Assembly: GCA_030653545.1 (NCBI GenBank)
Contig: JAURZE010000022.1
Span: forward strand, 310,001 to 374,000
Source: Nitrospira sp.
GTDB lineage: Bacteria; Nitrospirota; Nitrospiria; Nitrospirales; Nitrospiraceae
Length of the DNA: 64,000 nt
Direction of reading: 5' to 3'
The position numbers and the translations under genes are program-made. The notes below the pieces were generated by a model. That model was not told where the DNA came from, searched no databases, and worked only from the letters and a program-made list of their open reading frames with translations. Below, one piece after another: positions 1 through 64,000 of this stretch. Within the stretch, counting starts at the first letter, position 1. The number at the start of each line of letters is the position of its first letter.

Positions 1-23
1 CCCCTTGCATAGTGCGTGACGGG

Positions 24-100
24 AGCCTGATTTATCTGGTCTGTTGAGTCAGTCTCATTTGGTTGGCTCGATGAACACGAGAGACTGACAGATCCGCAGA
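24..100. repeat. Cassette leader repeat, copy A
   Basis: This stretch resembles 3946-4024: both contain the block ATCTGGTCTGTTGAGTC and, about 25 nt later, GATGAACACG. The copies have diverged and neither holds an intact gene. Copy B stands just before a ParE-like toxin remnant, so copy A may be the leader of a lost cassette. The rest of 1-228 shows no convincing gene. Confidence 0.6.
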
Positions 101-228
101 CTGGAGAAGCCACCATGGGGTCGTTGCTCGGAAAGCGTCACTTGCCTTTCCCAACATTCTACTTGCTTTAGACTCCCATCAATCACCGTACCTCCCCCCC
201 TCGCAAACCTCGGCGCTTACCCCTTCGC

Positions 229-258
229 GTTGTACTGAACAACGGCTTCCGCTATAGT
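229..258 (+). promoter_or_regulatory. Promoter and possible operator of the DUF4258/YgiT pair
   Basis: TTGTAC (230-235) and TATAGT (253-258) are separated by 17 nt and end 16 nt before the ATG at 275. The -35 box lies inside an inverted repeat GTTGT-N5-ACAAC (229-243), the usual kind of site for autoregulation by a TA antitoxin. That role is inferred from position only. Confidence 0.5.
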
Positions 259-274
259 CCCGCTACCCCATTCC

Positions 275-583
275 ATGAAAACGCTGGATGACATTCGTCG
301 ACAATTCGCTGCTGGTGAATTCGAGTTCAGCCGCCATGCGTTTAAGCGCGCCATCGAGCGAAATATCAGCGACGCCGAAATCCGACAGGCCGGGGCACAA
401 GCCAGCATCATCGAGGATTATCCCGACGACAAATATGCGCCCAGCAGCCTGCTACTCGGATTCACGATCACAGGTCGTCCGTTGCATATTCAGGCCTCAC
501 ACGTTGATTCAGATCTGTTGAAGATCATTACGATCTATGAGCCGGACCCCGCAGAGTGGTATGATTTCACCAGACGGAGGTAG
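275..583 (+). CDS. DUF4258 domain protein, probable toxin of a type II TA pair
   Basis: This 102-residue protein carries the DUF4258 pattern: an N-terminal FSRHAFKRAIERNIS segment (a basic helix around an SxHAxxRxxER motif), then I..YPDD and a strand-rich half with LHI and ITIYEPDP. DUF4258 proteins are small RelE/MqsR-like presumed toxins that usually precede a YgiT-type zinc-finger antitoxin, and that gene follows here after only two bases. The ATG lies 16 nt from a good -10 box. The toxic activity, probably mRNA cleavage, is inferred from the family and arrangement. The gene is intact. Confidence 0.8.
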   Translation: MKTLDDIRRQFAAGEFEFSRHAFKRAIERNISDAEIRQAGAQASIIEDYPDDKYAPSSLLLGFTITGRPLHIQASHVDSDLLKIITIYEPDPAEWYDFTRRR

Positions 584-585
584 CT

Positions 586-816
586 ATGTTTCGCTGTCAT
601 GTGTGCGGCAAGAGCGAAAGTCGTCAAGAACTGGTGAGCGAGGTCTTTGATATCGAGGGCAAGCCCGTGCGCGTTGAGGAAATTCCTGCGACGGTCTGCC
701 TCCATTGCGGCGAAGCTGTTTTCAGCCGCGACGCCACCGAGCGAGTTCGGCGCATGGTGCATGGGGAAGCGAAACCCTTTAAGTCTATTCAGATGGACGT
801 GTTCGCCTACCGCTAA
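586..816 (+). CDS. YgiT-type zinc finger protein, MqsA-like antitoxin
   Basis: The 76-residue product starts with CHVCGKSE and has a second CLHCGE pair near residue 39, giving the four-cysteine zinc site of YgiT/MqsA N-terminal domains. These proteins bind and neutralise the upstream toxin. Full MqsA has a C-terminal helix-turn-helix for operator binding; this short version ends soon after the zinc domain, at about the usual length for DUF4258 partners. A GGAGG stands just before the ATG, and the two-base gap from the toxin stop implies co-translation. Autoregulation through 229-243 would need a DNA-binding surface that is not obvious here. Confidence 0.8.
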   Translation: MFRCHVCGKSESRQELVSEVFDIEGKPVRVEEIPATVCLHCGEAVFSRDATERVRRMVHGEAKPFKSIQMDVFAYR

Positions 817-841
817 CCCTTAGGGTTACCCACGGCCAGGT

Positions 842-897
842 TATGTTGCCGCGCCCTCTTCTACTCGTTTGACTCCCCCTTCCCCGCCCTTAGGACG
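842..897 (+). repeat. dnaE-leader-like block, copy P0
   Basis: The block TGTTGCCGCGCCC followed by TTTGACT (868-874) and CCTTCCCCGCCCT matches the leader of dnaE (7272-7311) and the remnant at 3079-3135. The -10 region has become TAGGAC, and the sequence then runs straight into the stop codon of the antitoxin pseudogene. It marks a joint between two TA cassettes. Confidence 0.6.
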
Positions 898-1040
898 CCC
901 ACTTCAACTCAAGCTTCTTGTGATGGACAGCACAGTCCCGCAAATACAGGTTGATCAGGTTCTGATGACCTTCCCCCCGAAAACTAGACCATTGGCTTGG
1001 AAGTGCACCTGTGCTGAGATGGGGCCCACAGGAGGGGCCC

Positions 1041-1307
1041 ATGACTCGGAAACGGCACACGGAGGAACAGATCATCGCAGTGCTCAAGGATGCCCAGGCG
1101 GGCATCGGGGTTCAAGAGCTCTGCCGCAAGCACGGCATCTCGGATGCCACCTTTTATAAGTGGCGGACCAAGTATGCGGGGCTTGAAGTCAGCGACGTGA
1201 AGAAGCTGCGCCAGCTGGAAGATGAAAACCGTCGGCTGAAACAGCTGGTGGCGGAGCAAGCGCTCGACATCCAAGCGCTGAAGGCGATCACCGCAAAAAA
1301 CTGGTAG
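1041..1307 (+). CDS. IS407-type transposase OrfA
   Basis: The 88-residue protein begins MTRKRHTEEQII and contains a helix-turn-helix of the IS3 orfA type (ELCRKHGISDATFYKWR). A leucine-zipper-like helix rich in L, E and K follows (residues about 50-80, around LRQLEDENRRLKQL). OrfA binds the terminal repeats and supplies the N-terminus of the fused OrfAB transposase. I start it at 1041, after GGAGGGG, not at the upstream in-frame ATG at 1011. It ends in the same place as the programmed frameshift signal. Confidence 0.88.
   Translation: MTRKRHTEEQIIAVLKDAQAGIGVQELCRKHGISDATFYKWRTKYAGLEVSDVKKLRQLEDENRRLKQLVAEQALDIQALKAITAKNW
1295..1301 (+). promoter_or_regulatory. Programmed -1 frameshift site (A AAA AAC)
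   Basis: In the orfA frame the bases read A AAA AAC, the classic slippery heptamer. A slip back by one base enters the orfB frame as K-K-L-V-A-P-K and continues through the ATG at 1340. This is how IS3-family elements make the OrfAB fusion. Confidence 0.8.
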
Positions 1308-1339
1308 CGCCCAAGGCGAAACGAACGGCGGCCCAGTGG

Positions 1340-2151
1340 ATGGCCGAACGCTTTGGGCTCAGTCAGCGACGAGTGTGCCGGTTACTCACGCTCGATCGGA
1401 ACACGCTCCGGTATTGTCGTCGGCGTCAGGAGGATGCGGCCCTGCGGACGCGAATCCGGGAAATCGCCGAGAGCAAGCGGCGGTATGGGTGTCCCCGGAT
1501 CTATGTCCGGTTGCGACGGGAAGGCTGGCCGGTGAATCACAAGAAGGTGGAGCGGCTCTATTATCGTGACGAAGGGCTCTCGCTTCGGCGGCGGCGGTGC
1601 CCCGGGTCGCCTTGCCCAAGCCCACGCAACCAGGACGTTGTTATGCCATGGACTTTGTCCATGACCGGCTGGCCAATGGCCGGCGGTTCAAGTGTTTGAC
1701 GATGACCGATCTTTGCTCAAAAGAAGTGCCGGTGATTGAGGTGGACGTGTCGATTGGTGGGGCGCGGGTGTGCCGGATCCTGGATCGGCTGTTTCTGACA
1801 CGCCCGCTGCCAGAGACCTTGATTCTGGACAACGGGCCCGAATTCGCCGGAACGGCCTTGGATGCCTGGGCGGTGCAGCACGGCGTGCAGCTGCACTTTA
1901 TTCAGCCAGGAAAACCGGTGCAGAACGCGTTTATCGAGAGCTTCAACGGCAAGTTTCGGGATGAATGTCTCAACGAGCACTGGTTTCTGACGTTGCAGGA
2001 AGCGCAACTCGTGATTGAAGCCTGGCGACGAGAGTACAATGAAGAGCGGACGCACAGTGCCATCGGGGATCTGACACCCATGGAATTCATTCACAATCAT
2101 CAAAACCGGCCCCAAGCAGCACAGGAGTTAACTTCGTTGGCCGTGGTGTAA
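1340..2151 (+). pseudogene. IS407-type transposase OrfB, frameshifted
   Basis: The first part (1340 to about 1590) encodes the HTH_21-like segment ending [13 protein letters not shown]. The rest (about 1597-2151) encodes the integrase core in another frame. The DDE residues are recognisable in [17 protein letters not shown] and [13 protein letters not shown]. The shift near 1590-1600, in a GC-rich run, equals loss of one base or a larger non-multiple-of-three change. It separates the two halves of what should be one continuous frame. Unless this is a sequencing error, the copy cannot make a full transposase. Confidence 0.85.
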
Positions 2152-2346
2152 CAAATGGGGGAAGGTCACTGATACGGCATGCCGAGGTCGGTCGCGATCC
2201 CCTTGAAATACGCCACCGTCGTTATATCTAGACAAATAGTGAATGGATTTTCTCGCAGAATATCGAGACCTGGAAGAAGAACAATGAGGCGTGAGTAGGG
2301 ACCGAACCGCTTAGCCTTGTATTACTTTCGTCCTACCAGCCTCAGC

Positions 2347-2661
2347 CTAAGCAGCGGTCAGCGGGGAGATGTGATTGATCGTACCCTTGATGTTCCGCGC
2401 AGCCTCCCACAAGTCCACCGCACGCTGTGCATTCAACCAGAATTCAGGGCTGTTGCCGAATAAGCGAGAGAGTCGCAACGCCATCTCAGGACTCACTGCA
2501 CGCCGTTCCCGCAGCAACTCATTCACCGTCTGGCGAGACACCCGAAGAGATTTGGCAAAGCTGGATACGGTCAAGCCATACTCCGGCAAGAAATCCTCCC
2601 GCAGCATCACCCCAGGATGCGTGGGCCGGACTTTACGCTGTCGCTTGTTGGGGATGCTCAT
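2347..2661 (-). CDS. higA: HigA-family antitoxin (XRE-type helix-turn-helix)
   Basis: The 104-residue product carries THPGVMLREDFLPEYGLT, the signature opening of HigA/VapI antidotes. A helix-turn-helix follows (SFAKSLRVSRQTVNELLRERR, about residues 35-55), then the SPEMALRLSRLFGNSPEFWLNAQ segment shared by the family. It neutralises HigB and represses its own promoter. It lies 13 nt downstream of the toxin gene, the toxin-first order usual for higBA. The likely operator is the inverted repeat at 2964-2984. Confidence 0.92.
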   Translation of the reverse strand: MSIPNKRQRKVRPTHPGVMLREDFLPEYGLTVSSFAKSLRVSRQTVNELLRERRAVSPEMALRLSRLFGNSPEFWLNAQRAVDLWEAARNIKGTINHISPLTAA

Positions 2662-2674
2662 CGTACACCTCTCA

Positions 2675-2956
2675 TCAATGATAATCGGCTATCTCAACCT
2701 CGTACGCATCGCCATCTTCAAATCGAAAACACACTCGCCATTGGGCGTTGATGGAGATCGAATACTGCCCGACCCGGTCTCGTTCCAATTTGTGAAGTCG
2801 ATTGCTCGGAAGTACAGACAGCTCAGTTACGCTCGTCACGAGATCTAGATATTCCAACTTACGCACTGCCCGCTCCCAGATTCCCGGAGGAAAGCGCTTC
2901 GACTTACCGCTTTCGTACAGCTCTCTCGTACGCCTGTCGGCAAAGGTCTTGATCAC
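2675..2956 (-). CDS. higB: HigB-family toxin (RelE superfamily)
   Basis: The 93-residue protein from the GTG at 2956 starts VIKTFADRRTRELYESGKS and ends WRVCFRFEDGDAYEVEIADYH, both typical of HigB ribosome-dependent mRNA interferases. The open frame extends upstream to 3070, but that part covers the promoter and does not resemble the family. The GTG sits exactly 6 nt after a strong -10 box (TACACT), so the mRNA probably begins at or next to the start codon. It forms an operon with higA. Confidence 0.92.
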   Translation of the reverse strand: MIKTFADRRTRELYESGKSKRFPPGIWERAVRKLEYLDLVTSVTELSVLPSNRLHKLERDRVGQYSISINAQWRVCFRFEDGDAYEVEIADYH

Positions 2957-2962
2957 GCGGAA

Positions 2963-2991
2963 AGTGTAACGCCATACGTGACACCTGTCAA
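2963..2991 (-). promoter_or_regulatory. higBA promoter with overlapping operator
   Basis: Read on the minus strand: TTGACA (2991-2986), 17-nt spacer, TACACT (2968-2963), then 6 nt to the GTG start. An inverted repeat with arms GTGTnACG and CGTnACAC (2964-2984) covers the spacer and -10 box, a natural site for HigA repression. Confidence 0.75.
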
Positions 2992-3078
2992 CCTGGGCTC
3001 TTGCCTGAACGCCAGTAGAAAACGATGGGGCATCGCTTGACGTTACACCTCGATAAATCTCCACGGTCAAGTGGTGTC

Positions 3079-3195
3079 GTTGCGCTCCCTTCTACTCTTC
3101 TGACTTTCCCTTCCCCGCCCTCCGAGAATCCGGCCATGGCTTCGTCCTTCGTCCATCTCCATCTGCATACCCAGTTCAGCCTCCTCGACGGCGCT
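3079..3195 (+). repeat. Partial copy of dnaE leader and first 20 codons (copy P1)
   Basis: From about 3107 the sequence follows the dnaE leader, with the promoter weakened to CTGACT and GAGAAT. From the ATG at 3136 it follows the dnaE coding sequence through LLDGA (3195) and then departs into unrelated DNA. In the coding part it differs from dnaE only at a few third positions. It lies between the HigBA cassette and the next BrnT cassette. Confidence 0.85.
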
Positions 3196-3240
3196 CAATT
3201 AGACGGACCCGCCACTTCCGCTTTTGAGGAGACCCACCGC

Positions 3241-3292
3241 ACAGGTAACACCTGTACCGCCCTCGGAATGGGTCTGCCGGCTGTGGTAATAT
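3241..3292 (+). promoter_or_regulatory. Operator palindrome and -10 box before a BrnT-type toxin
   Basis: A perfect inverted repeat ACAGGT-N3-ACCTGT (3241-3255) is followed by a -10-like TAATAT (3287-3292), 8 nt before the GTG at 3301. I see no good -35 box, so activation or a loose promoter is possible. The palindrome is a likely autoregulatory site. Confidence 0.5.
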
Positions 3293-3300
3293 TCTGAGCC

Positions 3301-3594
3301 GTGACAACTCGACACTATGGGGATTTTGAATGGGATGAGACGAAGGCGCTCGCAAACCGCCTCAAACATGACGTGCCCTTTGAGGAAGCCCTCACGGCTT
3401 TCGCAGATCCACTAGCGATTGATGCGCCCGACCGATATATACCGAGACGGTTTGTATTGATTGGCCATTCGGCGCGCGGCCGAATACTATTCGTCGTGTA
3501 TGAAGAGCGAGGAGACCGCATTCGGTTAATCAGCGCCCGAAAAGCCTCGCCCATCCAAAGGAGAAAATATGAAAAAGACCTCGACGCATCGTAA
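3301..3594 (+). CDS. BrnT-family toxin
   Basis: This 97-residue protein has the BrnT layout: FEWDETKALANRLKHDVPFEEALTAF at the N-terminus, a central RRFVLIGHSARGRILFVVYEER and the closing IRLISARKASPIQRRKYE. BrnT is a RelE-like ribonuclease toxin that blocks translation. The start is a GTG, 8 nt from a -10-like box and without a clear ribosome binding site. It overlaps the next gene by 26 nt, so the pair is co-translated. The closest relative in the window, at 5816-6100, is only distantly similar. Confidence 0.88.
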   Translation: MTTRHYGDFEWDETKALANRLKHDVPFEEALTAFADPLAIDAPDRYIPRRFVLIGHSARGRILFVVYEERGDRIRLISARKASPIQRRKYEKDLDAS

Positions 3595-3838
3595 GCCAAT
3601 TCCGCCAGAAGACGCTTTAGAGCGATACGATTGGGGCAAGGCCGTCAGAGGACGACACGCCCAGCGCTTTCCGAAAGGCGCCCTCGCCGTGGTCATCGCT
3701 CCCGAACTACGGCGGCACTTCGCAACAGCGGATGCAGTCAACGACGGATTGCGCGTGTTGCTAAAGATGGCGACGCTGGCAAAGACGGGTAGTCCGCCTA
3801 AGCATGCACGGACAGGGAAACGGCGAGAGGTCGCATAA
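3569..3838 (+). CDS. Probable antitoxin partner of BrnT
   Basis: The 89-residue product begins MKKTSTHRKPIPPEDALERYDWGKA and is basic throughout. It does not look like the CopG-type BrnA at 5593-5811. Its position, overlapping the 3' end of a BrnT gene, marks it as the antitoxin. The middle section (AVVIAPELRRHFATADAVNDGLRVLL) could form a ribbon-helix-helix dimer and bind the upstream palindrome. A ribosome site AAAGGAG precedes the ATG. A decayed second copy lies at 4285-4560. Confidence 0.7.
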   Translation: MKKTSTHRKPIPPEDALERYDWGKAVRGRHAQRFPKGALAVVIAPELRRHFATADAVNDGLRVLLKMATLAKTGSPPKHARTGKRREVA

Positions 3839-3945
3839 GCTGGCCCCAGGGCTGCACACGCCATACTATGCGCGCGATTGGGGTCTAGCCTGAGCATTGA
3901 CTTATGTGGGCCACGAGAAAATGCAATGTCCCATTCGTGGCGAAA

Positions 3946-4024
3946 GCCTGGTTCATCTGGTCTGTTGAGTCTATCTCGTTGGTTTTGATCGATGAACACG
4001 GAGGCCGGACAGAGCCCCGCGCAG
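3946..4024. repeat. Cassette leader repeat, copy B
   Basis: This is the partner of 24-100, sharing ATCTGGTCTGTTGAGTC and GATGAACACG with scattered differences. It stands directly upstream of the ParE-like remnant and may be the old promoter region of that cassette. Confidence 0.6.
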
Positions 4025-4061
4025 CAGATAAACCAGCCTCGCGATCACATTCGTTGATCGT

Positions 4062-4275
4062 GCTGTTAAATCTTCCGAGACCCTGCTCAAGACACCCCGG
4101 ATCGGTCGAATCGTTCCCGAGTTCAGCCGCCCAGACCTCTGAGAAGTGCTCTTCAAAGAGTACCGCATCGTCTGTCTCGTTCAGGACAACGAGATTCTCA
4201 TTCTGCGAATCGTGCATGGATCGCGAGATTTCCTCGCGCTCGTCCGGCGGGAACCTTGGGACATCGGCGGTTAGC
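4062..4275 (+). pseudogene. Remnant of a RelE/ParE-family toxin gene
   Basis: In the frame starting at 4083 the sequence reads LLKTPRIGRIVPEFSRPDL, a TGA stop at 4140, then EVLFKEYRIVCLVQDNEILI and LRIVHGSRDFL. This is the core of a ParE/RelE toxin, where the family has G(R)xVPE near the middle and YRxxY.V and V.HG.RD near the end. The stop replaces what is probably an arginine codon, a single-base change. The N-terminal third cannot be read in any frame. The first 80 bp are repeated at 5487-5566. Confidence 0.75.
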
Positions 4276-4284
4276 TGCAGCGAG

Positions 4285-4560
4285 ATGAAGAAGAACATAG
4301 GAAAACGACTTCGGCGCATCGTAAGCCGATTCCGACGGAAGACGCGTTAGAGCGATACGATTGGGGCAAGCCCGTCGGAGGACGACACGCCTATCGCGTT
4401 CTGAAAGACGCTCTCGCCGTGGTCATCGCTCCTGAACTACGGCGGCACTTCGCAACAGCGGATGCTGGCAACGACAGATTGCGCGTATTGGTGAAGATGG
4501 CGCCGCGGCAAAGACGGGTCGGTCGCCTAAGCATGCACGGACAAGGAACGGCGACAGCTC
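4285..4560 (+). pseudogene. Decayed second copy of the BrnT-partner antitoxin
   Basis: The DNA from the ATG at 4285 closely follows 3569-3838 (shared stretches include GAGCGATACGATTGGGGCAA and GCACTTCGCAACAGCGGATG). Several small insertions and deletions shift the frame, so no intact product remains. It follows the ParE remnant, suggesting that this antitoxin type once served that toxin, or that a duplicated cassette decayed. Confidence 0.8.
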
Positions 4561-4668
4561 GCACTTCACGTATATTGTCGCTTACGTAACACCTACCTCG
4601 TAAGGGGTATAGCGTGGTTTCCACCCTCATGATACCCAATACCGTATCCCACACCAGAGGAGACCCCC

Positions 4669-5430
4669 ATGCTACCGCTCATACTGTTTATTGGACTTGT
4701 GCTCGCGAGTTGTGGGGGTGGCGGAGAATCCCAGCCCGTTACCGTACCAGGGCCAGCCACACCGATCGCTGGCCCCGTTATCGATGTGCAGAACGCCTTT
4801 GAGAATTTTGTTCACACAGGGTATGACTTGCCCATCACGATTGAGGTGGCACGGTTTGCCATGACCCCCTTCGGTCCTGGCGCTATCGTGGGGTATGACA
4901 CAAGCACAGGCCGCGCAAGCGCCACAGCAGGAATCAGCTCCTCATTTTGCACCAACGCCCAATCGCCGCCGTGCCCTGAGACGTGGCGCGTCATTAAAAC
5001 GCACACCGGATCCAACGGTACACAAGTGGAGTATCTCAAAGACACCTACACTATCGTCATGACGAAACTCGCGACCCCTGGACAATTCTATGAAGCGTTC
5101 GTCGTTTTTGCCCCGCACACCTACACTCAGACCATTCAAGCGGGTGACACTGGAGACGTGCGGAGTGGCATCCAATGGGATACCGAGGGCGGATACCGAG
5201 GAGACCGCTCCACCCTAGGGCTGGTGACCGTCGCGTACAGTGTGGAGAGTGACAGACCCAACACACTGTTGGTGACGTTTACTGAATACAACAGAAGCGA
5301 GCACCATGACGAGCAGGAATTCATTTCGACCTACCGCGTAGATACCGCTGGGCATGTGACCCCCGTCTCCATCACCATTCGCAGATTCCAAGCACAACAG
5401 ACGCACTTCTTATCGATCATCACATTCTAA
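4669..5430 (+). CDS. Lipoprotein of unknown function in the TA array
   Basis: The 253-residue product has a short signal peptide ending in the lipobox L-A-S-C (Cys15), followed by a glycine run and a proline-rich linker. The rest is rich in T, S, V and aromatic residues and looks like an all-beta secreted domain with no family motif that I recognise. A GGAGAC precedes the ATG. The gene and the decayed antitoxin before it lie between two 80-bp direct copies of ParE-gene sequence (4069-4148, 5487-5566), so it may have arrived as cargo. It is the only intact non-TA gene in the array apart from the IS. Confidence 0.75.
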   Translation: MLPLILFIGLVLASCGGGGESQPVTVPGPATPIAGPVIDVQNAFENFVHTGYDLPITIEVARFAMTPFGPGAIVGYDTSTGRASATAGISSSFCTNAQSPPCPETWRVIKTHTGSNGTQVEYLKDTYTIVMTKLATPGQFYEAFVVFAPHTYTQTIQAGDTGDVRSGIQWDTEGGYRGDRSTLGLVTVAYSVESDRPNTLLVTFTEYNRSEHHDEQEFISTYRVDTAGHVTPVSITIRRFQAQQTHFLSIITF

Positions 5431-5486
5431 AGGTGTTGCGGGAATTGTTGCGGAAGTGTTGCTGACTGTGGATGAATGAGGTCGTG

Positions 5487-5566
5487 AATCTGCCGAGACC
5501 CTGCTCAAGACACCCCGGATCGGTCGAATCGTTCCCGAGTTCAGCCGCCCAGACCTCTGAGAAGTG
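5487..5566 (+). repeat. 80-bp direct repeat of ParE-gene sequence
   Basis: This stretch matches 4069-4148 over 80 bp with one mismatch that I can find, including the premature TGA. Since both copies carry the stop, duplication came after inactivation. The copies are 1418 bp apart and bracket the antitoxin pseudogene and the lipoprotein gene. Confidence 0.88.
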
Positions 5567-5592
5567 ATCTGTTGCTGCGCCCTTCCCCACTC

Positions 5593-5811
5593 TTAGGACG
5601 CCCACTTCAACTCGAGCTTCTTGTGATGGACGGCACAGTCCCGCAAATACAGGTTGATCAGGTTCTGATACGGCATACCGAGGTCGGTCGCGATCCCCTT
5701 GAAATACGCCACCGTCGTTTTATCCAAACGAATAGTGATCGGCTGTTTTAATTTTGAACTGTACGGGTTTCGCACCCCTTTCATCTTCGAGAAGTCGTAC
5801 TGCGCTCTCAT
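5593..5811 (-). CDS. brnA: BrnA-type antitoxin (CopG-like ribbon-helix-helix)
   Basis: The 72-residue protein contains KQPITIRLDKTTVAYFKGIA, a typical ribbon-helix-helix strand and first helix, followed by a second helix ending NLYLRDCAVHHKKLELKW. This is the CopG/BrnA DNA-binding antitoxin type. It lies four bases downstream of the BrnT toxin gene with a GAGGTGAC ribosome site. The C-terminal part is duplicated in the IS-split pseudogene at 890-2247. It should repress the promoter at 6107-6135. Confidence 0.85.
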   Translation of the reverse strand: MRAQYDFSKMKGVRNPYSSKLKQPITIRLDKTTVAYFKGIATDLGMPYQNLINLYLRDCAVHHKKLELKWAS

Positions 5812-5815
5812 CTGG

Positions 5816-6100
5816 TCACCTCCGGTAGTGTGCTGATTCCTGTCGAGTGGCTTTCCTCGCTGAAATGATACGAATCACGAAGTCGCTTTCTTGATAACAG
5901 TGGCAGACGACCAGGATTCGAAGCTTGAAACTGACGCCAAGCATGATGAACCGGTCCTTGTCCTCCGAATGGTCCGGATCGTAGAATCGAATGGCATGAT
6001 CATCCCCGAACACTGTCTGGGCTTCTTCAAACGACACGCCGTGCTTCCGAATATTTTGCTTCGCCTTTGGTTCATCCCATTCGAATCGCAAATCGCTCAT
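5816..6100 (-). CDS. brnT: BrnT-family toxin
   Basis: The 94-residue product from the ATG at 6100 reads MSDLRFEWDEPKAKQNIRKH and then GVSFEEAQTVF, with DRFIMLGVSFKLRILVVCHC in the middle and IRIISARKATRQESAHY at the end, the full BrnT pattern. It is a RelE-like RNase toxin. I prefer the internal ATG at 6100 over the one at 6115 because it matches family starts and lies exactly 6 nt from a TACAAT -10 box. It forms an operon with the downstream BrnA gene. Confidence 0.9.
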   Translation of the reverse strand: MSDLRFEWDEPKAKQNIRKHGVSFEEAQTVFGDDHAIRFYDPDHSEDKDRFIMLGVSFKLRILVVCHCYQESDFVIRIISARKATRQESAHYRR

Positions 6101-6106
6101 ATGCAC

Positions 6107-6135
6107 ATTGTACATATCATCAATAGTTCATTCAA
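6107..6135 (-). promoter_or_regulatory. brnTA promoter
   Basis: Minus-strand TTGAAT (6135-6130), 17-nt spacer, TACAAT (6112-6107), then 6 nt to the ATG at 6100. An imperfect site ATATG-N9-CATAT (6099-6117) overlaps the -10 box and could be the operator. Confidence 0.7.
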
Positions 6136-6249
6136 CATCCCCCGCACTCGCGCCCAAAGGAAGACTCGCCTCCTCGTTTCATCGAACGCACTTACCGACT
6201 CTTCTGTTTCATTTGAGTCGGGAGAGGGCATCTCGCTCGCTGCCCCCTC

Positions 6250-6431
6250 GTTTGACTTCCCCTTCCCCGCCCTCCTAGAATCCGGCCATGGCTTCCTCCT
6301 TCGTTCATCTCCATCTGCATACCCAGTTCAGCCTCCTCGACGGCGCGAATCAGATCGCGCCGCTCGTGCAGCAGATCAAGTCCTTCGGTCAGCCGGCCGT
6401 GGCCATGACCGACTATCCCCCACTGGTTTGA
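6250..6431 (+). pseudogene. Truncated dnaE copy with intact promoter (copy P2)
   Basis: The leader is the same as that of dnaE, including TTGACT, an 18-nt spacer and TAGAAT, placed 6 nt before the ATG at 6288. The reading frame follows DnaE for 42 codons (through AVAMTD) and then runs five more codons into a stop at 6429-6431. Compared with the real gene about ten changes are silent, with one E-to-A change. It could still be transcribed and give a 47-residue peptide. It separates the BrnTA cassette from the Phd/PIN cassette. Confidence 0.88.
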
Positions 6432-6456
6432 CTTCGCCCTACCTGCCGACTAAAAT
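6428..6456 (+). promoter_or_regulatory. Promoter of the Phd/PIN pair
   Basis: TTGACT (6428-6433), 17-nt spacer and TAAAAT (6451-6456) end 6 nt before the ATG at 6463. The -35 box overlaps the stop codon of the truncated dnaE copy. No ribosome site fits in between, which suggests a leaderless message. Confidence 0.75.
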
Positions 6457-6462
6457 TGTTGC

Positions 6463-6762
6463 ATGATCAAAACATTGAGCGACAAGCGAGCCAAGGATGC
6501 CTTTACCGAGCTGGTTGGGCGGGTCTCCGGCAAGAAGGATACAGTCATCGTTGAACAGCATGGGAAACCCGTCGTCGCGATGATTGATTTTGATCGATAC
6601 CAAACGCTGACGACGAAACGTGATCGACTCTTCAGAGTGCTCGACCGGGTATGGGCAAAAAACCGCACAAAGCCGCCTCGACAGGCCTATCGTGATGCTA
6701 CTCAAGCCGTAAAGGCTGTTCGAGACACGCCTTCTTCCAGCCACAGGAAGCGTAGTGCCTAG
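6463..6762 (+). CDS. Phd/YefM-family antitoxin
   Basis: The 99-residue protein has a Phd/YefM-like N-terminus (LSDKRAKDAFTELVGRV and VIVEQHGKPVVAMIDFDRYQ), which dimerises and binds the operator. A basic, probably disordered C-terminal tail follows, of the kind that wraps the toxin. It overlaps the PIN toxin gene by 8 nt. The start at 6463 is fixed by the family N-terminus and by the promoter 6 nt upstream. Confidence 0.88.
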   Translation: MIKTLSDKRAKDAFTELVGRVSGKKDTVIVEQHGKPVVAMIDFDRYQTLTTKRDRLFRVLDRVWAKNRTKPPRQAYRDATQAVKAVRDTPSSSHRKRSA

Positions 6763-7183
6763 GGCCGTCCTCGATACCAACATTCTCATCAGCGCTCTCA
6801 TCACCCCTCGCGGGACTCCGGCAAAGGTATTACAGTCATGGCGGGCTGGACACTTCGATGTGGTTACCAGTCAACCGCTGCTTCTCGAATTGCGAGAAGC
6901 CCTCTCTCGCCCGCATCTGAAAGACCTCTACCGCCTTTCGCTCTCAGACATTCGCGACTTCGTCACCTTATTCACCAGCGCCGCCTTGGTTGTCACGGCA
7001 CCGGACGTTACGTCAGCACTCCTCCGTGACCCAGACGACCTTCAAGTGCTGGCCTGCGCCTTGGCGGGCGAAGCAGACTATATTGTCACCGGCGATCTCG
7101 ACCTTCTCCATCTGCAATCCTTTGAAGGGATAAAGATTGTTCGTCCATCTATGTTTCTCCAACTCCTTATTTCGTCCACATAG
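6755..7183 (+). CDS. PIN-domain toxin (COG1569-type)
   Basis: The 142-residue product has the PIN nuclease acidic residues: D in AVLDTNILISAL, E in LLLELREAL, D in RDPDDLQVLACAL and D in IVTGDLDLL. PIN toxins are Mg-dependent RNases, often cutting tRNA or other structured RNA. This subfamily is the PIN toxin component commonly paired with a Phd-like antitoxin. The start is a GTG inside the end of the antitoxin gene, so translation is coupled. All catalytic residues are present, so it should be active. Confidence 0.9.
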   Translation: MPRAVLDTNILISALITPRGTPAKVLQSWRAGHFDVVTSQPLLLELREALSRPHLKDLYRLSLSDIRDFVTLFTSAALVVTAPDVTSALLRDPDDLQVLACALAGEADYIVTGDLDLLHLQSFEGIKIVRPSMFLQLLISST

Positions 7184-7275
7184 ACCATTGCCGCTTACGA
7201 CATACGATTTTTCGCAGAATCATGCATCCTAACCATTGCGGTCATACTGCGTCACCGTGCGTCCCCACCCCTCGT

Positions 7276-7305
7276 TTGACTTCCCCTTCCCCGCCCTCCT
7301 AGAAT
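7276..7305 (+). promoter_or_regulatory. dnaE promoter, leaderless type
   Basis: TTGACT (7276-7281), an 18-nt C-rich spacer and TAGAAT (7300-7305) end just 6 nt before the ATG at 7312. Transcription should start at or within a few bases of the ATG. The same block is repeated at 6250-6287 and in weaker form at 3109-3135 and 868-896. Confidence 0.8.
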
Positions 7306-7311
7306 CCGGCC

Positions 7312-10300
7312 ATGGCTTCGTCCTTCGTCCATCTCCATCTGCACACCCAATTCAGCCTCCTCGACGGCGCGAATCAGATCGAGCCGCTCGTGCAGCAGAT
7401 CAAATCATTTGGCCAACCGGCCGTGGCCATGACCGACCATGGCAACATGTTCGGCGCGATCGAGTTCTATCGCAAAGCCAAGGATGCGGGAATCAAACCC
7501 ATCATCGGATGCGAAGCCTATATGGCGCTCGGCAGCCGCCACGCGAAGAAAGACAGCGGGCTCGCCCATAACGATTATTACCATCTGATTCTCCTGGCTC
7601 GTAACCTGACCGGCTACCAGAATCTCATCAAGCTTTCTAGTAAAGCATACCTTGAAGGGTTCTACTATAAGCCTCGGATGGATAAGGAGCTTCTCAAGGA
7701 GCATCATGAAGGGTTAATTGCTCTGTCAGGCTGCCTTAGCGGTGAGATTCCCTACCTCATCGGCCAGAAAGACATGGACGGCGCCATGGCCGTGGCGGGC
7801 GAATTTCAAGAGATCTTCGGGAAGGAACACTTCTACCTCGAAGTGCAGGCCAACGGCCTCGATCACCAGCGCATCGCCAATGCCGGCCTGGTCGAAATCC
7901 ACAAGAAGATGAACATCCCGATGGCAGGCACCAACGACTGCCACTACCTCAAAAAAGAGGATTCCCATCCGCACGAACTGATGCTCTGCCTCCAAACCGG
8001 CAAGACCCTCAGCGACCCGAACCGGATGAAGTTCGACACCGACCAGCTCTACGTCAAATCGACAGAAGAAATTACGCCGGCCTTTGCCGAGTTCCCCGGC
8101 GCCGTCACGAACACCTGCCGCATCGCCGACAACTGCGACCTGGAGCTCGTCCTCAACAAGACGCACCTGCCGCAATACAAAGTCCCGGAAGGCTATACGC
8201 GCGAATCCTACGTGGAACATCTGGCCATCGAAGGACTCAAGGCCCGGCTGAAAGAACGCCCCAGCACGATCCTGCCGGCCGCCTATGAGTTGCGACTGCG
8301 CGAAGAGCTGATGGTCATTTGCTCCATGGGCTTTGCCGGCTACTTCCTGATCGTCTGGGACATTATTCGCTTCGCCCGCTCACGCGGCATTCCCGTCGGG
8401 CCGGGACGCGGATCGGCGGCGGGCAGTCTCGTCGCCTATGCCCTGCGTATCACCGATTTGGATCCGCTCGTCTACAGTCTGCTCTTCGAGCGCTTTCTGA
8501 ATCCGGAACGTGTGTCCCTCCCCGATATCGACATGGACTTCTGCATGGATCGCCGTGGCGAGGTGATCAACTACGTCGTCGACAAGTACGGCAAAGATCA
8601 CGTCGCGCAGATCATCACGTTCGGGACACTCGGCGCGAAAGCCGCGATCCGCGATGTCGGCCGCGTGCTTGAAATTCCCTATGCCGAAGCCGACAAGGTC
8701 GCCAAGCTAATCCCCAACCAGCTCAACATGACGCTGCAACAGGCCCTTGAGATGGAGCCAAAGCTCACGGAGCTGGTCAACACCGACGCCCGAATCGCCG
8801 AGCTGATGAAAGTCGCCCAATCGCTGGAAGGGCTGGCGCGGCATGCCTCGACGCACGCCGCCGGCGTCGTCATCTCCGAAGGCCCGCTGACCGACCATGT
8901 GCCCCTCTACAAGGGGGCCAACGACGAAATCGTGACGCAATACACGATGGGCGACGTCGAAAAGATCGGCCTGGTCAAATTCGACTTCCTCGGTCTCAAG
9001 ACCCTGACCATGATCCACCGGGCTGAAATTCTCATCAACGAAACGCATCCTGACCAACCGCCGCTCGCGGTGGAACAGCTCCCGTTCGATGACGTGAAAA
9101 CATTCGAGCTTCTCTCCTCCGGCAAGACCACCGGGATCTTCCAATTGGAAAGTTCCGGGATGCGCGATCTGCTCACCGGCTTCCGGCCGGACCGGTTTGA
9201 GGACATCATCGCCATCATCGCGCTCTACCGCCCCGGCCCGATGGATCTGATCCCCGACTTCATCAAGCGCAAGCAGGGCAAAGTCCCAATTACCTATGAG
9301 ACGCCCGAACTTGAGCCGATCCTGAAGGACACCTACGGGGTCATCGTCTATCAGGAACAGGTCATGGCGATCGCCAACAAGATCGCCGGCTTCTCGCTGG
9401 GACAAGCCGACATTCTCCGCCGTGCTATGGGTAAGAAGAAGCCGGAGGAGATGGAGAAGCTGCGCGTCAAATTCCTGGAGGGCGCGAAGAACAACAAGAT
9501 CGCCGAGAAGAAGGCGGAGAAGCTCTACGAACTGATTCAAAAGTTCGCCGGGTACGGGTTCAACAAGTCGCACGCGGCGGCCTATGCCGTGGTTTGCTAT
9601 CACACCGGCTACCTCAAAGCGCACTACCCGACTGAGTTTATGGCCGCACTCATGACCACGGACATGGGCAACCAGGATAAGATCGTCGGCTACTTCACCG
9701 AATGCCGCGACCTCGGCATCAAGGTACTGGGGCCGGATATTAACGAGAGCGGCAAGAACTTTACGGTCATCGACCGCGCCATCCGGTTCGGCATGGCGGC
9801 GATCAAGAACGTGGGCGAAGGAGCCGTTGAATCCGTCCTCGCCATACGGGCAGAGACCGGTCCGTTCAAATCCTTCTTCGATTTCTGCCGACGCGTCGAC
9901 CTCCACAAAGTGAACAAGCGCATGCTGGAAGGCCTGATCAAAACCGGCGCCTTCGATTCCACCGCCGCGAAACGGGCGCAGCTCATGGCCGTGATGGATC
10001 AAGCCGTGGAAGACGGCGCCGCCGCACAGCGCGAGCGCGACCTCGGACAAACCAGCATTTTCGGCGACGAGCACAGCGGCCCCGATACCTCCGCCACGCT
10101 GGCCACGCCGCCGCTTCCGGCGATCGCCGAATGGGATCAAGCGCTACGATTAAAATATGAGCGGGAATTGACGGGATTCTATATTACCGCCCATCCACTC
10201 ACCCGGTATGAAGCGACACTCAAAGCCCTCTCGACGGCCACGACCGTCGGACTCTCGGACGTGTCCGACGGGAAAGAAGTCCGGATCTGCGGCATCATCG

Positions 10301-10773
10301 CGTCGGTCAAATCGATGATCACCAAAAAAGGCGATCGGATGGCCTATCTGAACGTCGAAGATCTGCACGGGACCGTCGAAGTCATTGCCTTCCCGGATCT
10401 CTTCAAAACAGCCGGCGAGCTGATTGCCCCGGAGCGGCTGGTGCGCATCACCGGCACCATCGACCGCGGAGACAAAGGCACCAAGCTTCGGGGTGTAAAG
10501 ATCGAGCCGCTGGCCGATGTACAAACGCAATCCATCAAGCGCGTCCAGATCAGACTGTCGGATCCATCGGAGACCACCGACCAACTTCCGAAACTGCGCG
10601 ATATTTTCACGCGTTACCCCGGCAACACGACGGTTTCACTGACGTTCTCGATGGGGAACGCCCTGGAAGCCGATACCGTCCCCCTGCCGAACCACACGAT
10701 TTCCCCCAGCGAATATTTTGTGGCAGACGTTGAAGAAGTGCTAGGCAAAGGGGCCCTGTCTTTGCTATCTTAG
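7312..10773 (+). CDS. dnaE: DNA polymerase III alpha subunit
   Basis: This 1153-residue protein is the replicative polymerase catalytic subunit. It opens with a PHP domain (HLHLHTQF, His7/9/11). The palm follows with PDIDMDF (Asp405, Asp407) and KFDFLGLKT (Asp558), the three catalytic aspartates. Then come the helix-hairpin-helix region and an OB fold near residues 990-1070 ([12 protein letters not shown]). Length and order match DnaE1-type enzymes, not PolC. The ATG lies 6 nt from the -10 box and no ribosome site is present. Partial copies of its 5' end occur three times upstream, so this locus has been a repeated insertion point. Confidence 0.98.
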
Positions 10774-10828
10774 TGTACGTAATTGGGGGTATGCCTCCAT
10801 AAGGATTCACCCTGGAAAACCGAGCTCC

Positions 10829-11794
10829 ATGCGCGACTATCTCGAGTTTGAAAAGCCGGTCCGCGAGATCGAAGAAAAGATCGAAAAGTTAGCGGCGGCC
10901 AATTCAGGTAAAGCCTCCACGCAGGAAGAAATCCGGAAGTTGCGCGGAAAACTTGCGCAGGTCGAGACCCAGCTCTATAGCACATTGACCCCCTGGCAAC
11001 GGACCCAACTGGCCCGCCACCCCCAGCGTCCCAGCACACTCGATTACATCAGCGAACTCAGCCGCGGATTTTTGGAACTCCATGGGGATCGCTCCTTCGG
11101 AGACGACCGGGCCATCGTCGGAGGATTTGCCAAGTTCAACGACCGTACGGTCATGATCATCGGACACCAGAAGGGCAAGACGCTGAAGGAGCGCATGCAG
11201 CGAAACTTCGGCATGCCCAATCCAGAAGGCTATCGGAAAGCCTTGCGGCTGATGCGCTTGGCGGAAAAGTTCGGCCATCCCATCATTACGTTCATCGATA
11301 CTCCGGGAGCCTACCCCGGCATCGGCGCGGAAGAGCGCGGACAGGCGGAAGCCATCGCCCGCAATCTTCTGGTGATGTCGCGGCTCAAAGTCCCGATTCT
11401 GTCCGTTGTGATCGGCGAAGGCGGCAGCGGAGGCGCGCTGGCGCTGGGAGTGTCAGACCGCGTCCTCATGCTGGAACATTCGGTCTATTCGGTGATTTCT
11501 CCTGAAGGCTGTGCGGCCATTCTCTGGGACAACCCCGCCAAGGTCCCGGATGCGGCCATGGCCCTTAAGATTACGGCCCAGGACCTGATGGGGCTTGGCG
11601 TGATCGATGAGATCGTTCCCGAGCCCTTAGGCGGAGCGCACCGTGAACCCAAAGCCGTCTGCGACCGGGTTGCGAAAGCCCTCACCAATCAACTCTTTCA
11701 ACTGCTCGATCTCCCGCACAATGAACTCCTGAACCAGCGCGATCTCAAATTTCGCAAGATGGGCGCCGTTGAAGGACTCGTCGCGCAGGCCTAG
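10829..11794 (+). CDS. accA: Acetyl-CoA carboxylase carboxyltransferase subunit alpha
   Basis: The 321-residue protein is the alpha half of the carboxyltransferase that moves CO2 from biotin to acetyl-CoA to give malonyl-CoA. Visible marks are the N-terminal coiled helix ([14 protein letters not shown]), [34 protein letters not shown] and the oxyanion-hole glycines in [13 protein letters not shown] (about residues 195-206). It follows dnaE after 55 nt, the dnaE-accA order common in many bacteria, so it is probably co-transcribed. No ribosome binding site is obvious. The length is normal for the family. Confidence 0.97.
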
Positions 11795-11816
11795 CTCCCG
11801 GCCCTCCTAATTCTCC

Positions 11817-11940
11817 ACAGGCTGTTCAAAAAGACCGTCCAGCAAGGCCGCAGCGAGCGCAGAGGCGAGGCGTACGCTTCGGTACGTTGAGTCTCTGCGT
11901 GAAGTGAGAACGCCGCTGGCGGGCGTTTTCAACAGCCTGC
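11817..11940. repeat. Structured intergenic repeat, copy R1
   Basis: The ends are ACAGGCTGTTCAAAAA and GTTTTCAACAGCCTGC, a terminal inverted repeat. The centre folds through CGCAGAG/CTCTGCG and CGTAC/GTACG. Copy R2 (19077-19203) has the same ends but different, still paired, central stems. The last C is the first base of the reverse-complemented stop codon of the minus-strand gene that follows. It lies between convergent genes and may serve as a two-way terminator. Confidence 0.8.
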
Positions 11941-12533
11941 TAGCGCAGCAAGCCCGCATCCATGAATCGCCGTTGAATCGCCGCCTGCATGGTTGAGGCC
12001 ACCTCCCCTCGGCAGGCATCCAGACTGGGATCTTGTAGGTACCGCTCAATCGTCCGCGGCAGTTTTTTCCACCAGGCTCTCGCCGAGATCCGCGCCTGAT
12101 CGGCCTCGACCCCCTTCCCGGCAAGCAGCTTTCGAATCTCATGCTCAAAGAACGCGACATGCGTTTCTTCGTCATCCACGATGGACTGCATGTCCGGCCG
12201 GAGGCCGACCAGCAGCTTGGCAAACTCCAGCCCGAGGGCTTCATATCCGAACAACAACACCGCGAGCGACGACCACTGCTGCGGCACCGTCGGCAGCACT
12301 TCACGTCCCCACGACTGATACCCTACGAGTGTTTCAAAATGCTGTAGGTGCTCTTCCTCGTCTGCCTCGTGCTGTTTGAGGAAGGCCAGAACATTCGCCG
12401 GCACATCGCGCAATTGCGCCGCTCGCACAGCCCAAAGAGCCATGGCCTCGGCTTTAAGAAATCGCTCCAACAGGGATGATTCGCACTCAGGCGGCAAGCG
12501 GAACGGCTCAGCGTGATCGTGTAACGGTGACAT
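11940..12533 (-). CDS. Ferritin-like diiron protein
   Basis: The 197-residue, largely helical protein has the carboxylate pattern of a four-helix diiron bundle: Glu29, Glu59-x-x-His62, Glu98 and Glu122-x-x-His125. Proteins of this superfamily include rubrerythrin, ferritin and tRNA or quinone hydroxylases. The exact family is not clear to me, so a metal-storage, peroxidase or hydroxylase role cannot be chosen. The stop codon coincides with the end of repeat R1. Neighbouring genes give no functional hint. Confidence 0.7.
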   Translation of the reverse strand: MSPLHDHAEPFRLPPECESSLLERFLKAEAMALWAVRAAQLRDVPANVLAFLKQHEADEEEHLQHFETLVGYQSWGREVLPTVPQQWSSLAVLLFGYEALGLEFAKLLVGLRPDMQSIVDDEETHVAFFEHEIRKLLAGKGVEADQARISARAWWKKLPRTIERYLQDPSLDACRGEVASTMQAAIQRRFMDAGLLR

Positions 12534-12742
12534 AATCGACCGTCATAGTACGCGAGCCGCTTTTTAATGTCCAAGAGACCTAGAGGACGCACAGGTTGCC
12601 TCGATCTATTGACCAGCGCAAATCCGACCTTCTATTGTCAGAATCCATCGCATTTGAGACAGTACGTACAGCTACTCACCAGACCGACGATATGTCCACG
12701 CACCGTAGATTGACGTCGGTCCACCAACGAGGACAGAATTCC

Positions 12743-13444
12743 ATGAAAAGCCCCACTGCCTTGCCGCTATCGACGCGCCTGTGCCCACTCAGCCTCTGCC
12801 TCCTCACCAGCGCCTTGCTTACGGGAGTCGGCTGTGTCAGCCAGCAAACTTATGACAAAGCCAAAGACGAAACGAATGAACTGACCCGCACCCTGGATGC
12901 GACGCGCACCGACATCACCGAGTTGAATCAGCGCATTGCGGCGCTGAAGGCCGCGAATCGGCAGGAAGATGCCGCCGCCACCGAGCTGCGCGCGGCCATC
13001 CAGCGGGAAGAGGACGCGCTGCCGGTTTTCAGAAAACGCGCGGAAGAGAAGCTCGCCGCTCTCCAAACACAGGTGGCAACCCTTGTGAACCAAAGCCGTC
13101 TGCTCGCACGAGAGATGGCAGACGCGAAGCAGGAGGGCGTCTCATTGCAGGCGATGGTCACGCAGCACAAACAGGAGATGGAGGAATCACGCGCGCTGCT
13201 CACCCCGATCACACCGGCAACGAGCGCGCAGACCCAACCGACCGTGACGCCGGTTGCTCCCTCGATCACACCGATCAATCCGGCCTTGCCGCCGCAACAG
13301 ACGGCACAAGCCGCGCCGACCGCTCCTGTGAAGCCGGCGACCGCGCCTCGTCCGGCTAAGGTGGAACCAGATCAGGCGGACGAGTCTTGGACCGATTGGA
13401 TCAAGAACAGGGTATCCAGTATATGGAGTTGGATCTTCAACTAG
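12743..13444 (+). CDS. Coiled-coil lipoprotein
   Basis: The 233-residue product begins with a basic and hydrophobic signal ending at Cys31 (LLTGVGC, a weak lipobox). A long heptad-like helix follows (about residues 40-150, rich in E, L, A, K), then a proline/threonine/alanine linker, and last an amphipathic WTDWIKNRVSSIWSWIF end. The helix suggests an envelope tether or scaffold in the periplasm. I chose the ATG at 12743 over upstream ATGs because GAGGA precedes it and the signal peptide starts there. The next gene encodes another lipoprotein. Confidence 0.72.
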   Translation: MKSPTALPLSTRLCPLSLCLLTSALLTGVGCVSQQTYDKAKDETNELTRTLDATRTDITELNQRIAALKAANRQEDAAATELRAAIQREEDALPVFRKRAEEKLAALQTQVATLVNQSRLLAREMADAKQEGVSLQAMVTQHKQEMEESRALLTPITPATSAQTQPTVTPVAPSITPINPALPPQQTAQAAPTAPVKPATAPRPAKVEPDQADESWTDWIKNRVSSIWSWIFN

Positions 13445-13546
13445 GCGGTAGCAGTCCGGCCCTGCACAATCCCTGTCGTACCCTTCCGCCGCAGGCCGGA
13501 GTATTTTCCTTGCGCAAGAAGCAATAACTAACCATGGAGATCGCCC

Positions 13547-13933
13547 GTGAATCGCCAAACAAAAGGATGGTTGGCAACCCTCTGTGTGATGCTGCTGACT
13601 GGTTGTGCCGGCATGCAAGGCCCGCCGGAGGATCTGCTGAAGCGAATACCTGTCGTTGAAATCGGACAACCGGAGCCGGTCGATAAAAACTACATTCTCC
13701 ATATTCCCGGAGGCAAGACCATCCCAGTTCAGATGACGGTGAAAGGCCCCCTCATCGTCAATCCGGGAGAAGCCACCACCCGCATCCAACTGACCCAGAG
13801 CCTCTACCTCTATAAGGAATGGTCCAGCCTCGACGGAAGAAACTGGACCCATCAGGCCTTTCAAGGCCGCGTCGCCATCGGACTGGCACCCCAGGGCGGC
13901 ATCGTCGAGGTCTTTGTGAATCGACCGGATTAA
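13547..13933 (+). CDS. Small lipoprotein, unknown function
   Basis: The 128-residue protein has a clear signal peptide and the lipobox L-T-G-C (Cys20). The mature part, with YILHIPGGKTIPVQMTVKGP and a closing EVFVNRPD, looks like a small beta-rich domain. It starts with GTG. Its end overlaps by 4 nt the end of the convergent flavoprotein gene. No family is recognised. Confidence 0.7.
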   Translation: MNRQTKGWLATLCVMLLTGCAGMQGPPEDLLKRIPVVEIGQPEPVDKNYILHIPGGKTIPVQMTVKGPLIVNPGEATTRIQLTQSLYLYKEWSSLDGRNWTHQAFQGRVAIGLAPQGGIVEVFVNRPD

Positions 13934-15150
13934 CGGGGCGTGAACCAGGCCACCGCTCCTGCGCCGGCTGCGCGGCCGCTGGCAAAGCAGGCCGTGAGCA
14001 GATACCCGCCCGTCGGGGCCTCCCAATCCAGCATCTCTCCAGCGCAAAAGACCCCCGGCACCTCGCGCAACATCAATCTGGCATCGACCGCCTCAAAAAT
14101 AACGCCACCGGCCGAACTGATCGACTCCGCCAGCGGCCTGGTCGCAATCAGTTTCAACGACAGCGACTTGATCGCGGCGGCCAGTTTCGCCGGATCGGCA
14201 AAGTCTTCTTTCGACACGACCTCACGCAAAAGGCCGACCTTTACTCCGGTCATGCCGAGCCGGCGCTCCAGATGCGTCGCCATGGTTTTTTTCCCGCGGG
14301 GCTTGGCAAGATCGTTCGTTAAACTGGAGAGATCACGGTCAGGCGCCAAATCCAGCCGCAAGACGGCGAATCCCTTGGTGGCAAGTTCATCACGGAGCAG
14401 TGCGGACATCGAGTAGATCACGCCCCCCTCTACGCCCGTCGAGGTCACGACGAATTCGCCTTGCTGCCACTTTTCTCCGCCCGCCGGCGTCTGAATTTTC
14501 AACGCCACAGACTTCACCGGATGGCCGGCGAACTTCTTCTTGAAAATTTCCGTCCAGGCAATATCGAACCCGCAGTTAGCCGGGCGCAACGGACTCACCG
14601 AGACGCCGCGCTGAGCGAGCCATGGCACCCAGGCCGCATCCGAACCCAGCTGCGGCCAACTCCCTCCGCCGAGCGCGAGGATCACCGCGTCGGCACGAAC
14701 GAGCTGCTTCCCCTCGGGAGAGTCAAACTGCAGCGCGCCTTGCGCATCCCATCCATGCCAGCGATGCCGCACATGAAAGCGAACGCCGGCCTGACGGAGT
14801 CGCCGCAGCCAGGCCCGCAACAACGGAGCCGACTTCATATCTTTCGGAAACACCCGACCGGACGATCCTACAAATGTCTCAATCCCCAGTCCCTTGACCC
14901 AGGCGCGCAGGGCCTCCGGTCCAAAGCCGGCCAGGAGCGGAGCGATCTGAGTCCGCCGCATCCCATACCGCGACAGCATTTTCTCGACCGGCTCGGAATG
15001 CGTGAGATTCAGTCCACCCTTCCCGGCCAGCAAGAATTTGCGCCCGACCGACGGCATGGCGTCATACAAGTCCACCTGCGCTCCCGCTGCGCTCGCACTC
15101 TCCGCCGCCATCAGGCCTGCCGGACCACCTCCGATAATCGCGATCTTCAT
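13930..15150 (-). CDS. YhiN/HI0933-type FAD flavoprotein
   Basis: The 406-residue product opens with an FAD-binding Rossmann motif (IAIIGGGPAGLMAAE), then VGRKFLLAGKGGLNLTHSE, the signature of the HI0933/YhiN (BaiN-like) family. It ends with a second dinucleotide motif (FCAGEMLDWEAPTGGYLLTA). These are presumed NAD(P)H-linked oxidoreductases of uncertain substrate. The sub-branch resembles the TIGR03862-type flavoproteins. I start at 15150, next to the Rossmann strand and after GGTGGG. The gene is followed on the minus strand by nothing co-directional and may be the last of the run 16410-13930. Confidence 0.85.
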   Translation of the reverse strand: MKIAIIGGGPAGLMAAESASAAGAQVDLYDAMPSVGRKFLLAGKGGLNLTHSEPVEKMLSRYGMRRTQIAPLLAGFGPEALRAWVKGLGIETFVGSSGRVFPKDMKSAPLLRAWLRRLRQAGVRFHVRHRWHGWDAQGALQFDSPEGKQLVRADAVILALGGGSWPQLGSDAAWVPWLAQRGVSVSPLRPANCGFDIAWTEIFKKKFAGHPVKSVALKIQTPAGGEKWQQGEFVVTSTGVEGGVIYSMSALLRDELATKGFAVLRLDLAPDRDLSSLTNDLAKPRGKKTMATHLERRLGMTGVKVGLLREVVSKEDFADPAKLAAAIKSLSLKLIATRPLAESISSAGGVIFEAVDARLMLREVPGVFCAGEMLDWEAPTGGYLLTACFASGRAAGAGAVAWFTPR

Positions 15151-15190
15151 CGGGCCCACCGCGATCCGTTCCCATCAAACTGCCACATCC

Positions 15191-15571
15191 TCATGTCGTG
15201 CTTCGCTTTCGTGTGATTGATTGTTTCAACACCAGTTGGAGCGCCACCGCCTGATTGAATCGTTCGTCCCGGGCAGAATACACCAGCGTGACAGGTCCTT
15301 CCTTCGCCTGCTGCCGGACCGCGTCGAGCAGTGGCTGCTGTTCCCTTAATTCGATCCGATACCGCTTGCAAAACTCTTCCCACTTGACCGGATCATGATT
15401 GAACCAGCGCCGCAAGATCGTGGACGGGGCAATGTCTCGCATCCACAGATCAATGCGTGCCGCGACTTTCGAGACACTCCGCGGCCACAGCCGATCCACC
15501 AGAATCCGATACCCATCGCCCTTCATCGCCGGCTCGTAGATGCGCTTGATCCTGACCAGGGTCGCGGCCAT
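15191..15571 (-). CDS. DUF488 family protein
   Basis: The 126-residue protein carries the DUF488 features: IKRIYEPAMKGDGYRILVDRLWPR near the start, a WFNHDPVKWEEF segment and VTLVYSARDERFNQA near the end. The family function is unknown. Its ATG overlaps the stop codon of the aldo/keto reductase gene by one base, so the two are co-translated. Confidence 0.88.
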   Translation of the reverse strand: MAATLVRIKRIYEPAMKGDGYRILVDRLWPRSVSKVAARIDLWMRDIAPSTILRRWFNHDPVKWEEFCKRYRIELREQQPLLDAVRQQAKEGPVTLVYSARDERFNQAVALQLVLKQSITRKRSTT

Positions 15572-16410
15572 TACAATCCGATCGTTTCAATCCGCTGCAC
15601 CTCTTCCGCCGTCAACGTGAATTGATCCGCTGCCAGATCTTCCTTCATATGTTCGGGATTCGTGGTCCCCGTCAAGGGCAGCATCCCGATCTGCATGGCG
15701 AATCGGAAGACAATCTGAGCGAGCCCGGCCCCGTACTTCACCGCCATTGCGCGCACATCAGGCTCCGTAAAAACCTCGCGATTCGCCGTGAGGAGCGAGA
15801 AGCCTTGATACATGATCTGGTTCGCCCGACACAGATCCCGCACTTCCTTGTCCCAGCCGAAAGCAGCATAGCAGCGATTCTGCACGACCATCGGCTTATG
15901 CCTGGCCTTGGCGCATAAGAGCGAGAGCTGTTCAGCCGACACATTGCTGACACCGATCATTTTAGCCTTGCCGGAATCGTAGAAAGCCTCGATCGCCGCC
16001 CAGACTTCCCAATCAGCCGCGCCCAATCCCCGCCTGGAATAAGGCCCATGCAGAACATAGGAGTCGAGATAGTCGGTGTGGAGATGCGACAAGGAACTCT
16101 GAAAGGACTGATTGACCTGTGTTGTAAGATCCGCACTCGCCTCATAGGGCGTCCGATGGTCCTGCCCGTCAACCGAGGTAAACTTGGTCTGAAGAAACAG
16201 CGACTCCCGTTTAAACCCCTGCGTGGCCAGATTAAGTAACGCGTCCCCAACCAGGGCTTCCTGATAGTGGATGAGCTGATTCGCCGTGTCGATTGCCGTA
16301 AAGCCTGACGCCACAGCGAGTTGCACCAACTGGCTCGTCGCCTCTTTCTTCCAGGCCGTGCCGTACATGAAGGAAGGAATCGAGATACCGTTATATGCCA
16401 TCAAAGTCAT
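15571..16410 (-). CDS. Aldo/keto reductase
   Basis: The 279-residue product has the NADPH-dependent aldo/keto reductase tetrad: Asp in AIDTANQ, Tyr in IHYQEAL, Lys in LQTKFT and His in YVLHGP. Later come GVSNVSAEQL and a C-terminal LTGTTNPEHMKEDL cofactor segment. The substrate cannot be told from sequence. I chose the ATG at 16410, preceded by an AGGAGG ribosome site, over upstream starts. It is the first gene of a short run with DUF488. Confidence 0.9.
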   Translation of the reverse strand: MTLMAYNGISIPSFMYGTAWKKEATSQLVQLAVASGFTAIDTANQLIHYQEALVGDALLNLATQGFKRESLFLQTKFTSVDGQDHRTPYEASADLTTQVNQSFQSSLSHLHTDYLDSYVLHGPYSRRGLGAADWEVWAAIEAFYDSGKAKMIGVSNVSAEQLSLLCAKARHKPMVVQNRCYAAFGWDKEVRDLCRANQIMYQGFSLLTANREVFTEPDVRAMAVKYGAGLAQIVFRFAMQIGMLPLTGTTNPEHMKEDLAADQFTLTAEEVQRIETIGL

Positions 16411-16538
16411 GAAATAGCCTCCTGGGCGCATGCTGACGGAAACCACCCCTCCCTGTCCAGCGGGATCGAGCCCTTACCAAGTAATTGACTATCCAATCCG
16501 ACTACCGCTTTTCATGGGGGGCGTCCCTCTTCGGCTTC

Positions 16539-16547
16539 TGCTATACT
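16539..16547 (+). promoter_or_regulatory. Extended -10 promoter before the gene at 16555
   Basis: TG-C-TATACT (16539-16547) is an extended -10 element lying 7 nt before the ATG at 16555. No ribosome site fits, so the message would be nearly leaderless. Confidence 0.55.
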
Positions 16548-16554
16548 TTCCCTC

Positions 16555-16908
16555 ATGTATCGACGGGTTATGCCTCATATGCTCATCATCGGCTGGCTCG
16601 CGCTCCTTACTTGCCTGTGGACCACGGGAGATCTGGTCGTTGATCTGGTGTTTGAAACGCCGGACGTGACGTCCAATGCCGATGCTTCAGCGGAAGAACC
16701 GGATAATGCCGCCGAACACCTGCTCATGCCATCCGAGCGAGCAGACCACTCACCAACGGACACCCTCACCTCAGCCCCGGCAACTGACTTCCATGCGACC
16801 ACTCTTGCCATCACAGCGCCAGATAACGCCGCTCTTAAAACCGCCTCTTCCCATCATCCACCGCCCAGAAGTAGCCCTGTCTCATTTTCCATCCCTCTTC
16901 GCATCTAG
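16555..16908 (+). CDS. Hypothetical membrane-anchored or secreted protein
   Basis: The 117-residue product has one hydrophobic N-terminal segment (MLIIGWLALLTCLWTTGDLV), then about 80 residues of low-complexity sequence rich in S, T, A, P and D. No family motif is visible. Its closeness to the -10 box at 16542 supports expression from this ATG. It precedes the Omp85-like gene on the same strand by about 80 nt. Confidence 0.5.
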   Translation: MYRRVMPHMLIIGWLALLTCLWTTGDLVVDLVFETPDVTSNADASAEEPDNAAEHLLMPSERADHSPTDTLTSAPATDFHATTLAITAPDNAALKTASSHHPPPRSSPVSFSIPLRI

Positions 16909-16986
16909 ACTCATCCAGCGTCTCCACGCCCTACGCTCGTCCTGTTGATCGACGGGGGCTTCTCTTATTACCAACGGAGGCCTGTG

Positions 16987-18294
16987 ATGCGGCATGCGTG
17001 CATCCTTTCACGTTTCATAGATATTCGCGCTCAGATATTTCTCGCTCTGGCTCTCATCGTTACGCTAAACCACCTGGCAGTATTCAGTGTGGTCCTAGCT
17101 GCACAAGGCATTGCGGAAGGTGAAACCGCCTCGATCGATGCGGTTCATATCGAAGGATTGATCCATACAAAACAGGAGACCATTCTCCGGCTGCTGCCCC
17201 GGCCCCTGCCAGCCGAATTCACCGGAACGGAAGTTGAGGAGTTTGAACGACGTGTGCGCAACCTGAGCCTCTTTGATCGCGTCCAGGTAACGCGGGACGG
17301 CCCCACGCTGTCCGTAGACGCCCAGGAGAAGATCACCCTGGCACCGATCCTGAACTTCACCAGCGGCAGCAGCGTGAAGGATCTGAATGCAACCGTCGGT
17401 CTGGTGGAATACAACCTGTTCGGCACAGGCACGCAACTCGGCGGGCAGTTCAACTACAGCCAACGCGGGCCGAACGTCGACCTATGGCTCTCACAACATG
17501 CCTTCGAGCCGAATCGATGGGCCAAAGAAATCAAGGGCTCGTACAACGTAAATGGCATCCGATTTGCCGATTCGACGTCCACCTGGACGCGGAATCGGAT
17601 CGGCACCGAATTGGAGCTCAAAGGGCCGTACGACTATCGCACGCCGTTGCGGTATGAGGTGGTCCTCAAAGTATACCGTGAGCTAGTCGAGGACCTGAAA
17701 GCAGATCGCCGACCGCCCGATGGGTATTATGTCGGCCTGATCCCTGAACTGACATGGGATCAGTACCACTGGCACGATCTGGTGCCCAGCGGGTACCGCA
17801 TCGCGCTGGAGCTTCGACCCGGCTTTTTGTTCGGCGCCAATCAGCAGCGCCACGAAGCCAAGGTGCGCTACCTGCACGGCATCCCCCTGGGATCAACCAC
17901 TGTGCTGATGCTCAACAGCGTTGCTGAAGCCGTGAACAATAGTGGTAACCCGAATCACAGCCTCCTGATCGGCAGTATCACCGGCGTGCGGGGACTGTCC
18001 GATAATCTCTACCGCAACCGCGCGCAAGCCTATACCAACCTGGAACTCCGGCATGCCATTTCCGTGGCGCCCCGCTGGGCTGTACAAGGCGTCCTATTTT
18101 CCGACTTCGGCACATTTCGATCATTCACTGAAGAAGGGAGGCTCCAACATTGGAAGGGAACCGTGAGTGTGGGGACCGGAATACGCATCATCCCCACCTT
18201 TCTCTCCAACACACTCCTACGAGTGGATGTGGCCCATCTGTTCTCGCCGAATCACAATACACTGCTCCAGATCGGCATCACCCAGTATTTCTGA
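16987..18294 (+). CDS. Outer-membrane protein of the Omp85/BamA-TamA superfamily
   Basis: The 435-residue protein has a signal peptide (to about residue 41), then a single POTRA-like unit (ASIDAVHIEGLIHTKQETILRLL through NLSLFDRVQVT) and a beta barrel. The barrel carries the VRGLSDNLYRNRAQAYTNLELRH motif and ends in Phe (GITQYF), the classic outer-membrane C-terminus. Full BamA has five POTRA units and about 800 residues, so this is a short relative. It may export or insert a specific substrate. The ATG at 16987 follows a GGAGG. Confidence 0.8.
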   Translation: MRHACILSRFIDIRAQIFLALALIVTLNHLAVFSVVLAAQGIAEGETASIDAVHIEGLIHTKQETILRLLPRPLPAEFTGTEVEEFERRVRNLSLFDRVQVTRDGPTLSVDAQEKITLAPILNFTSGSSVKDLNATVGLVEYNLFGTGTQLGGQFNYSQRGPNVDLWLSQHAFEPNRWAKEIKGSYNVNGIRFADSTSTWTRNRIGTELELKGPYDYRTPLRYEVVLKVYRELVEDLKADRRPPDGYYVGLIPELTWDQYHWHDLVPSGYRIALELRPGFLFGANQQRHEAKVRYLHGIPLGSTTVLMLNSVAEAVNNSGNPNHSLLIGSITGVRGLSDNLYRNRAQAYTNLELRHAISVAPRWAVQGVLFSDFGTFRSFTEEGRLQHWKGTVSVGTGIRIIPTFLSNTLLRVDVAHLFSPNHNTLLQIGITQYF

Positions 18295-18400
18295 CCAGGA
18301 CAGAGAGCCCGATCGCCGGGATAGGCTCGCACTCGCTGTTTCAAACCGCCGGTGGAATTGATAGAGTGCGGCGCACATACCGAAGCGGAGCACAAAGACT

Positions 18401-18718
18401 ATGGATAGCGAAGAGACCCTTCCCGTCGTCGAACTGAGAGTCACACCCCGCTACAGCCAGGCCAACCCCTGGGTGATCCAGGCGATCTCAGGATTCTTAT
18501 CGGCCTATTTTATGGAATACCCGGGCTTCCGGGTGCTTAGACACGCCGATGAGGCTTCATCGGGTATGCACGTGTGGACCTGTGAGATTCCCGCTTCGCT
18601 GAAGGTGCCTCGCCTGCTCAAACGGCTGCAAGCCGACATCCCGCCATCCAAAGTCGTGCCCCCGGACGAATCTGCCCCAACCCCAGCTCAATACATCATC
18701 GATCGCCTGGAATCCTAG
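18401..18718 (+). CDS. Hypothetical protein
   Basis: The 105-residue protein has no signal peptide and no recognised domain. It has a plausible alpha/beta pattern, with the N-terminal strand VVELRVTPR, a helix at about 25-40 and a second strand MHVWTCEIPA. GGAGC precedes the ATG. Codon use resembles that of neighbouring genes. Confidence 0.6.
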   Translation: MDSEETLPVVELRVTPRYSQANPWVIQAISGFLSAYFMEYPGFRVLRHADEASSGMHVWTCEIPASLKVPRLLKRLQADIPPSKVVPPDESAPTPAQYIIDRLES

Positions 18719-18808
18719 CCTGAACGGACAACTGACATTCTGACGGCCTTCCGCACCACCATGCTGCCGCCAGATTACAGATAGGTGGGAAAGATCGGAG
18801 GGAAGATA

Positions 18809-18934
18809 CTAGCGAGGCTTGAACCACTCCAACACACGCTCACAGGCGGCTTCCAGCGGGCGATCCGCCATGATCGCAATCCCGGCTAACGCCAACAGAC
18901 TCATCACAAAACTGGCTTCTTCAAGGTCTGTCAT
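18809..18934 (-). CDS. Small peptide with a hydrophobic segment
   Basis: The 41-residue frame MTDLEEASFVMSLLALAGIA plus a charged tail starts after a strong AGGAGGCG ribosome site. A longer reading frame continues upstream to 19075 but lacks a ribosome site. The hydrophobic middle could sit in the membrane. Function unknown. The ribosome site is the main support. Confidence 0.45.
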   Translation of the reverse strand: MTDLEEASFVMSLLALAGIAIMADRPLEAACERVLEWFKPR

Positions 18935-19076
18935 GGGAACGCCTCCTGTTGAGACGTACCCTATCTCACTTGTCGGCGACACGGTAGTCCCCGAAAGAGG
19001 GGCCCACATGGACAGATCAACAAACCCCACCCCCCCCCTTTTGAGGGGAGCCATCATAGACTCTTTGAGAGCCATG

Positions 19077-19203
19077 GCAGGCTGTTCAGAAAGGCATTCA
19101 GCAAGGCCGCAGACGAGGACAGCACCGGAGGCGTAGCCTCTGGGCTACGTTGAGGATGCTGTCGAGGCGAAAACGTCGCTGGCGGACTTTATCAACAGAC
19201 TGC
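19077..19203. repeat. Structured intergenic repeat, copy R2
   Basis: The ends GCAGGCTGTTCAGAAA and TTTATCAACAGACTGC match those of R1. The central stems differ but remain paired: GACAGCA/TGCTGTC and CGTAGCC/GGGCTACG. The last C is again the first base of the reverse-complemented stop codon of the next minus-strand gene. Confidence 0.82.
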
Positions 19204-20966
19204 TAGTCGCGGAACAGCCTGACCGTGACCTTCTGTCCCTTAATCCTGGTGCGGCCCAACGCGTCGATCACGTCGCGTGCCATGGATTCCGGAACTTCCA
19301 CGAGCGAAAAGCGTTCTTCGATTTCAACGCCGCCGATCTGAGCGGACCCCAGCTTGGCTTCGTTCGCAATCGCGCCCACCAAATCGCCCGGCCTGATGCC
19401 CGCGGCACGGCCGGCCCCGATGTAGATCCGGGCAGAGTTCGGCGTCCGACCGCCGGTCGGTCTGGCGCTCGGCCGCCCCTGCGCCTCGCGAGGCCGGATA
19501 CCGCGCGACATCTCGCCGGACATCGGCGACGGACGCCGCATCCCCGGTCGCGCATAGTCCGGACGGGAATAGTCCGGCACTCTGGCTTGCACGGAAGGAA
19601 TCTCCTGCTCTTCGACATCCCCGCCCTGCGCCTGATGCGCCAGCTTTACCGCTGCCGCCGCCACATCGACCAATTCAAAATCTTTGGCCAATACCGTCAC
19701 GACAGACCGGAAATGCTCCACATCGCCTGCGGCTAGCAGCTCTCGAATCGACGTCAACGTCCGCTCGATCCGCTTGGTCCGCAGATCGGCCACGCTGGGC
19801 ACTTGGGCGACAATAATTTTCGCCTTGGTCAACTGTTCGATATTCCGAAGCAACCGGTGTTCGCGCGGTTCGACGATAGTAATCGCCTCCCCTTCACGAC
19901 CGGCCCGGCCGGTACGGCCGATCCGATGCACGTACACTTCGGGAGAAGACGGCAAGTCATAATTCACCACATGGGAGACGCTCGGAATATCCAAGCCGCG
20001 CGCCGCGACATCCGTGGCCACCAGAATTTGCGTTTGCCCGGACTTAAACGCGGTCATAACGCGGTCCCGTTGCGGCTGGCTCATGCCGCCATGAATGGCT
20101 TCAGCACGATAATCCCGTCCCGCCAGGCCGGCCGTCAATTCATCGACCTCCAACCGGGTCCGGCAGAAAACCAGCGCCGACTTCGGAGCCGCCAGATCCA
20201 GCACCCGTATCAGGGCCGCCACTTTGTAAGGACGATTCACCACATACGCCGTTTGCAGCACGCGCGGCGCGGCGCCGGCTTTGACCAATTCCTTGGCGAT
20301 CTTGATCTCGACCGGATTCTTCAAGTGCCGATGGGCAATCGACGCGATGCGCGGCGGCATCGTGGCCGAGAACAGGGCCGTCTGCCGATCCGCCGGTGTT
20401 TGTGTGAGAATTGCCTCCAGATCGTCGGCAAAGCCCATATCCAGCATTTCATCCGCTTCGTCCAACACCACCATCTGCACGTGCTTCAGCTGCAGCGTGT
20501 TCCGTCGAATGTGGTCGAGCGCCCGGCCGGGCGTCGCCACCACAACGTCCACACCGCGCTTCAGCGCATACAATTGCGGCCCGATCGCCTGCCCGCCGTA
20601 CACCGCCAGTACTGAAATCCGCAGCTCCTTGCCGTACCGCTGCACCGCTTCACCGACCTGAATCGCCAACTCACGCGTGGGCACCAGGATCAGCGCCGCC
20701 GGGCGCTGCTTCGCGCCATGGGCCAGCCGTTGCAACATCGGCAAGGCAAACGAGGCGGTCTTCCCGGTCCCGGTGGCCGCCTGCCCCAACAGATCGCGGC
20801 CTGCCAGCAACGGAGGGATCGACTCCCGCTGAATCGGCGTGGGCTCTTCGTACCCCAGCGTATCCAGCGTCGCCAGCAACGAGCCTTCGAGGCCAAGTGC
20901 GGCAAAACCGGGAGAAAAGCCATGAACGGAGGGGGCGGTGGACGGTTCAGTGTGATCGGATTTCAT
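19203..20966 (-). CDS. DEAD-box ATP-dependent RNA helicase with DbpA-type RNA-binding domain
   Basis: The 587-residue protein has the Q motif (GYEEPTPIQRESIPPLL), Walker A AATGTGKT, the DEAD box in VLDEADEML, SAT in LFSATMPP and the conserved C-terminal helicase motifs (VATDVAARGLDIPSV, HRIGRTGRAG). The C-terminal 75 residues (RIYIGAGRAAGIRPGDLVGA onward) are a DbpA-like RNA-recognition fold, as in CsdA/DeaD. It probably remodels rRNA or structured mRNA. I start at 20966 because the upstream extension overlaps the pyrophosphatase end. The stop codon touches repeat R2. Confidence 0.95.
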   Translation of the reverse strand: MKSDHTEPSTAPSVHGFSPGFAALGLEGSLLATLDTLGYEEPTPIQRESIPPLLAGRDLLGQAATGTGKTASFALPMLQRLAHGAKQRPAALILVPTRELAIQVGEAVQRYGKELRISVLAVYGGQAIGPQLYALKRGVDVVVATPGRALDHIRRNTLQLKHVQMVVLDEADEMLDMGFADDLEAILTQTPADRQTALFSATMPPRIASIAHRHLKNPVEIKIAKELVKAGAAPRVLQTAYVVNRPYKVAALIRVLDLAAPKSALVFCRTRLEVDELTAGLAGRDYRAEAIHGGMSQPQRDRVMTAFKSGQTQILVATDVAARGLDIPSVSHVVNYDLPSSPEVYVHRIGRTGRAGREGEAITIVEPREHRLLRNIEQLTKAKIIVAQVPSVADLRTKRIERTLTSIRELLAAGDVEHFRSVVTVLAKDFELVDVAAAAVKLAHQAQGGDVEEQEIPSVQARVPDYSRPDYARPGMRRPSPMSGEMSRGIRPREAQGRPSARPTGGRTPNSARIYIGAGRAAGIRPGDLVGAIANEAKLGSAQIGGVEIEERFSLVEVPESMARDVIDALGRTRIKGQKVTVRLFRD

Positions 20967-20992
20967 ATAGCCTAGGCGGCACCTTTCTGGTG

Positions 20993-21676
20993 TTAGACCG
21001 ACATGTGCTTGGGCCATAGCGACTCAAGCTCAGGAAACTTCTTACGATAATCAGCATGACTGGCGTGAATGACTTTCATCGCTTCTTCGCGCCCATACAC
21101 GCTCGTGATCTCAACTTTATGCTGCACCGACCCCGGCGCCATCTTGTACGTCAAGAAATAGTGCTGCAGCCGGTCGATCAGCGAGATCGGACAGTCGCCG
21201 ATGTCCTTGAAATCGCCGTAGGCCGCATCGTCTTTCATGACTGCGATGATTTTGTCGTCCGCTTCCCCGCCGTCGGCCATACTGAAGCCGCCGATGGGAA
21301 TCGCGGTGAGCAGGATATCGCTATGGGCGATCGTCTTCTCCGTGAGGACGCAAATGTCCAGCGGATCGCCGTCGCCGATCATATTCTTCCGTTTCGCCCG
21401 TTTGCCGAACAGTCCGGCCACTTTTTCGCCGCAATAGGTTTGCGGAATGAGTCCGTAATAGACGGGACAGAAATTCGAAAACCGCTGCGGACGATCGACC
21501 TTCAAAAATCCGCTGTCTTTATCGACTTCGTATTTCACGGTGTCGGTCGGCACGATTTCAATGTAGGTCGTCACCACATCCGGCGCCTGTTCCCCGATCG
21601 ACACTCCGTGCCAGGGATGCGCCTTGAACATCAAGCCCATCAAACGCTGAATTGGATCCATCCCCGAACGCCCCAT
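20993..21676 (-). CDS. ppa: Inorganic pyrophosphatase, family I
   Basis: The 227-residue protein contains the family I signature D-G-D-P-L-D-I (in MIGDGDPLDICVLTEK), followed by KDDAAYGDFKDI. It hydrolyses pyrophosphate to drive biosynthesis. At 227 residues it is longer than the usual 175 or so, with an N-terminal extension (PIQRLMGLMFKAHPWHGV). The ATG at 21676 follows a GGAGGA site. The DEAD-box gene begins 26 nt after its stop. Confidence 0.93.
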   Translation of the reverse strand: MGRSGMDPIQRLMGLMFKAHPWHGVSIGEQAPDVVTTYIEIVPTDTVKYEVDKDSGFLKVDRPQRFSNFCPVYYGLIPQTYCGEKVAGLFGKRAKRKNMIGDGDPLDICVLTEKTIAHSDILLTAIPIGGFSMADGGEADDKIIAVMKDDAAYGDFKDIGDCPISLIDRLQHYFLTYKMAPGSVQHKVEITSVYGREEAMKVIHASHADYRKKFPELESLWPKHMSV

Positions 21677-21968
21677 CGACTCCTCCTGATCTGAATGCCA
21701 ATATTCACGCGCCGGCATACGCCGAACGCAGTTGTCTGAACCGAGTACAGAATGCTGAATGAGAGACCGTTGAACGGATCACGCGGCTGACCGGTTCCGC
21801 ATTCATCGACACCCGCCTGCACGACCGACCCGGCACCTGGCTCGCTCGACGCAACAGACCAAGGCCTGCGTGCGCAAGCGGCAGCATACGTGGGCCGCCT
21901 ACATGCGACAAGATGCGGAACGGTCTCTTTCGTAGAGGACAACGAACAACGGACAAGAGGAAAAACGG

Positions 21969-22169
21969 CTAGTCGTCTTCAGGCAGTTGAATCGGTCCCG
22001 CCCATTCCCCTTTGGCCAGCGCCACTTCCTGATACCCGCCATCAGGCCACTGAAACTGTCCGACCTGGTCCACTTCCACGATAAACGGGTCGGCTTCATG
22101 CGCCGTTCCCCGAAACCAATACCATCCAGCCACTCTCGGCTTGTCGAGAGTCCACTGATAGCCCGCCAT
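21969..22169 (-). CDS. Small acidic hypothetical protein
   Basis: The 66-residue frame from the ATG at 22169 (MAGYQWTLDKPRVAGWYWFR) is tryptophan-rich and ends GPIQLPEDD. It follows a GAGGAG ribosome site. No family is recognised, though the pattern of W, Y and G suggests a small beta domain. It is divergent from hrpB. The 290 nt between it and ppa hold no gene that I can support. Confidence 0.55.
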   Translation of the reverse strand: MAGYQWTLDKPRVAGWYWFRGTAHEADPFIVEVDQVGQFQWPDGGYQEVALAKGEWAGPIQLPEDD

Positions 22170-22238
22170 CTCCTCGATCCTCTCGTGCTTCCCCACGCGG
22201 TCTGTTACAGTCTGCTCCACGTGAGGTTGCACCCTATC

Positions 22239-24761
22239 ATGTCTCGGCTCCCAATAGAAGATGTCCTTTCGGACCTCTGCCACGCGCTCATTCGGTCCCC
22301 CAACGGGCTCCTGACCGCCCCACCGGGGGCCGGAAAGACCACCCGTGTGCCGTTGGCCCTGCTGGACGCTCCCTGGCTCCAGGAAAAGAAGATCCTCATG
22401 CTGGAACCCAGACGCCTGGCCGCCAGGGCCGCGGCCCATCGCATGGCGACCACGCTCAATGAGCGTCCCGGCGACACAATCGGCTATCGCATGCGGCTCG
22501 ATACGAAGATCGGGCCGAAGACCAGGATCGAGGTCGTGACCGAAGGGATTCTGACCCGATTACTCCAACAGGACCCCTCGCTCAGCAGCTATGGTGCCGT
22601 CCTCTTCGACGAATTTCACGAGCGCAGCCTCCAGGCCGACACCGGCCTGGCGCTCTGCCTGGAATCGCAGCGGCTCTTCCGTCCTGACCTGCGCCTACTC
22701 ATCATGTCGGCCACATTGGATTGCGGACCAGTCAGCCAACTGCTGGGCGGCGCACCGGTCATCACCTGCGAAGGGCGGATGTTTCCGGTCGAGACCCGAT
22801 ATCTGGATGAACCCATTACGGGGTATCTCGATACCGCCGTCACCAGGATCATCCGCCGCGCGCTGGCACGGGATCAGGGCAGCCTGCTCGTCTTCCTGCC
22901 GGGCATGGCCGAGATCCGGCGCGTCGAACGCCAGCTCCTCGATGCGAATCTGGAATCGACCATTCATATTGCGCCGCTCCATGGAGACCTCCCCCAAGAT
23001 GCCCAGGATGCGGCGATCGCCCCGGCGCTCCCGGGCACGAGAAAAATCGTATTGGCCACATCCATCGCCGAGACCAGCTTGACGATCGATGGCGTCCGCA
23101 TCGTCATCGACGCGGGCCTGTTGCGCGTACCGCGCTTCGATCCGCGTTCAGGACTCACGCGGCTGGACACGATTCGCGTCACGCAGGACTCCGCCGACCA
23201 GCGGCGCGGGCGAGCCGGACGATTGGAATCGGGCGTCTGCTATCGACTCTGGACCGAGCGAGAACAGGCCACGCTGGCCGCCCGCCGGCCGCCTGAGATG
23301 CTGGACGCCGATCTCACATCACTCGTCCTGGAGCTAGCGCTCTGGGGAACGACCAACCCGGCAGAACTCTCATGGCTCACCCCCCCGCCTACCGGATCGG
23401 TCACCCAGGCGTCCGATCTGTTGATCCGATTGGGCGCGTTGGATTCATCGGGCCGCATCACAGCCCATGGCAGGCAGCTGGCTGAACTGGCGTTGCATCC
23501 CCGCCTCTCTCACATGCTGCTGAAGGCCGGGCCGCTAGGCCTGAACGACCTGGCCTGCGACCTCGCAGCTCTGCTGGGTGAGCGCGACCTGCTCCGGGGT
23601 CCGGCGGGACGACAGCAGGCCGATATTCGCACCAGACTTGATGTCTTACAGGGACAGCATGACCATCCGGGCATTACAGTCGATCGAGGCGTGTATCATC
23701 GCGTGACCAGCACGGCGGAGATGTGGCGACGACAGCTCCTTCGCCACTCCGCTAAGACATCCCCTCGTACCAAGTCTGATCAACGTGGCGTCGGTATCCT
23801 GCTCGCCCTCGCCTATCCGGATCGGATTGCACAGCGCCAGGCTGGCACTGATGCGCGCTATGTGCTGGCCAACGGACGCGGAGCCCTCTTCGCCACCCCC
23901 GATCACCTGGGATCGGAACCCTATCTCGCCATTGCCGAGTTGGACGGCGGCGCACAATGGGCCAAGATCGAGTTGGCTGCGCCGATCTCGCAGGCAGAAA
24001 TCGAGAGCCTCTATGCGGACCAGATCATTGAAACTGAAGCCGTCAGCTGGGATGAGAAAACACAAGCAGTCCAGGCGCTGCGCCAACGGCGATTCGGCGG
24101 ACTGATTCTCTCGCAGCAGAACCTCTCCAAACCGGATCCCGCTCTGATCGCAACCGCCTTGCTCCACGGCGTGCGCCAGGCCGGAGTGAACCAGCTGGCC
24201 TGGACGCCGGACCTGCGCCAATGGCAAGCGCGCGTGCAGTTCCTCAGACGAACGGAGGGACCTCCGTCAGTCTGGCCGGATCTGTCCGATGCACACCTGT
24301 CGCAGACGCTGGACCATTGGCTCGGCCCTTTTCTCCAGAGCATCACCACACTCGAACGTGTACAGCGGATGCCGCTCGATCAGCCGCTCCACGCCCTGCT
24401 GAGCTGGGATCTTCAACGGCAACTTGATCGTCTCGCCCCGACACACATCACAGTCCCGAGCGGCTCGAATATCCGAGTGGATTATGAAAGCGGCGAGATC
24501 CCCGTTCTGGCCGTGCGACTCCAAGAACTCTTCGGCTGTCAGGACACTCCCCGCGTGGCAGGGGGAACAGTTCCCGTCATGTTGCACTTACTTTCCCCGG
24601 CCAAACGCCCGGTCCAAGTCACCAAAGACCTGGCCAGCTTTTGGGCCACCGCCTATCAAGATGTCCGGAAAGAACTCCGTGGCCGCTACCCGAAACATTC
24701 CTGGCCGGAGGATCCCCTCACCGCCCCGCCGACCGCAAAGGCCAAACGGCGGTCCTCATGA
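22239..24761 (+). CDS. hrpB: ATP-dependent helicase HrpB
   Basis: The 840-residue protein is a DEAH/RHA helicase: Walker A in TAPPGAGKTTRVPL (residues 26-39), DEAH-like FDEFHERSL, SATL, TSIAETSLTIDG and QRRGRAGR. It ends with the HrpB C-terminal domain (KRPVQVTKDLASFW near the end). HrpB is an accessory RNA helicase of unclear role in many bacteria. The ATG at 22239 matches the family start; the open frame upstream overlaps the divergent small gene. The length is normal. Confidence 0.95.
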   Translation: MSRLPIEDVLSDLCHALIRSPNGLLTAPPGAGKTTRVPLALLDAPWLQEKKILMLEPRRLAARAAAHRMATTLNERPGDTIGYRMRLDTKIGPKTRIEVVTEGILTRLLQQDPSLSSYGAVLFDEFHERSLQADTGLALCLESQRLFRPDLRLLIMSATLDCGPVSQLLGGAPVITCEGRMFPVETRYLDEPITGYLDTAVTRIIRRALARDQGSLLVFLPGMAEIRRVERQLLDANLESTIHIAPLHGDLPQDAQDAAIAPALPGTRKIVLATSIAETSLTIDGVRIVIDAGLLRVPRFDPRSGLTRLDTIRVTQDSADQRRGRAGRLESGVCYRLWTEREQATLAARRPPEMLDADLTSLVLELALWGTTNPAELSWLTPPPTGSVTQASDLLIRLGALDSSGRITAHGRQLAELALHPRLSHMLLKAGPLGLNDLACDLAALLGERDLLRGPAGRQQADIRTRLDVLQGQHDHPGITVDRGVYHRVTSTAEMWRRQLLRHSAKTSPRTKSDQRGVGILLALAYPDRIAQRQAGTDARYVLANGRGALFATPDHLGSEPYLAIAELDGGAQWAKIELAAPISQAEIESLYADQIIETEAVSWDEKTQAVQALRQRRFGGLILSQQNLSKPDPALIATALLHGVRQAGVNQLAWTPDLRQWQARVQFLRRTEGPPSVWPDLSDAHLSQTLDHWLGPFLQSITTLERVQRMPLDQPLHALLSWDLQRQLDRLAPTHITVPSGSNIRVDYESGEIPVLAVRLQELFGCQDTPRVAGGTVPVMLHLLSPAKRPVQVTKDLASFWATAYQDVRKELRGRYPKHSWPEDPLTAPPTAKAKRRSS

Positions 24762-24817
24762 CTCCCATCATTGGTAGGGTAGACCGCGCCGATGAACCGA
24801 CCGTATAGTGGCTGACT

Positions 24818-25462
24818 ATGCGCTGGACTCTCGCCTTCATATGCATGTCCATCCTGACGATTCTGCCGGCCTCGCTCAAAGCAGAATCCGTCACACCGTT
24901 GCCACCACCGACCTTCGACGTGCCTTTCGATGATCTCGATCCGGTTGTGGCACAGGCGGAACTCGCGCAGCACATCGCCCTCTTCCTGAATCGACTGCAG
25001 CAATATTGGGGATCGAGCCCCGAGGCTCTTCGCAATAATGTGACGGGAGAGATTGAGCGGGATGAGCGGGAGGCCCTTGTCGTGGCCACACGCTTCGCGG
25101 ATCATGGCGTATTGGAAGGCTACGATTTCATGGAAGGCTCATTGGTCGCCGGGCAATATCTCGTTCTACAGCGCCCGGTCAACGGGCTAAACGAATTCAT
25201 CGACTACTACGGCGCTCTCAAGATGTCCTTGACGAAGGCCTACGGACAACCGGCAGAAGACCAGTCTGTCTGGAGCAACGATCTCTACCAGCCGCTTCCC
25301 GACTATTGGGGGATCGCCGTCCAAATGGGCCACCTCCGGTATGCCGCCAGGTGGGAGACCCCGGATGGCATCATTTCGCTTGAACTGACAGGCAACCATC
25401 ACAGCCGTCTCGCGATTGACTATCGGAGCAATGCTTCTCTCCGACCGTCTCGAAACACCTAG
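24818..25462 (+). CDS. Secreted hypothetical protein
   Basis: The 214-residue product has a cleavable signal peptide (cut after about SLKA, residue 22), so it is probably periplasmic. The mature part has alternating helices and strands (YGALKMSLTKAYGQP, LRYAARWETPDGIISLELTG) with no family motif that I recognise. The strand pattern resembles small proteins that track per-gene flux of substrate, but nothing is provable. A TATAGT box lies 8 nt before the ATG and no ribosome site is seen. Confidence 0.65.
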   Translation: MRWTLAFICMSILTILPASLKAESVTPLPPPTFDVPFDDLDPVVAQAELAQHIALFLNRLQQYWGSSPEALRNNVTGEIERDEREALVVATRFADHGVLEGYDFMEGSLVAGQYLVLQRPVNGLNEFIDYYGALKMSLTKAYGQPAEDQSVWSNDLYQPLPDYWGIAVQMGHLRYAARWETPDGIISLELTGNHHSRLAIDYRSNASLRPSRNT

Positions 25463-25570
25463 CGCCTAGCCCATTTCCCTCCCTCAACCTTCGACACGAC
25501 CCGGCGCCTTGAGACGGTCGCCTAACCCAGTTACACTGCGGAAAAGACCGATCACGTTGAAACAGGGACG

Positions 25571-26368
25571 ATGAACAGAAAACCGACGAAACCAGACAGC
25601 CCCGCCCACGCTCAGTCGCCACCGATTCCTGCAGGCGCGGCTGCACCCGATGATACCAAGCGGGTGACCTTGGACCGCCTCTTCTCAAAACTGGGATTGG
25701 CCAGCCGAACCGTCGCCCAGGAATGGATTCGTGCTGGACGGGTCCGCATCAATGATCGCGTGGTCCGCACGGCGAAGACCTGGGTCGCCTGGCCCGGCGA
25801 CTGCGTGTCGCTCGACGAGCAGCCGATTCAACCAAGCACACCACGATTCGTGCTCTTTCACAAACCGAAGAGCGTGGTGACGACGCGCCAGGATGAGAAA
25901 GGCCGAACGACTATTTTCGATGTCCTTCCCGAAGAACTGCAGACACTCCATGCGGTCGGACGACTGGATCAAGCCACGAGCGGGCTGCTCTTATTGACGA
26001 ACGACACGACCCTCTCCAGCTTTCTCACCGATCCGGCCAACCGGGTGACACGCCGCTATCTGGTCACGGTACGCGGGGAAGTCACAGAAGAAACCCGCCA
26101 GGACAGTCTTACCGGCCTCACGGATGAAGGGGAACTCTTGCATTGCGAAGCCGTCACGGTTCAAAAACGATCGGGCCGGGAATCCCACCTCGACGTGACA
26201 CTGACGGAGGGAAAAAACCGGGAGATCCGGCGGCTCTTCAAAGCACTCGGACATGAGGTGATCCGGCTGCGGCGCATTCAATTCGGGCCCTTCGAGATCG
26301 GCGATCTGCCGCCCGGCGCCTGGCGGGAAATCCCTATTGAAGACGCCAAGCGAGATCTGCAGGCCTAA
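25571..26368 (+). CDS. rRNA pseudouridine synthase, RsuA/RluB family
   Basis: The 265-residue protein has an S4 RNA-binding domain (about residues 34-80, RLFSKLGLASRTVAQEWIRAGRV), then the catalytic GRLDQATSGLLLLTND with the active Asp, and GKNREIRRLFKALGHEV near the end. It converts uridine to pseudouridine in rRNA. RluB or RsuA specificity is not clear; RluB-like is likely. A proline/alanine-rich N-terminal extension of about 30 residues is not conserved. Confidence 0.92.
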   Translation: MNRKPTKPDSPAHAQSPPIPAGAAAPDDTKRVTLDRLFSKLGLASRTVAQEWIRAGRVRINDRVVRTAKTWVAWPGDCVSLDEQPIQPSTPRFVLFHKPKSVVTTRQDEKGRTTIFDVLPEELQTLHAVGRLDQATSGLLLLTNDTTLSSFLTDPANRVTRRYLVTVRGEVTEETRQDSLTGLTDEGELLHCEAVTVQKRSGRESHLDVTLTEGKNREIRRLFKALGHEVIRLRRIQFGPFEIGDLPPGAWREIPIEDAKRDLQA

Positions 26369-26759
26369 TCCCCTCTCCCAAGTGACCGACAGATCCTCAT
26401 CCAAAGTCCAGTTCCCCATGCAGCCACAGAGCCTGTAAGCAACACGGCTGAAGGCGCACTCCTTCGTTCATCATCCCCGGTATTCAGTGCACAGTCCGAT
26501 GCGAACCTGCACGAACCACTCGGCATAGGCTATCCGCCGCCCGTTCCCGTCACTGTAGAGATGAAAGGCTTGCCAAAGGCTTCAGGCATGCTATGGTAGA
26601 TCGGTAACACGATGAGTTCGGTCGTCCCTTTGCCCTATTGCGCTCAGGGTCCCCACTCATTCCCATTTCCCGCAAACGGCAGCCGCAGCCAGCCATTCAT
26701 GATGGAAATGCCCTGGTGAAAGCTTGGCTGTATCAACAACCGGTAGGAGCGCGAGACAC
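26369..26759. other. Noncoding interval
   Basis: These 391 nt contain no convincing gene. A possible promoter on the plus strand is TTGCCA with TATGGT about 16 nt later (near 26571-26598). Nothing else stands out, and the next gene starts at 26760. Confidence 0.5.
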
Positions 26760-27209
26760 ATGAGAGCGATGATGAAGCAGCTCACGACCCTCTTTACTAT
26801 TCTGACATTCACGACCATCTGGGCCGGTCCGGTCATGACGTATGCCGCCACGCCTGAAAAGGCACCGATCGAGATCAAGGTCCGTGTCAGTGAGAAGGGA
26901 TTCCTGGACGAGAAGGGCAAACCCTATAGCGCGAAACGTGGCCTCCAGGTGCCCAAAGACACTCCGGTAAAAATCACGTTTATCTTCAGCGAAGAGCTGA
27001 CGAGCCTGGCGGTGGGCGACACCCATCAGATTGCCATCAAGTCAGAAGATGGCTGGAAGCAGGAAACCGGCTCCATCTGGATCATGAGCCGTGAAGCCAG
27101 CGTCAGTTTTCTCGCCGGAGAAAACGGCCGCATGCAGTATCGCGCCTACTGCATCCTCGACTGCATTGGGATGGAACATCTAACCAATTTATTGATCCAG
27201 GTCGTCTAG
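26760..27209 (+). CDS. Cupredoxin-like secreted protein
   Basis: The 149-residue protein has a signal peptide (ending about AATPEKAP), then a beta-sandwich-like region with IEIKVRVSEKGF, VPKDTPVKITFIF and GDTHQIAIKSE. It ends with QYRAYCILDCIGMEHLTN. The latter holds His, Cys-x3-Cys and Met, resembling copper-binding loops. CuA sites have Cys-x3-Cys with His and Met at other distances, so the match is incomplete. A periplasmic copper or electron-carrier role is likely. The gene overlaps the next, convergent one by 4 nt. Confidence 0.65.
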   Translation: MRAMMKQLTTLFTILTFTTIWAGPVMTYAATPEKAPIEIKVRVSEKGFLDEKGKPYSAKRGLQVPKDTPVKITFIFSEELTSLAVGDTHQIAIKSEDGWKQETGSIWIMSREASVSFLAGENGRMQYRAYCILDCIGMEHLTNLLIQVV

Positions 27210-27619
27210 TACCCGCGACCCGTGCTGCCGCCGCGGCCCATCCGGTCCAAGGGAAGCGCTTCGTATCGAGTCTTGAGGTCGGGATGCGCCGCGAGGAAAT
27301 TCTTCACGCCCGCGTCATCGGCAAACACGTCTTTACTGCGCCCGCGATACTCTTCGATCGTCAGTCCGTGCTTCGACAGCAACGCGCTGAGCTTCGTATT
27401 GATATCCGCGCCCATTTCTTTCATTTGCTCAGGAGATGGCCGCTGCCCTTGGCCGTACTGCTCCCCGCCCTTAAAATAGTTCGTCATCATCTCGCCGATC
27501 TCAATCCGCGCCTTCACGAACTTTTCGATATCGGCCGGTTCCGCCGCCAGACCCTGTCCTGCAAACAAGGCAAGGGCCGCGATGAACCCCATCATGCTCG
27601 ACGTCTTAGTCATCATCAT
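27206..27619 (-). CDS. Secreted hypothetical protein
   Basis: The 137-residue product starts with a signal peptide (to about GLAAEPAD) and continues as a helical, charged protein (IEKFVKARIEIGEMMTNYF, KMGADINTKLSALLSKHGLT-like heptads). The tail is glycine/arginine-rich. No family is recognised. It probably works in the periplasm. An AAAGGAC ribosome site precedes the ATG. Confidence 0.65.
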   Translation of the reverse strand: MMMTKTSSMMGFIAALALFAGQGLAAEPADIEKFVKARIEIGEMMTNYFKGGEQYGQGQRPSPEQMKEMGADINTKLSALLSKHGLTIEEYRGRSKDVFADDAGVKNFLAAHPDLKTRYEALPLDRMGRGGSTGRGY

Positions 27620-27692
27620 GTCCTTTCGATGAAAATCCGCCCGCCGTCACCCGGCGCGCGGCTGTGCCGCACCCGTCCTCCGGCCTCGCCCG

Positions 27693-27971
27693 CTATGTCG
27701 GAATATCTCTGGTCCCGTCGTACGACATACGAGACTGGAACGATACCTTGACCGTGTCGCCGTCCTTCACCACCGTATCTTCGGTGCCGACTTTCTTGTT
27801 CACAGAAATCAGGGCTTCCCGGCTGTCGATAAATCGAAGTAGCACCCCAAGAGTCTCGGCATTTGCCTCGATCAACTTCCGCACCGTCGTCGGCTCCGCC
27901 GACTCGATGGAGAACTCATTCTCCCCTGTCGCTTCTTGAATGACTCGCCCGAATACCAACACGGTAACCAT
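27693..27971 (-). CDS. MoaD/ThiS-like ubiquitin-fold protein
   Basis: The 92-residue protein begins MVTVLVFGRVIQEATGENEF, the ubiquitin-fold start of MoaD/ThiS proteins, with a middle IDSREALISVNKKV. It does not end in the usual Gly-Gly: the C-terminus is GTRDIPT. Sulfur-carrier MoaD and ThiS need the terminal Gly-Gly, so either this one needs processing or it works differently. No moaE or thiG lies near. An AGGA site precedes the ATG. Confidence 0.65.
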   Translation of the reverse strand: MVTVLVFGRVIQEATGENEFSIESAEPTTVRKLIEANAETLGVLLRFIDSREALISVNKKVGTEDTVVKDGDTVKVSFQSRMSYDGTRDIPT

Positions 27972-28076
27972 AATTCCTCGCTCTTTGCCTGACGTCCGTT
28001 ACACGTATGGTATAGCACAAACCTACTGGCTACTTTTTGGTGCCTGCTCCAGGGCTCACTGCGAGCTCCCTGCTTC

Positions 28077-28310
28077 TCACCTGGCGTGGCAGCGAAAACA
28101 ATCCTGCCGTCTGGGGTGACGATCCGGCAGCGGCTTGGCGGCGCCAGGCTGATGGCAGGTGACACAGTCCTTTTCAGCTGTTATAGCCTGATGCTCCACA
28201 TTCTTGGGAATGACCGGATTCCGATCTTTCGGCGTCGGCAACAGCGATACCCCCACGACAACCGCGACGGCAAAGAGGACAAACCACCAATCGGCTTTTC
28301 GCAACTTCAT
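28077..28310 (-). CDS. Membrane-anchored diheme c-type cytochrome
   Basis: The 77-residue protein has one N-terminal transmembrane helix (WWFVLFAVAVVVGVSLL) and a short periplasmic part with two heme-binding CxxCH motifs (CVTCHQ, CFRCHAR). The flanking histidines in EHQAIT and DRHPRRQ may be distal heme ligands. Its start overlaps the stop of the large FAD/Fe-S dehydrogenase gene by 4 nt (ATGA), so the pair is co-translated. It most likely passes electrons between that enzyme and the membrane chain. Confidence 0.82.
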   Translation of the reverse strand: MKLRKADWWFVLFAVAVVVGVSLLPTPKDRNPVIPKNVEHQAITAEKDCVTCHQPGAAKPLPDRHPRRQDCFRCHAR

Positions 28311-31153
28311 GAGTGGGTGATTCCTTTGTTCTGCTCCGCTGCCTCATAGGCTTCGTTCAGTAACTGCGCCACATGTTTCACCTCAGCCCGTTCCCGCAAT
28401 CCATTCTTGAGCTGGATCATACAGGCGGGACAACTGGTCGCCACGACCTCCGCCCCGACCTGTTCGACGGCCCTGGTTTTTCGCTCCAGGATTTTTTGCG
28501 AGGTGTCGTAATCCTTTACGATGAACGTCCCCGCTCCCCCGGCGCAGCGGTCGGCATCGGGCATCTCGGCATAGTTAAGGCCTGGCAACGACGCCAAAAT
28601 CTTGCGCGGTTCTTTCGTCACGCCGGCGGCCCGGAGGTGGCAGGAGGAATGGTACGTGACGCACTTGGTGCGCGACGCGGCCTGCGCCATGGGCGGATGG
28701 AGCGGGGATCGCGCCACGAATTCGGCGATATGCACGACCTTCTTCGCAATTGTCTCCGCTTGGCGCCGCTCGTCGCCATCGGCAAACAGGGTGGGATAAT
28801 CCTTCAACATCAGCGTGCAGGACGCGCAACCGGTCACGATCGTCTCATAAGACGCAAACGAGGCCATATTGAACCGAGCCCCCTCGCGCGTCAGCTCTTG
28901 ATGTCCATAGGTCTGGATCGGTGTGCCGGAACAACGCTGCGGCGGCAAGGCCGGCTCGACTCCGTGCTTCCGCAAGACTCCGATGACCGCGTCTCCGACC
29001 CCGTCATCGAAATAGTTCGCGGCACAGCCGTGAAAATAGGCGACGCCGCCCGGCGCGGGCTGAGCACCCGATGTCGGGATCAGCGAGGCATGCCGCTCAC
29101 GCAGTTGTCTGGAAGCAATGCGCGGCAACAACAACTCATGAGGCAGCTTGGCTGTCGGTGCAAGGGCCTTGAGGACCAACGCGGCGCCCCACTCCATAAT
29201 CCGTCGGACAACCGGCCGATCCCACAGGCGTTGCGTGCGCCCCAGAAACTTGAGGAACGGCTCGAACGAGTTCCCGCGTGCCTGCCAGCGAAAGATCCAT
29301 CCGGTCAGGCGGTTGGGATGCTCCGCCCGCTTTTTTAGAATCAGGTCAGAGACATCGACTCCCGCCGGGCACGCCGTCCGGCAGGATTTGCAGTTCACGC
29401 ACGCCTCGACCACCCGCTTGGAATTGAGATAGCTGTAGTCCTTCGACGTCACGATCTCGAACCAGCCGCGCGAACTCATGTCCTCCGACTGAAAGACATC
29501 GTAGACGGGACAGACGGCGTTGCACTTCGCGCAGGTCGCGCAGGACTTTGAGAGCCTGGTGTAATCGATATGCTCGGTGAACGAGGCCTCGCTGATCTTG
29601 ATGCCGGGGTTCAGCACGTTGCCGGGATCAAAGGCCCGCTTCACGTCCACGAACAACCCGTACAGCTCCTCGCCGAACATCTTCCTGACGTACTCGGCGC
29701 GAATCCGCCCGTCGCCATGTTCCCCGCAGATGGAGCCGCCGAAACGGTCCAGGACCGTCGAATGAATCTCCCGATAGGCCAGCACCATCTTGTCGAAATC
29801 CTGGCGATCGTTCACGTCGAGCAGCGGGACGATATGCGCGTTGCCGTTCCCGATATGACCGAAAATCGCCACCGGCACCTTCTGTCCTGAAAAATACTCT
29901 TCCAGATAGTGGATCAGCTCGCTGATCCGCTCCGCCCGTACGACCACATCATCCACAAAATTGATCGGCTTCTTGCGCGGATCGAATCGATAGAGGGTGG
30001 GATACAGCGCTTTGCGCGCCTTCCACAATTGCTCACGCTGCTCGGGATCGAACGCCAGCGTCAGGTCAGCCGCGAGGCGGAACGGCCGACAGACCGCCGC
30101 CATCTGCTCCGCCCGTTCATGCAGATCCACTGCGAGCGAGTCGGCATCGAGTTCAGCCAGCAAGGTGGCCGCCGCATCGGCGGGAATCCCATGCTTGGCG
30201 CGACCGATCAGATCGAGCGTGTTGGCATCCATGACTTCGAGTGCACTCGGCTGAAGAGCCAACAGCAGCGGCACCGCCGCCCCGACATCCTCCAGATGCC
30301 GGAAATGAATCAAGGCCGTGAGCGTCGCTTTCGGTTTCTCGACCAGCCGAAGCGTGGCTTCGCTCATCACGCCTAGCGTACCTTCGCTGCCGACAAATAA
30401 TTTCGGGAGATCGAACTGCCCCTGCGCCAGCCCGTCGACCAGGCCAAACAGGTTATAGCCACAGCTGTTCTTGCTGACCGTCGGGCGCTTGCCGCTGATC
30501 AGATCGGCATGGGACTGCGCCAGAACCAGCACGTCCCGCAGGGCCGGGATCGTCGACAGGAGTCGCTCCAGAGTCGGATCGTTCAGCGCATAGGATTTCG
30601 CCTCCAGCCACGTTCCCGACTCCAGGCACAGCCGGAGCCGATGGACATTGTCTTTCACCGACCCGTAGCTGAGTGTGTGCGGCCCCGATGAATTATTCGC
30701 CAGCATCCCGCCGAGCTTGCACATGTCGCCGCTGGAAGGATCGGGCCCGAACAAGAGCCCCTGCCGGGCCAGCTGTTTATTCAATTCAGCCAGAACGATG
30801 CCCGGCTGCACCCGCGCCCAGCGTTCTTCGCGATTCACTTCAAGAATCCGGTTCAACCGCGACACATCGAGAATGATGCCGCTCCCGACGGCCGACCCGG
30901 TGAGATTTGTCCCGGCCGCGCGCGGCGTGAGGGGAATGCCGCGAGATACGGCATAGCGGATGATCTTGGCGATGTCGTCTTCGGACTCCACCAGCACCAC
31001 GGCCTGCGGCACCATCCGGTAAATGCTGGCATCGACGGCATAGGCCGTCTTGGTGGGAAAATCGTCTTTGACTTTCTCGGAACCGAGTTGGGCGCGAAGA
31101 TCAGCCGCGATCGCGCGGGAACGGTCTGGCAGAATGAGAGTTGGCGCAGTCAT
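28307..31153 (-). CDS. Fused FAD-linked dehydrogenase with Fe-S and CCG domains (GlcD-GlcF/D-lactate dehydrogenase-like)
   Basis: This 948-residue protein joins an FAD-binding half of the vanillyl-alcohol oxidase fold (PRAAGTNLTGSAVGSG, then the C-terminal oxidase domain) to a GlcF-like half. The second half has two four-cysteine clusters (CATCAKCNAVCP and CVNCKSCRTACP), then CCG domains with GCAANYFDD, TGCASC, CHLRAAG and TSCPACM. Relatives oxidise D-lactate, glycolate or D-2-hydroxyglutarate. Which is not visible. No membrane helix is present; the co-translated diheme cytochrome would be its acceptor. The ATG matches the family. Confidence 0.9.
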   Translation of the reverse strand: MTAPTLILPDRSRAIAADLRAQLGSEKVKDDFPTKTAYAVDASIYRMVPQAVVLVESEDDIAKIIRYAVSRGIPLTPRAAGTNLTGSAVGSGIILDVSRLNRILEVNREERWARVQPGIVLAELNKQLARQGLLFGPDPSSGDMCKLGGMLANNSSGPHTLSYGSVKDNVHRLRLCLESGTWLEAKSYALNDPTLERLLSTIPALRDVLVLAQSHADLISGKRPTVSKNSCGYNLFGLVDGLAQGQFDLPKLFVGSEGTLGVMSEATLRLVEKPKATLTALIHFRHLEDVGAAVPLLLALQPSALEVMDANTLDLIGRAKHGIPADAAATLLAELDADSLAVDLHERAEQMAAVCRPFRLAADLTLAFDPEQREQLWKARKALYPTLYRFDPRKKPINFVDDVVVRAERISELIHYLEEYFSGQKVPVAIFGHIGNGNAHIVPLLDVNDRQDFDKMVLAYREIHSTVLDRFGGSICGEHGDGRIRAEYVRKMFGEELYGLFVDVKRAFDPGNVLNPGIKISEASFTEHIDYTRLSKSCATCAKCNAVCPVYDVFQSEDMSSRGWFEIVTSKDYSYLNSKRVVEACVNCKSCRTACPAGVDVSDLILKKRAEHPNRLTGWIFRWQARGNSFEPFLKFLGRTQRLWDRPVVRRIMEWGAALVLKALAPTAKLPHELLLPRIASRQLRERHASLIPTSGAQPAPGGVAYFHGCAANYFDDGVGDAVIGVLRKHGVEPALPPQRCSGTPIQTYGHQELTREGARFNMASFASYETIVTGCASCTLMLKDYPTLFADGDERRQAETIAKKVVHIAEFVARSPLHPPMAQAASRTKCVTYHSSCHLRAAGVTKEPRKILASLPGLNYAEMPDADRCAGGAGTFIVKDYDTSQKILERKTRAVEQVGAEVVATSCPACMIQLKNGLRERAEVKHVAQLLNEAYEAAEQNKGITHS

Positions 31154-31264
31154 AGTTCAAGCGTGAGGCATTCTAGACGGCCATGAGAACGAGAACAAGG
31201 GGATCGCCCCGAACAACTTGTTAGCGGGCACATTGATCCCCTAGAATAAGCATCTTGAAATTCT

Positions 31265-32236
31265 ATGTCACGCCCAACCCTCTATAGCACTCGGCTACTC
31301 CCTGCACCGGTTATGACAGCTCTGCGTGAGCGCTATACCCTCGTGGCCGAACCAGTGGAAAACCAGATTCCCACCAGCGACAATCAGCGGCGGGGATTCG
31401 CGCATGCCGACGCCGTCATCTGCACGCTGGCCGACCCAATCACCGACGACTTGCTCGCGGCCGCGCCGCGCCTGAAGATCGTGGCGAATTATGCGGTGGG
31501 GTACAACAACATCGACGTGGCTGCCGCTGCGCGCCGCGGGATCGTCGTGACGAATACCCCGGATGTCCTGACGGATGCGACGGCGGATCTCACTTGGGCC
31601 TTGATTCTGGCAGTCGCACGCCGTGTGGTGGAAGGCGACCGATGGGCCCGCTCCGGGACCTGGCCGGGATGGGCGCCGACTCAAATGCTGGGGACGGATG
31701 TCACAGGAAAAACGCTGGGCATCATCGGCATGGGTCGGATCGGGCAGGCTGTGGCCTTGCGCGCGCAAGGGTTTCGCATGCCGGTGATCTATGCCAGCCG
31801 TCGGCCCTGTCCCCCTCCATCCGGTGTCACAACCTGGACTCACCGACCATTGAAAGAGGTGCTGACGCAAGCTGATTTCGTGTCGATGCACGTGCCATTG
31901 TCGGAGGCGACTCGCCATCTCATTGGATCGCGCGAGCTGGCCATGATGCAATCCACCGCCTTTCTGATCAACACGTCCCGCGGACCGGTCGTCGACGAAG
32001 CCGCCCTTCTCGTCGCCTTGCGACAAGGCACGATTGCCGGAGCCGGATTGGATGTGTACGAACGCGAACCGGTGATTCTGTCTGGATTGGAACAGCTCTC
32101 GAACGTCGTGCTGTTGCCCCATCTTGGATCGGCAACACTGGACGCTCGTTTAAAGATGGGAATGATCTGCGTGGAAAATATTGCGGCCGTACTTGGAGGC
32201 CGGGCTCCGCTGAATCCGGTCATTCAGGGAGTCTAA
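31265..32236 (+). CDS. D-2-hydroxyacid dehydrogenase (glyoxylate/hydroxypyruvate reductase type)
   Basis: The 323-residue protein has the NAD-binding motif GKTLGIIGMGRIGQAVA and the catalytic set: Arg in INTSRGPVVDE, Glu in DVYEREPV and His in LLPHLGSAT. It reduces a 2-keto acid to the D-hydroxyacid or the reverse; glyoxylate or hydroxypyruvate is a likely substrate. It lies divergent from the FAD/Fe-S dehydrogenase, so the two may share a metabolic theme of D-hydroxyacids. A TTGTTA-N18-TAGAAT promoter lies just upstream. Confidence 0.92.
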   Translation: MSRPTLYSTRLLPAPVMTALRERYTLVAEPVENQIPTSDNQRRGFAHADAVICTLADPITDDLLAAAPRLKIVANYAVGYNNIDVAAAARRGIVVTNTPDVLTDATADLTWALILAVARRVVEGDRWARSGTWPGWAPTQMLGTDVTGKTLGIIGMGRIGQAVALRAQGFRMPVIYASRRPCPPPSGVTTWTHRPLKEVLTQADFVSMHVPLSEATRHLIGSRELAMMQSTAFLINTSRGPVVDEAALLVALRQGTIAGAGLDVYEREPVILSGLEQLSNVVLLPHLGSATLDARLKMGMICVENIAAVLGGRAPLNPVIQGV

Positions 32237-34233
32237 CTGGCGATGCGAAACTCACTCTGGGCAGATGACGCCTTGCCCCGGAGGGACTCCAGCCGTTGCG
32301 GAACATCGTGGAATGCCGGAATCATCTGGTAGGTGGTGACGGCCTTCCCCCACTGCGATTCAGCTTCATACAACATCCCCAGCTCGTAGCGAATCGCCTG
32401 CCCCTTCGCTCCCTGGCAGCGAGGATCAGACAGGACCGCCTCCAAGCCGCGAATCGCCTGCGCATATGCACGCTGGTCCTTGAGACACAGCGCGGTCATC
32501 AGGCAGGAATCCAGATAGAACGAATCGGCGGACTTGGACACATGAAACTCGTCCATCGCGTCTTCGTAGAGCCCCATGTTCTTATAAGCGATCCCCAAGG
32601 TGAAATGCGCCTCATAGTCTGGCGGCGGTTCCGCAGACAGCACTGATGCTGTCTCAGCCGTACCGGACGGCATCGCCATCGGCTCAATAGAGATTGGCTC
32701 AACCGCTTGCGGTATCTCCGGAGGCGCATTCGTCAGCCAGGCGCCGGGACGCGATGTCTCTGTCTCCGCCGCCGCTATTGTCGCTGCTGATGATTCGTCA
32801 TCGACCGATGGCTCACTCGCACTCAGAGATACAGGAGTAGCATCCGGGATCACGTCATTGACGGGAATCTGCCAGGCTTCGGCCGACACCGCGCGCGGGA
32901 CGGTAAACAAATGATCGTCAGGAACCGCTCCGTCCAATGTGAATTCCTGAGCCTCGACGACCGACGGCGATGCGACCGGCTCCGGATCCTGAGCGACCGT
33001 TTCCGCAACAGACTGTACGACTGATTCGACGGCACCCGCAGGCTCAACCGGAGCCTCACCACCCATAAGGACGGCCAGGCGTGTCACCAAGTCTGAGTCC
33101 GGGGCCAGGACTTTCACCTTCTCAAAGAGTTCTTCATGCAAACTCTCCATCCCTGCTTCGGGATGAAGCAATAACAGCTCCACCGCCCTCGCATACTGCT
33201 GTGCGGCAGCAGCGGAATCGCCTTTTTCCTCGAAGAGTTCGGCCGACAATTCAATGAGGGGAACCGAATTCGGCTCGGCAGCCAGGAACTCCGAGACCAG
33301 CGCTTCGGCCAATGGATAATCCTGCGCGCGGAGTGCGGCGCCGGCCAGGAAGCGATACTCTCCCAACGCCACCTGCACGTCGCCGCGTTGCAGATGGAGC
33401 CGTGCGAGCAATTGGCAGACTTGCGGATTCCCCGGCTCTCTGGTTAACAGCTGGTTGAGAATCGCCTCGGCTCCCGCATACTGCTGCTCATCCATCCGGC
33501 GTGTGGCTTCAGCAAGCAAATCCAACGGCTCCGACGGTCTGCTCGACGCGGTGGCCATATGGCCGGACGCTGCGGGCTTTCCCGGAGCAGCCCCGCCTTT
33601 TTGCGCACCCTCGACAAACTGGGCGGCTTCGTTGTTCTTCGGATCGATCCGGAGCACGGCGAGATAGGCATCCTTCGCCTCGTCGTAGCGGCCCTGCGCC
33701 GATCGCTCCCGCCCGAGTTGTAGATACACCTTGGTCGCTTCGTCCTGAAGATTTTCTTGGAGGCACAGCTCCGCCACACGCTGCTGAGCGTCGAGGTTTG
33801 ATGGATCCTGGCTGACGATCTTCTTATAGACCTCCAGCGCCTCTTTGCCTTTTCGCTCTTTGAGGTAATACTTCCCCAGCGTAAGATAGTCCTGGACCGC
33901 ACTGCTCAACAATCCACGTTCCGCATTGAGATCACCGAGATGGCGGTAGACTTCGTACCGGGTGGGATCGACTTTAAGGATCTTTTTGTAGGTCGCGATC
34001 GCCTTCAGCGTTGCGCCTTCCGATCGGAAGCCGGCCGCCGCTTGAAGAAACGCCGTGATCGCTTCGGGCACGGCGTTGCGTTTGAGATGAAGATCGCCGA
34101 TCGAGTTGTGAATACTGCCGTCGTTCGGAGCTTCTCCCGCCAGCTTCCGCCACTCAGCAATAGCCGCGTCGTACTGGCCTTTAGCGGCCAACAACTGCGC
34201 ACTTTGGAGAACTTTTGTCCGATCAAGGGCCAA
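32233..34233 (-). CDS. Tetratricopeptide repeat protein
   Basis: The 666-residue product has a block of TPR repeats in the first 230 residues (pattern W...G....A...Y...L, as in GRYDEAKDAYLAVLRIDPKN). A second block lies around residues 240-400. After a long S/V/P/A/E-rich spacer (about 400-550), two more repeats follow near the end. There is no signal peptide or membrane helix, so it is probably cytoplasmic and mediates protein interactions. The partner is unknown. It overlaps the convergent dehydrogenase end by 4 nt. Confidence 0.88.
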   Translation of the reverse strand: MALDRTKVLQSAQLLAAKGQYDAAIAEWRKLAGEAPNDGSIHNSIGDLHLKRNAVPEAITAFLQAAAGFRSEGATLKAIATYKKILKVDPTRYEVYRHLGDLNAERGLLSSAVQDYLTLGKYYLKERKGKEALEVYKKIVSQDPSNLDAQQRVAELCLQENLQDEATKVYLQLGRERSAQGRYDEAKDAYLAVLRIDPKNNEAAQFVEGAQKGGAAPGKPAASGHMATASSRPSEPLDLLAEATRRMDEQQYAGAEAILNQLLTREPGNPQVCQLLARLHLQRGDVQVALGEYRFLAGAALRAQDYPLAEALVSEFLAAEPNSVPLIELSAELFEEKGDSAAAAQQYARAVELLLLHPEAGMESLHEELFEKVKVLAPDSDLVTRLAVLMGGEAPVEPAGAVESVVQSVAETVAQDPEPVASPSVVEAQEFTLDGAVPDDHLFTVPRAVSAEAWQIPVNDVIPDATPVSLSASEPSVDDESSAATIAAAETETSRPGAWLTNAPPEIPQAVEPISIEPMAMPSGTAETASVLSAEPPPDYEAHFTLGIAYKNMGLYEDAMDEFHVSKSADSFYLDSCLMTALCLKDQRAYAQAIRGLEAVLSDPRCQGAKGQAIRYELGMLYEAESQWGKAVTTYQMIPAFHDVPQRLESLRGKASSAQSEFRIAS

Positions 34234-34310
34234 GACAGACCTCTATGAAGAAGAATAGGCAAACGCTAACAGTCTCAATAGGTTTTGTCCAGAAAATGGC
34301 AGAAACGAAA

Positions 34311-34342
34311 GGGGCGTGTTTTCCCTGAAGAAAACACGCCCC
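34311..34342 (-). terminator. Hairpin terminator of the cold-shock gene
   Basis: Thirteen-base arms GGGGCGTGTTTTC and GAAAACACGCCCC flank a six-base loop. On the minus strand the stem is followed by TTTCGTTT, a serviceable U tract. It stands 25 nt after the cold-shock stop codon. Confidence 0.88.
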
Positions 34343-34367
34343 CAACCCTAGCGGTCTATGCAGAGAT

Positions 34368-34583
34368 TTACGCGGACAGCTCGCCCTTCAACACGTTGGC
34401 GGCTTGCGGCCCTTTCGCTCCTTGCACGATGTCGAACTCAACCGGTTCGCCTTCTTTTAAGGTCTTAAAGCCATCGCCCTGAAGCGCTGAATAGTGCACA
34501 AAGACATCATCCCCGCTATCCAATCGGATAAAGCCGAAACCCTTCCGATCATTGAACCACTTCACTGTTCCTTTGGTCTTCAC
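34368..34583 (-). CDS. Cold-shock protein, CspA family
   Basis: The 71-residue protein has both RNA-binding motifs, KGFGFI (residues 14-19) and VFVHY (27-31), in a standard cold-shock fold starting [13 protein letters not shown]. It binds single-stranded RNA and DNA and melts secondary structure. Length and sequence are typical. The ATG follows AAGGAGG. A leader of about 170 nt lies upstream. Confidence 0.95.
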
Positions 34584-34788
34584 AAGATCCTCCTTTTCTC
34601 AATGACTACGTGTAGTTACGCAGTCGGCCAAACACGCCGTACAGAGACACAGATGATTGCGATGAACAGAAAGAGAGAAGTGAGGAGATCGACTGACGGG
34701 CGTCTGCAGAAAAATTGAATCACGCACAGAACCCATCGGTGAAATGATAAAGCGAAGTGGAAGTACCACAGCACTTTCACCTTGTCAA
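34584..34788 (-). promoter_or_regulatory. Promoter and long 5' leader of the cold-shock gene
   Basis: On the minus strand TTGACA (34788-34783), 17-nt spacer and TACTTC (34765-34760) predict a start near 34752. The mRNA would have about 170 nt before the ATG. Such long leaders act as temperature-dependent switches in known cspA genes; here the role is inferred. Confidence 0.55.
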
Positions 34789-34823
34789 GGGACGCATTCG
34801 GCCCGGGCCATATCCGCACGCGG

Positions 34824-34852
34824 TTTACAAGGTCGCACGACTCCCCTATAGT
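34824..34852 (+). promoter_or_regulatory. Promoter of the lptF operon
   Basis: TTTACA (34824-34829) and TATAGT (34847-34852) with a 17-nt spacer predict a start near 34859. The GTG start of lptF is at 34882. It diverges from the cold-shock promoter about 40 nt away. Confidence 0.7.
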
Positions 34853-34881
34853 GCCGCAACGCGCTCACGACCGTTACGCTT

Positions 34882-35973
34882 GTGATTCTACGAACACTAC
34901 TCGACCGATATATTTTCACAGAACTCCTCGCCCCGTTCGGGCTGAGCCTGGGGGCGTTGTGCTTCGTGATGCTCACGCGAGAGCTGCTGCGTCTCGTCGA
35001 GCTCTTGGTGTCAAAAGGCGTCGGCCTCTGGTCGGTCTTGAAGGTCTTCGCGACCCTCCTCCCGTCGTTCCTGGTCCTGACGCTGCCCATCGCCGGCATT
35101 ATCGCCTCGATCACGGCCTTCGGACGCCTCTCCTTCGACAAGGAACTTGTGGCCATGCGGGCCGCGGGCCTGAGCCTCTATCGACTCACCCAGCCGGTCC
35201 TCTTGTTTGCCCTCTCGGTCTTTACCTTGACGCTCGTCCTCTCCCAATGGGGACAGCCGTGGAGTTCGGTGAATCTGAAGAAAGTCGCGCTCAACCTCCT
35301 TCGAGACCAACTGGTGCTGGCCCTGGAACGAGGCACGTTCAATGAACCTGTTCCCAAATTAGTGATCTATATTCCGGATAGCGGATCCGGGCAGGCGACA
35401 TCCGGCATCTTCATATCGGACGAGCGCAGCCCTGATGAGCCTCGCATTATCGTGGCCGATGACTTTCAGGTCCTCATGGATCCTGAGCATGAACAGGTCG
35501 CACTTCGACTCGTGAACGGCGTCATTCATAGCCAGCCGGATGTCGTCGATCAATATCAACAGGTCTCGTTTACCAGTTACGACCTGAAGATGAGCCTGAA
35601 CCAAAGCGGGTATGCCACGACTGAAGAGCGTCCGACCTACGCTTCGATTCAAGCCCAACTGACTGCCAGCCAAGGGAAGGACACGCAAGCCTTGCGTCGC
35701 CTGATGGAGTACTACAAAGACTTGGCCTTTCCGACCGCCTCGCTGGTGTTCTGCTTACTGGGCGTCCCGGTCGGCATTGTCTCCAAGCGATCGGGACGGA
35801 TGGGCGGATTCGCCGTCGGCGTGCTGATCGTCGTCGCCTACTATATTTTGAATATCGCCTGCGAATTCCTCGTCACCACGCTCTGGATCTCCCCGTTTGC
35901 CGGCGCCTGGATGCCGAATGGATTATTTACGCTCCTCACCGCCTGGCTGTTCTGGAAAATGAGCTACGAATAA
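34882..35973 (+). CDS. lptF: LPS export ABC transporter permease LptF
   Basis: The 363-residue membrane protein has the LptF/LptG layout: three N-terminal transmembrane segments (TELLAPFGLSLGALCFVML, SFLVLTLPIAGIIASITAF and one near LLFALSVFTLTLVL), a periplasmic beta-jellyroll region (about 130-270), then three more. With LptG and the ATPase LptB it extracts LPS from the inner membrane. The start is GTG, 30 nt from the promoter. lptG follows after 5 nt. Confidence 0.92.
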   Translation: MILRTLLDRYIFTELLAPFGLSLGALCFVMLTRELLRLVELLVSKGVGLWSVLKVFATLLPSFLVLTLPIAGIIASITAFGRLSFDKELVAMRAAGLSLYRLTQPVLLFALSVFTLTLVLSQWGQPWSSVNLKKVALNLLRDQLVLALERGTFNEPVPKLVIYIPDSGSGQATSGIFISDERSPDEPRIIVADDFQVLMDPEHEQVALRLVNGVIHSQPDVVDQYQQVSFTSYDLKMSLNQSGYATTEERPTYASIQAQLTASQGKDTQALRRLMEYYKDLAFPTASLVFCLLGVPVGIVSKRSGRMGGFAVGVLIVVAYYILNIACEFLVTTLWISPFAGAWMPNGLFTLLTAWLFWKMSYE

Positions 35974-35978
35974 GCCCG

Positions 35979-37070
35979 ATGACGATTCTCTTTCGCTATA
36001 TTCTTCGCGAGTACGCCAAGATCTTCCTGATGTGCTTTTCAGGGCTGATGACGATCTATCTCGTGATCGACTTTTTCGAAAAAGTCCGCCGCTTTCTCAA
36101 GTTCGACGCCAACATGGTCGACGTCCTGACCTATTTTGTCCTGAAGACTCCTGCGATATCGTTTCAGATCACCCCGCTGGCGATCCTCATGGCGACGCTC
36201 CTGACGCTGGGACTCCTCGCACGCAACAATGAGATTACCGCCATGCGAAGTTGCGGGATCAGCTTGACCTGGATTGCCTCCCCCTTCCTCATTTTCGCCG
36301 CGTGCATTTCCTTGATTCTGTTGAGCTTCAGCTCAACGGTGATTCCGCTGGCCTTAGAAAAAGCCGAGGAGATCAGGCTCATCCGCATCGAAAAGAAGCC
36401 GGCCCCCATGGCGGTCAAAGCGCCTCGCCCCTGGATCCGCATGGGATCGGACAGCCTGATGCACGTCGCAGAGGTCGAGATCGGCGGAGCTGTTCTCCAT
36501 CGGGTGCATCTCTACCATTTTCAAAACGGGTTTCGATTGGACCGCATGACGGAAGCCGCGACTGCGACCTATACCCCGGACGGATGGATGCTTCAGAACG
36601 GAAACCAGCGGCGGTTCCACCCGGACGGATCGGTGGCGCTCGTTCAATTCGGACAGCAACCGGTGGAGTTGTCGCTGATTCCCGACGACTTTTCGACCTG
36701 GCTGGCCGGAGATTCCGAAACGATGACCATCAGAGATATTCGTGGATACATGAGCCGCTTCAAGAACGAAGGCAGTTCATTTGCCCGCCTGCTGACCGAC
36801 TATTATGGGCGTCTCGCCTTTCCCTTCGTCGCGGTCATCATGGTCATCGTGGGCATTGCCCTCAGCCTCCGGCGAAGCGGCGTCCGCGGCGGCACCATGG
36901 CGGTTGGAATTGGCCAGGCCTTCGTGGTGGGATTCTGTTATTGGACGACACATTCCATTGCGATCGCCCTCGGACGAGGCGGGCTGCTCGCCCCCATGCT
37001 GGCCGGATGGATCGCCAATTTGCTCTTTGCGAGCTTTGGCCTCTACCTCCTGCTCAAAGTACGCTACTGA
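35979..37070 (+). CDS. lptG: LPS export ABC transporter permease LptG
   Basis: The 363-residue protein is the partner of LptF, with the same six-helix plan and periplasmic beta region. It opens with FRYILREYAKIFLMCFSGLMTIYLVIDFFEK, and the closing segments around RSGVRGGTMAVGIGQAFVV are typical. Identical length and the 5-nt spacing to lptF support a pair from one duplication. Together with lpxD downstream it makes this an LPS operon. Confidence 0.92.
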   Translation: MTILFRYILREYAKIFLMCFSGLMTIYLVIDFFEKVRRFLKFDANMVDVLTYFVLKTPAISFQITPLAILMATLLTLGLLARNNEITAMRSCGISLTWIASPFLIFAACISLILLSFSSTVIPLALEKAEEIRLIRIEKKPAPMAVKAPRPWIRMGSDSLMHVAEVEIGGAVLHRVHLYHFQNGFRLDRMTEAATATYTPDGWMLQNGNQRRFHPDGSVALVQFGQQPVELSLIPDDFSTWLAGDSETMTIRDIRGYMSRFKNEGSSFARLLTDYYGRLAFPFVAVIMVIVGIALSLRRSGVRGGTMAVGIGQAFVVGFCYWTTHSIAIALGRGGLLAPMLAGWIANLLFASFGLYLLLKVRY

Positions 37071-37139
37071 CACCGGTTGACTGCACGCAGACCTTCCGGT
37101 AAGTAGTGACCGAACCTGTGTGAAGAAGGAGTATGACGC

Positions 37140-38396
37140 GTGGCTAGTCGGGTCGTAATTACTGGCCTGGGGGTGGTATCGCCGATCGGCATCGGCGTGA
37201 GCACCTTCTGGAAATCGGCCATGGCGGGACAGTCGGGCATTTCGGCGATTACCTCCTTCGACCCGTTTCCCATGGATGGCTACCGGTCGAAGGTCGCCGG
37301 ACAAATCAGGAATTTCTCCCCTGAACAGCACATCGGCTCCTCGCTTGGCGACCGCGTCGATCGGTACGCGCAGTTTGCCCTTGCGGCAAGCCGCGAGGCG
37401 CTGTCCGATTCAGGCATGCAAATGGAGAAGGAATCCCCCCATCGCGTCGGCGTCATTGTCGGAGCCGGTATGGGCGGCATGGTGATGGGCGAACGGGAAA
37501 TTACGCAACTCTATCTGCATCAGAAGCCGCACCGCGTTCATCCCAACTTTATCCCCGTCATCACGCTGAATTCCGCGTCCGGAATTGTCGCGATGGCCAC
37601 CGGCGCGAAAGGGCCCAACTTTACGATTTCAACAGCCTGCTCATCCAGCGCCCATGCGCTCGGCCAGGCCTGGTACTGCATTCGAACCGGACAAGCCGAT
37701 GCGGTCATCGTCGTCGGAGCCGATGCGAGCATTACCCCGCTCGTCTTCGCAGGGTTTTGTTCGCTGCGCGCGCTTTCCAGCAAATTCAACGACCAACCGG
37801 AGCGGGCCTCCCGCCCGTTCGACCGGAACCGGGACGGATTCGTGATGGGAGAAGGCGCCGGCGCGCTGATCGTGGAATCGCTTGCCCATGCCAAGAAGCG
37901 CAAAGCCCGCGTCTACGCTGAACTCGCCGGCTATGCCGCGACGAGCGAAGCCTATCATATGGTCATCCCCCGTGAAGACGGAGAGGAAGTCGCCACCACG
38001 ATGAAGCTGGCGTTGAAGGCCGCTGATGTCAGCCCGTCGGAAGTGGACTACATCAACGCCCACGCCACATCGACCAACATCGGCGATGCCGTCGAATCCA
38101 AAGCGATCAGAGCGCTGTTTAAGCATCGCGCGGACAAAATCGCCATCAGCGCGACCAAGTCGCTGGTTGGCCATACCCTGGGTGCCGCCGGCGCGATCGG
38201 AGCCATCGCCACGACATTGGCCATTCATACGGGACACATCCATCCCACCGCCAATTATGACGATCCTGACCCTGACTGCCGGCTGGGCGGCCTCAGCCGC
38301 GATCCCCAAGAGAAAAAGATTCGAGCCGCGCTCCTGAACGCGTTCGGCTTCGGCAGCAACAATGCTGCAGTCGTCTTGAAGCAATTTCGTGCCTAA
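37140..38396 (+). CDS. fabF: Beta-ketoacyl-ACP synthase II
   Basis: The 418-residue condensing enzyme has the active-site Cys in STACSSSAHALG (Cys167), His in NAHATSTNIGD and His in VGHTLGAAGAIG. It lengthens acyl-ACP in fatty acid synthesis. The GTG start follows GAAGGAG. The next gene encodes an ACP, and lptFG lie upstream. Since most genomes also carry a fab cluster elsewhere, this one may serve special acyl chains for LPS; that is inference. Confidence 0.94.
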   Translation: MASRVVITGLGVVSPIGIGVSTFWKSAMAGQSGISAITSFDPFPMDGYRSKVAGQIRNFSPEQHIGSSLGDRVDRYAQFALAASREALSDSGMQMEKESPHRVGVIVGAGMGGMVMGEREITQLYLHQKPHRVHPNFIPVITLNSASGIVAMATGAKGPNFTISTACSSSAHALGQAWYCIRTGQADAVIVVGADASITPLVFAGFCSLRALSSKFNDQPERASRPFDRNRDGFVMGEGAGALIVESLAHAKKRKARVYAELAGYAATSEAYHMVIPREDGEEVATTMKLALKAADVSPSEVDYINAHATSTNIGDAVESKAIRALFKHRADKIAISATKSLVGHTLGAAGAIGAIATTLAIHTGHIHPTANYDDPDPDCRLGGLSRDPQEKKIRAALLNAFGFGSNNAAVVLKQFRA

Positions 38397-38423
38397 GCGA
38401 CTCCGACCAAGAGGAATGACACC

Positions 38424-38753
38424 ATGGCTGACCGAGTGATCGTCGAGAAGATTATCCAGGCTCTTTCAGAATATCTCAAACGAGACGCCAGCACCATCAA
38501 AGCCCCGCACCATCTTCGCGATGACCTCGGCCTGGATTCCATGGCGGTGATTGAATTGCTCTACAAGATCGAAGAAACGTTCGACCTTCAAATCCCCGAC
38601 CAGGACCTGGTCGGCCTGGCCACCGTTGGCTCGGTCGCTTCCTACGTCGAAGGACGTCTGGCACCGGCAAAGCCGGCCGCCAAGCCGGCCGCCAAGAAGG
38701 CATCCAAGCCAACAGCGACGAAGTCGCCCACAAAAGGAAAGACGAAGTCATGA
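38424..38753 (+). CDS. Acyl carrier protein with basic C-terminal tail
   Basis: Residues 1-80 form an ACP with the phosphopantetheine site DSM (Ser39, in [14 protein letters not shown]). From about residue 80 comes a 29-residue tail of lysine, alanine, proline and threonine ([16 protein letters not shown] and onward). Standard ACPs are about 78 residues and acidic throughout, so this basic tail is unusual and may dock the ACP to a partner or membrane. Its ATGA overlap with lpxD shows co-translation. Confidence 0.88.
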
Positions 38754-39847
38754 GCGCGCCCTCCCCCTCGATTACGCTGACGCTCAATCAGGTTCATCAG
38801 CTCGTCGGAGGGGAACTCCATGGAAATGGGACGACTCCCATTACGACAGTGGACAGCCTTCCGGATGCCACAGCCGAAGCCATCGCTTTCGTGAGCAGCG
38901 ACAAGGACTTAAAAATACCGGCCGGTATCAAGGCCGGCGCACTGCTCGCGCATCGTCACCTGCCGGAGTTGTCGATCCCCCACATCGTCGTGACGAATCC
39001 CAAGCTTGCCTGGGCCCGCGTGGCTCAACGATTGACTCCGCCACCTCTCCCGCGTGGCATTGCCGCCGATCTCACCAGGGGCCAGGATGTCGAGATTGGA
39101 GCGGAGGTATCTATTTGGCCGTCTGTGACTCTTGGTGATCGCGCGAAAGTCGGCGCCCGCGTGACCCTCTATCCCGGCGTCTTTGTGGGATCCGGCTCCA
39201 CGATCGGAGACGATTCAATCCTCTACCCCAATGTCGTGATCCGCGAAGGGTGCTCTATCGGCGCCCGTGTCATCATTCATAGCGGAACCGTGGTAGGCTC
39301 AGATGGCTTTGGGTATGCGCAGGATCAGGGACGACACGTGAAGATTCCCCAGCTCGGCGGAGTGGCGATCGAAGACGATGTGGAAATCGGAGCCAACGTG
39401 ACGATCGACCGCGCGACCACGCGGATGAGACACACGCGCATTCAGACCGGAACGAAGGTGGATAATCTCGTTCAGATCGCCCACAACGTCACGATCGGCG
39501 CCCATTCCATCGTCGTCGCGCAGGTTGGCATTGCCGGGAGCACGACCATCGGACAGCATGTGATGATCGGGGGTCAGGCCGGATTGGCAGATCACATCAC
39601 GATTGGGGATCAGGTCATGATCGCCGCCCGAGCCGGAGTCAATCGGAGCCTTGAACCCAATCAGATCGTCTCTGGAGCGCCGGTCATGCCACACGAAACC
39701 TGGATGAAAGCACAAGCCGTCATTCCCAGACTTCCGGAGCTCCGCCAGCTGGTAAGGAGCCTGGAACAGCGTGTGGCAACACTGGAAACCCAGCTTGCCC
39801 AGACAGCCCGCCCGTCAAAGAAGCCGTCGGCACGCGCCCGCAAGTAG
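38750..39847 (+). CDS. lpxD: UDP-3-O-acylglucosamine N-acyltransferase
   Basis: The 365-residue protein has an N-terminal uridine-binding domain (to about residue 110), then a left-handed beta helix of hexapeptide repeats (for example [23 protein letters not shown]), and a C-terminal helix. The His of the active site is in [16 protein letters not shown]. It transfers the second acyl chain in lipid A synthesis. The upstream ACP gene overlaps it by 4 nt and may be its acyl donor. Confidence 0.95.
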
Positions 39848-39891
39848 CCTCTGTTGATTCGGACTTGTCTAATTACCTTTTCAGTATCCTG

Positions 39892-40416
39892 CTAGACGCG
39901 GCCCCGCCAGAAAAACAACCGCGCCCAATAGAACCCGGCCCATGGCAAGAGAATGGCGGGAACAATCGAGACCTGTCCGATTGACAGCGCGAGCCACGAC
40001 CCTCCAAGCATGACCCCTACACCGAGCATATACGCCATCGGGATCAACGAACGGCCCGGATGCTCCAAGGCAGGCGGTTCAGGAACTTTGGCCCCCTTCT
40101 TACTCTGCTTGGCCGTAGCCACGCGTATACGAGCTGCCAGGACCTCTGGAAACGATCGCAAGAGATAGGAATGGTAGAGAGACTGGGCAAACCCCAGCGC
40201 CGCACCCAATGCAATGAGCCCCGTGCTCTGAAGGAAGGTTCCCCAGGTATACTGATCGGTGGCAAACAGTTGATACCCTAGTCCTGCGACTCCACCGAGC
40301 ATACTGACCAAACCGACCAACCCAGAAGGAATGAGAATGTAGGTCTTGACGTAGTCATGCGCGTGTTTCGTAACTTGCTCCGGCCGTTGTACAGTAATCA
40401 GCTTGGGCACAATCAC
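39892..40416 (-). CDS. Membrane protein of unknown function
   Basis: The 174-residue product has about four transmembrane helices (ILIPSGLVGLVSMLGGVAG, TGLIALGAALGFAQSLYH, MAYMLGVGVMLGGSWLALSI and VPAILLPWAGFYWARLFFW). A basic loop follows the second (AARIRVATAKQSKKGAK). No family is recognised. It is convergent with lpxD. Confidence 0.68.
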   Translation of the reverse strand: MIVPKLITVQRPEQVTKHAHDYVKTYILIPSGLVGLVSMLGGVAGLGYQLFATDQYTWGTFLQSTGLIALGAALGFAQSLYHSYLLRSFPEVLAARIRVATAKQSKKGAKVPEPPALEHPGRSLIPMAYMLGVGVMLGGSWLALSIGQVSIVPAILLPWAGFYWARLFFWRGRV

Positions 40417-40981
40417 CTCATTCGATGAGACACAGATCCGATACCATCAGCAACATTTCTAAGCCCCCGCCACGACAACTGCCCCCTCTGAAGAGCCGCA
40501 GCGGCACAAGAAGGGATCATCTGAGTGCAGCGCGGTATTTATCGCGACAGGCTTGTCGTTCTTCTTCTAACATTCATGATCAGCAGGATCAACGTCCCCT
40601 TTTCACGTCTGAACGGCCAAACCTCCCTGTCCGCTTAGCGGACTATGCCAATCGATCGGTTTCCCCTCTCCCGGTATCACGATCCGCCCTTCATCGCGGC
40701 ATACTCCAGCCTACAGCGGCATTCAGAAGACCACCCGCGAAACAGGAGAGTCGCATGTCCACAAAATCTGTGTGTGACCTGTGGATATCCATGTGGATGA
40801 TAGGCCAACCAGCATCACAGGTGCCACCGCCACCTCAATGCCTATTGTTTAGGCACGAGTTCTTCATTGATATCAAATTGATAGGCAGCGTCCGCTCGTG
40901 GCAATGCCCCACCACTAGCCATAGAGCTAGTTCGTGATATCAATACGTTGCGAGTTCGCAAAATGAGCGTGGAATGAAATT
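40417..40981. other. Noncoding interval with inverted repeats
   Basis: These 565 nt hold no gene that I can support. Near the right end are several inverted elements: GCCTA-N5-TAGGC near 40840, TTGATATCAA near 40870 with TGATATCAA again near 40935, and ACTAGC/GCTAGT near 40914-40931. The last may terminate the minus-strand chemosensory operon that ends at 40982. Three GTGGAT/TCCACA words cluster near 40757-40800 and resemble weak DnaA boxes. Confidence 0.45.
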
Positions 40982-43060
40982 TCAGGCGGGAAGGATTTCT
41001 TCGATAGTGGCTCGCTCAAGACGTCCAAGATTCACCCATTGCTCAGCCATGGGGACTAACGTCTTCAAGCGCAGTTCTAGAGCTTCGAGGCGAATGGGTA
41101 ACGATGTCACCTTTCGGTACGCCGTGACCGTCAAGAAGGACTTCAAACCTTGGAGAAACATCATGATGGTCATCGCCTGAACCAATTTCGCCTGATCATG
41201 CAAGAACTCGACATGGTCAAGAATGGGATCAAGCTGAGACGCCGTGACGAAACTGGCGGCCTGCGCCCGAAGCGATGCAAGCGCCTCCGTCATTTTCGGG
41301 ACACGCAAGTGAACGGCCTGAAGAAACTCATTATCCTGCCGGTCCAAGTCGCGAAGGATACGCTCGATCGTAGCCACATCGACCGGCTGTTCGGCCTCAC
41401 CCACTTCTTCGGCACGATGGATCACCGCTTCCAACATATCGCGGGCCGGCTGCATCGATCTCGATCGAGCCTTCTGGAGCTCACGTAACGCACTTAATAA
41501 CGGGAGCGAGGACCATTCGCTGCTCGGTCCGCTGGGATGGAGGTCAGGCGTGGCCGGCTCCGCAGATTCGACAGCACCCGTCTCATCCGCATGCACCACG
41601 GGCGCTTCCCCGGGGCCGAATATCCGTTCATCTCCCGCTACGCTCTGGGACGGAACGGATGCCAACTGCCGGACCGCGGCAACGACACGATTCAAGCCGT
41701 GGTGTAGCTGACGCAACGACTCGGAAGCAACGGCCGTCTCTGCTCCACCGACGTCACGAAGCGCGGGCAACAGGTTCGTCGCCATCGATTCAATCTCATC
41801 AAGGTGCACCGTGCCCGCAGACTTCGCCAGATTCGTAATGCCGTTAAGGACAATCCCGTAAACATGCGAACGAACTGGCCCCTCTTTATCGGCACTGAGC
41901 CGTGCGAGCGCCGATTGAATTTGCGCCAGCCACTCATGCGCCTCTAGCGCAAATAAGCCCACGACTTCCTTGTCAAAGCCGGCGTCATCCTGACCCGGCG
42001 TCTCCGCAACGGCCTCTTGACCAGGGACAGCTTCAGATTTTCCCCCGACCACCGCGCCAGGATGCCGCGCATGTTCCACGACGCCTTGAATGGCAGTCGC
42101 AATGGCGTCCAGGCTCTCTAGAAGCGACGTAAACTGATCAGACGCCGCCCCCGGCACGGCCACGCTCGGAACCTCAGGCGAAAAGGTAAGACGACCGACC
42201 ACGGGAGCCTTGAGCGCTTCGATAATGCTCACCAGAGGAGTCAAACTAAGATTGATGTGCCGACTCTCGACGTGACCCGCCTCTCCCGATTCATCGACCT
42301 CCACGATCGGCCGTAACGGGTACTGCACATTCACTCCCACCACTATCCCGGTTTCTCCGGTCGTCAGTCGGACGGTGGTGCCGAGCGGGTACACCGACAG
42401 CTGCTCGACCAGCGCTTTGGTCATCTCCCGAGGAAACGTGGCTCGCTCTGCCACCAGCAACTCTTTGATCGCCTCATGCGGAAAAAGCCTGGGGCGATAC
42501 GGCCGTTCGCTGATCATCGCATCAAACACATCGGAGACGCCGATGATCAGCGCCATCTCGCTGATTTGGCGCCCTTTCAACCGATTCGGATACCCCAATC
42601 CGTTGGTGCGCTCATGAGCCTGGCGAATCAATTCCGCCAACCAGGTGTAGTCAGGCCCCGATCGCTTGATCGCCTCGAACCCCAGTTCTGGATGCTGTTC
42701 GATCAACGTCCGTTCGTCCGCCGTCAGTCGGCCGGCTTTCGTAACGAGCGATTGAGGGACCGCAAACAATCCGATGTCGTGCACCAGCCCGGCCAGCGCC
42801 AGACGCTCCAATTCGCGTCCGTAGTATCCCAGTCCCATCCCCACCTTCGTCGACACGACGGCCACGTTCACGAGGTTGGTCAAGAGCGGCGATCCCGACG
42901 GACTGGAGAGCGCCATGACGATCAATTCATCGCTGCGCTTCAACGATGCGACCAGCGAGGCTGCTAAAGCCTCGAGTCGATCGAGCTGAATGGTCCGTTG
43001 GCTTTGTATGGCCGAGGCAACAAGAGTCAGCTCGGCTTCTGCGTCCCTATACCATGTCAT
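40982..43060 (-). CDS. HD-GYP domain protein with Hpt-like and novel C-terminal domains
   Basis: The 692-residue protein has an HD-GYP fold (HD at 94/95 in LVHDIG, HPELG, GLGYP near 154-158, SDVFDAMISERPYRP). Key metal or catalytic residues are altered: HDIGK is HDIGL, HHE is AHE, and the early His is Asn (LLTNLVNV). A beta domain, then an Hpt-like region (FDKEVVGLFALEAHEWL) lacking the phospho-His, and a C-terminal domain (GLKSFLTVTAY to IEEILPA) follow. The last two are shared with the protein at 44008-44946. It may sense or bind cyclic di-GMP but not degrade it. It is the last gene of the chemosensory run. Confidence 0.82.
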   Translation of the reverse strand: MTWYRDAEAELTLVASAIQSQRTIQLDRLEALAASLVASLKRSDELIVMALSSPSGSPLLTNLVNVAVVSTKVGMGLGYYGRELERLALAGLVHDIGLFAVPQSLVTKAGRLTADERTLIEQHPELGFEAIKRSGPDYTWLAELIRQAHERTNGLGYPNRLKGRQISEMALIIGVSDVFDAMISERPYRPRLFPHEAIKELLVAERATFPREMTKALVEQLSVYPLGTTVRLTTGETGIVVGVNVQYPLRPIVEVDESGEAGHVESRHINLSLTPLVSIIEALKAPVVGRLTFSPEVPSVAVPGAASDQFTSLLESLDAIATAIQGVVEHARHPGAVVGGKSEAVPGQEAVAETPGQDDAGFDKEVVGLFALEAHEWLAQIQSALARLSADKEGPVRSHVYGIVLNGITNLAKSAGTVHLDEIESMATNLLPALRDVGGAETAVASESLRQLHHGLNRVVAAVRQLASVPSQSVAGDERIFGPGEAPVVHADETGAVESAEPATPDLHPSGPSSEWSSLPLLSALRELQKARSRSMQPARDMLEAVIHRAEEVGEAEQPVDVATIERILRDLDRQDNEFLQAVHLRVPKMTEALASLRAQAASFVTASQLDPILDHVEFLHDQAKLVQAMTIMMFLQGLKSFLTVTAYRKVTSLPIRLEALELRLKTLVPMAEQWVNLGRLERATIEEILPA

Positions 43061-43102
43061 GGAAACCCGTTCTCCCCTTCTCCCCAACCCGATTTGGTCG
43101 GT

Positions 43103-43933
43103 TTAACGCGGATCTGCGACGTGCAAAACCAGCGTCTGATCGATGCAATCAACTTTCCCTTGCGCTCCGCTGAACAAGCAGAGATCGCAGAGCGCGTTAA
43201 TCAAGCGGCAGACGCCGCCCGTGTGTCGATAAATCGCTTCCACCGCATCCACGGTAAAGAGCCTCCGCGTGCACCCTGCCGCAGCCAATCGGCCCTGAAT
43301 ATAGGTCTGCGTTTCTTCGACGTCAAACCGCTCCAGATGATACCGAACCGCAATCCGTTGCATCAGTTGCGGAATACGCGCCACCCGTTCTCGAAGTTCC
43401 GGCTGGCCAAGCAACACGAGCGTCAACAGAAACCGATCGTTCATCTGGTAATTCATCAAGAGCCGAACCTCGTCAAAGATCCGATCCTCAAGGATGGTCT
43501 GAGCCTCGTCGATGACGAGGACCGTATCGAGTTCCTGCCTGGCGTTCGATAGCAAATGCTCATTCAGACGCCTCAGCTGCACCGCTTTTGATCCACCGAC
43601 CGGCAATCCGAATTGATAGAGAATCTCGCCAAGAAATTGCTTTTCCGGGAGAGAAGGGTTTGCCAGCAAGGCCACGTCGAATTTCGACCTCGGTAAATTG
43701 AGAATCAGCGCACGGCTCAGGAGGGTCTTCCCGCTTCCAATCTCGCCGGTCAACATCACGGCGCCCTTTCGAGCCTGAATCCCATACAAAATCCGTTGGC
43801 GCGCCTCCTCATGTTTCACCGAGGGGACATAAAAGCGCGGATCGGGAACATTCTCAAACGGCTGGGCCTGCAGCCCCCAATGCTGTTCGTACGTATACGA
43901 TTCGGGCTCAGCAATCAACACATCGGGCTCCAT
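43103..43933 (-). CDS. ExeA-like AAA ATPase
   Basis: The 276-residue protein begins with YEQHWGLQAQPFENVPDPRFY, the usual start of ExeA/GspA ATPases. It has Walker A in LTGEIGSGKT, Walker B in VLVIDEAQT and a sensor region VLLGQPELRERV. ExeA helps assemble secretin and type II or type IV pilus parts. This one lacks the membrane helix and peptidoglycan-binding domain of full ExeA. It is set between two Hpt-like genes of the chemosensory cluster, so it may drive a localised machine under chemosensory control. Confidence 0.88.
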   Translation of the reverse strand: MEPDVLIAEPESYTYEQHWGLQAQPFENVPDPRFYVPSVKHEEARQRILYGIQARKGAVMLTGEIGSGKTLLSRALILNLPRSKFDVALLANPSLPEKQFLGEILYQFGLPVGGSKAVQLRRLNEHLLSNARQELDTVLVIDEAQTILEDRIFDEVRLLMNYQMNDRFLLTLVLLGQPELRERVARIPQLMQRIAVRYHLERFDVEETQTYIQGRLAAAGCTRRLFTVDAVEAIYRHTGGVCRLINALCDLCLFSGAQGKVDCIDQTLVLHVADPR

Positions 43934-44007
43934 TCCATCTTCGCTTTGCGAAGGAACCGGTTTGGGGAAGATTCAATGGTCGGCGAAACACAGCGGCACG
44001 GGAACCG

Positions 44008-44946
44008 CTACGCCGCGGGCAATAAGGCTTCAATGGCACCCCGCTCTCGTCGCCCAGCCTCTGCCCACGCGTGAATGATCGAAGGCATCGAACGCAATCG
44101 GGTCTCCACCTTCTTAAACTGAGCAGCCGGGAGCGGCACCCGCTGTTCCATCGCAATCGTGAGAAAGCTCTGCAGCCCGGTGAAGAACGTCATCGCGTCG
44201 ACCGCATTCACCTGTTGAGAGACAGACCAGAGTTCAGACGCGTGGTTGGCCACGGCACTCCACTCGCCGGATACCTCTTTCCATTGACCGATAGACGTTT
44301 GTGCCATCTTTCCGATGCCGTCGGCAACGAGCGGTCCAAGCCGCTGAACCGTCTCGGCATAGGCCTGCTCGACCTCGGCACCGCGCGCTAGCACCTCACG
44401 TAGCGACGCAGCGTCACAATGCGTCACTCCGTTTCTCATCATTCCGTCAATCTGCGCCATGATTGTTTTCGTCACGTGGCATGGCATAGCCGTACCGCCG
44501 CCCAGGCGACTGATCAGATCGGAGAGCGCGGTCAGGAACTCCTGTGCGGGCACCGTGACGGGCACCACCTCTTCTGTTGCGGACTCAGGATCAAACGCCA
44601 CACCGGTGGCCCTGGTCAGCGCATCGTGAATCTGGCCCAGTTGTTTGCACAGCGCCAGAAAAGCGGAGGCCGAGAGAGGGACGGACGGATCCTCTACCGC
44701 CTCAACCAAGGGAAGGCCGGAGAAACTGGCCTGCTCGACGTCGTGCAGATTAATCGTTGCGGCGGACCCGCCAAGATTTGCCAATCCGGCCTTGATGGTG
44801 TGCGCCAATTTCAGGTGACGGTCAGCCGGAGGCCCTTGTTGCAATTCATCAAGGGCCACATGAATCTGCTGCAACCACTCCTGCGCTTCCTGGGCAAACA
44901 GCGCAATTAACTCTTTTTGAAATTCATCGTCTGTATCGACTGCCAT
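44008..44946 (-). CDS. Hpt-like protein with novel C-terminal domain
   Basis: The 312-residue protein opens with an Hpt-like helix bundle (DEFQKELIALFAQEAQEWL, then KLAHTIKAGLANLGG with a possible phospho-His49). After a helical middle comes a C-terminal domain (GLQSFLTIAMEQR to AIEALLPAA) that matches the end of the HD-GYP protein at 40982-43060 (common points GLxSFLT, LP, E-RL, W, GR-ER, IE, LPA). It may accept phosphate from the CheA hybrid. Confidence 0.78.
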   Translation of the reverse strand: MAVDTDDEFQKELIALFAQEAQEWLQQIHVALDELQQGPPADRHLKLAHTIKAGLANLGGSAATINLHDVEQASFSGLPLVEAVEDPSVPLSASAFLALCKQLGQIHDALTRATGVAFDPESATEEVVPVTVPAQEFLTALSDLISRLGGGTAMPCHVTKTIMAQIDGMMRNGVTHCDAASLREVLARGAEVEQAYAETVQRLGPLVADGIGKMAQTSIGQWKEVSGEWSAVANHASELWSVSQQVNAVDAMTFFTGLQSFLTIAMEQRVPLPAAQFKKVETRLRSMPSIIHAWAEAGRRERGAIEALLPAA

Positions 44947-45000
44947 GCCGCGTTATTCCTTCGCATGCGCACAGGTCTGGGTTCGCGAGATCGCGCTGTT

Positions 45001-46380
45001 TTAATCCCGCCCTTTTCCACCACCGAGCTGAGAGGCCAATCCGGCTATTTCCCCGAGCTTCCGCGCCATATCTTCAAACCGCTTCATCGACTGTTCAGCT
45101 GATTGCTCAGATTCCGACACACGCCGTGCCAACACGGCATTCCGTTCCCGCTCGGTCGCCAAGAGCGTCTCGAACTCATGCGCCGCAGCCACCACTGCTT
45201 CCAACTCCTGAATACGGCTCTCTTTGGCATGAGTAGCCTGGGTCGCCGCGGCCAATTGGGTTTCCAGGTCTCTCAACCGCTGTACCTCACGTTCAGCCTC
45301 AGCAAGACGTCTGCTTACCTCCCCGATACGAGCCCGTTCAGCCGTCAGCGCGGCGTCCGCTTGCTTCACTTGCAGCTCTAAGTCGGCAGCGCGATGCTCT
45401 TCACGGGCTAACCGCGCTTCCAGATCTTTTGTTCGGGCCGCGGCAGCCTCTAAGACAGTCAATTGCTCGACCAGTTTTGCCGTGGCCGCTCGCTCGGCCA
45501 TCAGCGTGGATTCCAACTGAGGTACCGCACTGACGGCCTGCTGAAGATCGGCGACCTGCTGCCGAAAGCCCTGAGCAGAATCCTGCTCGGACTTCAACGC
45601 TGACTCGAGAGCCGATGTCTTCGCCTGCGCATCTGACAGCAACTCCTCACTGCTGGCAATCCGTGCCTTCAAAGACACAATCTGCTGCCGCTCTTGAACT
45701 AACTCAGCTTCTATGGCCTGCGCCCGGCTCGACTGATTGCTAGCTTCCTCAACATGGTGACGCTCGGCCGCAAGCTGGCCTTCCAGTTCCTTCGCCTGTG
45801 CCGCCAGCACCTCCAGTTCTCCTACACGTTTCTTGAGCCCCTCACCCTTCACCCTCTCGGCTTGCAACTGAGCATCAAGTTCACTGGCATGCGCCACTGC
45901 TTGTTTATAGGTCGCAAGCTGCTCATCAGTGATACGAGGACCGTTCCATACGTCGCCGGACGTCACCGGCTTGGGAACCGGCGCGGCAGGGGGAGGAGCC
46001 GCCACCGGCTCCTGGCGCTTTGCAAGCAGCTCCAAAACCCGATCCTTAAGCGAAGTTCCCTGAAACGGCTTTTTGAGCACCCCGTCCGCATGACAGGACT
46101 CAGCCTGTTTCGTCACCTCATCATTCACAATGCCTGAAATCAGCAATACCGGAGTTGTGGCCAGCGACGCATGCCCCCGCACAAACGCGCAGACTTCATA
46201 TCCGCTCTTGTCCGGCATGATCACGTCCGACACAATGACGTCCGGCCGTTCCTTCGACAAATACGCGAGCGCTTCTTCCCCATTGGCAGCTAACGTGACG
46301 CCGAGTCCGGCTTCCGTCAACAAGCGCTCCGCGACTTTTCTGACCGCAATACTGTCATCTGCTACAAGAATCTTCGGCAT
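45001..46380 (-). CDS. Response regulator receiver with long coiled coil
   Basis: The 459-residue protein has a CheY-like receiver (MPKILVADDSIAVRKVAERL, phospho-Asp in VSDVIMPDKSG, Lys in LKKPFQG), about residues 1-120. A short proline linker is followed by about 300 residues of coiled coil (heptads such as ELEVLAAQAKELEGQLAAER). It ends in a glycine-rich tail. The coil suggests a scaffold or localisation role, as in FrzS- or AglZ-like proteins of gliding bacteria. I start at 46380, after GAAGGGAG. Confidence 0.85.
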   Translation of the reverse strand: MPKILVADDSIAVRKVAERLLTEAGLGVTLAANGEEALAYLSKERPDVIVSDVIMPDKSGYEVCAFVRGHASLATTPVLLISGIVNDEVTKQAESCHADGVLKKPFQGTSLKDRVLELLAKRQEPVAAPPPAAPVPKPVTSGDVWNGPRITDEQLATYKQAVAHASELDAQLQAERVKGEGLKKRVGELEVLAAQAKELEGQLAAERHHVEEASNQSSRAQAIEAELVQERQQIVSLKARIASSEELLSDAQAKTSALESALKSEQDSAQGFRQQVADLQQAVSAVPQLESTLMAERAATAKLVEQLTVLEAAAARTKDLEARLAREEHRAADLELQVKQADAALTAERARIGEVSRRLAEAEREVQRLRDLETQLAAATQATHAKESRIQELEAVVAAAHEFETLLATERERNAVLARRVSESEQSAEQSMKRFEDMARKLGEIAGLASQLGGGKGRD

Positions 46381-46415
46381 ACTGACTCCCTTCACCTCTG
46401 TTCGTAACCATCAAC

Positions 46416-46859
46416 TTACGCTGCCCCCAATCGGGCAGCTGAAATAATGGGGACGTCTTCAAACTCATCAGTAAAACATCCCACCGTGTCGATATCGTTG
46501 TCGCGATAGACCTGAATCTTTGCGGCATCGAGGGAATGCAACACCGGCATTTCCTCATCGATGCAAATCGCCATCGCACCGTCGGTCTGCTTAGCCATCA
46601 AACAGAGACGCTGCTCTCCCTTCACCCGAACCTTCAGCATCCCTGCGAGATCAAATACAGGAAACACGGCCTGATCTCGGCGGATCACCGACGAGATGAA
46701 GGGCGTACAACTGGGAATCGGAATACTGCCAACCCAAGCAGAGATCCCGCCAATCTCTTCAGTCTTTACCGCCAGCCGGCGCCCCCCTACCGAGAAGACT
46801 AAGAGATGACACAGCTGGGAAGCGACCTGACGTTGCCGACCAACCGCGCCCCTTAGCAT
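46416..46859 (-). CDS. CheW-like protein
   Basis: The 147-residue product has the CheW fold: QLCHLLVFSVGGRRLAVKTEEIGGI at the start, then PSCTPFISSVIRRDQAVFPVFDLAGML in the ligand-like region. CheW proteins link receptors to CheA. The ATG at 46859 overlaps the stop of the upstream CheW gene; the longer frame to 46967 lies inside that gene. It is a divergent member. Confidence 0.75.
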   Translation of the reverse strand: MLRGAVGRQRQVASQLCHLLVFSVGGRRLAVKTEEIGGISAWVGSIPIPSCTPFISSVIRRDQAVFPVFDLAGMLKVRVKGEQRLCLMAKQTDGAMAICIDEEMPVLHSLDAAKIQVYRDNDIDTVGCFTDEFEDVPIISAARLGAA

Positions 46860-47386
46860 ACGATGCCCTTCCCCAGTTTGTCGGATGCGTCCGACAGGCG
46901 CAACGGCACCCGTTGACTCTGATCCTGCAACCCGCCCTGTCCCTGCATGCCGCCGCTCAGCAGCCACCCCGAATGAAGCCCTACCGCCACTCCGTTCCCA
47001 TATAATATGAGGCCCACATACCAGTTCCGCTCTTCACTGCGGAATTGACGCGGCAAAGGCAACACGCGCGTCCGTTCGATTTCAACCAACCCATGAACCC
47101 GATCCACCCGGATATGAGCCCGAATCCCCGCCTGGGCCAGCAACACCATGCGTGTCTCCGGCCCGTCGCCAGCCTGAGCAAGTCCAAGCTGATCCCCAAG
47201 ATCCAGCGAGGGATACTCCTGACCTTGAACCGTGAGGGTGCTCACGGATCCACGCTCTTCCATCGTCAGCAACCCTTGCACTAACTCAGCAGACAAGGCG
47301 AATTGCTGCCTGCCTATTCCGACAATCAGAAAGCGCTCGCTCGGTACCTGAGCAGCCGTTCCGATCCGATGGCCCCGCAAACTCAT
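46853..47386 (-). CDS. CheW-like adaptor protein
   Basis: The 177-residue protein has SERFLIVGIGRQQFALSAELVQGLL and VQGQEYPSLDLGDQLGL, marking the two halves of a CheW domain, followed by ERTRVLPLPRQF. The C-terminal 40 residues are glycine- and glutamine-rich and not conserved. It is the second of three CheW-type genes in the cluster and sits directly after cheA. Confidence 0.82.
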   Translation of the reverse strand: MSLRGHRIGTAAQVPSERFLIVGIGRQQFALSAELVQGLLTMEERGSVSTLTVQGQEYPSLDLGDQLGLAQAGDGPETRMVLLAQAGIRAHIRVDRVHGLVEIERTRVLPLPRQFRSEERNWYVGLILYGNGVAVGLHSGWLLSGGMQGQGGLQDQSQRVPLRLSDASDKLGKGIVC

Positions 47387-47456
47387 ACCACCGCCTCATC
47401 GATCATGTGCCCTCGGTTCTGCATATCATCCTATCGTGGGCCTGCACCCGATGTCC

Positions 47457-50400
47457 TTACTTCCGGGCCGTCGTCACCTGCCCGACCCATCGCTCGACCT
47501 CTTGAAGCAGCGCGCGTTCTTCCACCGGCTTAGCGATATATGAGCTGGCCCCGATATTGAGCGCCATCTGACGGTGCTTGTCCCCCGCACGCGTGGTCAT
47601 GACCACGACTGGGGTCTGCTGCGTCTGTGGCCGACTACGCAACGCCTGGATGACTTCCAATCCGTTCAACTTCGGCATCTCCAAATCTGTAAAAATCAAC
47701 CGGTAGGAATGCGCCGAGGCCTTCCGCAATCCATCTTCGCCATCTACCGCTGTATCGACCTGATACCCGGCATTTTCCAACATGCGTCCGACAAATTTCC
47801 GAATGCTCAGCGAATCGTCGATCAAGAGAATTGACGCCATCGCAGGGCCTTGGCCATCCGTACTTTGGCCCGCGTCCTGATGAGTCCCCACGGTCGTTTC
47901 CGGAGCCGCCAACATCGCGGCCGACTCCCGAGATTCCCGCGCGAGCAATCGTCCCGTATCCACCACGAGCACTACATGCCCTTCAGGATCGATCGTGGCC
48001 CCGCCGAAGCAGGAACGTTCCATCGAGCGTAATGTACCCAATGATTTAATGACGATTTCCTGGCGCCCCAACAACTCATCGACCGCCAGTCCGATCGGAC
48101 CAGAGACGGTGCGTACCACGACCACTGGCATGGAGATATCGACCATCCCGCTTTCCCGTCGGATCAAGTGGCGCAATGAATAGAGATCGATCGCCTCTTC
48201 GCCCATCTGCAAAATGGCCCGCTCCCCCATGTGCTGCAACGAGCCCACCGTCGGCATGGTGACCTCGCGCACGTTGGGCAATGGAATCGCATACCGCTCC
48301 GATCCCACTCGAACCATCAAAGCCGTCGCAATGAGCAGCGTCAGCGGCAAATCCAACGTAAACTTGGTGCCCACTCCGGGAAGCGACTCCACGTCGATAT
48401 GACCGTTCATCCCCTCTATCACCCGCTTGACCACATCGAGACCGACACCTCTCCCAGCCTGATCCCCCACCTTCTCCGCCGTCGAAAACCCTGGGGCAAA
48501 GATAAACTTCAACGCTTCGGCATCCGGCATCGCCTGAATCTGTTCCGGCCGAGCCAGCCCAAGATTCGCGGCTTTCGTCCGAATCCGTTTGAGATCGAGA
48601 CCCGCCCCGTCATCTTCCACTTCGATGATGATCGAGTTGCCTCGATGAGCGGCGTGCAAGTAGACCGTGCCAACCGCTGGTTTTCCTTTCGCCACTCGAG
48701 CGCCGGCGGGTTCAATGCCGTGGTACACCGCATTGCGCACAAGATGGACCAAGGGGTCGACGAGGCGCTCCACGACCCCCGTATCCACCTCGGTATGTTC
48801 ACCGGACGTCACCAGCGACACTTCTTTCCCTGAGGCACGGGCAATCTCCCGAATCGCTCGGCGGAACCGCGTAAACGGAGTCCCGATGGGAACCATGCGG
48901 GCACGCGCGATTTCATCCCGCATACCGAGGGTCAGCTGCTGCAACTGGCTCATATCATCATGGGATCGGCGGATGGATCCGCTCAGTTGCGACATCGATT
49001 CCGTAATATCAGCGGTCACCTCACTGATGCGTCTCGCCAGAATATTGAAATCGTCATACTTATCGAACTCCAGACTGCCGAAATCGCTTAAGCCAGCCAT
49101 GCCTGGAGCGACAGTCTCTGTGGAAGCTGCAGGAGTGGCCGGAAATGTGAACGTATGTTTCTCTTCAAACGATTGTACGGCATCGACCAGCCTGGATTTG
49201 CAGGCTAATACTTGTTGAGATAGCTGCTCTAACACCCGAAGACGCTGCTCTAACCGGCCTCGCCCAATGACCAATTCACCGACCAGATTCAGCAGTCGCT
49301 CTAGTCGGTCCCGGCTGACCCGAATCACTTCACGATCTTCTGCAGACCGTCCATCGGCGGCTTTGGGTTGAGCCGCTTCTTCATTGGGTCCGGCAGGCGC
49401 TGGCATGAGAGGAGTCGCAGCATCGTTCGAGACAACCGGCTCCATACTTGGGACACCGCCATCATGCAGAACTTTCAGCTCAGCGAGCGCGGAGGCGAAT
49501 CGGTGCTGAGTTGTCGCCAGAGTCGCAGGGTCACGGCGCATCAGCACGCGAACGACATCGACGGCTCGAAGCAATAAATCTGTCTGACCGGGCTGCACAG
49601 CCAAATGCCCGTCACGCACCGCTCCCATAAAGTCTTCAATGTGATGGACCAGATCGCCGATGGATTGAAACCCTACGGTATACGCAGACCCCTTGAGGGT
49701 ATGCGCAGTCCGGAACAATTGATTGATCAATTCGTCGTCCTGAACGTTCTTATCCAGCCGCAGGAGATTGGCCTCAAGCGTTTCCAAATACTCCTGGGCC
49801 TCCGGGGCAAAGTAAGACAGCACCTCGGGATCCAGTTGCGGAATCAAATACTCAGCCGATAGCACCGGGCTCGCCGCCGCTTCGCCATCGACTGTCGCCG
49901 CACCTGAAGGCGCCGTCGCTACCTGAACAACCGAAGAAGGTGATGGCGCGACCACGACTGCCTCACCATCCCGCAACTGCGTCAGGAAGTTAATCACAGC
50001 CGGCACATCATGCTGTAATTGCGGTACATAGGTTGGATCTCGCCGCAGTGCCAGCCGAATAATGCCAACCGCACGGGTCAATCCCTCGAAGAGCGCGTCG
50101 CTCAGCTGAATCCGTCGTTCACGAACCTTCCCCATACACTCTTCCATGGGATAGGCAATATCGCCGATGACGGTAAAGCCAACCGTATGGCCTGATCCTT
50201 TCAAGGTATGAGCCGTTCTAAAGAGTCGGTAGATCGCATCCTCGTCGTGTGGGTGAGCCTGCAAATTCCGAATCAGGCTATCAATCGTATCCAGGTATTC
50301 CAATGCCTCGGGGACGAAGTAGGACAACACTTCCGCATCCACGTTTGGCACAAGATAATCCTGACTCACTTGAGCGCCATCTCCGAAATCCCGTGCACCG

Positions 50401-50828
50401 CCATCGGTGATAGAGGCCACCTGACCGGTGGTTTCAGCGAGGAGAAACCCATCGGACACGGCCAGGCATCGATCGATCGTCACCTGATCTTCACCCCCAC
50501 CTTGTCCGATCACATCGAGCTGCAGCTGGACGCCCTGCACAATTTCCCGCATCGCACCAACGGCGCGAAGCCAGTCCGTCTCAGGAACCATGTGACTCTG
50601 CTCAAACAACGATTCCAGCCGCTCGCTTAACTGTGCGATGCCGGCAAATCCATAGAGCGCCGCAGCCCCTCGAATCCGGTGAGCCACAATGAATTGCTCA
50701 TGCAATTCTTGCGGACTTGGGACGGACCCATCGACTGGATGTAAGGCGCGCTTGAGCTCGGCCATGCCATCGACGGCCTCGGCCACAAAAATGGCCATCA
50801 GATTGTCCGGATCAAATTCAGCGCTCAT
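47457..50828 (-). CDS. Hybrid CheA histidine kinase with three Hpt domains and a C-terminal receiver
   Basis: The 1123-residue kinase has Hpt domains with histidines at residues 50 (AHRIRGAA), 207 (AHTLKGSG) and 376 (AHTLKGSA). A dimerisation helix follows, then an ATP-binding domain (HLVRNAVYHGIEPAG, DDGAGL, GRGVGLDVVKRVIEGMNG), a CheW-like domain (ALMVRVGSERYAIPLPNVREV) and a receiver (phospho-Asp in FTDLEMPKLNG, Lys in IAKPVEER). The several Hpt domains and receiver resemble ChpA/PilL of type IV pilus systems. It lies between the MCP and CheW genes. Confidence 0.95.
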   Translation of the reverse strand: MSAEFDPDNLMAIFVAEAVDGMAELKRALHPVDGSVPSPQELHEQFIVAHRIRGAAALYGFAGIAQLSERLESLFEQSHMVPETDWLRAVGAMREIVQGVQLQLDVIGQGGGEDQVTIDRCLAVSDGFLLAETTGQVASITDGGARDFGDGAQVSQDYLVPNVDAEVLSYFVPEALEYLDTIDSLIRNLQAHPHDEDAIYRLFRTAHTLKGSGHTVGFTVIGDIAYPMEECMGKVRERRIQLSDALFEGLTRAVGIIRLALRRDPTYVPQLQHDVPAVINFLTQLRDGEAVVVAPSPSSVVQVATAPSGAATVDGEAAASPVLSAEYLIPQLDPEVLSYFAPEAQEYLETLEANLLRLDKNVQDDELINQLFRTAHTLKGSAYTVGFQSIGDLVHHIEDFMGAVRDGHLAVQPGQTDLLLRAVDVVRVLMRRDPATLATTQHRFASALAELKVLHDGGVPSMEPVVSNDAATPLMPAPAGPNEEAAQPKAADGRSAEDREVIRVSRDRLERLLNLVGELVIGRGRLEQRLRVLEQLSQQVLACKSRLVDAVQSFEEKHTFTFPATPAASTETVAPGMAGLSDFGSLEFDKYDDFNILARRISEVTADITESMSQLSGSIRRSHDDMSQLQQLTLGMRDEIARARMVPIGTPFTRFRRAIREIARASGKEVSLVTSGEHTEVDTGVVERLVDPLVHLVRNAVYHGIEPAGARVAKGKPAVGTVYLHAAHRGNSIIIEVEDDGAGLDLKRIRTKAANLGLARPEQIQAMPDAEALKFIFAPGFSTAEKVGDQAGRGVGLDVVKRVIEGMNGHIDVESLPGVGTKFTLDLPLTLLIATALMVRVGSERYAIPLPNVREVTMPTVGSLQHMGERAILQMGEEAIDLYSLRHLIRRESGMVDISMPVVVVRTVSGPIGLAVDELLGRQEIVIKSLGTLRSMERSCFGGATIDPEGHVVLVVDTGRLLARESRESAAMLAAPETTVGTHQDAGQSTDGQGPAMASILLIDDSLSIRKFVGRMLENAGYQVDTAVDGEDGLRKASAHSYRLIFTDLEMPKLNGLEVIQALRSRPQTQQTPVVVMTTRAGDKHRQMALNIGASSYIAKPVEERALLQEVERWVGQVTTARK

Positions 50829-50878
50829 CCTGGTCCCTTCGTACCCGGAGGATGACGGACATCCCCCGGGTAATTTGA

Positions 50879-52765
50879 CTACACCAGTTTGAATTGCGAC
50901 ACAGAGGCCGTCAGCGTTTCAGCGAGTTTTGCCATATCTTCTACGGTGACTCGCGCGGAATCCGTGGCTTTCTGCGTGGCCACCGCGCCGCCGGTAAAGT
51001 CCTTAATCGAGCGTCCCACCTTATCGGTCGAAGCGGTCTGCTCAACCGCAGAGGATGCGATGCTCTGCGCCAGCTCGGATGAACGCTGGGCGATCGTAGA
51101 AATTTCCTTGAACACGTCACCCGTACGCAACGCAGAAGCCGACCCCGCTTCCACGGCCTGAGTTTCATGTTCCATCGCGACCACGGCATCCTGCGTTTCA
51201 CTTTGAATCACTTTCACAAGGTCCGCAATTTCCCGCGTGGCCTGGGTGGAGCTTTCCGCGAGCTTTCTCACCTGGTCGGCGACGACGGCGAATCGGGCGC
51301 CCGCTTCACCGGCGCCGGCGGCCTCGATGGCCGCGTTCAAAGCCAGCAGGTTGGTCTGATTGGCAATATCCCGAATCGTCGACACGATCTGTGAAATTTC
51401 CAACGACCGGTCGCCAAGGGCTTTCACCTGTTTCGACATACGTTGCACCGCAGCGCGGATACTCTGCATGTCCTGCACGGTTTCTTGGACCGCCACGCGA
51501 CCGCGCTCGGTCGCTTGCAACACTTGGCGGGCCGATTCAGAAGACGCCCCGGCGGTTTCAGCGACCTGCCGCATCGATGCCGCCAACTGTTCAACCGCGC
51601 CCAGCGTCTTGACGGATTCGTCGGCTTGATGCTTCGCCGTACCGGCCATCTGTCCGGCGTTGTCTCTCAGCGTCCCGGCTGATTTATTTACCCGTTCAGC
51701 CGCTTCACGCACTTGGCGCATCAACTGCGCGAACCGCTGAATCATGAGATTGAATCCGTCGGCCAAGTTTCCAAACATATCCGCCGTGACTTCTCCGCGC
51801 TTGGTCAGGTCTCCTTTACCGACGTCGGACACCAACACAAGGAATTGCATCAGGCGCTTTTGCATCACGTCTCGCTCTTCCTCGGTGGACACAAGAGCCG
51901 TAATACGATCCAACATCGAGTTGAACGCTTTCGCCATGTGGCCCACCTCGTCGTCGCTCTCGAGCTTCGCGCGGGCCTGGAGGTTACCCGCAGCGGCTTG
52001 CTCGGCGACATCGGCCACGTGCACAATGTTTCGTGCAATATATCGGGCCAGGTAGTAACCGATTGTGCCTCCGAACAGGAGCGCAATAAGGCCTCCGAAC
52101 AACACCAAATTCGTGCTGCGCGTCGCTTCGGCCTGTCCGCTCTCGTTCAGCTCTTTGGCCAATTCTCGAATCGTGGTCATCAACTCTCGCACACGCAGCG
52201 TGGCCGTGCTGTACTTGTTCGCGACTTCGACGGAGAGGGCCAGGTTACCCAGGTCTCGCATGCTCTGCTTCTGATCTTCGGAGAGTGACGCGGAGTAACT
52301 ATCAGCAAAAGCGCTGACGGCACCGTCGGTTGACACGAAATATTCAGCCAACGCGGTCTTCAACGCAGCAATATCCTTCCCTTCGTTTCGGCCCGTCGCC
52401 GACTCGCGGAACTCCGACCCCTGATAGGCTTGCAAGGGTTCCAATGTCTGTTTTTTGAGAACGGCCAGCGGCGCGATCGCATCGTCAAAGTCGCTCTTCC
52501 GTGACTGGCGGCCGGCGTTCAGCAGCGCGTCATGATACAGACCGAGGTTCGTACTGCTGACTCCGGTGTTCGACAGCGCGACCGTTGATCCGTCGTAAAT
52601 ATTCTGCAGCTCAGCTTTTAGCCGGCTCAAACCGATAAGACCCACGAGACCGACCATGATCATGATGACACCGACGGCAGAGAATCCGAGAATCAACTTC
52701 GGCAGTGTTTTGAGATTATTGAACCACGTCTGAATCGTCCACGCTGACTTGCTGTGCCTCGCCAT
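50879..52765 (-). CDS. Methyl-accepting chemotaxis protein
   Basis: The 628-residue receptor has two transmembrane helices ([40 protein letters not shown]), a helical periplasmic domain of about 160 residues between them, a HAMP domain and a long cytoplasmic coiled hairpin with the tip [21 protein letters not shown]. No CheR-binding pentapeptide is present at the end (FKLV). The cluster lacks cheR and cheB, so adaptation by methylation may be absent or supplied from elsewhere. Confidence 0.95.
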
Positions 52766-52871
52766 AACTTCCTCCTCCTCAACCCATAGGGTAATCGGTT
52801 CCTATCGTCGTCGCGCCGTTTCCCTGAGCGGCGGTCAGCCAACTCAACGGACAGGCTCACGTGTCGGCCAT

Positions 52872-53369
52872 CTAATTCAACACACCTTCCACACAGGCCA
52901 AGAGCTTCTGCACATCGACCATGCCGCTCATGCGCTCTTCAATCTTGGCCAGTCCTGAAAGAAATGGCCGGGACTCCGATAATCCCCTTGACGTCGCGTT
53001 CAACAGATCATCGGGATGGATCGTACGAATTTCAGGGACGGCGTCGATCAGAATGCCGACCTGCTGCTGACCATGGCGGACAACCACCACGAAAGGCAGT
53101 GACGCGGTCGACGGAATCCCGAGCGACGGACGTAGATCTGCCAAGGGCATGACCGTACCCCGAAGATTGGCCACCCCCACTAATGTGGACGGCATCCCAG
53201 GAACGGGTGTCACGGATTCCAGCTCAAAGACTTCTCGTACATGACGCAAATCAATGGCAAACAGTTCCCCCCCGAGAGTTATGAGGCAGATACGCGACGG
53301 GCCGGGTGCTTTGACACCGTCAGCCAGGACAGCCCCGACAGATTGCGATGTGCTGAGAGCTGGTTCCAT
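52872..53369 (-). CDS. cheW: CheW adaptor protein
   Basis: The 165-residue protein has the standard CheW features: RICLITLGGELFAIDLRHVREVFEL and GVANLRGTVMPLADLRPSLG, then HGQQQVGILIDAVPEI. It couples the receptor to CheA. This is the most typical of the three CheW-type proteins and lies next to the MCP gene, as expected for the primary coupler. Confidence 0.93.
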   Translation of the reverse strand: MEPALSTSQSVGAVLADGVKAPGPSRICLITLGGELFAIDLRHVREVFELESVTPVPGMPSTLVGVANLRGTVMPLADLRPSLGIPSTASLPFVVVVRHGQQQVGILIDAVPEIRTIHPDDLLNATSRGLSESRPFLSGLAKIEERMSGMVDVQKLLACVEGVLN

Positions 53370-53409
53370 GATCTCCCTTCAACAACCAGGTTCGGTGTCG
53401 TACGGAAGC

Positions 53410-53772
53410 CTAGTTCAACGCGCGCTTCACGGCGGCCAAGAGATCTTCAGCCTTAAACGGCTTCACCACATATCCATTGGCGCCCTGCTGCTGCCCCCAA
53501 AACTTGTCGCTCTCCTGCCCCTTGGACGTGCAGAGCACGACGGGAATATTCTTAAACCGATCATCGGCTTTCAGATCGCGGCAAGCCTGGAAGCCATTCC
53601 GGCCCGGCATGACCACATCCATCACAATCAGATCAGGTTTTTCGGAGACGATCTTATCTTCCAGCTTGTCCGTATTCGGAAAAGACACCACGGTGTGGCT
53701 GGCGGCCTTGAGATACCCTTCGATCATCTGCAACTCCGCGTACGAATCATCGACGACTACGATCTTGCTCAT
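53410..53772 (-). CDS. CheY/PilH-like single-domain response regulator
   Basis: The 120-residue protein is a lone receiver: IVVVDDSYAELQMI (Asp9/10), phospho-Asp in IVMDVVMPGRNG, Ser/Thr in VVLCTSKG and Lys in YVVKPFKAEDLL. The sequence QACRDLKADDRFKNIPVVLCTSKGQESD resembles the PilH group of type IV pilus systems more than flagellar CheY. It would receive phosphate from the CheA hybrid. Confidence 0.92.
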   Translation of the reverse strand: MSKIVVVDDSYAELQMIEGYLKAASHTVVSFPNTDKLEDKIVSEKPDLIVMDVVMPGRNGFQACRDLKADDRFKNIPVVLCTSKGQESDKFWGQQQGANGYVVKPFKAEDLLAAVKRALN

Positions 53773-53811
53773 AATGCTCGTCCTCCAGCTCGAATAGTTG
53801 ATTGCTTACCC

Positions 53812-54546
53812 CTACCGCATCGGCACCACGACGCTGATTGCGCCGGCCAGATCTCCCTCTTTCCATCCTTCTTTTCTCGTTCCGGTAATATCCCGTTCCC
53901 CTTTCGGCCCCCCATGGCAGGTGAGACAGGTCGGGCCGGCATATTCAGGATCCATGACACGCATCACCGGCTTGCCCCCGACCATCGTGGCCTTCGCATA
54001 TTGTTGTCCCTTCGGATGGCGGGAATCGCCGAACATTCGAAGTACTTCCGCCTCAAAATCATCCGGCTTGTTGCCAGGGTAACGATAGTCGGTTCCCGTT
54101 AATTTCAATCGAATGCCGGTTTTCTTGTAGAATTTTTCCCCTGACTTTCGAGCGAACACCGCTGGAATAAATCCCTTGAAGGCAACGCCCTGCTTATTGA
54201 TCACCGGCTGGCCTTCCAACACCACTTCACGTTCCGCTTCGAGCAATGCCAGGAGGACGGCGCTCTGCGGGACTCCATTCGGGCGACTCAGATCCACGCG
54301 CGTCTTCGCTTTAAATTTCTCAATGACCTGATGGGCCATGAATTCGTCCGTGAATCCCTTATTGCCTTTGCTGGGATCGTTAATCAGTGCCTGATGTTCC
54401 GACACCACCGCGCGACCTGATTTCAGCAGTGCAATCAGCAATTCCGCTGTCTCACTCTCATCGCCTGCGCGAGCGAACGATGGCGCCCCTATCACCGTCG
54501 CACACATCGCCGCACCAAGCATGAGTGATGTTAACTGTGCCTTCAT
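53812..54546 (-). CDS. Periplasmic DUF3365 (Tll0287-like) protein with one heme c motif
   Basis: The 244-residue protein has a signal peptide (ending about SFARAGDES) and a DUF3365 domain. Near the end is one heme c motif CLTCHGGPKGERD, followed by AGAISVVVPM. Proteins of this family bind heme c and often act as sensor domains. It is the first gene in the minus-strand run of chemosensory genes, so it may be the periplasmic redox or ligand sensor of the system. That link rests on position. Confidence 0.85.
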   Translation of the reverse strand: MKAQLTSLMLGAAMCATVIGAPSFARAGDESETAELLIALLKSGRAVVSEHQALINDPSKGNKGFTDEFMAHQVIEKFKAKTRVDLSRPNGVPQSAVLLALLEAEREVVLEGQPVINKQGVAFKGFIPAVFARKSGEKFYKKTGIRLKLTGTDYRYPGNKPDDFEAEVLRMFGDSRHPKGQQYAKATMVGGKPVMRVMDPEYAGPTCLTCHGGPKGERDITGTRKEGWKEGDLAGAISVVVPMR

Positions 54547-54946
54547 AGGATCCCCTCCTCCTTCAAGACTGGCTCGTCTAGTGGTTCACGCCCAAGTGTA
54601 GTCGCTTGCTTTTCATTCGCAAGAAATCGATGAAAATCGGCAACTCTTTCATCCACTGCGTCTTCGCACAAGTTGGACGACACGGACGTGCGGAGACCGC
54701 AACCGAGAACAACATCAGAGGAATGGCAACTATTGTGCCGGGATGGGCGAGAGAGATTCCGCAAAGACACTCGACAGGAGAATGCGTTCAAATGCTGCCA
54801 TATCTGCCAGAATTGTGAGCGACGCGGACAGAAGGATACCCTCGCCTCAGATTGCTGAGGTCTGTGCACAGCTGTGCACCAAGTGACAATTCTTGTTACT
54901 GAGTGATCACAGAGATCGCAGAATCCCGGAGGAAAGGGGGTGCGAG
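54547..54946. other. Noncoding interval with palindromes
   Basis: About 400 nt with no supportable gene. Near the right end are a hairpin CCTCAG-ATTG-CTGAGG (54845-54860) and a perfect 16-bp palindrome GTGCACAGCTGTGCAC (54864-54879). They lie 3' of cobQ and 5' of the chemosensory run, so they could be a cobalamin operon terminator or a regulator site for the latter. Confidence 0.55.
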
Positions 54947-56485
54947 TTAGAGACGAGTGGCGACAGCCTGGATGAGCGGCCTGAGATCAAGATGTAGCTG
55001 CAGATGATCAGCCCAGACATCGAGCTGACTGGCGAGTGCCTGAGAAATATCCCGCGAGACTCCGTCAGCCAAAGGCGGGAGCGACTTTCGACCACGAATG
55101 CGGTTAATCCAGGCGCGCCTGAAGTCGGGAAGATCGAAGACGCCATGAACATAGGTACCCCAGATCAAACCGGTTTCGTTCACAGCTCCATCAGACCCCG
55201 CCTCTCCCCCTCCCTCCGGCTGTCCGGCCTCTCCCCCGATGGAGCGAACATGAAAGCAGGATCGCGCTCCACATCGGGTCGTCTGCCCCATATGAATCCA
55301 ATACCCTCGAATTGGCAAACTGCGTTGCGGCTCGAACTCCAGAGACTCCCCCTCGACCCATTGTGTCGTCTTGGCCGTCGCGAGCCTGGTCGTCACATCT
55401 AATAGCCCAAACCCTTCAACCTCGCCCCCAGCTTCGACCCCGTCAGGATCCGCAATGCTCCGCCCCAGCATCTGATACCCACCACAGATGCCAACGACCT
55501 CAGCCCCGGCACTCGCATGGCGACCAATCGATGCTGCCATCCCGGACTGACGGAGGTAGGCAAGATCGTCGATCGTGTTCTTACTCCCTGGAATCACAAT
55601 CACATCGGCACCATCAAGATCTGCCGACGTCGCGGCATAGCGAACCACGACATCAGGCTCCGCAATCAGCGGATTGAAATCGGTAAAGTTGCTCATCCGC
55701 GGCAATAAGGCCACCGCGATGTTGACTCGCTCCTTGGCGAACACCGCATGACGACGGCCCTCGACATCAACGGCATCTTCCTGATCGAGGATCAGGCCCC
55801 GCAACATGGGCACGACCCCTAGAACAGGTAGGCCAGTCCTCTGTTCGATAAACCGCACTCCGTCATGGAACAAGCTGGCATCGCCCCGAAATTTGTTGAT
55901 GATAATCCCGACGACCCGCGCGCGCTCATGGGGAGCCAGCAAATCCAGCGTGCCGATGACCTGCGCAAACACGCCGCCCCGATCGATATCAGCCACCAAC
56001 ACGACTCGTGCATCCGCCATCTCCACCGCAGACCAATTGGCCAGATCACGATCCCTCAAATTCATTTCGGCCGCACTCCCGGCTCCCTCAATGATCACGG
56101 CATCATATTGACCAGCCAATCGACCGTAGCTCTCTTGCACTCGTTCGGCCAATTCTGTCCGCTGCTCAAAATAGGTTCTGGCTTCCGCCTTGCCCCAGAC
56201 CTTCCCTTGCACGACGATCTGCGCACTACGATCCGATTCCGGCTTCATCAAAATCGGATTCATATCGGCATCAGGATCAAGACCGCAGGCCTGCGCCTGC
56301 AGCGCCTGGGCACGGCCGATTTCCTTCCCGTCCGGCGTTACGAAGGAATTATTCGACATGTTCTGCGCCTTGAAAGGGGCAACCCGGATACCGGCTCGAA
56401 GAAACAGTCGGCAAAGCCCCGCCGTGATCAGACTTTTCCCGACATCAGAACCCGTTCCAAGCACCGCCAGTGCGCGAGCTTTCAT
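54947..56485 (-). CDS. cobQ: Cobyric acid synthase
   Basis: The 512-residue amidotransferase has an N-terminal ATPase domain (LAVLGTGSDVGKSLITAGL) and a C-terminal class I glutaminase domain with Cys in VVGICGGYQMLG and His in GTYVHGVFD. It amidates adenosyl-cobyrinate a,c-diamide at four positions. Its start at 56485 overlaps the stop of cbiZ in an ATGA and follows GGAG. It is the last gene of the operon. Confidence 0.95.
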   Translation of the reverse strand: MKARALAVLGTGSDVGKSLITAGLCRLFLRAGIRVAPFKAQNMSNNSFVTPDGKEIGRAQALQAQACGLDPDADMNPILMKPESDRSAQIVVQGKVWGKAEARTYFEQRTELAERVQESYGRLAGQYDAVIIEGAGSAAEMNLRDRDLANWSAVEMADARVVLVADIDRGGVFAQVIGTLDLLAPHERARVVGIIINKFRGDASLFHDGVRFIEQRTGLPVLGVVPMLRGLILDQEDAVDVEGRRHAVFAKERVNIAVALLPRMSNFTDFNPLIAEPDVVVRYAATSADLDGADVIVIPGSKNTIDDLAYLRQSGMAASIGRHASAGAEVVGICGGYQMLGRSIADPDGVEAGGEVEGFGLLDVTTRLATAKTTQWVEGESLEFEPQRSLPIRGYWIHMGQTTRCGARSCFHVRSIGGEAGQPEGGGEAGSDGAVNETGLIWGTYVHGVFDLPDFRRAWINRIRGRKSLPPLADGVSRDISQALASQLDVWADHLQLHLDLRPLIQAVATRL

Positions 56486-57210
56486 GCGTGCCGCTCCTGC
56501 CATTGCTTCGCCTTCGCTAGACCGCGAGTCACACACCGAGTAACAACTTGCCCGATCAGCGCCCCGATCATGGTATGGGTTCCGCTATAGGCATGCCAGG
56601 GTCCCGCTCCACGAAGCCGGCATGCAATCACCACCGCATCGGTCCCGGTCCCGGTGGCGCCAGACAGTCCGGTCCAACTCGGCACGGCATGATCTCTCAA
56701 GACACCAGTCTTGCTCTCTGTGGCCACCTGCACTGCGCCAACCATTGCCGCAGTTGACAGACCGACGTTCGTCACCACCATGAGATTAATTGTTCCTACT
56801 GCACCTGCCCGGCTTCGACGGCCGTCCGTCTCCGGCCACTCCCCCGCCTTCACCGCATTGGTCACACCGACAGTAGCAAAGCACTCAACCCAGACGGCGC
56901 CAGACGAGACCCTGGCGGTGACCAACTGTTTCATCGGAACGGCCGTCATGAGCCCAACCGTTTCCTGCTTTACTCCCAGCCTGACCGCGAGTCGCCGGAG
57001 CGCCCGAGCAGGATCACCGTGAGATCGAGGATGCTTATTGGTGATCGGATTCGACTCGACCTGGTGATTCAGGATAAACGACGCAACGGTAAGTCCGCCG
57101 CCTTGCGGGGCAGAAGACAGCACTCGCCTCTTGCCTCCGAGATCAATGACCAGCGTCTGCTCCGTCACGCAATACCGAGTCTGGACGCGTGATGCCAGTC
57201 TCGGTGTCAC
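56482..57210 (-). CDS. cbiZ: Adenosylcobinamide amidohydrolase
   Basis: The 242-residue product has the CbiZ features: GGKRRVLSSAPQGGGLTVASFILNH, then VGLMTAVPMKQ, WVECFATVGVTNAVKAG and, near the end, GTGTDAVVIACR. CbiZ cuts the side chain from adenosylcobinamide or pseudo-B12 to give cobyric acid, so it serves corrinoid salvage and remodelling. It starts with GTG overlapping the cobD stop. CbiZ is common in archaea and scattered in bacteria. Confidence 0.92.
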   Translation of the reverse strand: MTPRLASRVQTRYCVTEQTLVIDLGGKRRVLSSAPQGGGLTVASFILNHQVESNPITNKHPRSHGDPARALRRLAVRLGVKQETVGLMTAVPMKQLVTARVSSGAVWVECFATVGVTNAVKAGEWPETDGRRSRAGAVGTINLMVVTNVGLSTAAMVGAVQVATESKTGVLRDHAVPSWTGLSGATGTGTDAVVIACRLRGAGPWHAYSGTHTMIGALIGQVVTRCVTRGLAKAKQWQERHA

Positions 57211-58319
57211 GATCGGCTCTCCCTCAGCACTCGAGAGAGCGATTTCAGGAGCCGATCGTTATCCTGTCGGGACCTGACCGCGATTCGGATCGAACGAGGA
57301 TTCGCGCCTGGGACCGAGGAACAATCCCGAATGAGCAATCCTTCACGCCTCAGCCGTTCGGCCATGCTCCTCGCCGGCCATGCAGGCGGCAACTCCACGA
57401 AGATGAAATTGGCATGCGCCGGGAACACCGTGCATCCCGGCAAGCACGCAAGCGCGCTGGAGATTCGAGTCCGCTCTTCCTCGACGAACTGGAGGCTCCT
57501 CTTCGCATGAGCCGTATCCTGCAGCGCGGCCAATGCGGCCACCTGCCCCATGATATTGACGGACCAGGGCGGCAATTCATTGCGCAATCGCTGGATGACG
57601 GTAGTGGCCGCAACCGCATACCCGACCCGCAATCCCGGCAATCCATAGAACTTTGTCAGGCTGCGCAGGATCACCACTCTGGACCAGGATGACACGAGGG
57701 AAAGGATAGACCGTTCCGGGCAGTAATCCGTGAAAGTTTCGTCGACAATCAACCAGACGCCCCGTCGCTGCGCGGCACGCGCCAGCTTCATGACCTCATC
57801 AGCCTCGCAGGCCTGCCCTGTCGGACTATTGGGATTGCACAACACGATCCCCTCGATCGTCCGAAAGCCCTTGGGAGGCCGTTCCAGTAACCCACAGAGG
57901 CGATCGATGGGCAATGCATACTGTTCATCTCGCTCTGCGCACACCGTCGTGACGCGCCCGCCGGCCCGCGCCATCGACGCGGCATATTCCGAAAATGTCG
58001 GTTGGACCAGCAAGAGGTGATCGATCTTGAGCACCCGCGGAAGCGCATAGATCAACTCCATCGAGCCGTTCCCCACCAGAATCTGTCCTGGCTTGACGTG
58101 CCAACGACTCGCGAGCGCCTGACGAAGATCCCAACACTCAGGGTCGGGATAATGAGGGAGGAGATGACGTGCCCCGGTGATGGCGCGCCACACGTTCGGA
58201 GAGGGCCCCAGCGGATTAATGCTGGCGCTGAAATCGATCAGCTCGGTGATCTTCCGCCCGAGCTCGCGCGAGGCCGCATACACATCGCCACCGTGAACGG
58301 ATTTCTTTACTGGCGCCAC
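57207..58319 (-). CDS. cobD: Threonine-phosphate decarboxylase-type PLP aminotransferase
   Basis: The 370-residue fold I PLP enzyme has LDFSASINPLGP-like start (IDFSASINPLGPSPNV), VLCNPNSPTGQACE and the PLP lysine in ILRSLTKFYGLPGLRVGYA. In the cobalamin context it is CobD/CobC, which makes aminopropanol phosphate from threonine phosphate. It overlaps cbiB by 13 nt and cbiZ by 4 nt. The related histidinol-phosphate aminotransferase is less likely here. Confidence 0.9.
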   Translation of the reverse strand: MAPVKKSVHGGDVYAASRELGRKITELIDFSASINPLGPSPNVWRAITGARHLLPHYPDPECWDLRQALASRWHVKPGQILVGNGSMELIYALPRVLKIDHLLLVQPTFSEYAASMARAGGRVTTVCAERDEQYALPIDRLCGLLERPPKGFRTIEGIVLCNPNSPTGQACEADEVMKLARAAQRRGVWLIVDETFTDYCPERSILSLVSSWSRVVILRSLTKFYGLPGLRVGYAVAATTVIQRLRNELPPWSVNIMGQVAALAALQDTAHAKRSLQFVEEERTRISSALACLPGCTVFPAHANFIFVELPPAWPARSMAERLRREGLLIRDCSSVPGANPRSIRIAVRSRQDNDRLLKSLSRVLRESRS

Positions 58320-59263
58320 AAGACTCCCGCTCCGATCACCAGGCCCAAGACACTCCCCACCGCCATCAACTGAGCCGCACGCGCGATGTCCCCTGACACC
58401 AAGATTCGACGCCCATCGCCAAGGATCGGCCGTTCATTCGCCACCCCGTCGTAATAGTTGGTCCCGCCCAGCCGAACATCCAATGCGCCAGCCATGGCCG
58501 CCTCTGGTCTTCCACTATTCGGACTGGGATGCTTATGGCCGTCCCGACACAAGACTCGCCAGCCATCCACTATTCGGGCAGGTGTCCGTGTCACCAAGCC
58601 GGCAGCCAGGACCAGCAATCCCGCGGTGAGTCTTGCCGGAACCCAATTCATCACATCGTCCAGCCGGGCCGACGCCCAGCCCAATTCGATATACCGTTCA
58701 TCCCGATGACCGACCATGGAGTCCAGCGTATTCACCGCCTTATAAGCCAAGGCTAGCGGCGGACCGCCGATCACAAGGAAGAACAGCGGCGCGATCACTC
58801 CATCCGCTGTGCTCTCCGCCACGGTCTCGACTGTCGCACGAACGACTTCAGATTCAGACAGCTGTTCTGCATCTCGCCCCACAATTTTCGCCACGGCCTG
58901 ACGCGCATCGGCAATATCTCCCCGCTGCAACGGCTTCTTCACGGCCTGCGCATGATCCCACAGATCACGTCCGGCAAGCGTCGTTGACGCCAGGACGATC
59001 GTCACCGCAGTCCCAAGCCACTCCGCCACGGCTCCGGCTTCCGCCACCATCCCCCATGCCACCAGATAGACCGCCGCCGGCAGCCCTAACGCGAGGAGCA
59101 CCCCTGCAAGACGCAACGCGAGGGGACTCCGGCACAGTCCTCTTACACGGTGGTCGTACCATCCAATGACCTGCCCCATCCCGCGAACCGGATGCGGAAG
59201 CCAGCGGGGATCGCCTATCATCAGATCGAGGCCTGCCGCGAGCACCAGTTCATTCCCGGTCAT
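58307..59263 (-). CDS. cbiB: Adenosylcobinamide-phosphate synthase
   Basis: The 318-residue membrane protein has the CbiB features: GLDLMIGDPRWLPHPVRGMGQVIG at the start, AVNTLDSMVGHRDERYIELGWASARLDDV in the middle, and a closing NYYDGVANERPILGDGRR. It attaches aminopropanol (phosphate) to adenosylcobyric acid in the membrane. It overlaps cobS by 4 nt. Confidence 0.95.
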   Translation of the reverse strand: MTGNELVLAAGLDLMIGDPRWLPHPVRGMGQVIGWYDHRVRGLCRSPLALRLAGVLLALGLPAAVYLVAWGMVAEAGAVAEWLGTAVTIVLASTTLAGRDLWDHAQAVKKPLQRGDIADARQAVAKIVGRDAEQLSESEVVRATVETVAESTADGVIAPLFFLVIGGPPLALAYKAVNTLDSMVGHRDERYIELGWASARLDDVMNWVPARLTAGLLVLAAGLVTRTPARIVDGWRVLCRDGHKHPSPNSGRPEAAMAGALDVRLGGTNYYDGVANERPILGDGRRILVSGDIARAAQLMAVGSVLGLVIGAGVLWRQ

Positions 59264-60024
59264 GAACGTAACAGTAGTGACGGGGCCAAGAGCAGGAACA
59301 GGATTTCAATCACTTCGTTCGTCGCGCCCAATGTATCTCCGGTAATCCCGCCGAACCACAAGCGGCACCCAGCCCACAACGCACACACCACCAGTGATCC
59401 GCCCAGGAGTATCGCCGCAGCGCTCAACAATCCACACGCCCAGCCCAGCCCTGCGGCGAGTACCCCCGTTGCGACGACGACATGGGGCCAGGAAAGATGC
59501 GTCAGGAACGAAGCGGCCAATCCTCCTTCGACGCGCGCATAGGGAGAGGCCCAGGCCAGGGCCACCATCGCCCACCGCCCGATGGCCGGCATACACAGGA
59601 GCGCAGGAACTCGCATCGCCTGAGGCAGTGCCATCAGTCCCGCATAACGCAGCAGCAATGAGAGGAAGAGGCCCGTGGCACCGATGGCGCCGATACGGGG
59701 ATCGCGCATGATCGGCAGCCGTGCGGCGGGTGTCTTCCCTCCCGCCAATCCGTCCAGCGTGTCAGCGAGCCCATCCTGATGCAATCCGCGCGTCACGATC
59801 ACCGCCAAGACGATCAACAAGACGTTCACCACCGCCTGGTCGAACACCCTCGACAACCCCGCGTCGGCAAGAACCAATCCGCCGCCGATCAGCAAGCCAA
59901 CCACCGGGTACCAGGCCATCGACCTCGCGAGTTCGACAGCGGTCGGTTCGTGCAAGGCATGGCTCAGCGGAATCCCCGTCAGGAAGTGCCAGGCGAATAC
60001 AAAAGGGCGAACGAGCGTTCCCAT
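59260..60024 (-). CDS. cobS: Adenosylcobinamide-GDP ribazoletransferase
   Basis: The 254-residue membrane protein contains TRGLHQDGLADTLDGLAGG, the metal-binding motif of CobS, and PIMRDPRIGAIGATGLFLSLLLR. It joins the lower ligand to adenosylcobinamide-GDP. It lies 5 nt after cobT and overlaps cbiB. Confidence 0.95.
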   Translation of the reverse strand: MGTLVRPFVFAWHFLTGIPLSHALHEPTAVELARSMAWYPVVGLLIGGGLVLADAGLSRVFDQAVVNVLLIVLAVIVTRGLHQDGLADTLDGLAGGKTPAARLPIMRDPRIGAIGATGLFLSLLLRYAGLMALPQAMRVPALLCMPAIGRWAMVALAWASPYARVEGGLAASFLTHLSWPHVVVATGVLAAGLGWACGLLSAAAILLGGSLVVCALWAGCRLWFGGITGDTLGATNEVIEILFLLLAPSLLLRS

Positions 60025-60029
60025 GGGTC

Positions 60030-61100
60030 CTAGGCTTTCTCCGACACGCCGGCCTCACCGAATGTCGCCATCTCTGTATAGATTTTCACGGCGGCACAGA
60101 CCAGGCTCATGCCTAAACAGGCGCCGGTGCCTTCACCGAGACGCAAATCGAGATCCAGCAACGGCTTCAGCCCGAGGTGATCGAAGATCGCGGCATGCCC
60201 CCGTTCAACGGAACGATGCGACGCGATGAGATACTCGCGGCAGCGAGGCTGAAGTCCTACGGCGATCAATGCCGCGGCTCCGGCAATGAACCCATCTAAC
60301 ACCACCGGCACACGCTCCGCCGCAGCACCGAGGATCAACCCGGCCAGCCCGCCGATTTCCAACCCGCCCACTTTGGCCAACACGTCAAGCGCATCGGTTC
60401 GCTCTGGACGATGCAGATCGAGCGCCTGCCGGATCACCGCCACCTTCCTCGCATGCCCCGCATCGTCGATTCCGGTTCCTCGCCCGGTCACGTCAGAAAC
60501 CGGCCGTCCGGTCATCACCGCCGTGATCGCCGCGCTCGGGGTCGTGTTCCCGATGCCCATATCGCCGGTACCGATGAGGCCAATGCCTTCCCGTGCCGCC
60601 TGCGTCGCGAGGTCCGCTCCAACCAGGATGGACTGCTCCGCTTCTGCGCGAGACATCGCCGGCTCGACGAGCAAATTGCGCGTCCCCCGCATCACTTTCC
60701 TCGAGATCAGATCAGGCACGGCTCCAAAGTCATGATCGACGCCGATGTCCACCACGCGCACGCCCACGCCGGCATGACGGGCCAACACATTCACACCCGC
60801 CCCGCCACGCAGAAAGTTCAGCACCATCTGTGGGGTGACCTCTCTGGGATAGGCACTCACGCCTTCTGTTGTGACGCCATGATCCGCTGCAAACGTAAAC
60901 ACCACGCCTCGAGGGATCGCCGGTTTCAGCTCCCCAGTGAGCATCACATACCGTGCGGCCACTTCCTCCAATCGGCCCAAACTGCCTTGAGGTTTTGTCA
61001 GCCTATCCAATCGCGCTTGGGCTTTCCCCAACAGGTGAAGATCAGGCGATTGGATCCGGTCACAGACGGTTTGGAGCGACATGTCCATTCCCTTCTTCAT
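60030..61100 (-). CDS. cobT: Nicotinate-nucleotide-dimethylbenzimidazole phosphoribosyltransferase
   Basis: The 356-residue enzyme activates the lower ligand base. It has KPQGSLGRLEEVA, TFAADHGVTTEGVSAYP, GTGDMGIGNTTPSAAI and the catalytic Glu in LDLRLGEGTGACLG near the end. Its ATG overlaps the cobU stop (ATGA). Confidence 0.96.
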   Translation of the reverse strand: MKKGMDMSLQTVCDRIQSPDLHLLGKAQARLDRLTKPQGSLGRLEEVAARYVMLTGELKPAIPRGVVFTFAADHGVTTEGVSAYPREVTPQMVLNFLRGGAGVNVLARHAGVGVRVVDIGVDHDFGAVPDLISRKVMRGTRNLLVEPAMSRAEAEQSILVGADLATQAAREGIGLIGTGDMGIGNTTPSAAITAVMTGRPVSDVTGRGTGIDDAGHARKVAVIRQALDLHRPERTDALDVLAKVGGLEIGGLAGLILGAAAERVPVVLDGFIAGAAALIAVGLQPRCREYLIASHRSVERGHAAIFDHLGLKPLLDLDLRLGEGTGACLGMSLVCAAVKIYTEMATFGEAGVSEKA

Positions 61101-61654
61101 TTCAATCGTAGCGGAATCCCGCTCACGACCAGGTGCGCCTCATCGGCGCCTGCAGCAAGCAATTGATTCACCCGTCCGGCCAGATCTCGAAAGGCCCGCA
61201 CAGTCGGCTCCGCCGGCACCAGCCCCAGCCCCAGCTCGTTACTCACGATCACGACCCTCGCCTTCGTCTTCCGCATCGCCTCCAGCAAGCCGGCCACTCG
61301 CTTGAGCACCAGTGGCTCTCTCATCCCGGAACCCTGCAAGTTGCTGAGCCAGAGCGTCACACAATCCAGAACAATCGTCCGATAGCGCGGCCCCTCGCGA
61401 GCAAACCAGGCGGCAAGTTCGAGCGGCACCTCTGCCGTCTCCCAATCCGCGGCACGGCTTGCCTGATGCCGTGCAATCCTTGCCGACATCTCGGCATCAA
61501 GCCCTTGCCCCGTCGCGACAAACGCTCTCGGCCCCTTCGATCCGGCAAGCCGCAGGGCGGTCTCACTCTTCCCCGAGGCCGATCCACCGAGCACGAAGAG
61601 GATCCGGCTCACCGCCTTCGACCGAATGGCACTACTCCGTTTTCTTGGCGACAT
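61097..61654 (-). CDS. cobU: Adenosylcobinamide kinase/guanylyltransferase
   Basis: The protein carries the P-loop FVLGGSASGKSETALRL, the RIARHQASRAADWETAEVP segment and IVSNELGLGLVPAEPTVRAFRDLAGRVNQ, all typical of CobU. It phosphorylates and then adds GMP to adenosylcobinamide. From the ATG at 61654, after GGGAG, it has 185 residues; a GTG at 61612 just before the P-loop would give 171. Both are near the family length, so the start is open. It overlaps or closely follows the PduO-type gene. Confidence 0.92.
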   Translation of the reverse strand: MSPRKRSSAIRSKAVSRILFVLGGSASGKSETALRLAGSKGPRAFVATGQGLDAEMSARIARHQASRAADWETAEVPLELAAWFAREGPRYRTIVLDCVTLWLSNLQGSGMREPLVLKRVAGLLEAMRKTKARVVIVSNELGLGLVPAEPTVRAFRDLAGRVNQLLAAGADEAHLVVSGIPLRLK

Positions 61655-62228
61655 CCCGCTCCCACAAGAATTCCGGCTCGCCCTGCGTCTTGGCCACCCA
61701 CCGCGCAAGCACAAACAACGTATCGCTCAGCCGATTCACATACTTAATAATCGCCGAATCGACGGGTTCGATTTTCGACAGGGCCACACAGAGCCGCTCA
61801 GCCCGTCGGCACACCGTTCGAGCTTGATGCAGAAAGCTGGAGACTTTTCCTCCGCCCGGCAGGATGAACTCCTTCAGCGGCTTCAATTCCTTCTGACAGC
61901 GATCGATCAGCTTCTCTAACCGCGTCACATCCTTCGCCGTCACCTGCGGCATGTTTTTAAACGTCTGGCCCGGCGCGGTGGCCAAGATGCTCCCGACATC
62001 GAACAGCTTGTTCTGCACCCAACGTAGCTCTTCTTCGAGGATGCCCGCCGCTGAATACTCGTCGAGCATGTCGGCATTCATCGCGCGCACGACTCCGATT
62101 GACGCGTTCAACTCATCGATCGTCCCATAGGCCTCGACCCGCAGACTGTCTTTCCAGACCTGCTGGCCTCCCGCAAGACGCGTTTTACCCGCGTCGCCTG
62201 TCCTCGTATAGACTTTGGTAATACGCAT
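61632..62228 (-). CDS. PduO-type corrinoid adenosyltransferase
   Basis: The 198-residue enzyme begins TKVYTRTGDAGKTRLAGGQ, the ATP-binding signature of PduO transferases, and later has RRAERLCVALSK and VNRLSDTLFVLARW. It adds the adenosyl group to cob(I)alamin. A second, unrelated enzyme for the same step (CobO) is encoded two genes upstream. Confidence 0.94.
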   Translation of the reverse strand: MRITKVYTRTGDAGKTRLAGGQQVWKDSLRVEAYGTIDELNASIGVVRAMNADMLDEYSAAGILEEELRWVQNKLFDVGSILATAPGQTFKNMPQVTAKDVTRLEKLIDRCQKELKPLKEFILPGGGKVSSFLHQARTVCRRAERLCVALSKIEPVDSAIIKYVNRLSDTLFVLARWVAKTQGEPEFLWERDVAKKTE

Positions 62229-62239
62229 GCCTTCGCTCC

Positions 62240-62446
62240 TTATGTCTGAGCCTCTTTCAGCCTCGCCGAAAGAGTTCCCTGGTGTACCTTTTCAAGACAG
62301 GTCGGGCACAAGCAATCTTTGTATCGTGCCGCGATCCAATCCATCTGATCTTCCGTGATGCCGATCTTCCCACACCAACATTGATATCCGCCACAGGTGA
62401 AGGCCTCGCCGCAAGCTTCGCACGTCTTGGTGACCGGTCCTCTCAA
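62240..62446 (-). CDS. Cysteine-rich CWC-family protein
   Basis: The 68-residue protein has CEACGEAFTCGGYQCWCGKI and CLCPTCLEKVHQG, a zinc-binding CWC-type arrangement. The role is unknown; the gene often sits near cobalamin genes. It overlaps cobO by 4 nt (ATGA) and precedes the PduO-type gene by 11 nt. Confidence 0.82.
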   Translation of the reverse strand: MRGPVTKTCEACGEAFTCGGYQCWCGKIGITEDQMDWIAARYKDCLCPTCLEKVHQGTLSARLKEAQT

Positions 62447-63045
62447 AACTCCACCCCCGGCTGCGCCTTAATGCCTTTGCGAAAGGGATGTTTGATCTGC
62501 TTCATCTCCGTGACCAGATCGGCTTCTTCTATCAAGACGTCCTTCGCCCCACGCCCCGTCAGCACCACATGCTGCATGGGAGGGCGTGCACGCAGTGCGG
62601 TCACTACCTCGGCCACATCCACATAGTCCTGCTGTAGCGCGATATTGAACTCATCGAGAATGACCATCGCATAGGAGGGATCCCGCAAGAACCCACAGAC
62701 GGTCTTCCAGGCTTCTTGAGCGAATCTCGCATCTCGCTCACGGTCCTGCGTTTCCCAGGTATAGCCTTCACCCATTCGAAGAAACGTGACGCGATCGCCG
62801 AACGATTGCAACGCCCGCTCTTCCGCGGTATCGATCGCCCCTTTGATGAATTGAACCACGGCCACCTTCATCCCGTGCCCGATACATCGGAGAGCCATCC
62901 CGAGCGCAGCGGTCGTTTTGCCTTTCCCTGCGCCGGTGTAGATCAGCAGCAGCCCCTTCTCTTCTTGCGCCGCCTCAATGCGCCGATCGACCGAGGCTTT
63001 GAGTCGCTCCATCTTTGCTTTATGTTCATCCTGCTCCGTCATCAT
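62443..63045 (-). CDS. cobO: Cob(I)yrinic acid a,c-diamide adenosyltransferase, CobO/CobA type
   Basis: The 200-residue enzyme has the P-loop IYTGAGKGKTTAALGMALR, then VAVVQFIKGAIDTAEERAL and VVLTGRGAKDVLIEEADLVTEM. It adenosylates corrinoids and is unrelated in fold to PduO. It overlaps the gene upstream (cobB) and the CWC gene by 4 nt each. Confidence 0.95.
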   Translation of the reverse strand: MMTEQDEHKAKMERLKASVDRRIEAAQEEKGLLLIYTGAGKGKTTAALGMALRCIGHGMKVAVVQFIKGAIDTAEERALQSFGDRVTFLRMGEGYTWETQDRERDARFAQEAWKTVCGFLRDPSYAMVILDEFNIALQQDYVDVAEVVTALRARPPMQHVVLTGRGAKDVLIEEADLVTEMKQIKHPFRKGIKAQPGVEF

Positions 63046-64000
63046 CGTCCTCCCTGCGTTCCGCGAGCAGACGCGACCAAGGACGCCGCGACCTGTGGCT
63101 GACTGGAGAAATGAAGGTGCGTATAGAGCGCCACCACATTGCCGATCGATAGCCCATCCGGCCCCTTCGATTCTCCTCGAACATCCGTCAGCCCACAGAC
63201 ATGGGTCAACGAGCCTTTCGAAACTACTGTCGAATAATGAAATTCGTGGCCCCGCACCGTCAGGCCCGCTGCGCCAAGAATACAGGGCCGGGTAAGCTCC
63301 ACCGTCCGGTATCCCAGCGTCAAGCCTGGCTTCCGCATCACCGCTTCGGCAGGAAACAACCCGACCATTTCATGGGGCCGCCCCTCGAAGTCGCGAATGG
63401 CTTGCGTGAGGTACATCATGCCGCCGCATTCCGCATAGATCGTCCCACCCCTCCCGGCAAATTCTCTAATGGAGGTACGCATGGTGATATTTTCCGCCAA
63501 CGCCGTGCCGTGCAGCTCAGGATAGCCACCACCGAGATACAGCATGGCCACATCATCAGGTATGGCGTGGTCTGTCAGTGGAGAAAATGGAACCAGCTCG
63601 GCCCCCTCCGCTTCCAGCAGTTCAAGATTCTCAGGATAGTAGAAGCAAAAGGCCTGGTCCCTCGCAACACCTATGCGAACTCCCATCTTCCCCCTCCTTT
63701 GTAAGGAGCGGGACGGGGAGGTAGCATCTTTCATCCCACCGGCCGATCGAGCCATTGCCTCGATTCGATCCAGATCGATGGTGTCAGCAGCAGCCTTCGC
63801 CAGTCGGTCATATAGTTCGCCGGTGCCTTGCTCCATCGCGGTCACCAGTCCGAGGTGACGATCGGCGATCGTGACGGCCTGATCCGACCGCAAATACCCG
63901 ACCACCACCACGTTCGTGTGCTGCTCGACCGTGTCCTTGAGCAGCTGGTAGTGTCCCTCGCTGTCGACCCGATTAAACAAGACACCCGCGACCTTCAACG
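63042..64000 (-). CDS. cbiA: Cobyrinic acid a,c-diamide synthase, C-terminal part
   Basis: The visible part lacks the N-terminal P-loop and continues off the right edge. It shows the end of the ATPase domain (KVAGVLFNRVDSEGHYQLL) and a class I glutaminase domain with Cys in TIYAECGGMMYLTQAI and His in VRGHEFHYSTV. It amidates cobyrinic acid at positions a and c. Its 3' end overlaps cobO by 4 nt, so it is translationally coupled to the rest. Confidence 0.93.
   Translation of the reverse strand, partial: LKVAGVLFNRVDSEGHYQLLKDTVEQHTNVVVVGYLRSDQAVTIADRHLGLVTAMEQGTGELYDRLAKAAADTIDLDRIEAMARSAGGMKDATSPSRSLQRRGKMGVRIGVARDQAFCFYYPENLELLEAEGAELVPFSPLTDHAIPDDVAMLYLGGGYPELHGTALAENITMRTSIREFAGRGGTIYAECGGMMYLTQAIRDFEGRPHEMVGLFPAEAVMRKPGLTLGYRTVELTRPCILGAAGLTVRGHEFHYSTVVSKGSLTHVCGLTDVRGESKGPDGLSIGNVVALYTHLHFSSQPQVAASLVASARGTQGGR

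Follow-up and report, generated by a model that had tools for sequence, protein, structure and literature searches.

The window, which is the whole analysed stretch of 64,000 nucleotides from a Nitrospira genome (contig JAURZE010000022.1), carries a chemosensory gene cluster that ends with the genes of two proteins, P0001 and P0002. The genes of this region discussed below are the following.

40982..43087, reverse strand: P0001, a fusion of HD-GYP and a tandem pseudo-Hpt module (open reading frame; likely start ATG at 43060)
43103..43933, reverse strand: AAA ATPase of the ExeA/XrtA-associated type, between the P0001 and P0002 genes (TIGR03015, 213 bits, under its cut-off)
44008..44946, reverse strand: P0002, a stand-alone tandem pseudo-Hpt protein of 312 aa (translation; AF2 model, mean pLDDT 87.8)
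45001..46395, reverse strand: response regulator with a long C-terminal coiled coil, neighbour of P0002 (Response_reg, E 4.6e-22)
47457..50828, reverse strand: ChpA-like CheA with three Hpt domains (domain scan)
50879..52765, reverse strand: chemoreceptor (4HB, HAMP and MCPsignal) in the same operon as CheA (domain scan)

Both open reading frames lie where the original prediction had placed them. The likely true start of P0001 is the ATG at 43060, which is preceded by GGAGAA, and P0001 orthologs start alike (MTTWY in locus L053). The cluster is ordered as small response regulator, CheW, chemoreceptor, ChpA-like CheA, two CheWs, coiled-coil response regulator, P0002, the ATPase where present, and the HD-GYP protein. 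This order is kept across Nitrospiraceae, and in a neighbouring family only as far as the pseudo-Hpt gene, which is a core gene of the ChpA-type chemosensory operon in Nitrospiraceae and this one neighbouring family. The coiled-coil regulator gene adjoins the pseudo-Hpt gene on the same strand, mostly with a spacing of ~55 bp (59 loci). The coiled-coil tail of the regulator at 45001-46395 comprises some 300 residues; the regulator is conserved beside the pseudo-Hpt gene and varies in length (about 226-574 aa by open reading frame). The ATPase is a variable member of the operon, present in 23 of the 57 loci holding a P0002-type gene according to ORF/BLAST labelling. This patchy occurrence does not support the ExeA-like ATPase, which had been considered as a partner of the two proteins, in an obligate role. 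P0001 and P0002 may still compete for one partner, as had also been suggested. In many relatives, the chemosensory genes are preceded by the gene of a protein that looks exported and has a haem-type CLTCH motif (53812-54546); we take this protein to be DUF3365-like, and it could possibly provide a redox or haem input. Since both two PilT-family ATPases and a flagellin are encoded in the same genome, the motility output of the cluster cannot be told.

BLASTP aligned 80 C-terminal residues of P0001 and P0002 without gaps at 33% identity (E 2e-11), and the aligned segment contains AMT, GLxSFLT, W, GRxER and IExxLPA. The shared C terminus described from these motifs is thus real, but its extent had been put at 65-110 residues, whereas the homology spans the whole Hpt-like protein: the ortholog profiles A1 (36 rows) and A2 (13 rows) align over 307 columns in a profile-profile comparison (E 7.4e-38). 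A search of its own genome with P0002 returned only P0002 itself and two stretches of P0001, matching P0002 residues 6-108 and 179-311. According to these alignments, the resemblance between the two proteins is far above chance and covers about 310 residues, that is, all of P0002.

The AF2 models of P0002 and of the fusion's tail (mean pLDDT 79.3 for the latter) both show two four-helix units, and the bundles were placed as follows.

44599..44925, reverse strand: Hpt-like bundle at the N terminus of P0002, residues ~8-116 (hhalign, PDB profiles, VIA)
44011..44412, reverse strand: diverged Hpt-like bundle at the C terminus of P0002, residues ~179-312 (Pfam Hpt in relatives; hhalign to its own N-domain)
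41657..41989, reverse strand: N-terminal pseudo-Hpt of P0001, residues ~367-477 (own-genome search, profile alignment, AF2 model)
40985..41380, reverse strand: C-terminal pseudo-Hpt of P0001, residues ~570-701 (BLASTP, profile alignment, AF2 model, VIA)

Profile alignment indicates that the pseudo-Hpt module is homologous to the Hpt domains carried by the ChpA-like CheA of this cluster. The N-terminal bundle of P0002 matched the Hpt domains of the neighbouring CheA in hhalign (97.9%, E 5e-13) and CheA P1 among the PDB profiles (2ld6/1tqg), could be superimposed on 1tqg by VIA (Z 13.7, rmsd 2.4, 105 aligned), and keeps the GSA motif of Hpt domains. The C-terminal domain of the window proteins was left unnamed by the Pfam and NCBIfam scans, and P0002 had no match in the NCBIfam scan. 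Its match to Hpt is insignificant for the window protein by itself and rests on relatives and profiles. When the C terminus alone was scanned in 56 relatives, Pfam Hpt matched in 10 (best E 2.4e-6), and two single-copy relatives passed the curated cut-off of Pfam Hpt (PF01627, 24.6 bits) with 28.1 and 25.5 bits over nearly the full profile. In hhalign, the C-terminal profile also aligned with the N-terminal Hpt of the same family along 98 collinear columns (69% probability, score 32.0), while the top score among 55 control segments from the region's other proteins was, outside the CheA Hpt region, 27.1 over 33 columns. Residues 216-335 of the fusion-tail model were superimposed by VIA on 2lch, a designed four-helix protein that we take to be derived from CheA P1, with a Z of 11.4 (rmsd 4.1, 113 aligned), a value that is indecisive for helical bundles. 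Foldseek by itself returned no PDB match with E < 0.001 and both VIA lists were taken up by the N-terminal bundle, so sequence profiles were the main basis for assessing the C-terminal bundle. A second, strongly diverged Hpt domain is by far the best interpretation of the C-terminal domain. The domain described as unrecognised in the original prediction would accordingly be a degenerate Hpt, and a new kind of domain is rejected in view of the above-cut-off Pfam matches in relatives.

The module has the fold, the GSA motif and the chemosensory-operon setting in common with Hpt (PF01627) and CheA P1. Unlike them, it has no phospho-His in either bundle and has largely lost the Lys. The register of the phospho-site in P0002 was fixed by the GSA motif, with AHTLKGSA of the CheA Hpt domains aligning with LANLGGSA. 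Among 152 aligned Hpt domains from the neighbouring CheAs, 150 have His in the phospho-His column; in the 88 sequences of the family, by contrast, neither column 56 nor column 237 ever holds a His. The aligned site in the N-terminal bundle, residue 56 of P0002, is Ala in the window and Thr or Ser in 76 of 87 relatives; that in the C-terminal bundle, residue 237, is Ser in P0002 and mostly Ala, Ser, Glu or Asp elsewhere. At column 59, most sequences have Gly, Ala or Met in place of the Hpt Lys. Judged from the aligned sequences, both bundles are pseudo-Hpt domains, each having lost its phosphorylatable histidine. A candidate phospho-His had been proposed for P0002 at the following codon.

44800..44802, reverse strand: codon of His49 of P0002, which is not the aligned phospho-site and lies seven residues upstream of it

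This proposal does not hold: besides being off-site, position 49 is His in only 9 of 50 P0002 orthologs (Gln in 24) and in none of 26 fused copies or 12 single-copy relatives, and two close relatives have Ser or Tyr there. Alignment register and poor conservation together rule against an active Hpt domain operating through His49.

The N-terminal part of P0001 contains two further features.

42392..42877, reverse strand: HD-GYP domain of P0001, residues ~71-232 (Pfam HD_5, E 2.6e-25; alignments to 4mcw and orthologs)
42071..42142, reverse strand: linker SDQFTSLLESLDAIATAIQGVVEH of P0001, residues 316-339, after the HD-GYP domain and conserved in relatives

Compared with PmGH (4mcw), five of the eight metal ligands are retained (H221, D222, H250, H277 and D305), while E185 corresponds to L68, H189 to N71 (48/48 relatives) and H276 to A157 (Ala 44, Val 3 and Glu 1 among 48). 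This three-ligand loss is found in nearly all 48 relatives examined, free-standing HD-GYP proteins included. The HD, Lys, HPxxG and GYP motifs and the D305 position, which P0001 has in common with PmGH and RpfG, are retained in 47-48 of the 48, with the four motifs counted in 48 of 48; the lost E185, H189 and H276 equivalents and the C-terminal pseudo-Hpt fusion set P0001 apart from these two enzymes. Standard activity is doubtful because three of eight metal ligands are missing, and Ala substitution in PmGH abolished activity at H189 or H276 and reduced it at E185 (PMC4159591). However, the equivalents of E185 and H189 are also missing from RpfG, which is an active phosphodiesterase, so that a loss of activity in P0001 is uncertain. 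We infer that the HD-GYP domain of P0001 is not a standard phosphodiesterase but a weak enzyme, a binuclear one or a receptor for c-di-GMP, and it may sense c-di-GMP instead of degrading it. DvhD likewise has an HD-GYP domain missing key metal ligands, which binds c-di-GMP without cleaving it (PMC13090378), but DvhD is a membrane receptor with dCache/PAS, whereas P0001 is devoid of these parts and its gene lies with those of a chemosensory array. Elsewhere in the same genome, another HD-GYP protein, free and 339 aa long (L081, G000:C22:415903-416757), is 42% identical, reads EHERWDGSGYP and also lacks the first His of the HH pair.

Orthologs of P0002 were found in 32 of the 34 same-genus relatives searched, and the closest named matches of P0001 were Nitrospira MAGs with 86-91% identity. 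The genome-wide scan with P0001, which reaches close relatives only, gave matches only in Nitrospira/Nitrospiraceae. When 295 genomes of the phylum were searched, full-length members occurred only in two families (f1 and f2), the remaining matches being short and mostly Hpt regions within longer proteins; tblastn searches of plasmids found no relatives. The 13 queried genomes without an intact P0002 also had no full-length copy of the operon's CheA, with a partial, interrupted match in one of them (G045). Locus L053 was considered as a case without CheA and rejected, the apparent absence being due to scaffolds joined through a stretch of N and not to a real loss. A broken pseudo-Hpt remnant with an internal stop (L131; G157 contig C1, about 115148-115494) lies between CobQ fragments and an AtpI-like gene in a 2.0 Mb genome of the same genus, which is without the chemosensory operon.

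In a tree of 88 copies, all fused copies formed a single clade that also included one split copy (L067). The single-copy relatives (family f2; genera g13, g16 and g20), which hold one gene at the same operon position, grouped outside this clade, and the stand-alone copies from two-copy genomes fell elsewhere than both groups. The tree does not by itself define its root; when the single-copy group is taken as the outgroup, the best-fitting history has one duplication, one fusion and later losses of the fused half. The clustering of the fused copies and the single gene of the single-copy relatives bear out the earlier suggestion of a duplication with one copy joined to HD-GYP. In genus g21 (L129, on a long branch), a free HD-GYP protein of 360 aa is encoded within the operon of a single pseudo-Hpt protein, and the linker helix motif SDxFTxLLESLDAIAxxIQxVVE is common to fused and free HD-GYP proteins.

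We propose, with a probability of roughly 0.6, that the tandem pseudo-Hpt module is an adaptor that docks on receiver domains and ties the ChpA-type array to c-di-GMP. Such a module would be blind to phosphorylation, as a FimL-like docking adaptor. Its targets would be receiver domains of response regulators encoded in the operon, the likeliest partner being the adjacent coiled-coil regulator, which is suggested by gene adjacency, though adjacency is not proof of binding. The bound regulators could thereby be held or sequestered at the array. The tree and synteny support a history in which a single ancestral gene underwent duplication and one of the copies became fused behind HD-GYP, and this fused copy might carry a c-di-GMP-responsive domain to the array via the same docking surface. 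FimL of the Pseudomonas aeruginosa Pil-Chp system carries Gln at the acceptor site of each of its two Hpt-like domains and is unlikely to act as a standard phosphate relay (PMC3019171); it recruits, together with ChpA, the regulator PilG to the pole (PMC10519157). Like the module, FimL combines two Hpt-like domains lacking the acceptor His with a ChpA-type system and a tie to second-messenger control, which for the module is our proposal, the likeness being drawn from published descriptions of FimL (PMC3019171, PMC10519157). The two differ in that FimL is linked to cAMP and FimV, whereas the Nitrospira gene lies inside the chemosensory operon and is duplicated, with one copy fused to HD-GYP.

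Instead of a passive dock, the module could be a CheZ-like phosphatase of receiver domains or a phosphate-sink controller. All-helical bundles, the adjacent response-regulator gene and the acidic residue at the second site (column 237) in 25 of 26 fused copies would suit this function, but neither site holds an invariant catalytic polar residue across the 88 sequences and phosphatase families were unmatched in the Pfam and NCBIfam scans, so we consider it unlikely. It is also improbable that the C-terminal bundle serves dimerisation or some other contact, is unrelated to Hpt and merely looks like a four-helix bundle. Helical bundles resemble many unrelated folds at middling Z, and the most conserved residues of the C-terminal bundle (F254, G257, W294, G298 and E301) lie in helices 3-4, away from the site helix; the collinear profile match to the N-terminal domain and the above-cut-off Pfam Hpt matches in relatives speak against this explanation. 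ChpA carries Thr and Ser versions of Hpt domains, and the Hpt fold with Thr or Ser at the aligned N-terminal site of most relatives would allow an active phosphotransfer intermediate of the Tpt/Spt type or through His49, but the off-site, unconserved His49, Ala56 of P0002 and the mostly replaced Lys make this highly improbable.

The docking-adaptor reading can be extended to the fusion protein, which would then be a c-di-GMP receptor whose tail competes with the stand-alone copy and the kinase's Hpt domains for the same receivers. We regard this extension as tentative and rather doubtful; if it is true, it would constitute a direct, phosphorylation-independent input of c-di-GMP into a chemosensory array. 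With the present assignment, two Nitrospira proteins left largely blank by Pfam and NCBIfam gain an annotation. Pseudo-Hpt chemosensory scaffolds are known chiefly from FimL, and the module may represent a second case, in another phylum. As a core operon gene that was fused to HD-GYP in one lineage, it would illustrate one way in which such arrays might be coupled to a second messenger with no phosphotransfer involved.
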